From positions 1 through 37,282 of the IMG/VR virus record IMGVR_UViG_3300030102_000654: a stretch of DNA of 37,282 bases; one strand, written 5' to 3'. Below are positions 1 through 37,282 of this stretch, piece after piece. Origin of the DNA: a virus. The position numbers and the translations under genes are program-made. Under the pieces are notes generated by a model. That model made no database searches and was not told the DNA's origin. It saw only the letters and a list, made by a program, of their open reading frames with translations. Numbering within the stretch: the stretch's first letter is position 1; each line of letters begins with the position of its first letter.

Positions 1-23
1 TCTCCAAATTGAGTTTTAACCAT
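1..23 (-). CDS. Start of the large ejection-protein gene, cut by the window edge
   Basis: Read on the minus strand from 23, the sequence gives ATG followed by codons for V-K-T-Q-F-G, the same first seven residues as the 1136-aa protein at 33282-36692. Its start overlaps the stop of the upstream 393-aa gene (TAATG), exactly as at the other end of the window. On a circular genome this is the same gene as the one at 33282-36692. Confidence 0.75.
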
Positions 24-613
24 TATGGTTTAATACCAGGTATTCCATCTCCATCTATATAACGAGTACCAGATGGTAATTGATCATATTCTGCTTGTGT
101 ATTTACTTTTACTCTACTAGCTTGTCCAAACATACTAGAATTAACAGAACCAGAAACTGGTGTAGATCCATATAGTACGCCTGGTTTATTGTATGATGGT
201 GTTATTGCTCCTGAATCTAAAGCAAGTTGAACAGCATTAGCTACTGATGTATTAATATCTAAACCACTTAATAAATTAACTTTAACTATAGGTTCTAACT
301 GATCTACTAAACTGTTTATATTTTCTGTAGGTTTATTTTTAATACCAGCAAAGAAGTCTGCTTCTATTTTATTTTCAATCCTGCTTTTTACATCTGCTAC
401 AGTTATACCAGAAGGATATGAAGCAGCATCTTCGTTTGCTTTTCTAGCTCTTTCATCCATTTGACTTATTCTATTTTGTATTTGAGATTCTTTGTTTAAT
501 ATTTCTAGATTAAATTTTACTTCATCTCGACCAATGTTAGCAGTTTTAGCTTTTATATCTAATAATTTAAGTGATGCATCTAATAGGGCTTTTTGTTGTG
601 CATTACTAAATTC
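1..613. repeat. Left copy of divergent terminal repeat
   Basis: This stretch aligns without gaps to 36670-37282. Bases 1-50 are identical to 36670-36719, bases 537-613 are identical to 37206-37282, and about 84 mismatches lie between (hand count, about 86% identity overall). It covers the first codons of the 1136-aa gene and the last 197 codons of the 393-aa gene. The likely meaning is that the window is one circular genome whose two ends carry two alleles of the same locus. A true tandem duplication is the alternative. Confidence 0.9.
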
Positions 614-1204
614 AGAATAACCAAGCATGGCTTGAGTAATACTTTGTCCTTGTTGTCCTGCTTCATAAAAATATGCACCTCTAATAAATTGTTTATATGC
701 TTCTGGATTATTTTCTTGCATATTAAATATTTTATCAAGTACTCCATCAACACCTTTTTTAACATCAGCATCAGATACTTGTTCTTCTTTATTCATAGTT
801 GGTTTTTTTACTGGAATATTATTTATATCATTAATAACATTTTGAACTTCTGGAATTACTTCTGGTGCTGGTGATGCGACTTGATTATTCATTAGTGTTG
901 CTTTATTTTGTACATTGCTTGAAGCTATACCTGGTGGTCTTTGATTATTAGCTTGAGCTTGATTCATCATTGCTAAAGCACCACCACCTACTGTTGCACC
1001 TCCAGCTACAGCTAATGGTACTTGTGATCCACCAGTTAATAATCCTCCTGTAGATGGTAAAGCTGGCATTGGTTCAAATGTATCAGCATCACTCAAAAAA
1101 GGATCTGTACTTATTATTGGATTAGGGTTTTGAAATAATGGATTTACAACTTGAACTTCTGGCATGATGTTCATTGAGCCACCTATATATCCTGGTATAT
1201 ACAT
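23..1204 (-). CDS. Putative internal virion (ejection) protein, 393 aa
   Basis: No enzymatic domain is recognised. The N-terminal third is rich in Pro, Asn, Gly and Ala, with a short Gly/Ala/Val hydrophobic patch around residues 55-85. The middle and C-terminal parts are predicted helical and charged. It lies between a Gly/Ala-rich 296-aa protein and the 1136-aa protein, the position of DNA-ejection proteins in P22-like and T7-like podoviruses, so a role inside the virion is inferred. The stop overlaps the next start (TAATG), which suggests translational coupling. A second, divergent copy of its C-terminal half lies at 36692-37282. Confidence 0.55.
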   Translation of the reverse strand: MYIPGYIGGSMNIMPEVQVVNPLFQNPNPIISTDPFLSDADTFEPMPALPSTGGLLTGGSQVPLAVAGGATVGGGALAMMNQAQANNQRPPGIASSNVQNKATLMNNQVASPAPEVIPEVQNVINDINNIPVKKPTMNKEEQVSDADVKKGVDGVLDKIFNMQENNPEAYKQFIRGAYFYEAGQQGQSITQAMLGYSEFSNAQQKALLDASLKLLDIKAKTANIGRDEVKFNLEILNKESQIQNRISQMDERARKANEDAASYPSGITVADVKSRIENKIEADFFAGIKNKPTENINSLVDQLEPIVKVNLLSGLDINTSVANAVQLALDSGAITPSYNKPGVLYGSTPVSGSVNSSMFGQASRVKVNTQAEYDQLPSGTRYIDGDGIPGIKP

Positions 1205-1213
1205 ACTTTCCTC

Positions 1214-2104
1214 CTAAAATCCTAATAATCCTGCACCAATACCTAGTGCTGCACCTGCTGGACCCATGCCAAACATATTACCTAATGCATATCCCATTTG
1301 ACCTCCACCATAAGCTGATGTTAATGGTGACGGTGCTGATCCAAATTGAGTAGTAGGCATTTGAAACTGAGCAGCTGCAAATGGTAATTGTGAAAATGCA
1401 CTTAATCTATCGAATGGATTTGTTTGTGCAAACTGAAATCTATCAATTTGTTCTTGTAAATTTCTAGCTGCTAAATCTTCTTGTCTAGCACCTACATCAA
1501 ATATTCTATCTATACCAGAACTTCGTCTTGTATCTATATCTGATTGTAATCCAGCTAAACCTTGAGCTGCTGTTAGTTGTCTACCTATTTGATTCTCAAT
1601 AGATGTTTGTTCCGCTCGTCTTTCAGCTTCTGCTTGACTTAAAGCAAATGGAGCATATGCATCTGTAAATGCTCTAGTAGCTGCTGCTGTTGCTCCTGGA
1701 CTTGTTCCTGTTCTACCCATAGAGCCAAATCTTGTAGCTATATCACCCATAACATCTTGACCAATAGATTGTCTAACTCCTGATAGGAAGTCTGCTTGAG
1801 GAGTTAATTGACTATAAGCTGTTGGCATAACACCAGATGCAAATCCACCCATAGCTCCAGATGCTATATCTAATAAAGGACTCTGACCTGTTTGTGCAAA
1901 TCCTAAACCTTTTTGCAAATCCATTGCAGCTTGTGTTTCTGGTGCAAATGGTATTACAGTTGAACCTGGAAAAAATTCTCTACCTAAATCACTTCCATAT
2001 AGTCTAGCAGATTCTTGTAGTATATCTTGTACGAATGGTTCTGCTGGTTCATATATACCACCACCTGTCATAGTTATAGGTGCGTCATCACTTCCAAATG
2101 ACAT
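1214..2104 (-). CDS. Putative internal virion protein, Gly/Ala-rich, 296 aa
   Basis: This is a low-complexity protein rich in Gly, Ala, Ser and Gln. The middle (about residues 140-225) is helical, with many Arg, Gln and Glu residues, and the C-terminus is a hydrophobic Gly/Ala/Met stretch (about 265-296) that could insert into a membrane. These traits and its place among the ejection-protein genes fit a DNA-ejection or internal virion protein. No catalytic motif is seen. It starts 1 bp upstream of the stop region of the GNAT-like gene, in a tight late operon. Confidence 0.55.
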   Translation of the reverse strand: MSFGSDDAPITMTGGGIYEPAEPFVQDILQESARLYGSDLGREFFPGSTVIPFAPETQAAMDLQKGLGFAQTGQSPLLDIASGAMGGFASGVMPTAYSQLTPQADFLSGVRQSIGQDVMGDIATRFGSMGRTGTSPGATAAATRAFTDAYAPFALSQAEAERRAEQTSIENQIGRQLTAAQGLAGLQSDIDTRRSSGIDRIFDVGARQEDLAARNLQEQIDRFQFAQTNPFDRLSAFSQLPFAAAQFQMPTTQFGSAPSPLTSAYGGGQMGYALGNMFGMGPAGAALGIGAGLLGF

Positions 2105-2105
2105 A

Positions 2106-2531
2106 TTAATCCTCCAATTTTTTTTCTAATAAATAGTGTGTTGTTTTATAATTATGTTTATTTAATATGCGTGACCAACCTGGTCTTGCATATGCTTCTA
2201 AATGACTACACTTTTGTTCTTTAGCATAGTCCTCTAATACTTTAATTTTATCTTGCCATAGTTTACGATCTTTACCTGTTACTATAAATAAATTTAAAGA
2301 TTTAGTATTAGGTCTTTGTATTATCTTAGTAACAATACAACCTTGATATTTAGTTTTTCTTTTATCATTCCATAGTATCCAAAGTTGTGCTTTACCATCA
2401 TATATTTGATCTAGTGCATCTTTAGTGTTAAAATGATTACCTGAAAACTTTAATGCTTTATCAATAGAATCAATAACAAACTGTTCAACATGTTTAACTT
2501 TATCTGTAGGTATAAGTACAGGTACTGTCAT
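2106..2531 (-). CDS. GNAT-like acetyltransferase-fold protein, 141 aa
   Basis: The length and pattern fit the GNAT fold: an N-terminal helix, a strand with W-I-L-W-N-D near residues 51-56, and a C-terminal block containing A-R-P-G-W followed by a Y-K-T-T-H-Y strand, as in phage GNAT-like proteins. Related proteins occur among structural genes of many podoviruses, including T7-type internal virion protein loci, so a virion or assembly role is likely. A canonical acetyl-CoA loop (R/Q-x-x-G-x-G/A) is not clear, and activity is uncertain. Its start overlaps the stop of the upstream gene by 4 bp. Confidence 0.6.
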   Translation of the reverse strand: MTVPVLIPTDKVKHVEQFVIDSIDKALKFSGNHFNTKDALDQIYDGKAQLWILWNDKRKTKYQGCIVTKIIQRPNTKSLNLFIVTGKDRKLWQDKIKVLEDYAKEQKCSHLEAYARPGWSRILNKHNYKTTHYLLEKKLED

Positions 2532-2848
2532 GTAATTTCTAAATAGCTACATACTATATGCAATCTATCTGCTGTAGCTGCTGTAGCTTTTAATATCTCT
2601 CCTGCTGTTAAAACTAACGGAGCTGCAAGTAATTCTGAAGTTCCATTAGCTGTAATAGTTTTAGTCTTAAATAAACTAAATACATCTGATCCGTTAGTTA
2701 TTGTCAATGTAATAGTATCTCCACTACCTGAATCATCACTAACTAAAATAGATTTTACAATAGATGTAGCTCCTGTTGGTACAGTATAAACAGTTGTTAC
2801 ACTTGTTGCTGTAAGATCTACTTTACTATTTTTGTAAGTATGTGCCAT
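2528..2848 (-). CDS. Small beta-rich virion protein, 106 aa
   Basis: The sequence is Thr/Ser/Val-rich with alternating strands and no charged helix, typical of small beta-sandwich tail or head proteins of marine podoviruses. It resembles the 108-aa protein at 6584-6910 in length, opening (M-A-x-x-x), order of strands and a late G-E/D-I/V-L-K segment, so the two are probably paralogues. The position in the neck/tail gene block suggests a virion component. The exact role is unknown. Confidence 0.6.
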   Translation of the reverse strand: MAHTYKNSKVDLTATSVTTVYTVPTGATSIVKSILVSDDSGSGDTITLTITNGSDVFSLFKTKTITANGTSELLAAPLVLTAGEILKATAATADRLHIVCSYLEIT

Positions 2849-2972
2849 CTTTTAAGTTCTTCCAAAATTCATCTAAAGGATTGTCATGTTCACAGTATGC
2901 ACAATCACATTTATCACAAGTATCATCATTATTACAATGACAAGGATGATTACAATTTATGCAAGAAACCAT
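2826..2972 (-). CDS. Cys-rich mini-protein, likely zinc-binding, 48 aa
   Basis: The ORF has eight cysteines in its first 27 residues: C4-x2-C7, C11-x-C13, C19-x2-C22, C24-x2-C27, with histidines at 9, 12 and 29. This is a plausible zinc-binding knuckle pair. It overlaps the preceding gene by 16 bp and the following gene by 23 bp, each in another frame, as small phage genes often do. I associate such Cys-rich peptides with marine phage structural operons. The function is unknown. Confidence 0.6.
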   Translation of the reverse strand: MVSCINCNHPCHCNNDDTCDKCDCAYCEHDNPLDEFWKNLKDGTYLQK

Positions 2973-3103
2973 GCTGATACCTCTTGATTTTCAGTATTAT
3001 GAAAAGTAATTAACTGATTAGTAAGATCTTCTACAATTCTTTGAAAGTCTTCTGGGCTATCAATGTACTGATAGATATATTCTAGGTTTTGTTTACTTGC
3101 CAT
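2957..3103 (-). CDS. Small hypothetical protein, 48 aa
   Basis: The ORF starts with the TAATG overlap of the upstream stop (3103-3105), so translational coupling is likely. The product begins M-A-S-K-Q-N-L-E-Y-I and is acidic and probably helical, with no recognised domain. It sits between the 291-aa structural-type protein and the Cys-rich mini-protein. Support comes from tight packing and the coupled start. Confidence 0.55.
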   Translation of the reverse strand: MASKQNLEYIYQYIDSPEDFQRIVEDLTNQLITFHNTENQEVSAWFLA

Positions 3104-3978
3104 TATGGTCTAAATCCTGCTGCTGCTCCTGGTTTACTACCACTGACTGCACCAGCACTTAGTCCACCACCTTTATTACCTCCCTGATTATCTCTAAAAT
3201 TACCACCTTGATTACCGCCTTGATTACCTTTAGGTTCTTGTTTAGCTTGAAAGTCTGCTAATTGTTGGTTAATAGATAGTTCAGGTATTCCTGCATCTTG
3301 AAATGCTTTATCTGTTAATGCTACTCCACCCATAATAGTTGCATCTCTTAATGCTTGTCCTGGATCTCTACCATCTTTAATAGCCTTATTATAAACATCT
3401 GCTATTTGTTGAGTAGCTACATTTGTATTTATACCAAAATCTTTTAATACATTTCTATCACTCATAGTTGAAAGTTCATTTAATAATCCAAATGCAGGAT
3501 TTATAGCACCTAGTAATGCAGTTCTAAATTTGCTATTAGTAACATCTGATGCAAGTTGTCCGAAGTTTCTAGTGTCTATATTTGCAGATCTATTTCTAAA
3601 GTTTTCTCCACCACCACCACTTCTTTGTGCTACAACAGGTAATGCTTGTCCACTAGCCATTGATGATCCTCCTATATTTTTAGGTAATCCATCTGAACCT
3701 ATTAATCCTTCTCCTATATCATAAATATTTTCAAAAGTAGGTACATCATATTGAGGTATCTGTGTAGTTACTTGTCCAGTAGTGGGATCAACAGAAAAAG
3801 ATACTTGTTGTCCAGGTGTAGTTGTAGGAACCATTTGAGTATCAAAACCAGATCCAGTTAGTAATCCTTCATAATTAGATCTAACAGCATTGAATGATGC
3901 TTCTGCTGGTGTTGGATATGATAGAGCTTCATATCTAGCTCTAATACGATCAAAGTCTGCTGGGTTTCCTATTAACAT
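3103..3978 (-). CDS. Putative structural protein with Gly/Asn-rich tail, 291 aa
   Basis: The N-terminal half is Pro/Thr/Ser-rich, the middle (about residues 125-235) looks helical, and the C-terminal 45 residues contain imperfect G-G-N-x-G-G-N-type repeats ending in a Gly/Ala/Pro stretch. No enzyme motif is visible. It follows the nozzle-like gene and starts with a TAATG overlap of that gene's stop. The late-operon location suggests a tail or ejection component. The Gly/Asn repeats may be a flexible linker. Confidence 0.5.
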   Translation of the reverse strand: MLIGNPADFDRIRARYEALSYPTPAEASFNAVRSNYEGLLTGSGFDTQMVPTTTPGQQVSFSVDPTTGQVTTQIPQYDVPTFENIYDIGEGLIGSDGLPKNIGGSSMASGQALPVVAQRSGGGGENFRNRSANIDTRNFGQLASDVTNSKFRTALLGAINPAFGLLNELSTMSDRNVLKDFGINTNVATQQIADVYNKAIKDGRDPGQALRDATIMGGVALTDKAFQDAGIPELSINQQLADFQAKQEPKGNQGGNQGGNFRDNQGGNKGGGLSAGAVSGSKPGAAAGFRP

Positions 3979-5435
3979 TATCTATAACCTTCTTTTATTG
4001 CTTCTATGTCTATACCCTGTGCATCATTCCAAGTAGTAGATGCTGGTATTTGCATATTAAATTTAAAATATCTTGCACTTTTATGAAATGGTATTGTACC
4101 TGTAGCGTGCATAGTTGCAACAGGTGATGTAGTAGATTGTGAGTCTCCTACTCTATTTCTAAATGTAAGAGATCCAGTAGCTGATGTTGTATCTACAATA
4201 GGTCTAACATGAGTTACAAGTGATCTGTTTTGTCCAAATAATTCTGTTTCTGCTGTACCTATTTCACAAGCAAGGTTAGCACCTTCAAATGTACCAAACT
4301 TATGTGAGGTATCAAATACACCTAATGATCTTAATCCACCTACAAATATATCACTATCTAATGGAACATTGATTGCATCTAAATTATTAGAACCTGATGA
4401 TGGATAATCATCTAATTCATCTACAGTAAAACCAGGTGATATATAGTTGAATATCATTTCATGTGATAGTTCTACAATAGACCATCTAGAAGTTTCATAA
4501 TTAAAAACTATAATTTTATCTGTTACACCAGATGCAGTAGATGGATATGACCAGCATACTAATTTATTTTTATAATCAACAGCTGCTCTAACTCGTTCTC
4601 TATGTGCAAATCTTAAATCATCAAAGAAGAATCTATCTACTTTACCATTACCAATTGGTTGAGATTTATTACCATCTGTTACTCTAAAACCATCTTCTGA
4701 TAAAAAATATACAAGGTTTCCTACTTTGATAACTGTCTTACCTTGAACTGCTCCTATGTTATCTTCAATACGCCTAAAAGAAAATATAACATTACCACCT
4801 CTGTAATCCATTCTGGTAATTCTATTTTCTTGAAATATTAAACCAAACTGTCCACCTGTAACACCAGTAACAACTCCACCTTCAGGTAAGTCCTCTAAGT
4901 CTGCTTGGTTAGTTCCTGTTGTCCAAGATGTAGCATCATTAACTGCTGACCATTGTACTCTATTACGAGCGGTTGGTTGGAATCCTGTAACTACAAAGTT
5001 GTTTACAACTGCTGCGTGCCTAAATGATGGAGGTGAACCACCTAATGCAGCAAAGTCTGTTGATGTATCTAGTGACCATGCTCTAGGTGCATCAGTGCCA
5101 TTAAATGCAATTACTGTTTCTCCAAACTTTACAAAATCCCAATAACCATTTTCTGCTGTATTGTAAGTTACTCCAGCACTTTCATCTGTTATTGAGTTAG
5201 CTTGTATTTGATATAGCTTACTAGAATCACCAGCAAAGATAGTTACATTACCACCATCAGATGTAAATGATGCAGCTCCTTGACATCTATTATCTAGAGC
5301 ATTAACTGTAGCTTGTGTAATACTTTTCCATGGTCTATAACTATTTACAGCAGGATAAACATTCTTAGCTTCAGTTGCACCAGGATTAATATGATCAGGT
5401 AGGTCTGGCAACCATTCTCCAAAAGGTACTTGCAT
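3978..5435 (-). CDS. Tail nozzle / head-closure protein (P22 gp10-like), 485 aa
   Basis: The length and beta-rich pattern fit the P22 gp10-like packaged-DNA stabilisation or nozzle proteins of marine podoviruses. The opening motif G-E-W-L-P-D-L-P near residues 6-13 is characteristic of this group as I know it. Repeated strand pairs with W, G and D-G turns across residues 50-350 resemble a propeller-like hub. It lies directly downstream of the adaptor gene and shares its 1-bp start/stop junction, the usual order adaptor-nozzle. The role is to close the filled head and form the tail hub. Confidence 0.7.
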   Translation of the reverse strand: MQVPFGEWLPDLPDHINPGATEAKNVYPAVNSYRPWKSITQATVNALDNRCQGAASFTSDGGNVTIFAGDSSKLYQIQANSITDESAGVTYNTAENGYWDFVKFGETVIAFNGTDAPRAWSLDTSTDFAALGGSPPSFRHAAVVNNFVVTGFQPTARNRVQWSAVNDATSWTTGTNQADLEDLPEGGVVTGVTGGQFGLIFQENRITRMDYRGGNVIFSFRRIEDNIGAVQGKTVIKVGNLVYFLSEDGFRVTDGNKSQPIGNGKVDRFFFDDLRFAHRERVRAAVDYKNKLVCWSYPSTASGVTDKIIVFNYETSRWSIVELSHEMIFNYISPGFTVDELDDYPSSGSNNLDAINVPLDSDIFVGGLRSLGVFDTSHKFGTFEGANLACEIGTAETELFGQNRSLVTHVRPIVDTTSATGSLTFRNRVGDSQSTTSPVATMHATGTIPFHKSARYFKFNMQIPASTTWNDAQGIDIEAIKEGYR

Positions 5436-6085
5436 TATTTTACATTATCAAGATTGTTAATATTTATATCAGTTCTTTGTAATAAAGGTGAACCATTATA
5501 TTTATCTTTAGCATCAGCTTCTTCTACTTGTTGCAATGCAGTTTCATATTGAGCTTTGAATTGTGCTACAGTAGATTGATCCATGCCTCTAATAAATGTA
5601 GATGCAAAATATAATGCACCATAAAGATATACATCAGGATGATTAGTTAAGATAAAGTTAGTAGCTGTACTACCATCTAAACTATCAAATGCTTTATAAA
5701 AAGTTAGTCTAGCAGTTACTGCTGTATCAGGAACAGGACTAAATCTAAAGTTAGATCCTTCTATGGAATATATTCTAGGTGTACCTGATGTTGTAATACC
5801 AGTTGTAGTAGCCTGATGAAACGGTGTAGATAACTCTAAAGTTCTATCTGGACTTGTACTAGTTATAACAAAACTTCTAACTTGTAAGAATCCTGTTGGT
5901 AAAGCCTCTGTTTCTGCATCTATTGTAAATGAAGTATTAACACTCTCCATAGCTCTTACTCTTAGTCTTCTATTGAAGTCTGCTTCTGTAAGATCTATAA
6001 AATCTTCTATCTCTGATGTAAGATCATCTCTAGCTAAAAAATTTGCAATAGAGGTTTTTAAATTTGTGTAAGTATCTAATGCCAT
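5435..6085 (-). CDS. Head-tail adaptor protein, 216 aa
   Basis: The N-terminal helix pair (Y-T-N-L-K-x-S-I-x-N-F-L, then D-L-T-S-E-I-E-D-F-I) followed by E-A-D-F-N-R-R-L and a beta domain matches the phage adaptor family of podoviruses (SU10/P22 gp4-like). The C-terminal part (about residues 150-205) is helical. These proteins form a ring under the portal and connect it to the nozzle. The downstream nozzle gene supports this. No anomaly is seen. Confidence 0.75.
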   Translation of the reverse strand: MALDTYTNLKTSIANFLARDDLTSEIEDFIDLTEADFNRRLRVRAMESVNTSFTIDAETEALPTGFLQVRSFVITSTSPDRTLELSTPFHQATTTGITTSGTPRIYSIEGSNFRFSPVPDTAVTARLTFYKAFDSLDGSTATNFILTNHPDVYLYGALYFASTFIRGMDQSTVAQFKAQYETALQQVEEADAKDKYNGSPLLQRTDININNLDNVK

Positions 6086-6399
6086 TATAACCTCTTATCT
6101 CCTGTTCTAAAATACATATACTCATTACTGTTTACCATTTCTTTAATAATCTTTTTTTGTTCTTCTAAGTTTAATTTATGATAATTAGAATGACCAAATC
6201 GTTCTTTAGTTTTAACTTTTAAAGCTATTAATGGTATCTGAGCTATGCGTTGTAAATCACCTTTTTGATCAATATTATTTTGTGACCATCTATTTTCTTT
6301 TAATATATTTGTAGTATCTTGTGTACTCTTTACTACAAGTTTACGAGTACCTCTATCAATGTGTATTGGTTGATTTTTATCGTATGGATTATTTGTCAT
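6085..6399 (-). CDS. Hypothetical neck-region protein, 104 aa
   Basis: This is a basic, mostly helical protein with no recognised domain. It contains R-F-G-H near residues 68-71 and ends in a short basic stretch. Its start overlaps the stop of the 59-aa gene upstream (ATGA), and its stop abuts the start of the adaptor gene. Location among neck genes suggests a virion or assembly role. No function can be assigned. Confidence 0.55.
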   Translation of the reverse strand: MTNNPYDKNQPIHIDRGTRKLVVKSTQDTTNILKENRWSQNNIDQKGDLQRIAQIPLIALKVKTKERFGHSNYHKLNLEEQKKIIKEMVNSNEYMYFRTGDKRL

Positions 6400-6575
6400 A
6401 CTACAACAAGTGTACCAGTAACTGTAACTGTTGCTGCAAATGTAATTGGTCCAGCTAATACAGCACTAGTTATTATTTGATCTTTGTTTATTTCAGAATC
6501 ATGTTCATGTATAGTTTCACCTGCTGGTGCATCACCTATATATTGAACACCACCTACTGATGTTATTGTTGCCAT
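6396..6575 (-). CDS. Small beta-rich protein, 59 aa
   Basis: The ORF runs from ATG at 6575 to a TGA that overlaps the next ATG (ATGA). The first half is polar with several Glu/His residues; the second half is a Thr/Val/Ala-rich beta strand region ending T-G-T-L-V-V-V. It resembles the C-terminal tags of marine phage fibre or tail proteins. AGGAGA lies 5-10 bases upstream of the start on the minus strand. A minor structural role is plausible. Confidence 0.6.
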   Translation of the reverse strand: MATITSVGGVQYIGDAPAGETIHEHDSEINKDQIITSAVLAGPITFAATVTVTGTLVVV

Positions 6576-6583
6576 GCTATCTC

Positions 6584-6910
6584 CTATGTACTAATTGAAT
6601 CAACTACTGATACCCATACATCAATACTGTCTGCTGTACCAGCTTGTCCTTTTAAAACATCTCCACTTTGTAATACAAATTTAGCACCACCTTGCACTAG
6701 CTCTACTGAACTTGCTGGTGGTATAGATAAATCTTTTACAAGGTATCTTGTTGTAGAACCACCTTCAGATACAAATACACTTACTGTAACTGTGGTTGTT
6801 AAAATGTTTGCAAGTCTCAATCCTACAACAGCATCATCACTATTTGATGTATATATTGTAGTTGCTGAGTTTGTTATCTGCGCGCCATTCGATTCAAAAT
6901 CTTGTGCCAT
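6584..6910 (-). CDS. Small beta-rich virion protein, 108 aa
   Basis: Beta-sandwich-like sequence rich in Thr, Ser and Val, with a late segment S-G-D-V-L-K-G matching G-E-I-L-K in the 106-aa protein at 2528-2848. Probably a paralogue of it. It follows the repeat-containing fibre gene and has an AGGAGA-type ribosome binding site on the minus strand. Likely a tail or fibre-associated virion component. The precise role is unknown. Confidence 0.6.
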   Translation of the reverse strand: MAQDFESNGAQITNSATTIYTSNSDDAVVGLRLANILTTTVTVSVFVSEGGSTTRYLVKDLSIPPASSVELVQGGAKFVLQSGDVLKGQAGTADSIDVWVSVVDSIST

Positions 6911-6918
6911 GTTTTCTC

Positions 6919-8253
6919 CTATAAAGCGATTGCCATTGCAACAGCTAGACCTTTGCTTGCTTTGGCATCTAATTGTGTTTGAATATCTGAAGTAACAGAT
7001 CCTAAGTGTTGGAACTCTGCACTTGTTACTGAACCATCAGCTATCTTAGTAGCATCAATGGCAGCAGATGCTTTGATATTTGCGTTTTCAATATTAGTAA
7101 TACTGTTACCTGTACCATCTGCATCTATTGTTTTGTTAGTTAGTGTGTCTGTAGAACTAGCAGTAATACCACCAATGTCTGACAAGACTTCAGCAGTTGA
7201 TCTACTCTCTAGTCCACTTGCAGTAAATCTAGCGTACTCATCATCTGCAACACTCGCACTATCAATCTTGACTGCGTTTGTATTGCTTATTCCAAACGTA
7301 AGTGATGCTTGTCCACCAATATCACTTAGTACTTCACTAGCTGATCTACCTTCAATAGATGTGCCTGCTACTCTAAGAAAATCATCGTCAGCCACGCCTG
7401 TAGTAAAGATAGGAATATTTGTATTTGATATACCAAAAGTAAGTGCAGCCTGACCTCCAATGTCACTTAATACTTCTGAGGTACTACGACTTTCTAAACC
7501 ATTAGCGGTAAATCGTGCATACTCATCATCTGCTACTGAGCTACTATCTATCTTAACTGCATTGGTATTAGAAATACCAAATGTTAAAGATGCCTGACCA
7601 CCTATGTCAGATAGAACCTCTGCTGTACTTCTACTCTCTAAACCGTTTGCAGTGAACCTTGCGTATTCGTCATCAGCAACAGAACTGCTATCTATTTTTA
7701 CTGCGTTAGTATCACTAATACCAAATGTTAAACTAGCTTGTCCTCCAATGTCTGATAGAACTTCTGAAGCAGAACGACCCTCTACACTTGTTCCTGATAT
7801 TCTTAAAAAGTCATCATCAGCTACGCCAGTAGTAAACTGTGGTACATTAGTGTTACTTATACCAAATGTAAGTGATGCTTGTTTGCCATCAAGCTGTGTT
7901 TGTATATCACTTGATACGCCATCAAGTCTTTGAAACTCTGCATTAGATACTGAGCCATCTCCTAGTTTTGCAGCATCAATACCTGTAGGTAAGTTACTAG
8001 CAGATACACTTACTACTAAATCAATAGTACCGTCAGCATCTTCATAAGTTGCACTAATATCTGTTTCAGTATTACTACTAAACATAGCACCAACAATATC
8101 TTGTACTGATTCTGTAGTTACACCTGCATATGATTTTACATTAGCTGCTGTTATCTTTTTTGTCTGACCTGCATCTGTATCTACAATAGCAAATATATCA
8201 TCATCTGCTGGTGTGGATAATGCTGTTAATTCACTTATCTTACTGTCTGCCAT
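6919..8253 (-). CDS. Tail fibre-like protein with five internal repeats, 444 aa
   Basis: Residues 125-362 consist of five repeats of 47-48 residues, each starting Q-A-S/A-L-T-F-G-I-S and ending S-D-I-G-G. There are two repeat types in the order B-A-A-B-A, where type A has V-K-I-D-S and type B has F-T-T-G. Shorter repeats flank the block (D-I-Q-T-Q-L-D near 116-122 and again near 423-429). Repetitive D/S/T-rich sequence of this kind forms shafts of trimeric phage fibres. The N-terminal S-K-I-S-E-L-T opening is common in marine phage fibre proteins. It probably contributes to host binding or a head/tail fibre. The C-terminus ends in a hydrophobic Ala/Met/Leu tail. Confidence 0.65.
   Translation of the reverse strand: MADSKISELTALSTPADDDIFAIVDTDAGQTKKITAANVKSYAGVTTESVQDIVGAMFSSNTETDISATYEDADGTIDLVVSVSASNLPTGIDAAKLGDGSVSNAEFQRLDGVSSDIQTQLDGKQASLTFGISNTNVPQFTTGVADDDFLRISGTSVEGRSASEVLSDIGGQASLTFGISDTNAVKIDSSSVADDEYARFTANGLESRSTAEVLSDIGGQASLTFGISNTNAVKIDSSSVADDEYARFTANGLESRSTSEVLSDIGGQAALTFGISNTNIPIFTTGVADDDFLRVAGTSIEGRSASEVLSDIGGQASLTFGISNTNAVKIDSASVADDEYARFTASGLESRSTAEVLSDIGGITASSTDTLTNKTIDADGTGNSITNIENANIKASAAIDATKIADGSVTSAEFQHLGSVTSDIQTQLDAKASKGLAVAMAIAL
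7168..7881 (-). repeat. Five tandem coding repeats (47-48 codons each)
   Basis: Repeat units lie at about 7741-7881, 7597-7740, 7453-7596, 7312-7452 and 7168-7311 on the minus strand. The encoded proteins are nearly identical within each type, yet codons differ widely. For example, the Ser in Q-A-S-L-T-F-G-I-S is TCA, AGT, TCT or TCA, and the second Ser is AGT, AGT, TCT, TCA or AGC. Type order is B-A-A-B-A. Confidence 0.85.
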
Positions 8254-8524
8254 GTTTTTTCCTTAATGATTGTTTAGCTTTTTTTGCGATACTAACAACT
8301 TCATTCTTGCCCATAACCTTTGCTCTTTGTTCCATTACTGTTAGTATCTGTATTTTTCTTGCAAATGGTTTTTTTACTTTATTAACTTTTCTTACAGTAG
8401 CTCTTGCATCTGCTGGTGTAGCAAATTTAATTCTTACTGTATCTTTAGGATTCTCATCAGTGTAAAGTCTGCGTTTGCTTCCTTTTGGTTTTTTTCCTGT
8501 TCCTACTTTTGGATCTTTCGCCAT
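8240..8524 (-). CDS. Basic hypothetical protein, 94 aa
   Basis: Very Lys/Arg-rich, opening M-A-K-D-P-K-V-G-T-G-K-K-P-K. The central region is predicted to be mixed beta/alpha, followed by a helical tail. The strong positive charge suggests nucleic-acid or negatively charged partner binding. The 3' end overlaps the start of the fibre gene by 14 bp. I associate similar short basic proteins with marine phage head genes, but cannot name a family with confidence. Confidence 0.55.
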   Translation of the reverse strand: MAKDPKVGTGKKPKGSKRRLYTDENPKDTVRIKFATPADARATVRKVNKVKKPFARKIQILTVMEQRAKVMGKNEVVSIAKKAKQSLRKKHGRQ

Positions 8525-8566
8525 GTTCTTTTTCTTTTAATAATTCAACTAGTTGTTTAAATGTCA

Positions 8567-8749
8567 TCAATTTGGTATTGGTCTTCCACTAAACACAGTA
8601 CCGACTGCTTGTTCTAATTTAATATTATCACCACCTTCAATCAATAAGTATGTTCCATCTTGTAACTTAATATTATCGTTAGGTGTATCTGTTCTTCTAT
8701 CTCTATAACGATCTTGTCCTCTGTGTGAAAACCTAGTAGCAATCGTCAT
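8567..8749 (-). CDS. Small hypothetical protein, 60 aa
   Basis: A short protein with an Arg/Asp-rich N-terminus (R-G-Q-D-R-Y-R-D-R-R) and two N-D/G-N-I-K-L segments (residues about 25-29 and 42-46) that look like a small beta duplication. Its start overlaps the stop of the upstream beta-rich gene by 4 bp. A minor head or tail role is inferred from position only. Confidence 0.5.
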   Translation of the reverse strand: MTIATRFSHRGQDRYRDRRTDTPNDNIKLQDGTYLLIEGGDNIKLEQAVGTVFSGRPIPN

Positions 8750-9045
8750 TGAGCTAGTTCACTAATCCTTGCTGTGCCATCAGTAGAACCTACTCTTAGT
8801 ACAGCAACTTTAGTTGCAGGAGTAACTCTAAAATATTCTGGTGTGAATGCAGGAACAATAATGCTAGATGATGTTGCTGTAGGTGAAGTTGCATTCATTT
8901 CAACATAAGCATCAACAGTTGTTACAATTCTTATTTCTCTTGTTTGTGCATTGAAAGCATTAGATGTTGCAGCACTTGAGCTACCAACAGCTACAGTTTG
9001 AGTTGTTCCTATTTTAAATGTAGTAGGTGCTTTATAATCAGTCAT
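8746..9045 (-). CDS. Putative capsid decoration-type protein, 99 aa
   Basis: Beta-rich, Ala/Thr/Ser/Val-rich protein ending with A-R-I-S-E-L-A. It is clearly related to the 91-aa protein at 9048-9323, which ends L-Y-I-S-E-L-S and has the same order of strands with Y-x-E/T-x-x near the middle and a late V-L/I-R segment. Two adjacent paralogues right after the major capsid gene suggest head decoration or minor capsid proteins. This is inference from position and fold pattern. Confidence 0.55.
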   Translation of the reverse strand: MTDYKAPTTFKIGTTQTVAVGSSSAATSNAFNAQTREIRIVTTVDAYVEMNATSPTATSSSIIVPAFTPEYFRVTPATKVAVLRVGSTDGTARISELAQ

Positions 9046-9047
9046 AA

Positions 9048-9323
9048 TTACTCCGATAGTTCTGAAATATACAATGAACCATTACTAGCAGATCTAATTA
9101 CAGATATGATATTTCCTGGTGCTACTTTAAAAACTTCATAGTCTTTAGCTTGTAAAGGAGTTGCAGAAGTTGTTGCTGTTACAGCAGGATTGCTTATTGT
9201 AATAAAACAATCAGTTGTAGCATACAATCTAACATACCTTACTTGATCTGATATAGCAGAGCTATTTGCAGCACTTGCTGTGTAGTCTACTTTCTGTACA
9301 GTTCCTGTTAATTTATAATACAT
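9048..9323 (-). CDS. Putative capsid decoration-type protein, 91 aa
   Basis: Paralogue of the 99-aa protein downstream. It is the first gene after the capsid gene and its attenuator-like hairpins. The ribosome binding site (AAGGA, about 8 bases before ATG at 9323) begins at the edge of the 9332-9346 palindrome, so hairpin formation could affect translation. A role as a capsid accessory protein is inferred. No family is named with certainty. Confidence 0.55.
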   Translation of the reverse strand: MYYKLTGTVQKVDYTASAANSSAISDQVRYVRLYATTDCFITISNPAVTATTSATPLQAKDYEVFKVAPGNIISVIRSASNGSLYISELSE

Positions 9324-9331
9324 AATGTTCC

Positions 9332-9367
9332 TTAGAATGATTCTAAAGAGGGAGCCGAAGCTCCCTC
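9332..9367 (-). terminator. Hairpin attenuator after the major capsid gene
   Basis: On the minus strand an 8-bp GC-rich stem GAGGGAGC/GCTCCCTC closes a TTCG tetraloop (9348-9367), followed by a short CTTT run. Immediately after comes a second perfect palindrome, TTAGAATgATTCTAA (9332-9346). The first starts 8 bp after the capsid stop codon. The T tract is short, so partial termination or protection of the capsid mRNA 3' end is more likely than full termination, because head and tail genes continue downstream. Confidence 0.75.
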
Positions 9368-9374
9368 GCTTAGA

Positions 9375-10322
9375 TTATTGGTTGATGTCGAGAAGAATAC
9401 CGTGTGCGGCTTCGTTTCTCATTTCAAGTGTGTACTCAGCTAAGAGTTGTTTCTTCTCAGAGTCACCTGTCTTAGCAAGATCAGTTACTGAAAAGTCTCT
9501 TAGGTAAGCAACAGCAGCCATGTCTCTTTGTAATAAGAATGCATTGCTTTCACTTGTTGTTGCCATAACTCTGTTTGGAACAACTTGTAGATCACCAAAG
9601 TCTGATGAGTAAACATCAATAGCTGCGTACTCAACTTTAGCATCAGCTTGTCCAAATCTAGTAGTGTTAGCATTGAAACCAGATATAGTTTGTTTCACAC
9701 TTGGTGGAACAACTAATAGATCCATTTCTCCGCCAGACTCATAAACCTCTTTGATAACAGTCTTTAAGATTGTTTCAGTTAGGTCTCTGTCAGTACCAGA
9801 GTTAGGTAAGTCAGTACCAGAGCCAGTAGATAAAGCTCCACCAGATCCTGCATCACCATTAGTTTTCAACCATGTTGGGATTGAACCTAATTTTCTAGCA
9901 TTTGATGCGTCACCGACAGCTTGAACTTGCCCTTTGATAAGAGTAAATTCCATATCTTTTTTTAACTCTTTAGACTTCTTAGCAATTTGATATGCCATTT
10001 CATCAGCTCTACCAGCAGCATCAACAGCTGATTGAGTTCCAGAAAGGGCAATCACTTTGTCAGAAATCTGAGTAAAGTTAAATGCTCTAGTTGTAGCAGT
10101 CATAGCATCAATAGTTGCATCATCACCTTCGATTACAGCGTTTGCTCCAGGTGCAGCTAATGCATCTAATTGCCATTCATGCTTTGTAGATTTTGCAGCA
10201 GTTCTAGGAATTGCTGAAAGTATTGGGGTTTCTTCAGGAGATATGTTATAAATCACATCTACTAAATCTTCCCTAATACCAGTAGTATCGTACGTGTCGT
10301 ACAGATTACTTGGTTGTGCCAT
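9375..10322 (-). CDS. Major capsid protein (DUF5309/SU10 type), 315 aa
   Basis: The N-terminal region (D-T-T-G-I-R-E-D-L, then I-S-P-E-E-T-P-I-L-S-A-I-P-R) is the hallmark of the DUF5309/SU10 family of HK97-fold major capsid proteins, and the total length fits. The E-W-Q-L-D segment near residues 49-53 and the long helical E-M-A-Y-Q-I-A-K-K-S-K-E-L-K stretch near 128-141 agree. The gene follows the scaffold gene and is preceded by an AGGAGG ribosome binding site. A strong hairpin follows the stop codon. Hundreds of copies would form the T=7-like head. Confidence 0.88.
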   Translation of the reverse strand: MAQPSNLYDTYDTTGIREDLVDVIYNISPEETPILSAIPRTAAKSTKHEWQLDALAAPGANAVIEGDDATIDAMTATTRAFNFTQISDKVIALSGTQSAVDAAGRADEMAYQIAKKSKELKKDMEFTLIKGQVQAVGDASNARKLGSIPTWLKTNGDAGSGGALSTGSGTDLPNSGTDRDLTETILKTVIKEVYESGGEMDLLVVPPSVKQTISGFNANTTRFGQADAKVEYAAIDVYSSDFGDLQVVPNRVMATTSESNAFLLQRDMAAVAYLRDFSVTDLAKTGDSEKKQLLAEYTLEMRNEAAHGILLDINQ

Positions 10323-10338
10323 TTGGGCCTCCTATTAA

Positions 10339-11328
10339 TTAAAGATAATCTCTAAAGACTCTTGCAGCATCTCTTACGCCACCAGTCTTTTTGAGACGAT
10401 TTAGTTTATCTCGTCTTTGCTTACTGGCTTGTTCAGCTTTAGTTTTAGCAACGCCTGGCTTTAAAACCTTAGGTGCTTTTGCAACTTTCTTAGTAACTCT
10501 AACATTTGATTTTTTAAGTTTATCAAATGCCATAGCATCTTTGATTAACATTACTTGCCTTGAATCATATACACTTGCGATTTCTTTATCGTTATATCCT
10601 AACTTAGTTAGGTAAGTTCGCATATCTGATTTCATTTTTGATGCTTTTGCAGGATCAGCAAACTCAGGAATCAATGTAGCAACTTTAGCTTGTTGTTCCT
10701 GAATGTATCTTTGAAACTCATTCATTTGATTTTCTTGAGTTTCTCTTTGTATTTGCTGAAGATTCTCTGCTCTTTTACGCATCTTATGCTCAAGCCTTGC
10801 AGCTTCAGCAGGATCATCTTCATAAAGTTTTTCAAAGTCTATGTTACTATATTCATTTTGCAATTCTTGTTGTGCAGCTGAAGTTAGTTCAGTTAGTTTA
10901 GACAATTTTTGATTTATCTCTGATTGAGATTGTTGCATCATATCGTTGTACCTTGATCTCTCTAAGGATAGTTCAGATGTTTTGCGTGTGTAATCAGCTT
11001 CCCTTTGATACCCTCGAAGTAATTCATCAAGGGTCACCTCCATCTCACTACCATCAACTTTGACAGTATAAGAAGGCTCCTCTGAATTTTCATTAATATC
11101 TTGTGTAGCTTCTTCTTCAACAACAGCTTCTTCAGCTGGTGCTTCTTCTAGTTCTTGCTCCATATATGGAACATCACTAGGGTTTACAGTTTCTTCATCC
11201 TGTGATTCCTCTACAGGTGCAGCTTCTGTTTCAACTGGTTGTTCAGTTGTTTCTGATTCAGGTTCGTTGGTCATAAGACCAGCAATAACTTTACCAGCGT
11301 CTATTACATTTGTAGCTTTATCAGCCAT
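10339..11328 (-). CDS. Capsid scaffolding protein, 329 aa
   Basis: The first 90 residues are extremely acidic (Glu/Asp/Pro/Ala-rich), the middle (about 105-215) is a long charged coiled coil rich in Gln and Glu, and the last 70 residues are basic (K-V-A-K-A-P-K-V-L-K). Acidic start, coiled coil and basic capsid-binding end, directly upstream of the capsid gene, are classic for podovirus scaffolding proteins. No protease motif is seen. The short 16-bp gap to the capsid gene shows co-transcription. Confidence 0.8.
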   Translation of the reverse strand: MADKATNVIDAGKVIAGLMTNEPESETTEQPVETEAAPVEESQDEETVNPSDVPYMEQELEEAPAEEAVVEEEATQDINENSEEPSYTVKVDGSEMEVTLDELLRGYQREADYTRKTSELSLERSRYNDMMQQSQSEINQKLSKLTELTSAAQQELQNEYSNIDFEKLYEDDPAEAARLEHKMRKRAENLQQIQRETQENQMNEFQRYIQEQQAKVATLIPEFADPAKASKMKSDMRTYLTKLGYNDKEIASVYDSRQVMLIKDAMAFDKLKKSNVRVTKKVAKAPKVLKPGVAKTKAEQASKQRRDKLNRLKKTGGVRDAARVFRDYL

Positions 11329-11358
11329 AATTCACTCCTTATAGGTTGGTGTTATATT

Positions 11359-11380
11359 AGCACTCCGTTAGGGTGGTGCT
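11359..11380 (+). other. Imperfect hairpin followed by a T run (plus sense)
   Basis: In the 50-bp gap between the scaffold and 85-aa genes, AGCAC (11359-11363) pairs with GTGCT (11376-11380), and TTTTTTT follows on the plus strand at 11382-11388. It would act as a terminator only for plus-strand (antisense) transcription. The inner part of the stem is imperfect. Confidence 0.35.
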
Positions 11381-11636
11381 ATTTTTTTAAATCTTGCATT
11401 TGTTTATCTGCAAGTTTACCAGTCTCCATAACTGTTCGGAGATGGTTTTCAACTTTACCTAATATCTGATATGCCAGGTATATAGAAAACCTAGCTTTAT
11501 CATCTGTTGGTTTAGTTTGAAATATCGCTTCTTCATATGACTTTTTCAATTCGTCAAATGATTCTTTGTATAATTCGTTATCAAGTATCTGTTGAGCTTT
11601 TACGCCTCGACTACTTTCTTTGATCAGGTTCGACAT
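11379..11636 (-). CDS. Small helical protein between portal and scaffold, 85 aa
   Basis: An alpha-helical, charged protein with A-Y-Q-I-L-G-K-V-E-N-H-L near residues 53-64. It overlaps the 3' end of the portal gene by 26 bp in another frame. A small protein at this place is, as I recall, usual in marine podoviruses of this architecture, and an assembly role is possible. No named family is recognised. Confidence 0.6.
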   Translation of the reverse strand: MSNLIKESSRGVKAQQILDNELYKESFDELKKSYEEAIFQTKPTDDKARFSIYLAYQILGKVENHLRTVMETGKLADKQMQDLKK

Positions 11637-13812
11637 CTATTGCTATTGTTGTACTACTTACTGGTTGTTCTGGTTGTAGTATATTTTTAGTAGCTGCGTC
11701 AAGCATTTGTTTATTAGCATCACTTAAACCTTTTTGTTCTAATGATGCTCGTCTTATAGCTTTCTCATCAATATCAGCTTTGTATTTTAACTCAAGTTCT
11801 TTTGCTTTAGTTTCAAAATCTAAAATCATTCTTTGATATTTAAGTTCTAATTCTCTCAAACGATTCTCATACTGCATTTGAGCTTCAGCTGCTTTTTGCT
11901 GTGTTTGTATTTGAGAAACTTTTTCAAATTCACTTGGTTGTTTTTGTCTTGGTCGCATACTTTGCATACCAATCTTAGGATCTGTAAAGTGTGCAGCTAC
12001 ATCTTTTAGTCCTGCATTCTCCATAATACGAGCTAAAGTATTGTAAATATTGTTTAAATTTACTATTGGTCCTTGTGCAGATCCTTGAAGTTTGATAGCT
12101 TCTAGTTGCCTTCCAAGTATTGCATTTAATATTTGTAACTGTTGATCTCTTGATCCTGTACCTAATCCAACATTGATACTTATATTACAACGATCTTTCC
12201 ATTCCATAGGATTCATAGGTACAAAATTATTTCTAATTTTTACTATGCGTTCTTTATCTTGATACTTAACTATAAGTTCAAATATCTTTTTAAATATATC
12301 TTTCACACCTGTTTCTGCAAATACTCTAGCAATAAGTTCCATTCTCATTTGAGATTGAGATAGTATTGTATTAATACCTGATGCAGTTTTATTCAAAGTA
12401 TCTGTATCCATACCTTGATTATATTTAGTAATACCACTTCGTTCTTCTTTTACAGTATCTAAATATGTAAGTAGTGGAAATGCCTGATTACTTAATGGTT
12501 GGTTCTGCATAGGCATCATAACTTGATTAGGTGCAGCTTTAGTTCTAACTATACCTCCAGGTCTATTAGTTAATAGATCATCAAGATTAACTTGACCATC
12601 CATAACAGCAACCCTGTTATTATTAGTTAGATACATATTATCTAGTACTTGTCTTAATACAGTAGATTTAATTAACTGTATATCTTCTACAAGTTCAGAT
12701 ACTGATCTACCATAGAATCTATGTGGTACAATTATTGGTGTTACTGAACAGAAAGGATGGGCATCAACAGCAACATTATCTAATATTGTATAACCTGTAT
12801 CACCTGCACTTGTAATCTTTCTCATCTCAGCTATACCATCACCATCCATATCTACTTTGATATATGATTCATAAATAATTATTTCTTCTGTAGATTCATC
12901 TCCTACAGTTCTATCATAGTCATCATCTATGTTTCTATATCTTGTAGATCTCTCAGAGTTATATTGTTCTTTGTTTTCTGATGGTAAATTATAAACAGCA
13001 TCATAATCATAACCCATTTCTATTAACTGACTTCTAGTCATAGGTACTCTATGACATAGGAAGTTAGCATCTTTCAATGACTTAGCTTGTCTTTCAATTA
13101 AAAATTCTTCAGGTGGTATTGGTTCTATTTTAACACGACCAAATGTTTGTGTTCTAGATACAACTACATCATGCATCATAGGAACTTCCAAAGCATCTAA
13201 CTGTTCTTGTGCAGTTGTTACAGCTAATGCATCACCTGCTTCATCTATTTCTTTTTGAGCTTTCTCTTTTTGTTTCTTAAATGTTTCACTTTCGTACTCA
13301 GTATGTTCTAATACTTCTACTCCATCTTCTTCTATTAACATATTGAACTCATCATCAGATAAGTTTTCATATGTTTCTCTTTCTACTTTTTCAGAATCAT
13401 CCCAATATACTTTGCATATACCATTCTTTTGTAACAAAGCATCTTTGAACATTGTGTATAAAGCAGTAAATCCATCATTATCTTTATTAAAAATATGATT
13501 AAGATAATCTGTTGCTTGCTCTGATATAGCAACATCTTCTTGTGTAACTGGTTCAACTTTAACTACATTATCACTAGCAGTAAATATTCTAAGTAGTGGT
13601 GGTAATATTGATTCAATAGTATCAGCAACATCAGTAGAAACTACTTGTGATCTACCTTCTACTTCATTACCAAATGCTTCACCAAAATAATATTCATTAG
13701 CTTTGCGTCTTGATTCTGTTATCTCAGAAGAATAAAAGCCATAAGCATTTTTAATATGATCGCCTAATATTCCTGATAATTCAAAGTCGTTAAGTTGTTT
13801 TCCTTTAGCCAT
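11611..13812 (-). CDS. Portal protein (P22 type), 733 aa
   Basis: Length and motifs fit the large P22-like portal family: N-terminal helical region (residues 1-60) with R-R-K-A-N-E-Y-Y, then S-T-D-V-A-D-T-I-E-S near 63-72, a central stem/wing domain, and a long C-terminal coiled coil (about 640-710) rich in Gln, Glu and Lys. The portal forms the dodecameric ring through which DNA enters and leaves. It is preceded by the large terminase gene and followed by scaffold and capsid genes, the canonical order. No anomaly is seen. Confidence 0.88.
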   Translation of the reverse strand: MAKGKQLNDFELSGILGDHIKNAYGFYSSEITESRRKANEYYFGEAFGNEVEGRSQVVSTDVADTIESILPPLLRIFTASDNVVKVEPVTQEDVAISEQATDYLNHIFNKDNDGFTALYTMFKDALLQKNGICKVYWDDSEKVERETYENLSDDEFNMLIEEDGVEVLEHTEYESETFKKQKEKAQKEIDEAGDALAVTTAQEQLDALEVPMMHDVVVSRTQTFGRVKIEPIPPEEFLIERQAKSLKDANFLCHRVPMTRSQLIEMGYDYDAVYNLPSENKEQYNSERSTRYRNIDDDYDRTVGDESTEEIIIYESYIKVDMDGDGIAEMRKITSAGDTGYTILDNVAVDAHPFCSVTPIIVPHRFYGRSVSELVEDIQLIKSTVLRQVLDNMYLTNNNRVAVMDGQVNLDDLLTNRPGGIVRTKAAPNQVMMPMQNQPLSNQAFPLLTYLDTVKEERSGITKYNQGMDTDTLNKTASGINTILSQSQMRMELIARVFAETGVKDIFKKIFELIVKYQDKERIVKIRNNFVPMNPMEWKDRCNISINVGLGTGSRDQQLQILNAILGRQLEAIKLQGSAQGPIVNLNNIYNTLARIMENAGLKDVAAHFTDPKIGMQSMRPRQKQPSEFEKVSQIQTQQKAAEAQMQYENRLRELELKYQRMILDFETKAKELELKYKADIDEKAIRRASLEQKGLSDANKQMLDAATKNILQPEQPVSSTTIAIDVEPDQRK

Positions 13813-13820
13813 ATAATTCC

Positions 13821-15080
13821 TTAAACAATATATCTAGTATCTACATACATAGGTCTAGTCCAATCAGTTCTTGTTGGTGCATCAACTGAACAACCATACC
13901 TAAAAGCATCAGCTCCATGTGATGCCCAATCATGCAGAGGTTTATTTTTAAATGTTTGCATTCTATCGTCAAACTGTTTTCGGTACTGACGCAAACAATC
14001 AATACCATACTTACATCTGTTCTTATCAAACCAACAGTTATCTAAATTATTTCTTACAGCTTCAATACCATGATCTATTTCTAACTTAGGACATACTTCA
14101 AAATCTATTCCTAAGTCTCTAGCAACTTCTAATCTGGACTTACCAGTTCCAAGTTCTCTAGTTGTTATATCATGTGGTGCTATATGCCTACCATAGTTAT
14201 AACCTTTAGCTTCTATTTCTTTTGCATAGTATGCTAATGATTCACCAGATGTTTCAAGATAATCAATCAAGTGTATTTCACTTCCTGATCTTTGTGCAAA
14301 CCATATTGCAGTTGAATCACCTATACCTAAATCCCACCATGTTTCTACTTCATTATTAGGATCATATTCAATATCAGTAATTCTATCTTCTCGTTCTGCT
14401 TTTTGTATTTGCTTTCCATAGTATGCACCAGATACTGCTGCTTGAAAACTTACTTCAAACTCTTGTTCAAATTGATCTTCAGGCATTGTAAGTCGAGCTT
14501 CTTCTAATTCATCATCAGGTATAACTTCTGATTCTGATGCTCGATATAACTCAGCATACCAATCACCACCTCGTCTTTTAGCAAGATCATATACTTCCCA
14601 GAAATGATTATGACCCATTGGTGTTCCAATGAATATAACATATCCAAGTTTATCTGCTATTGCAGGTCGTACAATCTCTGACCAAGTTCGAGGTGACATG
14701 AGAGCAAACTCATCCAGGACTACTCCATCAAATCCTAAACCACGAAGTGAGTCTGGGTTATCTGCTCCAAAGATTTGTATTCTAGATCCATTCCAAAGAT
14801 CAACTTTGAGTTCTGTTTCGTGACGCTTTCCACCAAGTTTCATTAAGGGTTCTGTATATTCTTTTAAATAGTCGTAAGCGACTGCCTTACCCTGGCGATA
14901 TGTTGGTGCTATATACGCCAATCTAGAATTAGGTTTTTCACAGCAAGTCATAATTAAATGATTGACTGCCAATACTGTTTTACCAAATCGTCTATGACAA
15001 ACTAAAACATTAAATCGTTTTAATGCGTTGTGTATTTTTTCCTGTAGAGGTCTAGGCTCATAAGGAATTTCAATTTCCAT
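13821..15080 (-). CDS. terL: Terminase large subunit, 419 aa
   Basis: ATPase and nuclease motifs are visible. There is an atypical Walker A, H-R-R-F-G-K-T, at residues 29-35. Walker B is V-V-L-D-E-F at 120-125, and the coupling motif is G-T-P at 152-154. A nuclease-domain aspartate sits in W-W-D-L-G-I-G-D (D250, D255), and a late one in H-G-A-D-A-F (D391). The length is close to that of compact podoviral terminases. It cuts the DNA concatemer and powers packaging into the procapsid through the portal. The small-subunit candidate lies immediately upstream with a 1-bp junction. Confidence 0.92.
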   Translation of the reverse strand: MEIEIPYEPRPLQEKIHNALKRFNVLVCHRRFGKTVLAVNHLIMTCCEKPNSRLAYIAPTYRQGKAVAYDYLKEYTEPLMKLGGKRHETELKVDLWNGSRIQIFGADNPDSLRGLGFDGVVLDEFALMSPRTWSEIVRPAIADKLGYVIFIGTPMGHNHFWEVYDLAKRRGGDWYAELYRASESEVIPDDELEEARLTMPEDQFEQEFEVSFQAAVSGAYYGKQIQKAEREDRITDIEYDPNNEVETWWDLGIGDSTAIWFAQRSGSEIHLIDYLETSGESLAYYAKEIEAKGYNYGRHIAPHDITTRELGTGKSRLEVARDLGIDFEVCPKLEIDHGIEAVRNNLDNCWFDKNRCKYGIDCLRQYRKQFDDRMQTFKNKPLHDWASHGADAFRYGCSVDAPTRTDWTRPMYVDTRYIV

Positions 15081-15337
15081 TATTTCTTTTTACGCCATCC
15101 TATTGTAACTGCAATAGGTTTTTCATCATCTCCTGAAATAGTTTTATTAACTGACGCTAGTTTAGAATGTACAAATGGTGCTGCTTCTTTTGCTGCCCAC
15201 ATCTTTTTTTCAATAGATACTTTAGGATTATTCAACATATTCAACATATACTTCAAAGGTGTAGTTTGTCCTTTACCTAGTTCTGCTGCTAAGCGTTCTG
15301 CTTTTGTTCCTGCTTTAACTCCTTTAGGTCTAGCCAT
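15080..15337 (-). CDS. Putative terminase small subunit, 85 aa
   Basis: A short basic protein directly upstream of terL. The segment with T-P-L-K-Y-M-L-N-M-L-N-N-P, then K-K-M-W-A-A-K-E-A-A-P-F-V-H near residues 26-54, resembles the DNA-binding small terminase proteins of marine podoviruses. It would recognise the packaging site and regulate TerL. It ends with a basic G-W-R-K-K-K tail. Identification rests on position and pattern. Confidence 0.6.
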   Translation of the reverse strand: MARPKGVKAGTKAERLAAELGKGQTTPLKYMLNMLNNPKVSIEKKMWAAKEAAPFVHSKLASVNKTISGDDEKPIAVTIGWRKKK

Positions 15338-15960
15338 TAAGATAACAATCCCATCATATTTGCCATAAGCATTTTATTTAATTGTTTTGGACCCATTGTC
15401 ATACCTGGATATTTATTTTGTGTTGCAGGATATGTTGGCATCCCCATGGGATCTACTCCTGGTCTAAACATTGGTTGTATAGCATCCTCTGTAGGATATT
15501 TCATGTTTCTATTTTCTGGATATTTAGGCATATTATCACCTGGATAAAAATCTCTAAATGTTCCTTTTGGTCCACGCTTTTGTAATTCTGACTTCTGCAT
15601 ATTCATTAGTTCTGGAAATATATTTTGCATAGTCGGTGAACCTTTTAATGCATCCTGTCTAATCTTATCCATTATACCTGGACCAAATTCTCCTTCTACT
15701 GCATTCATAATCTGCATAGCTCTTGGACCTTTGATCTCTCCACGAAATACTTTAATAGCATCAAGATATAGTTGTTGCTCTCCACTATCTCCAAACTTCA
15801 TGTAATCTGCCATATTTACTTTAGGCTTGATTCCAAATACTTCATTGATGTCTTTATTGGTTTTTATTTCCTTACCATCAAATCTAGAATTAGGTCCTAC
15901 AACTTTATTATTTAATATCTCAACTGCATCATTATCAACAGTTGCAAATTTTAATGACAT
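15337..15960 (-). CDS. Hypothetical late protein, 207 aa, Met/Pro-rich C-terminus
   Basis: No domain is recognised. Residues 1-130 are mixed and partly helical; residues 130-207 are rich in Pro, Met, Tyr and Gly (P-M-G-M-P-T-Y-P and similar), suggesting an extended region. It shares its stop/start junction with the small terminase candidate, so it is part of the packaging operon. A head-assembly or virion role is possible but not shown. Confidence 0.5.
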   Translation of the reverse strand: MSLKFATVDNDAVEILNNKVVGPNSRFDGKEIKTNKDINEVFGIKPKVNMADYMKFGDSGEQQLYLDAIKVFRGEIKGPRAMQIMNAVEGEFGPGIMDKIRQDALKGSPTMQNIFPELMNMQKSELQKRGPKGTFRDFYPGDNMPKYPENRNMKYPTEDAIQPMFRPGVDPMGMPTYPATQNKYPGMTMGPKQLNKMLMANMMGLLS

Positions 15961-15969
15961 ATATTCTCC

Positions 15970-16254
15970 TTAACACTTCCATCTGCGTCTTGCCTGTCTC
16001 AATCTTGAGTTAGGATCTCTTGCAGCTTTTGGAAACTTTTTCATTTGTCCTGCACTTCTAGCACAGAATGATTTTCTTCTTTTGGCATCTTTACTGCCTG
16101 GTTTAACTTTGCCTGTTACAGCGGTCTTTAGTTTACTTCCTGGGTTAGCTCGTCTATATGCAGCGACTCCTGCCTTTGTCATGCCAGCTCCAGACTTTGT
16201 AGGTCTGAAGTTCCTTTTATTCCTGGCAGGCATTTTGTCTCTGCGTCTAGCCAT
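15970..16254 (-). CDS. Arg/Lys-rich small protein, 94 aa
   Basis: Highly basic, with A-G-M-T-K-A-G-V-A-A-Y-R-R-A-N-P-G-S-K-L near residues 23-42 and F-C-A-R-S-A-G-Q-M-K-K near 63-73. I recognise this pattern from many marine phages and viruses, where it is of unknown function. The charge implies DNA or RNA binding, perhaps during packaging. It belongs to a cassette of six tiny basic genes at the head of the late operon. Confidence 0.7.
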   Translation of the reverse strand: MARRRDKMPARNKRNFRPTKSGAGMTKAGVAAYRRANPGSKLKTAVTGKVKPGSKDAKRRKSFCARSAGQMKKFPKAARDPNSRLRQARRRWKC

Positions 16255-16415
16255 TACTTTCCTACCATCTTTTGGGCTTTTTTATGAGCTTTTGAAAACG
16301 ACATTCCCATTTTCATATCTTTTCTCATCATAGCCATATGCTTAGCAGAATGATGCTTTGCATGCTTCTTCAAAGTATCCTTTTGTCTTTGAGTTAGTTG
16401 TTTCATTTTCTTCAT
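16254..16415 (-). CDS. Small Lys/His/Met-rich protein, 53 aa
   Basis: ATG at 16415 overlaps the upstream stop (ATGA), and the stop TAA (16254-16256) shares one base with the next start codon. The product opens M-K-K-M-K-Q-L-T-Q-R-Q-K, is very basic, and has a His-rich centre. Similar peptides accompany the same gene cassette in other marine phages, as I recall. It probably binds nucleic acid; the function is unknown. Confidence 0.65.
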   Translation of the reverse strand: MKKMKQLTQRQKDTLKKHAKHHSAKHMAMMRKDMKMGMSFSKAHKKAQKMVGK

Positions 16416-16645
16416 TTAGTTTTCTTTCTCCTTCTTCCTGATGCTGTTACAGACCAATTGACTCTTTTTGGTCCAGTTTTTTTGCTTGCCTCCTTCTTTG
16501 AGATACGACTAGCTACTTTTCTAGGTCTACAAGCAGGATAAGGTCTGCCTTTGTCCTTCTTGCCACTACGACCACACTTCTTTCCTGTCTTGACATCACG
16601 CCAATCCTCTTTGAACCACTTGCGTAGCCCACCTTTGTACGCCAC
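16412..16645 (-). CDS. Basic small protein with GTG start, 77 aa
   Basis: The likely start is GTG at 16645, overlapping the upstream TAG. The sequence begins (M)-A-Y-K-G-G-L-R-K-W-F-K-E-D-W and contains K-C-G-R-S-G-K-K-D and P-Y-P-A-C-R-P-R-K-V-A, so two Cys pairs may bind metal. I recognise this pattern from many marine phages as a conserved small protein of unknown function. It is part of the basic-protein cassette before the terminase genes. Confidence 0.72.
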   Translation of the reverse strand: MAYKGGLRKWFKEDWRDVKTGKKCGRSGKKDKGRPYPACRPRKVASRISKKEASKKTGPKRVNWSVTASGRRRKKTK

Positions 16646-16809
16646 TAGTACTTTCCGCCACGCTTTTTATAGGTTCTTACAAGCCATGCGTTAGCATATG
16701 CACTAGGATATACCTTGAACTTTTTTTTTGCCTCTGCTTTTACCCTAGCATAGAGAGCAGGGTTCTTAGGTTTGGGTGATCCGCTAGATCTTTTTGTTTT
16801 TTTAGCCAT
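16645..16809 (-). CDS. Small basic protein (DUF5872-like), 54 aa
   Basis: The ORF runs from ATG at 16809 to TAG at 16645-16647. The product contains N-P-A-L-Y-A-R-V-K-A-E-A-K and ends A-W-L-V-R-T-Y-K-K-R-G-G-K-Y, a pattern I associate with the DUF5872 small proteins of phages and giant viruses. Function is unknown; the charge suggests nucleic-acid contact. Starts and stops in this cassette overlap neighbours by a few bases, indicating coupled translation. Confidence 0.65.
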   Translation of the reverse strand: MAKKTKRSSGSPKPKNPALYARVKAEAKKKFKVYPSAYANAWLVRTYKKRGGKY

Positions 16810-16927
16810 AGAACTTCTTATTTTTCCTTTGAACTACACGATCAGGGTTCTTTTCGTCCTTTTTTTTGGACTCCAAGATCTTATCTTGTAGAAATTTAGG
16901 TAATGTTTGTTGTTTTTTAGTAAGCAT
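16802..16927 (-). CDS. Small basic protein, 41 aa
   Basis: Begins M-L-T-K-K-Q-Q-T-L-P-K-F-L-Q and is Lys-rich throughout. Its stop overlaps the start of the 54-aa gene (ATGGCTAA) and its start lies inside the end of the 36-aa gene. Peptides with the L-T-K-K-Q opening are common in marine phages. No function is known. Confidence 0.6.
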   Translation of the reverse strand: MLTKKQQTLPKFLQDKILESKKKDEKNPDRVVQRKNKKFYG

Positions 16928-17027
16928 TGCCCATCTTCCTAGCTTTTTTCTTATTCTTTTTCTTCTTTTTAGATTTCATTGGTGGTCTACCTCTCATAGA
17001 ACCATATGTTCCTTTACCCATTGGCAT
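16917..17027 (-). CDS. First late gene: small basic protein, 36 aa
   Basis: Begins M-P-M-G-K-G-T-Y-G-S-M-R-G-R-P-P, followed by a Lys/Asn run. This opening is widespread in small marine phage proteins. It has a strong ribosome binding site (AAGGAG, about 9 bases before ATG on the minus strand) and is the first gene of the leftward late operon, about 160 bases below the predicted late transcription start. Confidence 0.65.
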   Translation of the reverse strand: MPMGKGTYGSMRGRPPMKSKKKKKNKKKARKMGNAY

Positions 17028-17148
17028 AGTTTAGTCTCCTTGTTAAATGCCCATATCTATTGATACGAGCTGGTTGTTGTTTATTCTAGTGGTAAGGTAC
17101 TCTAAATACCAAACCCCCTCAGAATCTGTAAATATGATTGATTAAAGC

Positions 17149-17184
17149 GTGGGGAGTACAGAAAGGATCTAACAAACCCCCCAC
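17149..17184 (-). promoter_or_regulatory. 5'-terminal hairpin of the late transcript, with anti-SD loop
   Basis: GTGGGG (plus 17149-17154) pairs with CCCCAC (17179-17184). The stem would start at or next to the predicted late transcription start, giving a 5'-terminal hairpin with a 24-base loop. On the minus strand the loop contains AGATCCTTTCTGT, the complement of the AGAAAGGAT ribosome binding sites of many early genes. On the plus strand the same bases look like an orphan ribosome binding site with no start codon. Confidence 0.5.
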
Positions 17185-17190
17185 TCTTGG

Positions 17191-17219
17191 AATATCGTAT
17201 AGTATCGTTTCATTGTCAA
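17191..17219 (-). promoter_or_regulatory. Late (leftward) sigma70-like promoter
   Basis: On the minus strand TTGACA (17219-17214) is followed after 17 bases by GATATT (17196-17191), a perfect -35 and a 4/6 match to the -10 consensus. Transcription would start near 17184 and read into the late operon. No phage RNA polymerase is encoded, so use of host polymerase is expected. Confidence 0.6.
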
Positions 17220-17299
17220 TACTTTGTTTGGATACCTCCTATATATATTTATCGCCATACGTTATATTATTACGCCCTATACCGTTACAAAACCCCCCT

Positions 17300-17591
17300 T
17301 ACGAGCTTTGCTCGTAGGCGTTAGTCAACGCCAGGGTGAGGAGTTGGCTTCGCCAACCCTTGCCGACTGCATTTATGTACTTGGTATCGTTATCTTTTCT
17401 CTTCTCTACCTTTTGTTTTGCGGTACGCAACGACACGAAAGTATGACGAAGATAAGAAGATATGTGTGTGTGTAATACTATACGGAAGGAAGTAAGTATG
17501 TATATGAATCAATCAATATGTGTATGGTTTATGGATTTATTTATTCTACGGTCGTTCGTGCAAAATGCCGAACTCCCTCCCCTCGCAGGGG
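17300..17591. repeat. Cluster of GC-rich perfect mini-hairpins
   Basis: Five short perfect hairpins lie here. They are TACGAGC-TTT-GCTCGTA (17300-17316), GGCGTT-AGTC-AACGCC (17317-17332), GTTGGC-TTC-GCCAAC (17343-17357), TTGCG-GTA-CGCAA (17418-17430) and CCCCT-CGC-AGGGG (17579-17591). Four have 3-base loops. The first two are directly adjacent. They are strongly GC-rich inside an AT-rich genome. Possible roles are origin structures, protein-binding hairpins on single-stranded DNA, or mobile palindromic elements. Confidence 0.75.
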
Positions 17592-17640
17592 CGACAACGA
17601 CTGCTTGCGCATTTTCCAATACTTCGAATGAAGATGAAAA

Positions 17641-17757
17641 TGTGTATAAAAATTAGTTATAAATAAAATACATAAAATAATTAAAATAATTATTGACGGT
17701 ATAATATAAATAGTATCTAATAAATATAATATAAAAATCATAGAAAGGAATAACAAT
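17641..17757. other. Very AT-rich block, possible DNA unwinding element
   Basis: About 87% A+T over 117 bp, next to the hairpin cluster and overlapping the early promoter. Easily melted DNA beside hairpins is typical of replication origins, but no initiator gene or repeated initiator box is identified. It could simply be an UP-element-like stretch for the early promoter. Confidence 0.4.
17693..17721 (+). promoter_or_regulatory. Early (rightward) sigma70-like promoter
   Basis: TTGACG (17693-17698), a 17-base spacer and TCTAAT (17716-17721) match the consensus in 5/6 positions each. Upstream bases are almost pure A/T and could serve as an UP element. Transcription would start near 17728 and reach the AGAAAGGA ribosome binding site of the gene at 17758. 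Confidence 0.7.
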
Positions 17758-18201
17758 ATGATTACTGAAATAACAAAACAACTAATCAACTGGACTAATG
17801 ACCTAGAAGAATTAGTAGCTAGTGAGATTAAAGCAAACAATGCTAACCCAAATCAAGCTGGGTTTACTTCAATAGCTGATGCCTTCGCAATCTCTGTATA
17901 CAATTGTTTAGGTTTCTCTGCTGAATATCACAGAGGAAAACAAAAAGAAAACAACAATCTTGCAGAGATGAACCATAAGAAAGCTGGTTCAGCGATGAGA
18001 TTTGGTGAGAACGAACACCGAGAAAAGGTCATAGCTGATACCTTGATTGAGCTTCAAGCTGAATGGCGGAAGCTATGCAAAGAAGCAGGGCTTGCAATAT
18101 CTTGGGCAGAACTGAAGGGAGAATCCAAGGCGGTTCAAATCCCACTATCTGACATCAACAAGATGAGAGAGCAACAAGGCTTGCCACCTATTGGGAGTTA
18201 A
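17758..18201 (+). CDS. First early gene, unknown function, 147 aa
   Basis: Mostly helical, mildly acidic protein with no recognised domain. The C-terminal part includes A-E-W-R-K-L-C-K-E-A-G-L and ends in a Pro/Gly segment. It has a strong AGAAAGGA ribosome binding site and its own promoter and hairpin terminator, so it is a single-gene unit expressed first. The second half is richer in GC than the following genes, and hairpins flank both sides. A regulator or host-takeover protein is conceivable; nothing in the sequence proves it. Confidence 0.65.
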   Translation: MITEITKQLINWTNDLEELVASEIKANNANPNQAGFTSIADAFAISVYNCLGFSAEYHRGKQKENNNLAEMNHKKAGSAMRFGENEHREKVIADTLIELQAEWRKLCKEAGLAISWAELKGESKAVQIPLSDINKMREQQGLPPIGS

Positions 18202-18213
18202 TCTCTTTGAATG

Positions 18214-18231
18214 TTCCCCCTTCGGGGGGAA
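18214..18231 (+). terminator. UUCG-tetraloop hairpin after the first early gene
   Basis: TTCCCCC pairs with GGGGGAA across a TTCG loop, 12 bp after the stop of the 147-aa gene, followed by the T-rich stretch TGTTCTTGTTTTGTTCT. The flanks carry a direct repeat GAATGTT. It looks like an intrinsic terminator or processing barrier that isolates the first early gene. Confidence 0.65.
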
Positions 18232-18286
18232 TGTTCTTGTTTTGTTCTCAAAAAATTTCGGCTCGCTTCGCTCGCCTGAAGAATGA

Positions 18287-18301
18287 CGAACCTACGGTTC
18301 G
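18287..18301. repeat. GC-rich triloop hairpin
   Basis: CGAACC-TAC-GGTTCG is a perfect 6-bp stem with a 3-base loop, of the same kind as those at 17300-17591. Just upstream, GCTCGC-TTC-GCTCGC (18261-18275) is a direct repeat. The 161-bp gap 18202-18362 contains only these elements and the terminator, ahead of the AGAAAGGA site at about 18351. Confidence 0.6.
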
Positions 18302-18362
18302 ACTTTCAAGGGTTAAGAAGGGTGATCGAAAGCTGTAGAGTCTTGATAAAGAAAGGAATACT

Positions 18363-18578
18363 ATGAGTGAATATAAACAAATGGATCCATGTGGAGAAGC
18401 AGCATTCAACTGTGATGGATATGGACAACAGTTATGGACACATGGAGAATATGAAGTATGGATGTTTGATGATAGTTATATCATTGAAAAGTCTAATGAA
18501 TTGTTTACTAAGTTTGATTGTGTGTATGATGTAGACACTACAAATTTAGTAATGTTTATATGTGAGGTACTATTATGA
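18363..18578 (+). CDS. Small acidic hypothetical protein, 71 aa
   Basis: Tyr, Asp and Glu-rich protein with G-Y-G-Q-Q-L-W near residues 19-25 and four Cys residues. No domain is recognised. The ribosome binding site is GAAAGGA, 6 bases before ATG. The stop overlaps the next start (ATGA). Probably an early host-interaction protein; that is inference from position. Confidence 0.55.
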   Translation: MSEYKQMDPCGEAAFNCDGYGQQLWTHGEYEVWMFDDSYIIEKSNELFTKFDCVYDVDTTNLVMFICEVLL

Positions 18579-18751
18579 ACATAAGAGATAACAAGTATAT
18601 TAATACTATGTTAATGATTGTTGTAGTAATATGTCTAATAATTATTACTGTAATACATAGTAAATATATATATACTAGTTGGTGTGAATCAGAGATTGAG
18701 ATCTTTAGATTTCAGATGGATGATATTCACCAACACTTAATGAAAGATTAA
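18575..18751 (+). CDS. Small single-pass membrane protein, 58 aa
   Basis: ATG at 18575 overlaps the preceding TGA. Residues 11-27 form a strongly hydrophobic helix (L-M-I-V-V-V-I-C-L-I-I-I-T), flanked by N-terminal charges and a polar C-terminus. A one-pass inner-membrane protein is predicted. Early expression could fit a superinfection or host-membrane role, but no family is recognised. Confidence 0.55.
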   Translation: MNIRDNKYINTMLMIVVVICLIIITVIHSKYIYTSWCESEIEIFRFQMDDIHQHLMKD

Positions 18752-18773
18752 CAACAACAGAAAGGATAGATCT

Positions 18774-19016
18774 ATGAAAACTATAGTTGTTATGATTGCA
18801 ATGTTATTGGGAACAATAGCATTTGCAGATGATCAGTATGCACCAAAGCAGAATGATAGAATCAATCTGTATAAGGTAGTATCTGATAATGAGAATGCAC
18901 CTATGTACTCTGGATATTTCAGAGATTCAGAAGGTGTTGTTCACAGAGTAGCAGTATGGGCTGGAGCTTCAGATAAATATCTAGAAGGTTCAGTAACTAT
19001 ACCAACTACTGAATAA
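18774..19016 (+). CDS. Exported small protein, DUF736-like core, 80 aa
   Basis: Residues 1-18 are a clear Sec signal peptide (charged K2, hydrophobic core, A-F-A cleavage site before D-D). The mature part contains N-E-N-A-P-M-Y-S-G-Y-F near residues 40-50, followed by a V-H-R-V-A-V-W strand and K-Y-L-E-G-S-V. This layout resembles small DUF736-type beta proteins (N-x-x-x-P-x-Y-x-G, then W, then K-Y-L), which are normally cytoplasmic. A periplasmic or surface role early in infection is inferred. The ribosome binding site is AGAAAGGAT. Confidence 0.6.
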   Translation: MKTIVVMIAMLLGTIAFADDQYAPKQNDRINLYKVVSDNENAPMYSGYFRDSEGVVHRVAVWAGASDKYLEGSVTIPTTE

Positions 19017-19091
19017 CTAATGGGTATGGGTAGGATACTGGAATAACATTAAGGTTTAAATCCTACCCAACCTTTATGAAAGGAAAATAAT

Positions 19092-19328
19092 ATGGCTACA
19101 CAAAAACAAATGTATGGAGTTACAGAAGCTCAAGTACTAAGAGACTACAGAGAAGCTGAAAGAATATATGGTAAGTATATGAATCTATATATCATGGCGA
19201 TACTATCTGATGCACAGCATATGATAGAGTACAGAAAATTAAAAACAGCAAATCAATTTATAAATAAAGCAAAGTTACTTCTATCTAATAGAGCGAAGCA
19301 ACAATTGCATAGAACAAAAGGAGAATAG
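19092..19328 (+). CDS. Small hypothetical protein, 78 aa
   Basis: Basic helical protein with many Tyr, Lys and Gln residues, no recognised domain. It has a GAAAGGAAAA ribosome binding site. It is directly followed by the ribbon-helix-helix-like gene at 19330 and is probably in the same early transcript. Confidence 0.55.
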   Translation: MATQKQMYGVTEAQVLRDYREAERIYGKYMNLYIMAILSDAQHMIEYRKLKTANQFINKAKLLLSNRAKQQLHRTKGE

Positions 19329-19329
19329 T

Positions 19330-19515
19330 ATGATAGATTTTAAGTCATTAAAAGATACAAAGAAACCTAAACCTGTATGGCATAGTATTGCTATACCTAA
19401 AGAAATAAATGATGAGCTAGATATAATAGCAAAAGAATTAAAATGTAAGAAGACTCAGATTATTAAAGCTGCATTAGAAGATGTTGTTAAAGAATATTGG
19501 AGTTGTGATGAGTAA
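19330..19515 (+). CDS. Ribbon-helix-helix-like DNA-binding protein, 61 aa
   Basis: The segment H-S-I-A-I-P-K-E-I-N-D-E-L-D (residues about 18-31) gives a strand then helix, followed by K-K-T-Q-I-I-K-A-A-L-E-D (about 40-51), a typical ribbon-helix-helix layout. It may regulate phage or host promoters. The preceding AAGGAGA ribosome binding site is strong. No operator could be assigned. Confidence 0.65.
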   Translation: MIDFKSLKDTKKPKPVWHSIAIPKEINDELDIIAKELKCKKTQIIKAALEDVVKEYWSCDE

Positions 19516-19723
19516 GATAACTGAGATTAAAACAGAATACAAAGGTAAGAAACCTACATACTGGATTATATCACATGGTAATGTGAATCCTGTAGCACAA
19601 ACATTTAGTATAGAATCAGCTAGAATGATGAGAGATCAACTAGAAGATTTATATAGAGAGTGGTGGGCTAATGCAGTAGGTGGAGAACCATTAACAAATA
19701 GATACGAGATAAGGGTTAATTAG
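19508..19723 (+). CDS. Small hypothetical protein, 71 aa
   Basis: The start chosen is ATG at 19508, which overlaps the end of the previous gene by 8 bp; an in-frame ATG at 19481 lies deeper inside that gene. The protein contains Y-W-I-I-S-H-G-N near residues 19-26 and W-W-A-N-A-V-G-G near residues 53-60. No family is recognised. Confidence 0.5.
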   Translation: MSKITEIKTEYKGKKPTYWIISHGNVNPVAQTFSIESARMMRDQLEDLYREWWANAVGGEPLTNRYEIRVN

Positions 19724-19735
19724 AAAGGATAAGTC

Positions 19736-19912
19736 ATGACACTTAAATGTAGGTATTGTAACTGGGAAACAGAAGCTAAACACTTTGGTTTCATAATGGA
19801 TCCTATAAAGAAAGACGGTAATAACTTATGTATTATATGTTATTGGGGTCATACTGATAGGATAAGAAACAAAGCAATACATGATAGAAAGGAACTAGAG
19901 AATGCCGAATGA
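19736..19912 (+). CDS. Zinc-ribbon-like mini-protein, 58 aa
   Basis: Two C-x2-C knuckles (C5-R-Y-C8 and C32-I-I-C35) spaced 23 residues apart suggest a zinc ribbon. The rest is basic and helical. The ribosome binding site is AGAAAGGAT, and the 3' end overlaps the next gene by 11 bp. Possibly a nucleic-acid-binding regulator; the function is unknown. Confidence 0.62.
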   Translation: MTLKCRYCNWETEAKHFGFIMDPIKKDGNNLCIICYWGHTDRIRNKAIHDRKELENAE

Positions 19913-20057
19913 ATGGATGGATGAAATCAGTAAGATTATCGACAGATATTATGATCAAGATATTACATATACAGCAGCACTAGCAAAGATTAACTTGATA
20001 GTACAAGAGTATCAAGCAGAGTTTAAATTATTTGAATCACAGTTTAAGGATAAGTAA
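19902..20057 (+). CDS. Small helical protein, 51 aa
   Basis: Starts at ATG 19902 with AAGGA upstream and ends TAA overlapping the next ATG (TAATG). Acidic, entirely helical, opening M-P-N-E-W-M-D-E-I-S. No family is recognised. Supported by tight packing on both sides. Confidence 0.55.
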   Translation: MPNEWMDEISKIIDRYYDQDITYTAALAKINLIVQEYQAEFKLFESQFKDK

Positions 20058-20281
20058 TGAATAGATTAAAAGATATTAGCTACTATGATGCTGAAGTATT
20101 ATTAGATGCATCTGTTGAAAAAGTTAAGCAAGGTGCAGATAGAAATAAAGAGATAGATAAGTTATGTGAACATGAAGTAGTGACAACGTACTTTACTCGT
20201 GAAGAACTAATGACTGTATTTGATTTTGAATTACAAGATCCAAGGTTCTTTACAAATATAAAAACAGAAACGAAACAATGA
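20057..20281 (+). CDS. Small acidic protein, 74 aa
   Basis: Helical, charged protein with no recognised motif. It starts by TAATG overlap with the previous gene and ends by ATGA overlap with the next, so three genes are translationally coupled. The function is unknown. Confidence 0.55.
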   Translation: MNRLKDISYYDAEVLLDASVEKVKQGADRNKEIDKLCEHEVVTTYFTREELMTVFDFELQDPRFFTNIKTETKQ

Positions 20282-20544
20282 ATGATGAAGAAAGAAAATT
20301 ATATAAGTTTGAAATTAAATGGCGAGATAAGAAACTTGACGAACTACATCAATACATAGCATACAAGAGATTAGAAGAAGCAAAGAAAAATAAACCACGA
20401 GATTATACACGAATACTTTTTATCATAGCTATATTACTTTTAACAAGTCTATTAGATGTATGGAACTATGGTAGAAACTTTTGGCAGATGTTAGCTGCTA
20501 ATACAAACTCATTCCTCTGGTCCATTAAAGACTGGTGGTATTAA
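20278..20544 (+). CDS. Membrane-anchored small protein, 88 aa
   Basis: Residues 1-42 are strongly charged and helical; residues about 44-62 form a transmembrane helix (I-L-F-I-I-A-I-L-L-L-T-S-L-L); the remainder is Trp-rich and polar. A cytoplasmic charged domain anchored in the inner membrane is predicted. The role is unknown; membrane remodelling or exclusion is conceivable. Confidence 0.55.
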   Translation: MNDEERKLYKFEIKWRDKKLDELHQYIAYKRLEEAKKNKPRDYTRILFIIAILLLTSLLDVWNYGRNFWQMLAANTNSFLWSIKDWWY

Positions 20545-20560
20545 CAGAAAGGAGAAAACT

Positions 20561-21055
20561 ATGGGTTTTGATTTATCAGGATGGAGTAATGATACATGTG
20601 ATGAAACATATTTCAGATCTAATGTATGGTTCTGGAGACCACTATGGTTGTTTGTAGAAACATATTGTGATGACATCTTAACTGAAGACCAACTCAGGCG
20701 TGGTAACTACAATGACCTTGTAAAGATTGAAGGTGCAAGATCATTACAACTAGCTAAACGAATACATTCAATGATTGATAAAGGTCAAGCTAAAGAATGG
20801 GTTGATGAGTATAACAAAGATCACAAGAAAGAAAAAGAAGCTAGAGATATTATGTTGCAGTACTTACAAGAATGGACTGAATCTAAAGGTGCAGATTGTG
20901 GTGGTAAACTTGAAGGTTATGATAGAGAACTATGGAGTGAGATGTATAACAGAATATCTAGTGGTAACAAAGCTAGTTATCCAGGTGATTTAGATTTACT
21001 AAAAGAGTTTGCAGATTTTTGTAAACTATCAGATGATGGTTTTACTATAGGTTAA
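20561..21055 (+). CDS. Conserved marine-phage-type protein, 164 aa
   Basis: Begins M-G-F-D-L-S-G-W and contains N-V-W-F-W-R-P-L-W near residues 21-29, a Trp-rich pattern I recall from early genes of many marine phages. The remainder is helical with two G-rich turns. No catalytic motif is seen. It has an AGAAAGGAG ribosome binding site. The function is unknown. Confidence 0.6.
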   Translation: MGFDLSGWSNDTCDETYFRSNVWFWRPLWLFVETYCDDILTEDQLRRGNYNDLVKIEGARSLQLAKRIHSMIDKGQAKEWVDEYNKDHKKEKEARDIMLQYLQEWTESKGADCGGKLEGYDRELWSEMYNRISSGNKASYPGDLDLLKEFADFCKLSDDGFTIG

Positions 21056-21070
21056 AGAAAGGAGATAACT

Positions 21071-21319
21071 ATGAGCAATCCAATAATTAATCCAGATATG
21101 GATCAAGAGGTTTACATAAAAGTATATCCAGTTAATGACTGGGATACTTCTACTGGTAAGCCAGTACATTCTGGTATCAAAGGGTATATGCCGATTCAAG
21201 TTACTAATACATTGATGATTGAAATCAATAAGATGATTAGTAAAGAAGAAGCACAGAATTATGTTGATGATCCTAAAGTTGCGTTTAGTGTAGTGGCTAA
21301 GCCTGGATATATCAAATAA
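21071..21319 (+). CDS. Small hypothetical protein, 82 aa
   Basis: Strand-rich protein with V-Y-I-K-V-Y-P-V-N-D-W-D near residues 14-25 and a helical K-E-E-A-Q-N-Y segment. It has an excellent ribosome binding site (AGAAAGGAG). No domain is recognised. It is the last gene before the structured leader. Confidence 0.55.
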   Translation: MSNPIINPDMDQEVYIKVYPVNDWDTSTGKPVHSGIKGYMPIQVTNTLMIEINKMISKEEAQNYVDDPKVAFSVVAKPGYIK

Positions 21320-21395
21320 TATATACCATGGTTGGTGCGGTGGGAGACCTAGTACCGTTAATGAGTGCTATCTTCTCACTGCATCTATATAATAT

Positions 21396-21515
21396 TCTTA
21401 ATGGTTTTTGTTATTTACCATTAAGATAGGTGACAATTATTTAGTCCTTCTTTATAGTTGTCACCGTTTATGGGGGAGAAAAGCTTACCACCCAGTTAGC
21501 CCTCAATCTCCCCCA
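21396..21515 (+). promoter_or_regulatory. Three-hairpin RNA leader ahead of the DUF3846-like gene
   Basis: Three consecutive stems occupy the gap before the gene at 21534. Stem A is TCTTAATGGT/ACCATTAAGA (21396-21405 with 21417-21426), perfect. Stem B is a 12-bp stem with one G-U pair, core GGTGACAA/TTGTCACC (21429-21440 with 21454-21465). Stem C is TGGGGGAGA/TCTCCCCCA (21471-21479 with 21507-21515), with a 27-base loop. The ribosome binding site follows 8 bases later. This looks like a cis-acting RNA or a separate small RNA. The upstream part (21320-21395) holds a TATAAT at about 21388 without a good -35. Confidence 0.65.
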
Positions 21516-21533
21516 CCAATGAAAGGAAAACAT

Positions 21534-21863
21534 ATGAATAAATATAAAGTAACAATACTATATTGTGATGGTAGAGTAAAAGATGTTGAAGTACAAGGTA
21601 CTGATGGACCTGAGTTTCAAGGTGACAATGGGATGTATAAACATCTTGATTGCAATATGATAGAAATAACTGGTGCAAGATACAATGATAAGAATTATGA
21701 TTTATATATTGATGAAGAGGGTAGACTAAAAGATTTACCTACACTAAATCCACTTGCATCTAAGTACTTTGTTGATTGGTTAGACCATGAACAAAGAATG
21801 ACTATTGAACCTAATGTTATGGGTACAGCTGCCTTAGTAGAAAGGAATCCTATAAGTGACTAA
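21534..21863 (+). CDS. DUF3846-like protein, 109 aa
   Basis: The start chosen is ATG 21534, placed 6 bases after GAAAGGAAAA; longer in-frame starts lie within the structured leader. The region D-C-N-M-I-E-I-T-G-A-R (about 40-50), then Y-I-D-E-E-G-R-L-K-D-L-P (about 58-69), N-P-L-A (73-76) and a late V-M-G-T-A-A-L-V resembles the DUF3846 family found in phages and plasmids. The function of that family is unknown. The gene overlaps the next by 8 bp. Confidence 0.62.
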   Translation: MNKYKVTILYCDGRVKDVEVQGTDGPEFQGDNGMYKHLDCNMIEITGARYNDKNYDLYIDEEGRLKDLPTLNPLASKYFVDWLDHEQRMTIEPNVMGTAALVERNPISD

Positions 21864-22050
21864 AGATGGTTGGAAATATTTTGCGATCAATGTAACTGAT
21901 AAAGATCATGCAGAATTAACAGAACAATTAGAGAACATTTGTTTGGCGACAGGTCTAACTAAAAGACGAGTCATACAAATATTAGTTAAAGATAAGTACG
22001 AACATATACAACGATTGAAAGCTAATCCTACATTATCTTCAATTGTTTAA
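21856..22050 (+). CDS. Ribbon-helix-helix-like protein with GTG start, 64 aa
   Basis: GTG at 21856 follows AGAAAGGA by 9 bases. The pattern Y-F-A-I-N-V-T-D-K-D-H-A-E-L (strand then helix) and G-L-T-K-R-R-V-I-Q-I-L-V (second helix) fits a small ribbon-helix-helix DNA-binding fold. It is the last gene of the rightward early block. A transcriptional switch role is possible. Confidence 0.55.
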   Translation: MTKDGWKYFAINVTDKDHAELTEQLENICLATGLTKRRVIQILVKDKYEHIQRLKANPTLSSIV

Positions 22051-22270
22051 TAAAATATTTGAGTGTACTGACGAGTACAAGCGCAAGCTCAATAGAGATG
22101 ACCAATGTAAGCCTCAGTTGGTTGAGTGTATGTTGGATACCAACAGCACAATAGCACACATCAATGGTAAGACATTGCAGGTTTTATAGGATTGGCTTCC
22201 CTACATCTCGCTAAAATATTCGGTTACGTTATGTAAGGTAAAACCTTCATCTAGCTAGATTGTAACTGAT
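22051..22270 (+). other. Gene-free structured stretch, candidate non-coding RNA
   Basis: No convincing gene occurs here. Perfect short hairpins are TGTACT-GACG-AGTACA (22064-22079), AGC-GCAA-GCT (22080-22089), TGTTGG-ATA-CCAACA (22131-22145) and AAGGT-AAA-ACCTT (22235-22247), followed by the 12-base palindrome ATCTAGCTAGAT (22249-22260). The density is higher than in the surrounding coding DNA. It may be the 3' region of the early transcript or an independent small RNA. Confidence 0.5.
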
Positions 22271-22340
22271 AGGTAGAAAGGAATGAGTGCAGGATCAAAA
22301 TCTAGAATAAAACTGTTCACTTCTAGCGTTTCTTTCTACC
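22271..22340. terminator. Nested inverted repeat between convergent genes
   Basis: Outer arms GGTAGAAAG (22272-22280) and CTTTCTACC (22332-22340) are perfectly complementary; inner arms CTAGAA (22302-22307) and TTCTAG (22321-22326) are also perfect. It lies between the plus early genes and the minus HExxH gene, so a bidirectional terminator is likely. The left arm contains a ribosome binding site that the right arm would sequester. Confidence 0.55.
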
Positions 22341-22363
22341 ACTATAATTTTTCTTTGAAGTAA
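22283..22363 (+). CDS. Possible 26-aa leader peptide
   Basis: ATG 22283 comes after GGTAGAAAGGA, an excellent ribosome binding site of the kind used by the real early genes. The product begins M-S-A-G-S-K-S-R-I-K. The frame runs through the inverted repeat and overlaps the 3' end of the convergent gene at 22342. It may be a tiny peptide gene, a remnant of a longer gene, or an unused site. Confidence 0.3.
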   Translation: MSAGSKSRIKLFTSSVSFYHYNFSLK

Positions 22364-22698
22364 TCTAGCAACCATTTGTTCTCACGAAAGATGCCAATGA
22401 GATAGTTACTAAAATTATTAACAACTCTTTCTTCTACATCTTCTTTGTCCAATGCACCACCATCATTTGTTTCACAAGACAAGTAGGCTATGCAATGCAT
22501 TAACTCATGTAGAGTCGTGTTTGCTTCATCAATATCTGATAGACCTTTGTTAATCTGTATTAAGTTTTTACGCTTGATAAAGTGTCCGTAACAATCTGTA
22601 AGATTATCATCAGTAAAGTCTGGTTCACGAAGTTCTAGAATAATATCGGTACAATGTACCTTTACTTTCTTACCATCAATGGAGTGTTTTTTTGACAT
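22342..22698 (-). CDS. HExxH metallopeptidase-like protein, 118 aa
   Basis: H-E-L-M-H at residues 64-68 follows a helix (N-T-T-L), and a downstream E-E pair (89-90) could supply the third zinc ligand, as in small zincins of the IrrE/ImmA or SprT-like type. The protein is short and lacks an obvious DNA-binding domain. IrrE/ImmA-like enzymes cleave repressors, so a regulatory protease is one possibility. It overlaps the preceding gene by 23 bp. Confidence 0.6.
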   Translation of the reverse strand: MSKKHSIDGKKVKVHCTDIILELREPDFTDDNLTDCYGHFIKRKNLIQINKGLSDIDEANTTLHELMHCIAYLSCETNDGGALDKEDVEERVVNNFSNYLIGIFRENKWLLDYFKEKL

Positions 22699-22918
22699 CA
22701 GGTATATCTAGTTCTTCTTCAAGCTGTACAATATAGTCTTGATACTGTTCTTCGTCACACACTAACTCAAGATATATCTTAGCAGATATAAGTCTAGCTA
22801 TTGCAAAAGCTATTTTATCAGGACAAGACATACTATCTTTAACAGACGCAGTTAGTTTCTCCATATCTAACTTTTCAAGATAGTCTTCTGATTTAGTTAA
22901 GTTATTGTTATGTTTCAT
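22676..22918 (-). CDS. Small acidic hypothetical protein, 80 aa
   Basis: Helical, acidic protein without a recognised motif; two Cys residues near the middle. It is the first gene of a two-gene minus-strand unit with the HExxH protein and lies just below an extended -10 promoter. Antagonist or partner of the HExxH protein is conceivable but unproven. Confidence 0.5.
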   Translation of the reverse strand: MKHNNNLTKSEDYLEKLDMEKLTASVKDSMSCPDKIAFAIARLISAKIYLELVCDEEQYQDYIVQLEEELDIPDVKKTLH

Positions 22919-22937
22919 TTTTGATACACCTGTTGCA

Positions 22938-22946
22938 ATTATATCA
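22938..22946 (-). promoter_or_regulatory. Extended -10 promoter for the HExxH unit
   Basis: On the minus strand TGATATAAT is a perfect TATAAT with the extended TG-n element, placed about 20 bases before the ATG at 22918. A TTGACA at 22978-22973 is too far away to serve as its -35. Transcription would start near 22931. Confidence 0.5.
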
Positions 22947-22967
22947 CAATTAGTAAGTTAGTGAATA

Positions 22968-23237
22968 TCATTTGTCAAGTGTTTTCTTATATAAGATTGC
23001 AGCATAGATACCTGGTTCTAACTGTCTTTCTCTCCAGAATCTACGCTCACCATAGTGATGCAAATGATAATGACACATAGGACATAAGGGTACAGTCCAG
23101 CAATCATCAGACTTCATAGACATACCATTAGGTTTGATATGAGTAAGATGATGAGCTTGTATGTCCTGGTCAGTACGACAGTAAGAACAGGGATATTCCC
23201 TAACATTTTTAAGATGTTTAGCGTTTCTTATTGCCAC
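22968..23237 (-). CDS. HNH endonuclease (Ref/DUF968-like), 89 aa
   Basis: C17-x2-C20, then A-H-H-L near residues 28-31, D-C-W-T-V-P-L-C-P-M-C-H (about 45-56) and H-H-Y-G-E-R-R-F-W form an HNH nuclease core with zinc knuckles. The W-T-V-P-L-C and G-E-x-x-F-W elements resemble the P1 Ref / DUF968 group of recombination-associated HNH nucleases. A role in phage recombination or packaging-linked cleavage is likely. The 3' part is short, so it is a minimal domain. Confidence 0.75.
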   Translation of the reverse strand: MAIRNAKHLKNVREYPCSYCRTDQDIQAHHLTHIKPNGMSMKSDDCWTVPLCPMCHYHLHHYGERRFWRERQLEPGIYAAILYKKTLDK

Positions 23238-23709
23238 GAATAGTATTACCTTTATCCTTTAGTCCGTAGAATATAGCTGCTTCATCAAGAGATTCTCTGA
23301 ATCTATGACCACCATATGACCTAGGGAACTGAAACTTTCTGTTTAGATCTTTAAGACTATGACCTAAACCACATACATATTCAAGTATATCGTAAGATTT
23401 ATTACCTATCATATAATATAATCTATTAAGATCATTCATAGCATCTAGTTTTGCATCAGGTATAGACATATTGATAGATTGATCTACTCGTACCTTGACT
23501 TCAGGTTTGGATATTAGCTGAGACATCTCCCATTTTCTGCGGAATATACTACCTGCTTGATACTGTATAGAATTTATGTACTTCTTGTAATACATTGTCT
23601 CAATACTTGATTCACGAATATTAACAATGTGTGCAGGTTTATTTTTATTTGGTTGAGTAACTATGATTTCTCTATTATAATTAGGAAAAGGTTGATCATA
23701 ATTAGACAT
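23218..23709 (-). CDS. DUF6456-like protein, 163 aa
   Basis: The C-terminal half matches my memory of DUF6456, an alphaproteobacterial and phage domain. It has D-A-x-x-D-A-x-x-x-L, then Y-D-I-L-E-Y-V-C-G-L-G-H-S-L-K-D-L near residues 106-122, and R-E-S-L-D-E-A-A-I-F-Y-G-L near 138-150. These proteins are thought to be regulatory and helix-rich. The first 60 residues are basic and unmatched. It overlaps the HNH gene by 20 bp and is divergent from the exonuclease gene with only 34 bp between them, so control of both directions is plausible. Confidence 0.6.
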   Translation of the reverse strand: MSNYDQPFPNYNREIIVTQPNKNKPAHIVNIRESSIETMYYKKYINSIQYQAGSIFRRKWEMSQLISKPEVKVRVDQSINMSIPDAKLDAMNDLNRLYYMIGNKSYDILEYVCGLGHSLKDLNRKFQFPRSYGGHRFRESLDEAAIFYGLKDKGNTIRGNKKR

Positions 23710-23743
23710 ACAAAAACATAAGTGATTTAAGAAAGGATTACAA

Positions 23744-24472
23744 ATGAAAATACACGACTACAGACATAGTGCTAGTAGAGGTAATGATTGGTACAATAAC
23801 CCTTCTCTTTGGGTATTTAGAAACTTAATGGGTATCCAGACTGAGACTACACCTCGTATGGGTATGGGTCATTCATCAGAGTTTGGTTGTGCTTTAGGTT
23901 TATTCTTCAAGAGATCTGATGCAGAAATAGTAGAACATGCAACAAACCATATGGTAAATCAGTTTGATGGTGAGTGGCATGACGAAACAGAGAAAGTAGG
24001 TAGTATAGCTTTAAACCTTCAAAATGCTATCAAAGAACACTTTCCTGATTTTGGAGTACCTAACCTATTCCAACGCTACAGAAGGCATTCCTTGTCCAAT
24101 TTAGAGCATCCTATCACTACTGTAACAGACTTCGAATGGGAACATATGATCGTTGATACTAAAGCTACATTAGCTGTACCATCTAAACCAAGAGAAGATC
24201 ATGTCAGACAACAATCTTTATACTCTGTACTCATAGGTAAGCCAGCAACATTAGTCTATGCCTCACATAAGAAGTCAGCAGTATTCGAATTAGATGAAGA
24301 AACTGTTATGAGAAACTACGAAACTATGGTAAATTCGTTTGAATCTTTAGAGTTATTTATGAAGACTGTACCTAATATAAAAACATTTAAGAGAATGATT
24401 CCATTAAATACAGATGGATATAAATGGTCAGAGGAGGATCGTAAGTATGCTCAAGAAAATTGGAACAATTAA
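23744..24472 (+). CDS. RecB/Cas4-type PD-(D/E)XK exonuclease, 242 aa
   Basis: Motifs of the PDDEXK_1 nuclease superfamily are in order. H43 and E46 sit in G-H-S-S-E-F-G; D129 is in T-D-F-E-W; D138-T-K140 is the D-x-K catalytic strand; and Q156-x3-Y160 lies in the following helix. The length fits phage recombination exonucleases. It would resect double-stranded DNA ends for recombination-dependent replication with the SSB-like protein encoded next. The ribosome binding site is AGAAAGGAT. Confidence 0.8.
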   Translation: MKIHDYRHSASRGNDWYNNPSLWVFRNLMGIQTETTPRMGMGHSSEFGCALGLFFKRSDAEIVEHATNHMVNQFDGEWHDETEKVGSIALNLQNAIKEHFPDFGVPNLFQRYRRHSLSNLEHPITTVTDFEWEHMIVDTKATLAVPSKPREDHVRQQSLYSVLIGKPATLVYASHKKSAVFELDEETVMRNYETMVNSFESLELFMKTVPNIKTFKRMIPLNTDGYKWSEEDRKYAQENWNN

Positions 24473-24485
24473 TAAGGAGAAATAT

Positions 24486-24995
24486 ATGGATATGAATACA
24501 TCAACTGGTACTGTGGATTACTTATCTCCACCAAAACCAGGAAAGGATCAATGGTTTATGCCTGTCATACTAGATCAAAGTGGTACAAAGATTAAGTTCT
24601 ATTGTAAGTTTGATCCAGAAACTAGCGTAGGTGCAAAGGTTAGAGTAAGCTATGGACCAGAAAGAAATGGTAATGCAACTGCATATAAAGTAGAAGCAGC
24701 AGATAAAGATATTAATGAAGATACTAACGAGCAGCGAACACCTGCAGCTGCTCCACAATCTGTTGAAAAAGAAATAGGTATGATTGCTGTAGGATTAGCT
24801 GGTAGATTATCTGAATTGTTTTGTACTTTACATCACGAGAAAGGAATACAATTAAAAGATACTCCAGGTGAGATAGCTAATTGGATTGGTCATGGTATTA
24901 CTGCTTATGAACAAGCTATGGAAACTAGGAAGAAGTTACAGTCTATTAGTAATCAAGATAAGTCTTGGGAGGATCTAGACGAAAAACCATTTTAG
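24486..24995 (+). CDS. SSB-like single-stranded DNA-binding protein, 169 aa
   Basis: The start chosen is ATG 24486, which follows TAAGGAGA; a longer in-frame start lies inside the exonuclease gene. The N-terminal half (about residues 15-75) is strand-rich and OB-fold-like, and the protein ends with the acidic tail E-D-L-D-E-K-P-F, the hallmark of SSB C-termini (compare D-D-D-I-P-F), which recruits partners. The middle is helical. It is adjacent to the exonuclease gene, as in recombination modules. Typical SSB motifs in the OB part are weak, so it is a divergent member. Confidence 0.68.
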   Translation: MDMNTSTGTVDYLSPPKPGKDQWFMPVILDQSGTKIKFYCKFDPETSVGAKVRVSYGPERNGNATAYKVEAADKDINEDTNEQRTPAAAPQSVEKEIGMIAVGLAGRLSELFCTLHHEKGIQLKDTPGEIANWIGHGITAYEQAMETRKKLQSISNQDKSWEDLDEKPF

Positions 24996-25008
24996 AAAGG
25001 ATCATAAT

Positions 25009-25140
25009 ATGAATGAAAGTCCAATGAGTGATGAGTTCCACGATTGGCTGGATCAATGTCCAGTTAGGTGGATAAGAGATAGGGTTGATAGAAACTATGT
25101 CTTTTATTGTTTTGAAACACCAGATGAGGAGGATCAATGA
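25009..25140 (+). CDS. Small conserved-type protein, 43 aa
   Basis: Begins M-N-E-S-P-M-S-D-E-F-H-D-W-L-D-Q-C-P-V. Peptides with W-L-x-x-C-P-V near the start accompany SSB or exonuclease genes in marine phages, as I recall. It has an AGAAAGGATC ribosome binding site and an ATGA overlap with the next gene. The function is unknown. Confidence 0.6.
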   Translation: MNESPMSDEFHDWLDQCPVRWIRDRVDRNYVFYCFETPDEEDQ

Positions 25141-25460
25141 CAATCATTACAAGAGAAGGCATGGAGAAAGCCCTCCAGCAAAACTACGATAACGAAGATA
25201 CTGAAGCAGAACATGTAGCTCAAGCTAGTTATGTTAAAGAATATCTTAAGACTATACTTGCTGAACAGGTATTCAAAGCTCCATCAGATTTATCTGGTAC
25301 AATGAAAGAACATTGGGCTAGACAAACTAAAGAATACAAACAACATCTATTAGCTATGAAAGAATCTATAAGACTCAAAGAGAAGGATAACTTTCGTAGG
25401 AAAGATAATGATATGTATTGTTCTCAGTTTCAATCGTTAACTAAAGCTGGTGCTATATGA
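25137..25460 (+). CDS. Helical hypothetical protein, 107 aa
   Basis: Charged, helical protein with a Lys/Glu-rich C-terminal half (A-M-K-E-S-I-R-L-K-E-K-D near residues 73-84). Coupled to its neighbours by ATGA overlaps on both sides. Proteins of this length next to SSB are common in marine phage recombination modules. No catalytic motif is seen. Confidence 0.58.
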   Translation: MTIITREGMEKALQQNYDNEDTEAEHVAQASYVKEYLKTILAEQVFKAPSDLSGTMKEHWARQTKEYKQHLLAMKESIRLKEKDNFRRKDNDMYCSQFQSLTKAGAI

Positions 25461-25654
25461 ACATAAAGACTGATCCATTAGTAGAGAAAGTCGCTAAGAG
25501 AATGTTACAAAGATCTAATGCAGGTATCATTAAGTATGGCAATACAATGCGTACTGCTGAGAAACCATTAGTAGAATGGATTAATGATGCACAAGAAGAA
25601 CTATTAGATGCAGTAGTATATTTAGAAAAGATAAAGGAGAAAGTAAGTCAATGA
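25457..25654 (+). CDS. MazG-like nucleotide pyrophosphohydrolase, truncated form, 65 aa
   Basis: The sequence A-G-I-I-K-Y-G-N-T near residues 22-30 and W-I-N-D-A-Q-E-E-L-L-D-A-V-V-Y-L near 41-56 matches the core helices of MazG-like (dNTP or ppGpp) pyrophosphohydrolases, including the E-E-x-x-D metal-binding pattern. It is much shorter than full MazG, so it may be a minimal all-alpha NTPase. It could adjust nucleotide pools or stringent signalling during infection. Confidence 0.62.
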   Translation: MNIKTDPLVEKVAKRMLQRSNAGIIKYGNTMRTAEKPLVEWINDAQEELLDAVVYLEKIKEKVSQ

Positions 25655-25884
25655 CAACACCAGAACAAAATTTATGGGTATCTGTTATAGCTCAGCAGTT
25701 TACTGATGCTGTTCGTAAGAAGACTGATAATGATGTTCTGTTAGCTAGGAATTGGTTAGAGTCAAATACTACTGACTTTAAAACAGTTTGTTATCTTGCA
25801 GGTCTTAATCCTGAGTGGGTTATAAGAGAATGGAAGATGATAAAGTCTGGAGAGAAAAATATATCTCGATGGAAGAAGTCTTAA
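25651..25884 (+). CDS. Small hypothetical protein, 77 aa
   Basis: Contains A-R-N-W-L and a helical T-V-C-Y-L-A-G-L-N-P-E-W-V near residues 50-62; proteins with a C-x-L-A-G-L-x-P pattern are widespread in phages and thought to bind DNA or regulate. It ends in a basic tail. The stop overlaps the stop of the convergent lysis-block gene within TTAA (25881-25884). Confidence 0.58.
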   Translation: MTTPEQNLWVSVIAQQFTDAVRKKTDNDVLLARNWLESNTTDFKTVCYLAGLNPEWVIREWKMIKSGEKNISRWKKS

Positions 25885-26096
25885 TCTATAATCTTTATGA
25901 TCCGTAGCCTTCCCATATCGTTCTCTAATTCTGCTTTTACTTCACTACATTGCACAGTCATACCAACTTGATCCTCTCCGATAGACCTCTGAAGTATTCT
26001 TTTCTGTGATAGACAGTCAGTCATTCCTTGAGTTGGTACATACTCTATAACTGATCCATTTTGAATCATCATCATTGCAAATACTATTTCAATCAT
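25881..26096 (-). CDS. Small exported-type protein with two Cys, 71 aa
   Basis: A short hydrophobic N-terminus (I-V-F-A-M-M-M-I) may be a signal or anchor. C28 and C50 could form a disulphide in the periplasm. It lies at the end of the lysis block and starts by TAATG overlap. Similar small two-Cys proteins occur beside lysis genes in marine phages, so an envelope role (spanin-like or exclusion) is possible. Confidence 0.5.
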   Translation of the reverse strand: MIEIVFAMMMIQNGSVIEYVPTQGMTDCLSQKRILQRSIGEDQVGMTVQCSEVKAELENDMGRLRIIKIID

Positions 26097-26437
26097 TAGT
26101 AAGTTCCGTTCTTTTCTTCTAAGTCAATTATTCTTTCTTCGTGAAACTGTATAGTCATGTCATTCTTTTTAATGTTTGGTACTTCAGCTTCAATCTTTTC
26201 TTTTAGTTTATCTTGTTCCTTTGATAGAAACTCCAATAACATAAACTGTTCCTGGTCTATAGGCTTTTGTGAGGATGCTTCAAGCAGGTCTTGTTGCATT
26301 AGTTGCAATTCAGTTTCTATAATATTTAGTCTTTCAATAACTCCGAATCCAAACCAAGCTCCAACCATACAAGCTCCTACGATAGAGAGCAGGTTACGCA
26401 TAGGCATGGACACAGAAGTGTTGTCTGATATTTTCAT
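26096..26437 (-). CDS. Membrane protein with coiled coil, spanin-like candidate, 113 aa
   Basis: Residues about 14-34 form a transmembrane helix (L-L-S-I-V-G-A-C-M-V-G-A-W-F-G-F-G-V), followed by a long charged coiled coil (about 40-112). One N-terminal helix plus a periplasmic coiled coil is the layout of inner-membrane spanins. A lipoprotein partner is not recognised. It is in the lysis block between the two small two-Cys proteins. Confidence 0.55.
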   Translation of the reverse strand: MKISDNTSVSMPMRNLLSIVGACMVGAWFGFGVIERLNIIETELQLMQQDLLEASSQKPIDQEQFMLLEFLSKEQDKLKEKIEAEVPNIKKNDMTIQFHEERIIDLEEKNGTY

Positions 26438-26661
26438 ACTTCGTCTAGAGGTTTACCTTCACAAAAGAATGCCCATGTTTTAAGATTGTTACCATTTCTT
26501 TTACCATGTACTTCTGCTAGTTTATAAACTAACTCAGCTTTATTCCAGAATACATGATCTAAACATTCTACTTTACCATTAAATGTTTTATCAGTGTATG
26601 TACTATATGATGGACCATCAACATCTACATGCCATAGCATAGCAGTTATAATCCAAATCAT
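26434..26661 (-). CDS. Small exported-type protein with two Cys, 75 aa
   Basis: A short hydrophobic start (M-I-W-I-I-T-A-M-L-W) followed by a polar body with C33 and C67. The layout parallels the 71-aa protein at 25881-26096, so the two may be distant relatives. The start overlaps the upstream stop (ATGA). A periplasmic role in lysis or exclusion is possible. Confidence 0.5.
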   Translation of the reverse strand: MIWIITAMLWHVDVDGPSYSTYTDKTFNGKVECLDHVFWNKAELVYKLAEVHGKRNGNNLKTWAFFCEGKPLDEV

Positions 26662-27065
26662 TTTTTAAATTTACTTAATGTTGTAACTCCAAAGCTACCG
26701 CCTACAATAGTAAGAATAATAATCCAGAAGTAATCATTAGCTGATTTTAGTATCTCCCAACCTGTAATCATATATCCTTGAGTCCAGGGAAGGAAATGCA
26801 TTATAAAAATTATTGAGAAAAAAAGAACTAGCCATTCATCTTTCCATGAGTTAGCAGTTTGTTTTACTTGTTCTAACTGTACACTAATCTTAGCTACATC
26901 TACTTCTTTAGCAGCTTCGATCTCTTTTGCTTTTATTATCTTATCTTTCTCTAGCTTATGAGTTATAGCTCCGACAGTTTTTTCTGTTATAAGTTTTGCT
27001 ACAGGATTACCAAGTAGACTGCTACCTAAACCTAACAATGGTTTAATTAACATTAGTGGATTCAT
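26658..27065 (-). CDS. Holin of the GTA-type 3TM family, 135 aa
   Basis: The N-terminal hydrophobic patch (about residues 3-20) is followed by an amphipathic, charged helical region (30-75) and two transmembrane helices (about 78-95 and 112-130), ending in a basic tail. This matches the holin-3TM family of gene-transfer agents and alphaproteobacterial phages. The amidase gene directly upstream, joined by an ATGA overlap, supports a role in forming the lysis pore. Confidence 0.72.
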   Translation of the reverse strand: MNPLMLIKPLLGLGSSLLGNPVAKLITEKTVGAITHKLEKDKIIKAKEIEAAKEVDVAKISVQLEQVKQTANSWKDEWLVLFFSIIFIMHFLPWTQGYMITGWEILKSANDYFWIIILTIVGGSFGVTTLSKFKK

Positions 27066-27484
27066 AAATTATCTTCTTTCCATTTTTGTACATCAAAGCA
27101 AGGGCAATCCTTTTCACTAATCTCATTGTGTCCTATTACTTTTGCGTCTGGATAATCTATTAATTTTTGTTTAACAAGATCTAATAGAGTCGTCCATTGT
27201 TTATCTGTAAAATTATCTTCTGTAGAATTATCATCTGCCATACCACCTACTAAAGCTATACCTATACTTTTGTGATTGTAACCAGCAGCATGTGCGCCTG
27301 TATCTTTTACATTGCGACCTAACTCTACTTCACCATTTCTTCTTATAATATAATGGTAGCCTACATCACGCCATCCATTATCATTGACATGCCAATCCCT
27401 GATCTCTCTTAAACCAATATCCATATTAGGTTTGGTATAAGAACAATGTATAACTATGTAATCAGTAGATCCACGAAGTTCCAT
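27062..27484 (-). CDS. N-acetylmuramoyl-L-alanine amidase (T7 lysozyme-like), 140 aa
   Basis: The zinc ligands are H13 (V-I-H-C-S), H119 (V-I-G-H-N-E) and C127 (E-K-D-C-P). The catalytic Y43 (G-Y-H-Y) and K125 match T7 lysozyme Y46 and K128. Length agrees with T7-type amidases. Start chosen is 27484, where ATG overlaps the upstream stop as TAATG; a longer frame to 27526 would run into the 38-aa gene. The usual C-P-G-F motif is C-P-C-F here. The enzyme cuts the amide bond in peptidoglycan at lysis. Confidence 0.88.
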   Translation of the reverse strand: MELRGSTDYIVIHCSYTKPNMDIGLREIRDWHVNDNGWRDVGYHYIIRRNGEVELGRNVKDTGAHAAGYNHKSIGIALVGGMADDNSTEDNFTDKQWTTLLDLVKQKLIDYPDAKVIGHNEISEKDCPCFDVQKWKEDNL

Positions 27485-27600
27485 TATGCAATAATAAAAA
27501 CTAAAAGTACTATCAATACAATGCAAATGCCTGCTTGATAAGGTTTACTAAGTTGATCCCATTTATTTTTAGCTATTTCTTTTATAGTGTCAAAATCCAT
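27484..27600 (-). CDS. Tiny membrane protein upstream of the amidase, 38 aa
   Basis: M-D-F-D-T-I-K-E-I-A at the start, then a C-terminal hydrophobic helix (about residues 22-38, I-C-I-V-L-I-V-L-L-V-F-I-I-A). Its TAA overlaps the amidase ATG, so the two are translationally coupled. A small accessory membrane protein of the lysis cassette is likely. Confidence 0.55.
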   Translation of the reverse strand: MDFDTIKEIAKNKWDQLSKPYQAGICIVLIVLLVFIIA

Positions 27601-27930
27601 TTAATCCTCCAGGTAATATGATTTAATTAATTCATCTACTATTAAACCTTTAATAGTTGTAGGTTCACCAGTAGATCTTCTTGGCGTTTGTGATGCCATT
27701 CTTTTCAATGATGTTTCAGGATTACCATATGTTTGTAATCTTTCTGTTATATCATGTGATAGATCTATACACATATCTGCGTATTCAGTTCCATATTTAG
27801 AATCACTAAAGATTCTTACTACTCTTGGTAGTGCTTTAGTATCATACTGTACATTCACATAATGTTTTTTATTATTGTGATGATACTTCTTTGTTACTCC
27901 ATATCTTCTATTATTCATTGGTTCATACAT
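27601..27930 (-). CDS. TSCPD-like protein, 109 aa
   Basis: The start chosen is ATG 27930, which has GAGGAG 6 bases upstream; a longer in-frame start at 28020 would overlap the 60-aa gene. The region P-R-V-V-R-I-F-S-D-S-K-Y-G (about 36-48) and the helix C-I-D-L-S-H-D-I-T-E-R-L-Q-T-Y-G (about 54-69) resemble the TSCPD domain found at the C-terminus of B12-dependent ribonucleotide reductases and as stand-alone phage proteins. The function of the stand-alone form is unknown. It starts a few bases below the 60-aa gene. Confidence 0.5.
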   Translation of the reverse strand: MYEPMNNRRYGVTKKYHHNNKKHYVNVQYDTKALPRVVRIFSDSKYGTEYADMCIDLSHDITERLQTYGNPETSLKRMASQTPRRSTGEPTTIKGLIVDELIKSYYLED

Positions 27931-27940
27931 GGTAGGCTCC

Positions 27941-28123
27941 TCAGTTAAGTTGATAGTTGGCGTTGAGTAGTTGTCTTGCAAGTTCGATACATTGTTCTGG
28001 TTTGAGTTTGATTTCGGCATAGATTCCCCTAGATGAATTGATATATAAATATAGTTTTTTCTTAGATAGTTTCAGACCATGCTTGGGTTCTGTTAAATAT
28101 TCTAAGTCAGTTTCTGATTCCAT
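27941..28123 (-). CDS. Small hypothetical protein, 60 aa
   Basis: Basic and helical with L-S-K-K-K-L-Y-L-Y-I near residues 19-28 and a C-terminal helix. GGTGG lies just before ATG 28123. The gene sits in the overlap between the metallophosphoesterase and the TSCPD-like gene. No family is recognised. Confidence 0.5.
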   Translation of the reverse strand: MESETDLEYLTEPKHGLKLSKKKLYLYINSSRGIYAEIKLKPEQCIELARQLLNANYQLN

Positions 28124-28806
28124 GTTCCACCTTTATTTAAGACCATAGGTAAAAGTTTTGGTATGCCTTCTATTATTATACCACAACCTATAATTGGTCT
28201 AGACTTTTGTGTTTTCATATATTCAAATGCCAATGAGTCAGAATCTATAAGGCATCCTACTTGCATTCCCCAGTTTAAACTATTAGGATTACCCCAATAC
28301 TGGATATTAAAAGAGCTATGATAGTGTCCTTGGACTGTCGGACATCCATATTGCTGTGCTACTTTTAATACATTAGCAAACTTACCATGACAGAAATAAC
28401 AGTCTTGTCCATTAGACATTCTAATCATTAGGTCATCATGCCATACCCAACCATCACCTACTTCTAAATATTCATTGTAGGTTTTCATAGCAGCTCTAGG
28501 TAGACCACTAGCTTTTTGTCTACGATAGACTAGACTACCATGATTAGAGTCTAGCAAATCCATAACTGGAAATAATTTTTCTAACTCTTTTATTACAGGT
28601 AGAGATACTTTATGTTCATCACCTGCACTATGTAAATCAGGATCTGAATCATGGAATGAAATAGCATGTGAGTCTACTTCATCTCCTATATGTATAATCC
28701 TATCTGGATGATATTTTCTTTTTATAGCTTTAAGAAAATCTATAGAGTCCTTATGATGATAAGGTATGTGTGTATCTGAGATAACTAAGATACATGAGTT
28801 CTTCAT
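28102..28806 (-). CDS. Calcineurin-type metallophosphoesterase, 234 aa
   Basis: Metal-binding motifs run in order: D11-T-H13, G41-D42, the N-H pair 88-89 (in D-S-N-H), H140 (F-C-H-G-K) and G-H-Y-H at 160-163. Length fits small phage phosphoesterases. Likely substrates include nucleotides or nucleic acids, but the target is not given by sequence. It overlaps the upstream XhlA-like gene by 4 bp and the downstream gene by 22 bp. Confidence 0.82.
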   Translation of the reverse strand: MKNSCILVISDTHIPYHHKDSIDFLKAIKRKYHPDRIIHIGDEVDSHAISFHDSDPDLHSAGDEHKVSLPVIKELEKLFPVMDLLDSNHGSLVYRRQKASGLPRAAMKTYNEYLEVGDGWVWHDDLMIRMSNGQDCYFCHGKFANVLKVAQQYGCPTVQGHYHSSFNIQYWGNPNSLNWGMQVGCLIDSDSLAFEYMKTQKSRPIIGCGIIIEGIPKLLPMVLNKGGTWNQKLT

Positions 28807-29000
28807 AATAAAGTTCTAATTATTAAATAACACATTTGAAGAAAGACAGTAGTTCCTATAAACCACACAAGAGTTCTCAGTTGTTTCATATCTTTTTCAA
28901 TATGACATAAATGATTGTCTTTTAGAGTTGTTAGCTTTTGATCTAACAGTTCTAGCTTACCCTCTATACGGATAATAGCTTCTCTATTTTCTTGTTCCAT
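28803..29000 (-). CDS. XhlA-like coiled-coil membrane protein, 65 aa
   Basis: Residues 1-42 form a charged coiled coil (I-R-I-E-G-K-L-E-L-L-D-Q-K-L) and residues about 43-63 a C-terminal transmembrane helix. This is the arrangement of haemolysin XhlA-type phage proteins, which assist holins. The lysis block starts just below. Confidence 0.6.
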   Translation of the reverse strand: MEQENREAIIRIEGKLELLDQKLTTLKDNHLCHIEKDMKQLRTLVWFIGTTVFLQMCYLIIRTLL

Positions 29001-29003
29001 TTA

Positions 29004-29297
29004 TTATTCTTTAGGATATTTATCTTTTACTGCTTTGATAGTTGTTTTCCAACCATCAACACCATTATGATAAATATCATCTAGTTGATCTTTAATACTT
29101 GGATATTCTTCAGCTCTTTTTCTTTGATATTCTTTATTATCAAAATCTGTTTGTAGCTCTGCTTGTTTAGCTTTTATATCAGCTTCACTAATTGGTGTTG
29201 TATCATTTAACCAAGTTATTTGATTGTAATCTTCGCCATTTACAGAAACTTCTGCGTTTGGATTGATTGCTATTATTGCATTTATTATATTAGTCAT
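29004..29297 (-). CDS. Tail-fibre associated small protein (XkdW-like), 97 aa
   Basis: The C-terminal pattern Y-P-S-I-K-D-Q-L-D-D-I-Y-H-N-G-V-D-G-W near residues 65-83 is a common ending of small proteins downstream of phage fibre genes, often annotated XkdW or fibre-assembly-like. The N-terminal 50 residues look like a small beta domain. It follows the fibre gene at 29297-29869 with a 1-bp junction. Confidence 0.65.
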   Translation of the reverse strand: MTNIINAIIAINPNAEVSVNGEDYNQITWLNDTTPISEADIKAKQAELQTDFDNKEYQRKRAEEYPSIKDQLDDIYHNGVDGWKTTIKAVKDKYPKE

Positions 29298-29869
29298 TAT
29301 CCTAGTATCTCCATCAAAGTTATATTAGTAGGAACACTTGCTCGATTGCTATCTGCATCTGATGCAGTGCCTCCGATCATAATACTCCTACCTGAGTTAA
29401 AACTTTTTGTTTGCCATTTATAAGTAACAGATGACGTTGAGCTAGGACTATCTAAAAAATGGTGTGATAATTGCTCTTGTAGTATATCTCCCTCATCTCC
29501 GACAGGATCACTATTATTACCAGCTGAAACAGAAGTAGCTGATCCTGAACTATCTCCTACATTTATTGAGGTTGAACCTCTTAACAAAATAAATTTAGGA
29601 TAAGGAGATGCACTTGATCCCCAGCACCAATTTGATATTACAAGTATTTTTGAACTTGTTGATGATGGTGTGATAGATGCAGTAAAGCCAGTTATATCAG
29701 TATAGCTTGTGCTATTTGTGGTAAATCTATCTGTTTTGCTCACAGATACAACTTGAGATACCATTCCAGTATGATTTGTAATTTTTTGGTCTTTGATAAG
29801 AAGACTATCTATAGTTACACCAGATGTTGATGTCTTTTCTGATATTGTATCTACTCTTATTTCACTCAT
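29297..29869 (-). CDS. Tail fibre-type protein, 190 aa
   Basis: Begins with S-E-I-R-V-D-T-I-S-E-K-T, the common shaft or attachment opening of marine phage fibre proteins, shared with the 277-aa protein at 30169-31002. The remainder is Thr/Ser/Gly-rich and predicted beta, with a hydrophobic tip. It probably forms a trimeric fibre or fibre tip for receptor binding. Variation between strains is expected here. Confidence 0.65.
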   Translation of the reverse strand: MSEIRVDTISEKTSTSGVTIDSLLIKDQKITNHTGMVSQVVSVSKTDRFTTNSTSYTDITGFTASITPSSTSSKILVISNWCWGSSASPYPKFILLRGSTSINVGDSSGSATSVSAGNNSDPVGDEGDILQEQLSHHFLDSPSSTSSVTYKWQTKSFNSGRSIMIGGTASDADSNRASVPTNITLMEILG

Positions 29870-29879
29870 GTGTTACTCC

Positions 29880-30155
29880 TTAACCAGTTACTTTATTTTG
29901 CCACGCAGTTTTTACAGCATCAGTCCATACTAAATTTGCTATAGACTGTACCTCAGAGTCCTCTGAAGATAGATCTGTTTCTTCGTAAGCACCTGATATT
30001 TCATTGACTGTACCAGGCGTATAAGCAACTCTATGAGCTGTTCTGCTTATCTCTTTATCGTCTTCTTTGATAACAGTATCAGTCTTTACTTGAATATGTT
30101 TATATTCACCTACGACTTCTATTTTTGCTATCTCAGTTGTTTTTGTTATTGCCAT
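29880..30155 (-). CDS. Small tail-associated protein, 91 aa
   Basis: Begins M-A-I-T-K-T-T-E-I-A-K-I-E-V and contains R-V-A-Y-T-P-G-T near residues 43-50. Similar proteins are, as I recall, frequent in fibre modules of marine phages, sometimes as a fibre or baseplate accessory. It has an AAGGAG-type ribosome binding site. The function is not established. Confidence 0.58.
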   Translation of the reverse strand: MAITKTTEIAKIEVVGEYKHIQVKTDTVIKEDDKEISRTAHRVAYTPGTVNEISGAYEETDLSSEDSEVQSIANLVWTDAVKTAWQNKVTG

Positions 30156-30168
30156 TGTTTTCTCCTTA

Positions 30169-31002
30169 TTAAGCTATTGTATAAATAAATATATGTTGGC
30201 ATCTGTCTCCAGCAAACTCTCCACGAGTGCAGATAACACCATCTGCTTTATCTCTAAATACTGCACCAGTACCAGCTATGTTTGCTTCTATAACTTGATT
30301 CAATCCAGCAACTCTTGAATTACACTGAAAATAATCATCATTACAAGTAAATGGAAATCCTTGAAGTGATGTTGCTTGTGCCGTATCTGCTGGTGATGAG
30401 TCCATTGTAATGTCACAATATAAAAATACAATGTCACCTATTTTTCTATATATAGCTTTATGGTTTGTAGCTACACCTAAACTTGACCCACTAGGTGTCC
30501 ATGTACCTTCTTCATAGTCATCAAGTACATTTGATGATGTATTAGCTGTGCCTACACCAAGAGCAATTCCAGCTGAAGCAGACATAACTTGGTTATTATG
30601 AATACGCACTGCTTCTGTCATTGAATTACCTGTGTTTGCTGTTTCTAATCTTATCTCACCACCATCAGAGCTACCAGCAGTTTGATACAAATTGACACGA
30701 GCATTGTTACCTCTATTTGATGCACCAGTAATTCTTCCACCAGCAGTTGTTGCATCTAAAAATTGTTTTAATGTAACATGTCCATTAGCATCGAATACAT
30801 GAGTAGCATTACCTGCTGTATTAAAATCTATTTGATCATCAGTATTTGCACTAATTGTTGTGTCAGCATCTGCATCTAAAATAATTCCACCTGCTGTACC
30901 ATTTATATCTACTTTATTATCTTTGACTAAAACACCATCAATAGTTACACCACCTGCACTGGTATTTTCACTAATAGTGTCTACTTTAATTTCACTACTC
31001 AT
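30169..31002 (-). CDS. Tail fibre-type protein, 277 aa
   Basis: The N-terminal 30 residues match the S-E-I-x-V-D-T-I-S-E opening of the 190-aa fibre. Residues 30-80 contain V-D-I-N-G-T-A-G-G-I-I-L-D-A-D-A-D, a shaft-like pattern. The C-terminal third is more complex and beta-rich, ending F-I-Y-T-I-A, and may be the receptor-binding tip. It overlaps the DUF6447-like gene by 8 bp. Confidence 0.65.
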   Translation of the reverse strand: MSSEIKVDTISENTSAGGVTIDGVLVKDNKVDINGTAGGIILDADADTTISANTDDQIDFNTAGNATHVFDANGHVTLKQFLDATTAGGRITGASNRGNNARVNLYQTAGSSDGGEIRLETANTGNSMTEAVRIHNNQVMSASAGIALGVGTANTSSNVLDDYEEGTWTPSGSSLGVATNHKAIYRKIGDIVFLYCDITMDSSPADTAQATSLQGFPFTCNDDYFQCNSRVAGLNQVIEANIAGTGAVFRDKADGVICTRGEFAGDRCQHIFIYTIA

Positions 31003-31165
31003 CCTTAGTCTCCTTTAATTCTTCTTTTAATATATTAATATAGCCTTGTTGGGCAAATCTTAGATCCTGCATTTGTTTAGATACACGCACTACTTCTTCC
31101 AAAGCTGACTTAGCTTTAGCTGATATTTTAGTTTCGTCATATTCTTTGTTGTCTAGTGTAAACAT
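30995..31165 (-). CDS. DUF6447-like small protein, 56 aa
   Basis: The start chosen is the ATG at 31165, which overlaps the upstream stop as TAATG; a longer in-frame start at 31180 is less likely. The pattern F-T-L-D-N-K-E-Y-D-E-T near residues 2-12, then a helix with A-L-E-E-V-V-R-V-S-K-Q-M-Q-D-L-R resembles DUF6447 proteins encoded beside fibre genes in marine phages. The function is unknown. Confidence 0.62.
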   Translation of the reverse strand: MFTLDNKEYDETKISAKAKSALEEVVRVSKQMQDLRFAQQGYINILKEELKETKDE

Positions 31166-32565
31166 TATCGCACCAACCATTCTTCAACTGTGTCTGAGAT
31201 GTCTCTCATTTTAATCCAATTTGTTCCTGTTGGTTGTCCTTTGCGTAATCTAAGTTTACCCATAAGACCAACTGTATCCCATTCTTTTCTATCTTCTCTA
31301 GAAATATATGCTTCATTTTCATTCCAATCAGGATTAGTTTTTCTTCTTAAAAATTTATTTCCGTTTGCATCAACTGATTTTACTTCAGCATCACTCGGTA
31401 CTGTTACATCATTTGGTATTCTGTCAGTATCATAGGAATATAAATAATTTTTATTAAAAATACCTTCGTCAGTAGTATGTTCACCTCTCCATTCTGTTAC
31501 AGTAATTTCTTCTGTAATTTCTCTTCCAAAATCATCAAGTAAAAACTTTTGTTTCCATCTATCAATGTCAGAGTCACCCACAACTGCTGGATTAACAGAT
31601 ATTACTCCAATAATTTTATTAGCATCATCACTATCAGTTGCTTTGACTATTTTATTACCATCAAGTACTACTGAATAACCTACTCTGTCCTCATCAGAAC
31701 CATTACCATCTTTCCATTCAAAATACTCAGCATAGTCAGCACCACCGCCACTAAAAGAACCATCACAAAAAACGTTACCGTCACCTCTTATACTAAATTC
31801 ATTATCTGCACCATTATTAGACTGTGTTTTCATATGAAAATTTGAACTTAAGCTAGAGGATCTAGTGCTTCTATGCACTATACCTTCACCAAGATCACTA
31901 CTTGATGGGTGGGTTATAAACAAACCAACCCTCCCATTTGGAGCATCTTGATTTTCAATAGCTACTTGAGTTGAGGTAAATGCGTTATAAAAACCAGCAG
32001 TTCCAACTCCACTTTGACCATTCACAAAAAAAGCAAATTGTCCAACAGCAGTCTCAACCCTAAAATCTAAGTCTATTCCACCTTCGTTAAAAACTGTTTC
32101 TGTGCCATTAAATCTTAATCTTTCGGTAGAAGAACCTCCGACTTGTGTAAAAAAGAATAATCTACCATCTTCTGTTCCATCAGAGGCATCATCTATTCTA
32201 GAACTAATTTGCGAATAAGTAATTGCTTCACTTGCATCATTCTCTGCAATAAAATCAATTTCACCTGTAATGTCTCCGTCAGCAGGACTAGACGAATCTC
32301 TAGTTAATCTTAAAACTGGACCAGCACTTGCTCCTGCGTCTGTTGATTTTAATGTTAACGCACTTCCTCCAGTTACGTTAATTGTGCTTGCAGATGATGC
32401 AGTGATCGAACCTGTAACATCAATACCACTAGATGTAATAGATGCTACGTTTACACCACCAGATTCTATTACTAGCGTATCATCCGTAGCTGACGATATA
32501 CTGGTATCTGCATCATCATCAAAGTCAATCTTGTTATTAACTCCGTCTATTTGTATTCCTGCCAT
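31165..32565 (-). CDS. Tail fibre/spike with C-terminal Peptidase_G2-type domain, 466 aa
   Basis: The N-terminal region (1-120) shows shaft-like D-D-D-A-D-T-S-I-S-S repeats. From about residue 274 (G-G-G-A-D-Y-A-E-Y-F-E-W) to the end the sequence resembles the Peptidase_G2 / autoproteolytic intramolecular-chaperone domain of phage fibres, which helps trimerisation and may cut itself off. Residues 284-310 include V-G-Y-S-V-V-L-D-G-N-K-I, typical of that domain. It is the longest fibre gene in the window. Confidence 0.68.
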   Translation of the reverse strand: MAGIQIDGVNNKIDFDDDADTSISSATDDTLVIESGGVNVASITSSGIDVTGSITASSASTINVTGGSALTLKSTDAGASAGPVLRLTRDSSSPADGDITGEIDFIAENDASEAITYSQISSRIDDASDGTEDGRLFFFTQVGGSSTERLRFNGTETVFNEGGIDLDFRVETAVGQFAFFVNGQSGVGTAGFYNAFTSTQVAIENQDAPNGRVGLFITHPSSSDLGEGIVHRSTRSSSLSSNFHMKTQSNNGADNEFSIRGDGNVFCDGSFSGGGADYAEYFEWKDGNGSDEDRVGYSVVLDGNKIVKATDSDDANKIIGVISVNPAVVGDSDIDRWKQKFLLDDFGREITEEITVTEWRGEHTTDEGIFNKNYLYSYDTDRIPNDVTVPSDAEVKSVDANGNKFLRRKTNPDWNENEAYISREDRKEWDTVGLMGKLRLRKGQPTGTNWIKMRDISDTVEEWLVR

Positions 32566-32575
32566 TTGTTTCTCC

Positions 32576-33280
32576 TTATATTACGACAACAGTAGAATTA
32601 GAGCCTACTGTAATAACTCCTGTTACACTTACTGGACCGACCATAAACATATTCTGACTGGTCAAAGTAAATGTGTTAGATATTGTGTTTGAATGTATAA
32701 ATGAACCGCCAGCACTCTGCAAGGCAAACGCCCCTGCTGATGAGACTTGTAGTCTCTCTGTGCCACCAGTATCAAATCTTATTGTGTCATCATCAGAACC
32801 TTCTTCTACTTGTATCTTAGTGTCGTTGTCTCCATCAACAACTAACTCAGATGATGAACCTTGTATGCCTAGTTCTATTTTCAAAGGTGTGCCAGTACCT
32901 GCAATAGTCTGTGAGACATTAATAGTATTGGTTGGGTTTGAAAATGCTGAAGATACAATCGTACCTTCTGTTACGTTGCCAGAACTATCTGTTATACGAA
33001 TAGCTCTACCTGCATAGTATGTAGCTGTTAAGTCTGTGCTTGTAGCTGTAATAGTAATCGTATCAGAGTCAGATCGTGCTACTGTATAAGTACCATCACC
33101 ATCACCAAACTCATAGAAGCCTTCACCAATTTGGTTATACATACTACGGATATTAGCCATAGTCTCACGAGCTGCATTGTTTACATTAGAGGGAGCCATA
33201 CCTTCAGCAAAGTTTACACTTTGTGTATCAGTATTATTTCCTGCTGTTGTACTATATTTACCTACGCCTGTTCCTGCCAT
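32576..33280 (-). CDS. Tail fibre-type protein, N-terminal virion-binding part, 234 aa
   Basis: Residues 1-45 (F-A-E-G-M-A-P-S-N-V-N-N-A-A-R near 24-38) resemble the virion-attachment module at the start of fibre proteins in many marine phages. The rest is Thr/Ser/Val-rich beta sequence with R-L-Q-V-S-S-A-G near residues 184-191. It probably links the tail hub to the outer fibres. Directly downstream of the 1136-aa ejection gene. Confidence 0.65.
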   Translation of the reverse strand: MAGTGVGKYSTTAGNNTDTQSVNFAEGMAPSNVNNAARETMANIRSMYNQIGEGFYEFGDGDGTYTVARSDSDTITITATSTDLTATYYAGRAIRITDSSGNVTEGTIVSSAFSNPTNTINVSQTIAGTGTPLKIELGIQGSSSELVVDGDNDTKIQVEEGSDDDTIRFDTGGTERLQVSSAGAFALQSAGGSFIHSNTISNTFTLTSQNMFMVGPVSVTGVITVGSNSTVVVI

Positions 33281-33281
33281 A

Positions 33282-36200
33282 TTAGTTTCCTATGTTTAGT
33301 CCTGGATATTTAAACTTACGCCCTTCTGGATAAACAGGATGACCAAACTCACCAAGTAAAAAGTTTATTGCATCTTGGAAATCTACACCATCTTTCATCA
33401 TTTCTTGTATAGGATTTCTAAATGCAAATGGTACGAATGATTGACCTATTTGTTTACCATAATCTCTTGCCTGATAAAGTAAAGATAAATCTCTATCTGT
33501 TATCGGACTCGGATAAGGGCTAGTTAAATATTTTTTATTAAATAAAAGTTCTTGTGTTAGTTTGAGAGTACTACCTTGTTTAGATATTAAAGTTTTTGTT
33601 GGATGTACTGCCCAATGTAAAGGCTCCATTAACTGTTTAGAAAATACCATGTTCATACCATTTCCTAAATCAATCTTGGTTGGATCTTTATTTTCAAGTA
33701 ATGACTTACCTGTAAACATAAACTGTAATGCACTACCAAATGTAGCATATATTAATCCTGCTCTTAGTGCATACGCTTGATATAACTTTCTAGCCACAGG
33801 ATCTTTGTTGAAACCAGGTAAAGCATTACCTAGAATCCTTAAGTTAGCTGTAGTCCAGTCTGGTGCAAACATAGCTAACTGTAAAAATCTTCTACCTGAT
33901 GGTGTAATAGCTACACCAGTTACAGCTTTCATTATAGGGTTTTCTACATCTTCATACAGTTTACGCCAGTTTAATCCGCCATACGCATCATTAGTAAACT
34001 GTGCTGCTTTCCTATTTAATTCCATTAAAGGAATATCTTTATTAGCAGGATCCATTATAAGTTTTTGTCTTGCTGTTTGGAATGTATATAGTTTACCAGA
34101 ATTATATACATGATCCCATGTAACATCATCAATGAATCTAAATGGTTTTACAACTAGATTATTAATACCTGCATTAACTACCCATTTAGCAAATGGTCCA
34201 CCATATCTATCTGCTAATCTATTAGCTCCTTGTACAGTATCATAGAATCTATGGTGTCCAATATCATCTGGATGTGAAAATACTACACCAGATTTTAAAC
34301 CTATTTGGTAGTCATCAAAGTTACCACCTTCATTTATCATTCTTTTAGCAGAGTTTTGTTTAGTTTTAAAATAACTAACAGGTACATTTAATGCTCTACT
34401 AACACCTACACCTGCAAAGATCATTGATTCCATAAGAGCTGCTGCATGAAAGAATGAGTAACCTACAGCAAATCTTTTTTGTAAGAAGTTGATGTTTGAT
34501 ATTGCTCTAATTAAACCTTTTTCTTCTCTTGCATCAAACATAAACCTTAAATGATTTAATGCATCTTTATAAACAAATGGAGCTTCCATAGCACCTGTCT
34601 TATAAGCATTTGCTATCATAGCATTTCTAGTTTTTACATGTTGAGATAGTGGTATAAGTGGATCTGTTTTTTTGTCTTTAGCTATTTGACTATCTATAGC
34701 TTTTAAAGTTCTAACATTTTTTAAACTATAACTTTCAAATGCAGGATGTTTATATTGTATATACTCAGAAGCATTTACACCTTCAGGTATTTTATAATAC
34801 ATAAACTTGTAAGGTTTACCTTTTGTAGTTACTTTACCTTGTATCTCAGAGTTGAATAATACTTGTACTGCTCGTCTTTCACCTAATGCTTTGTTTACAG
34901 CATTGTTGTATAATTCTATTATATCTCCCAGGTTTGTAGATCTTGGTTTAAAACCTAACGCAATACCTTCTTCATATGAATTAATTTTTTTCCTTCTTTC
35001 TGCTCCTAGTCTACCTTTATATTGTGCAGCTGATGCACTATCAGTAAAGTAAGTTTGAACCATTCTCATTATAGAAGTTTCAGAATCAAATGCTGATGTT
35101 TGCCAAAAACCAGGTAAATAGTTTTTTCTAAAACCTAACATTAAATCAGTATCTTTAGATAATACTGTATGCATTTTAGAGAAATAATTTGATGCAGCAT
35201 TAGTTGCTGCTATTTCTGCTTTTGATAATTTACCTTTACCAGTTTGTATATATGATAGTAATGCTTCTTCTCTAGCTTTTGGTATAGGATGTTCTCTGTT
35301 AAATGCTTCATTTAATCTTCTTGATGTAGCGTTACCAACTTTAGTAAAATCATCATATCCATCCATAGCATATCTACTAATTGTAGTTGCTTTCATGTCC
35401 ATTAGTTTTTTGTATAGACCTAATTTTTTATAGTCACTAGCTTTTGCACTACCATCTTTATAAAAAGTAATAGTGTCTTTTATACCTGTGCCTTTAATAT
35501 CAACTCCTGTATCTTTTAGTTCTTGTCTAAATAATTGGAATTCATCTTCAGTAATATCTCTAGAAAATCTTTTACCCAAACCTTTAAATTGTAAGTCTTG
35601 GAATGCTCTACTAGATACTTTACCAAATGTAGCTATACCTGCAGCTACACCTGCTGTCTTTAATGCTGTTTCAGTATCATCAGTTCCTATATATGCACCA
35701 GTACCAAACACTAAACCTGCTACTGCTGGTGCTGTAATGTAATTAGAATGTTTAGTAAATCTAGAAAGGTTCTTAGCAAAGTCAGATTCTATTTCACCTG
35801 ATAATGCTTTTGCATTTTTATTTAATAATCCCCATTCTGTTCCTGCTATATTATCTAAATGATCATCTAATAACTTTTGCATATTATTAGGTATGCCTTT
35901 TTCATTCATCTTAAAATCATTAAGTTCTTTTATAGCTTCTGCATCTCCTGCTATTGCTTTAGCATTTAATTCCTGCAATCTAACTTTATTGAAATTAGGA
36001 TTACCTAAATCCATACCCATTTTATTTACACTACCAGCAAATACTGTACCAAATGTTAGACCCATAGTACCGCCAAGTGCAGTTTCTACTTTTAATCTTT
36101 GTGGATCTATTGGTGCATCCTCTTCACCTTTTTGCATAATTAAAGAATATGCTGCTGCTTCAGGTACTGCTATAGTTCCAACAGCTGCACCCTTAGATAT

Positions 36201-36692
36201 TCTTGGTGCTGTACTTAATATTTTACCTGTAATTTTATTTGCTTGATAAAACTTAGCTAATGCATTTGCACCTAACCAGTATGGTGTAAATATTAAATAT
36301 GGATCTGCCATAAAAGCATTTACAAGCTCACCTGCCATTTGACCTGGGTTTGCACTAACAGCTTTACCTAATGCTTCAAATGAAAAGTCTGGTTGTTCTT
36401 GTAACAGATAACCAAATCTATCATAGATTCTTTGTGCATTTTGAAACTCATCAGTATTAATAGAGTCTGGATTATTCATCATATAATCCAATGCTCTTTG
36501 TGCTTGTACTTTCTGAGTATCACCAGTTAGTATATTATAACCTTGTCTAATTAATGATTCTTCATAAATTAAATCTAATGGATTTCTTAAAGTATCAAAG
36601 AACCCAGGTTGTCTTACTTCATCTAGTGTACCTGCTACATCTCCAAATTGTGTAGTTGGTAATGCTTCATCTCCAAATTGAGTTTTAACCAT
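33282..36692 (-). CDS. Large internal virion (ejection) protein, 1136 aa
   Basis: This is the longest protein of the genome. The first 120 residues are mixed; residues about 150-260 and 300-360 contain hydrophobic Gly/Ala-rich helices; a long helical middle follows; residues about 880-1000 include more hydrophobic segments (L-I-Y-A-T-F-G-S-A-L-Q-F-M-F near residues 998-1011). No lytic transglycosylase or polymerase motif is recognised. Length, composition and position between the ejection and fibre genes fit a protein injected to form the DNA channel, like T7 gp16 or P22 gp16 in role. Confidence 0.6.
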   Translation of the reverse strand: MVKTQFGDEALPTTQFGDVAGTLDEVRQPGFFDTLRNPLDLIYEESLIRQGYNILTGDTQKVQAQRALDYMMNNPDSINTDEFQNAQRIYDRFGYLLQEQPDFSFEALGKAVSANPGQMAGELVNAFMADPYLIFTPYWLGANALAKFYQANKITGKILSTAPRISKGAAVGTIAVPEAAAYSLIMQKGEEDAPIDPQRLKVETALGGTMGLTFGTVFAGSVNKMGMDLGNPNFNKVRLQELNAKAIAGDAEAIKELNDFKMNEKGIPNNMQKLLDDHLDNIAGTEWGLLNKNAKALSGEIESDFAKNLSRFTKHSNYITAPAVAGLVFGTGAYIGTDDTETALKTAGVAAGIATFGKVSSRAFQDLQFKGLGKRFSRDITEDEFQLFRQELKDTGVDIKGTGIKDTITFYKDGSAKASDYKKLGLYKKLMDMKATTISRYAMDGYDDFTKVGNATSRRLNEAFNREHPIPKAREEALLSYIQTGKGKLSKAEIAATNAASNYFSKMHTVLSKDTDLMLGFRKNYLPGFWQTSAFDSETSIMRMVQTYFTDSASAAQYKGRLGAERRKKINSYEEGIALGFKPRSTNLGDIIELYNNAVNKALGERRAVQVLFNSEIQGKVTTKGKPYKFMYYKIPEGVNASEYIQYKHPAFESYSLKNVRTLKAIDSQIAKDKKTDPLIPLSQHVKTRNAMIANAYKTGAMEAPFVYKDALNHLRFMFDAREEKGLIRAISNINFLQKRFAVGYSFFHAAALMESMIFAGVGVSRALNVPVSYFKTKQNSAKRMINEGGNFDDYQIGLKSGVVFSHPDDIGHHRFYDTVQGANRLADRYGGPFAKWVVNAGINNLVVKPFRFIDDVTWDHVYNSGKLYTFQTARQKLIMDPANKDIPLMELNRKAAQFTNDAYGGLNWRKLYEDVENPIMKAVTGVAITPSGRRFLQLAMFAPDWTTANLRILGNALPGFNKDPVARKLYQAYALRAGLIYATFGSALQFMFTGKSLLENKDPTKIDLGNGMNMVFSKQLMEPLHWAVHPTKTLISKQGSTLKLTQELLFNKKYLTSPYPSPITDRDLSLLYQARDYGKQIGQSFVPFAFRNPIQEMMKDGVDFQDAINFLLGEFGHPVYPEGRKFKYPGLNIGN

Positions 36693-37282
36693 TATGGTTT
36701 AATACCAGGTATTCCATCTTTATCTATATAACGAGTGCCAGATGGTAACTTATCATAGTCTGCTTGTGTATTTACTTTAACCATACTAGCTTGTCCAAAC
36801 ATACTAGCATCAACAGAACCAGGAACTGTTGTAGATCCATATATTCTACCTGGTTTTTCAAATGATGGTGTTATTGCGTTAACTTGTACAGCAATATCAA
36901 TAGCATTAGAAACTGCTGTATTAATATCCATACCAGATAATAAATTAGCTTTAGCTAAAGGTTCTAATTGATCTACTAAACTATTTATATTTTCTGTAGG
37001 TTTATCTTTTATACCAGCAAAGAAGTCTGCCTCTATTTTATTTTCTAATCTACTTTTCATATCTGCTGTAGTTATACCAGAAGGATATGAAGCACTATCT
37101 TCGTTTGCTTTTCTATATCTATCGTTTGTTTGACTTATGTAGTTTTCTATTTGTGCATTAGTTTTTAATACATCTAGATTAAATTTTATATCATCTTGAC
37201 CAATCTTAGCAGTTTTAGCTTTTATATCTAATAATTTAAGTGATGCATCTAATAGGGCTTTTTGTTGTGCATTACTAAATTC
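36670..37282. repeat. Right copy of divergent terminal repeat
   Basis: Allelic partner of 1-613 (see that entry). Identity is total over the first 50 and last 77 bases, and about 82% by hand count over the 486 bases between. The copy ends exactly where the left copy continues with 614, in frame. Confidence 0.9.
36692..37282 (-). CDS. Second, partial copy of the 393-aa ejection gene, 197 codons
   Basis: The C-terminal 197 codons of a protein homologous to the 393-aa protein at 23-1204, open to the window edge. Typical differences between copies: K-V-N-L-L-S-G-L against K-A-N-L-L-S-G-M. The last 25 or so codons at the window edge are identical to those at 539-613. In the circular reading it is an alternative allele rather than a second gene. 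Its stop overlaps the next start (TAATG). Confidence 0.8.
   Translation of the reverse strand, partial: EFSNAQQKALLDASLKLLDIKAKTAKIGQDDIKFNLDVLKTNAQIENYISQTNDRYRKANEDSASYPSGITTADMKSRLENKIEADFFAGIKDKPTENINSLVDQLEPLAKANLLSGMDINTAVSNAIDIAVQVNAITPSFEKPGRIYGSTTVPGSVDASMFGQASMVKVNTQADYDKLPSGTRYIDKDGIPGIKP

Follow-up and report, generated by a model that had tools for sequence, protein, structure and literature searches.

Two hairpins before a DUF3846-like phage gene form one copy of a modular RNA element

Introduction

Stems lying within polycistronic mRNA are known from the T7 RNase III sites and from the REP-type hairpins. Promoter early stem-loops (PeSLs) are known in T4-like phages (Arbiol, 2010; Comeau, 2014; both as cited in PMC4503421). 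For ToxN_Pa the cut site was reported to be AA/AU (PMC5086642), and structured RNAs from environmental sequence, including marine and phage motifs, are contained in Rfam (Weinberg, 2010; PMC2864571).

The window analyzed here, an IMG/VR virus record taken over its whole length of 37,282 bases, encodes a SU10-like portal and a terminase with 48% identity to the terminase of Pelagibacter phage HTVC106P. The gene at 15337-15960 shows ~39-71% identity between relatives, which is far below the neighbouring terminase and portal genes. No tRNA or tmRNA was found. An initial annotation described three hairpins between two early genes and interpreted them as a possible cis-regulatory leader of the downstream DUF3846-like gene or a possible stable small RNA. 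Here, the locus is compared with 18 loci encoding relatives of the DUF3846-like protein and with 10 loci encoding relatives of the upstream protein.

The gap upstream of the DUF3846-like gene

Checking the pairing in the window recovered all three stems: stem 1 (hairpin B), a perfect helix of 10 bp, pairs 21396-21405 with 21417-21426, stem 2 (hairpin C), with 12 bp including one G-U, pairs 21429-21440 with 21454-21465, and stem 3 (hairpin D), with 9 bp, pairs 21471-21479 with 21507-21515 (Table 1). The claim that such stems are unlikely by chance was borne out as well, as positions 21390-21520 fold with -47.8 kcal/mol compared with -21.2 +/- 2.9 kcal/mol for shuffled sequence (z = -9.0), a stability matched by 0 of 200 dinucleotide shuffles, and the whole gap (21310-21545) folds with z = -6.1. 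This stability speaks for a structured RNA element. Three features had been overlooked: a fourth stem, hairpin A (-25.1 kcal/mol, z = -4.1), of which 40 bases are identical across G001, G005 and G007, the abutment of stems 1 and 2, which form one unit flanked by AATAT, TAG and YTA, and the recurrence of this architecture at 22054-22344. In relatives the gap comprises 82-259 nt (ATG counted) and the frame is not kept, so the hairpin-bearing gap is noncoding; the start of the downstream protein, MNKY or MNKF, is conserved.

Table 1. Positions of the hairpins, units and gene discussed in the text (window coordinates).
Feature	Position	Strand	Remarks
Hairpin A	21334..21385	+	From fold; sole hairpin in the G005 gap
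AATAT linker	21391..21395	+	Opens the B-C unit
Hairpin B, P1 half of unit, T-A closed	21396..21426	+	
P2 half of unit (TAG, hairpin C, TTA)	21427..21470	+	Unit score 20.8
Hairpin D, single, GC-rich	21471..21515	+	In G001, G007 and G016; not in G003 and G014
DUF3846-like gene, 109 aa	21534..21863	+	Starts at ATG 21534
Array unit 1, class alpha	22054..22213	+	AATAT; P1 22059-22092; TAG-P2-CTA 22093-22213; read from sequence
Array unit 2	22215..22344	+	AATAT; P1 22220-22269; P2 22270-22344; score 20.3

Among the relatives, the hairpins of the gap are gained or lost as wholes. G001 and G007 contain A, B', C, E and D, G016 contains B', C and D, and G003 and G014 contain B' together with a longer C, while G002, G004 and G018 carry a different two-hairpin element, termed F. 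Hairpins A, D and E each occur alone and stand outside the two-hairpin frame. A search for hairpin C elsewhere returned no dispersed copies; the five contigs that have it carry it at this one site.

A role in controlling the DUF3846-like gene, as riboswitch or as protein-binding leader, is suggested by the strong structure and by its position directly 5' of the ribosome binding site (RBS), but this part of the initial annotation did not stand. In G006 and G008, the gene sits elsewhere without the hairpins, and the F element stays 3' of the upstream gene although the DUF3846-like gene has moved; gene and hairpins are thus not tied to each other. Moreover, unrelated hairpins replace the content of the gap between close relatives, no U-tract follows stems 1, 2 or 3, no terminator-like site is present in the gap, and the RBS (~21522-21528) lies outside stem D, downstream of the stems in the 131-nt fold, so that neither a terminator nor an RBS-sequestering stem is visible as expression platform. 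A match in Rfam is also absent. Control of this gene by the hairpins is accordingly scarcely credible. The label of the gene is itself weak, with 24.0 bits for Pfam DUF3846 compared with a cut-off of 27.5.

Terminator-like structures occur at other places of the window. The hairpin at 18209-18236, which has a TTCG loop and runs into a T-rich tail, is the best terminator-like site of the early region, and a strong GC-rich intergenic hairpin at 9336-9379 scores on both strands and is possibly a bidirectional terminator. The stretch 17273-17353, located between divergent gene blocks, is strongly structured and stable on both strands.

Covariation and the folded strand

Compensatory changes, for which the initial annotation had suggested a covariation search, were found in homologous elements and are thin at hairpins B and C themselves. 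Among near relatives, two pairs of hairpin B are compensated and two are broken; in hairpin C the outer stem is invariant and the loop is replaced. For P2 of the F elements, 94% of the cells are paired with two-sided changes at 8 of 12 pairs (slid controls at most 64% and at most 5), and for class alpha, a class of unit described below, 96% are paired with two-sided changes at 14 of 26 pairs (slid controls at most 46% and at most 2). Class members vary in the outer stem and keep the core, as in P1 of array unit 2 of the window and of L080. The string CTGANGA in class alpha was considered as part of a hammerhead; it is the hexaloop C-TGACGA-G, and further hammerhead core was not seen. Another intercistronic hairpin, at 19027-19069, possesses a conserved core (GATACTGGA...GGTTTAAATC) and a covarying stem, with 100% pairing, two-sided changes at 5 of 11 pairs and 0 in slid controls; in the relatives examined, it is positioned 3' of the gene 18774-19016. 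As the sequences compared share ancestry and the same alignments served to derive the structures, the shuffle counts behind these covariation figures are not probabilities.

As a G.U count obtained with a G.U-friendly finder is biased, the counts were redone with a finder restricted to Watson-Crick pairs and with one favouring A.C. The unit stems contain G.T and A.C in a ratio of 53:7 with the former and 54:9 with the latter. This excess identifies plus-strand RNA as the folded molecule, because DNA hairpins or the other strand predict no such excess. Together with stability and compensatory changes, it upholds the part of the initial annotation that proposed a structured RNA.

Pairing that is kept while the stem sequence drifts would also be expected from passive punctuation of the mRNA, i.e., processing and stability signals between early genes, comparable to T7 RNase III sites or REP hairpins, which tolerate any sequence provided a strong stem is retained. 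The intercistronic location and the gain and loss of whole hairpins are in line with this main rival, and for the single hairpins A, D and E it is a good fit. The conserved cores, the fixed two-hairpin frame, the tandem arrays and certain P1 domains of more than 120 nt, however, exceed what a barrier needs, and passive punctuation is judged to be somewhat unlikely.

Unit frame and tandem arrays

Together, hairpins B and C make up a single copy of a broader modular two-hairpin RNA element with the consensus AATAT-[T-P1-A]-[TAG-P2-YTA], in which two helices abut without spacer and successive units are separated by a single-stranded AU-rich linker of ~6 nt. A finder built on this frame gave scores of 12-28 for real units and 20.8 for the B-C unit, and the best score after shuffling the window four times (~150 kb) was 10.9; as the frame was defined after viewing these sequences, its worth rests on new cases. 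The window itself contains an array of two units between convergent genes at 22050 and 22342, joined by ...CTCTCGCTAAAATATTC..., and the CTA with which unit 2 ends overlaps the convergent gene's stop codon. Relatives carry ~1-6 units each, some of them more than the window. Within one array, the units are unlike in sequence and length.

Further arrays in viral contigs were identified with a 17-base linker pattern, which returned 44 stretches, more than half of them apparent chance matches that were excluded by eye. A P1-TAG pattern yielded additional arrays, including L100. The contig of L073 encodes a different terminase (phrog_38) and the contig of L066 a PolA-DnaB replication module; no fewer than two further phage groups possess similar arrays. 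The carriers are uncultivated, probably marine phages, in which the element is either solitary or arranged in tandem. A blast of the arrays against named phages gave nothing other than two chance matches in genes, and the gene adjoining the arrays in L068, L073 and L100 has relatives in three named phages, where the stretches read contain no units.

Close relatives possess different units in the gap that corresponds to 22054-22344, as is the case for the content of anti-defence islands. This points to a possible role as decoys or RNA antitoxin mimics, in which defence ribonucleases of the ToxN kind would cut the A-rich linkers, or RNA-sensing defences would bind the units, and would thereby be blunted. 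The linker CTAAAATATT contains the AA/AU site of ToxN_Pa, a short motif that may occur by chance, and a phage was reported to escape ToxIN via pseudo-ToxI repeats (PMC5086642). ToxI repeats, in contrast, are near-identical pseudoknots, whereas the units here are unlike each other and consist of two helices each. No ToxN match was found in seven array phages or in the window, and the control genomes were unmatched too, the toxin being expected in the host. The decoy reading narrows the main reading given below to one particular case and, taken in this narrower form, is unlikely.

Exchange of halves

Pairs of units were found in which one half is shared and the other differs, the change falling at the P1/P2 junction. 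Pairs sharing P1 have identities in P1 and P2 of 92% and 57%, 98% and 54%, and 87% and 47%, and pairs sharing P2 of 12% and 91%, 46% and 95%, and 23% and 91%, respectively, where shuffled letters align at ~40-53%, or at 12-23% if the lengths are very unequal. Single linkage fused several P2 classes in the clustering, which also retained a few doubtful low-scoring units; half swaps are therefore given as named pairs only. The phages thus rebuild the element by exchange of P1 and P2 halves, which behave like interchangeable parts.

Exchange of whole and half units with breaks at short conserved linkers would likewise fit mobile hairpins or recombination sites acting at the level of DNA (PeSL, REP or attC-like) that have no role as RNA. 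The asymmetry of G.T over A.C argues against this, as it points to plus-strand RNA, and so do the bacterial genomes, in which unit copies were not seen: a pattern covering one P1 subtype gave six matches in bacterial and archaeal genomes, all of which resemble ordinary coding sequence and lack the unit. An explanation at the DNA level is very unlikely.

Transcription signals

The array units identified share the strand of the adjacent early genes. The first unit of the array in L061 and in L066 begins 2 bases after TTGACA-17-TATTAT (11 of 12 matches), and 11 or 12 matches occurred at 5 of 3,000 random positions; in L068, TTGACA-17-TATAAA was read from the sequence at the corresponding place before the array. 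The arrays in L061, L063, L066 and L068 begin directly 3' of a consensus sigma70-like promoter. For most other units, the promoter-like match is not above background. A promoter for each unit is ruled out, strong sigma70-like matches being confined to the array heads of a few contigs.

Discussion

The reading favoured here, to which we assign a probability of roughly 45%, is that hairpins B and C belong to a co-transcribed modular structured RNA that is processed at its linkers and acts in trans. The data show a structured RNA of the plus strand that is modular, is exchanged as whole and half units and is spread over several phage groups; cleavage of the linkers and action in trans are inferred. 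As part of this reading, and with the same reservation, the unit before the DUF3846-like gene would stand alone between two cistrons and would not be a switch of that gene. A unit would be transcribed from the plus strand within the early mRNA, each half being an exchangeable domain in which the core is conserved and the surrounding stem changes freely. The AU-rich linkers may be cut by an RNase E-type endonuclease of the host, and the terminal helices would protect the released two-domain RNAs. These might then act in trans, with binding to a protein or RNA of the host as the likeliest mode; the array would have been diversified to cover several targets. Action in trans is favoured by the conserved cores, the unlike units within arrays, the independence from neighbouring genes and the arrays headed by promoters. 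A stable small RNA, the second suggestion of the initial annotation, is possible and finds better support in the tandem arrays.

In a more far-reaching form, the exchangeable P1 and P2 domains would constitute a combinatorial kit, arrayed, processed at AU-rich linkers and acting in trans against changing host factors, and would be to RNA what variable anti-defence islands are to genes; this form is conceivable and on balance doubtful. If it were true, phages without tRNA genes would bear a hidden noncoding array with members assembled by swaps of RNA domains, the array would be a record of the RNA domains whose exchange pays in the conflict between phage and host, and the conserved cores could be used as bait for binding partners. 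Hairpins between early phage genes should also not necessarily be taken as gene-specific switches.

The two-hairpin element is apparently undescribed, being found neither in Rfam nor in the literature searched, which covered few subscription journals; combinatorial two-domain RNA arrays were not described in that literature either. In Rfam 15, no family reached its gathering score, and relaxed searches gave weak matches at chance level, far below it. The environmental RNAs of Weinberg (2010; PMC2864571) are alike in being conserved structured RNAs from environmental sequence and from phages, and differ in being represented in Rfam. The type III toxin-antitoxin RNAs (ToxI, antiQ) also consist of tandem structured units with A-rich joints that are possibly cut, but they repeat a single short pseudoknot beside the gene of a toxin, whereas the units here are unlike (PMC5086642). 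The PeSLs are closest in behaviour, as they are likewise hairpin cassettes between early phage genes and accompany modular shuffling; each PeSL combines a promoter with a stem-loop (PMC4503421), whereas here most units lack a promoter, and each consists of two abutting hairpins whose halves are exchanged.

With the RNase III sites and the REP-type hairpins, the element has in common that its stems are intercistronic within an early operon. It is set apart from both by its conserved cores, by the fixed frame of two hairpins and by its arrangement in arrays.
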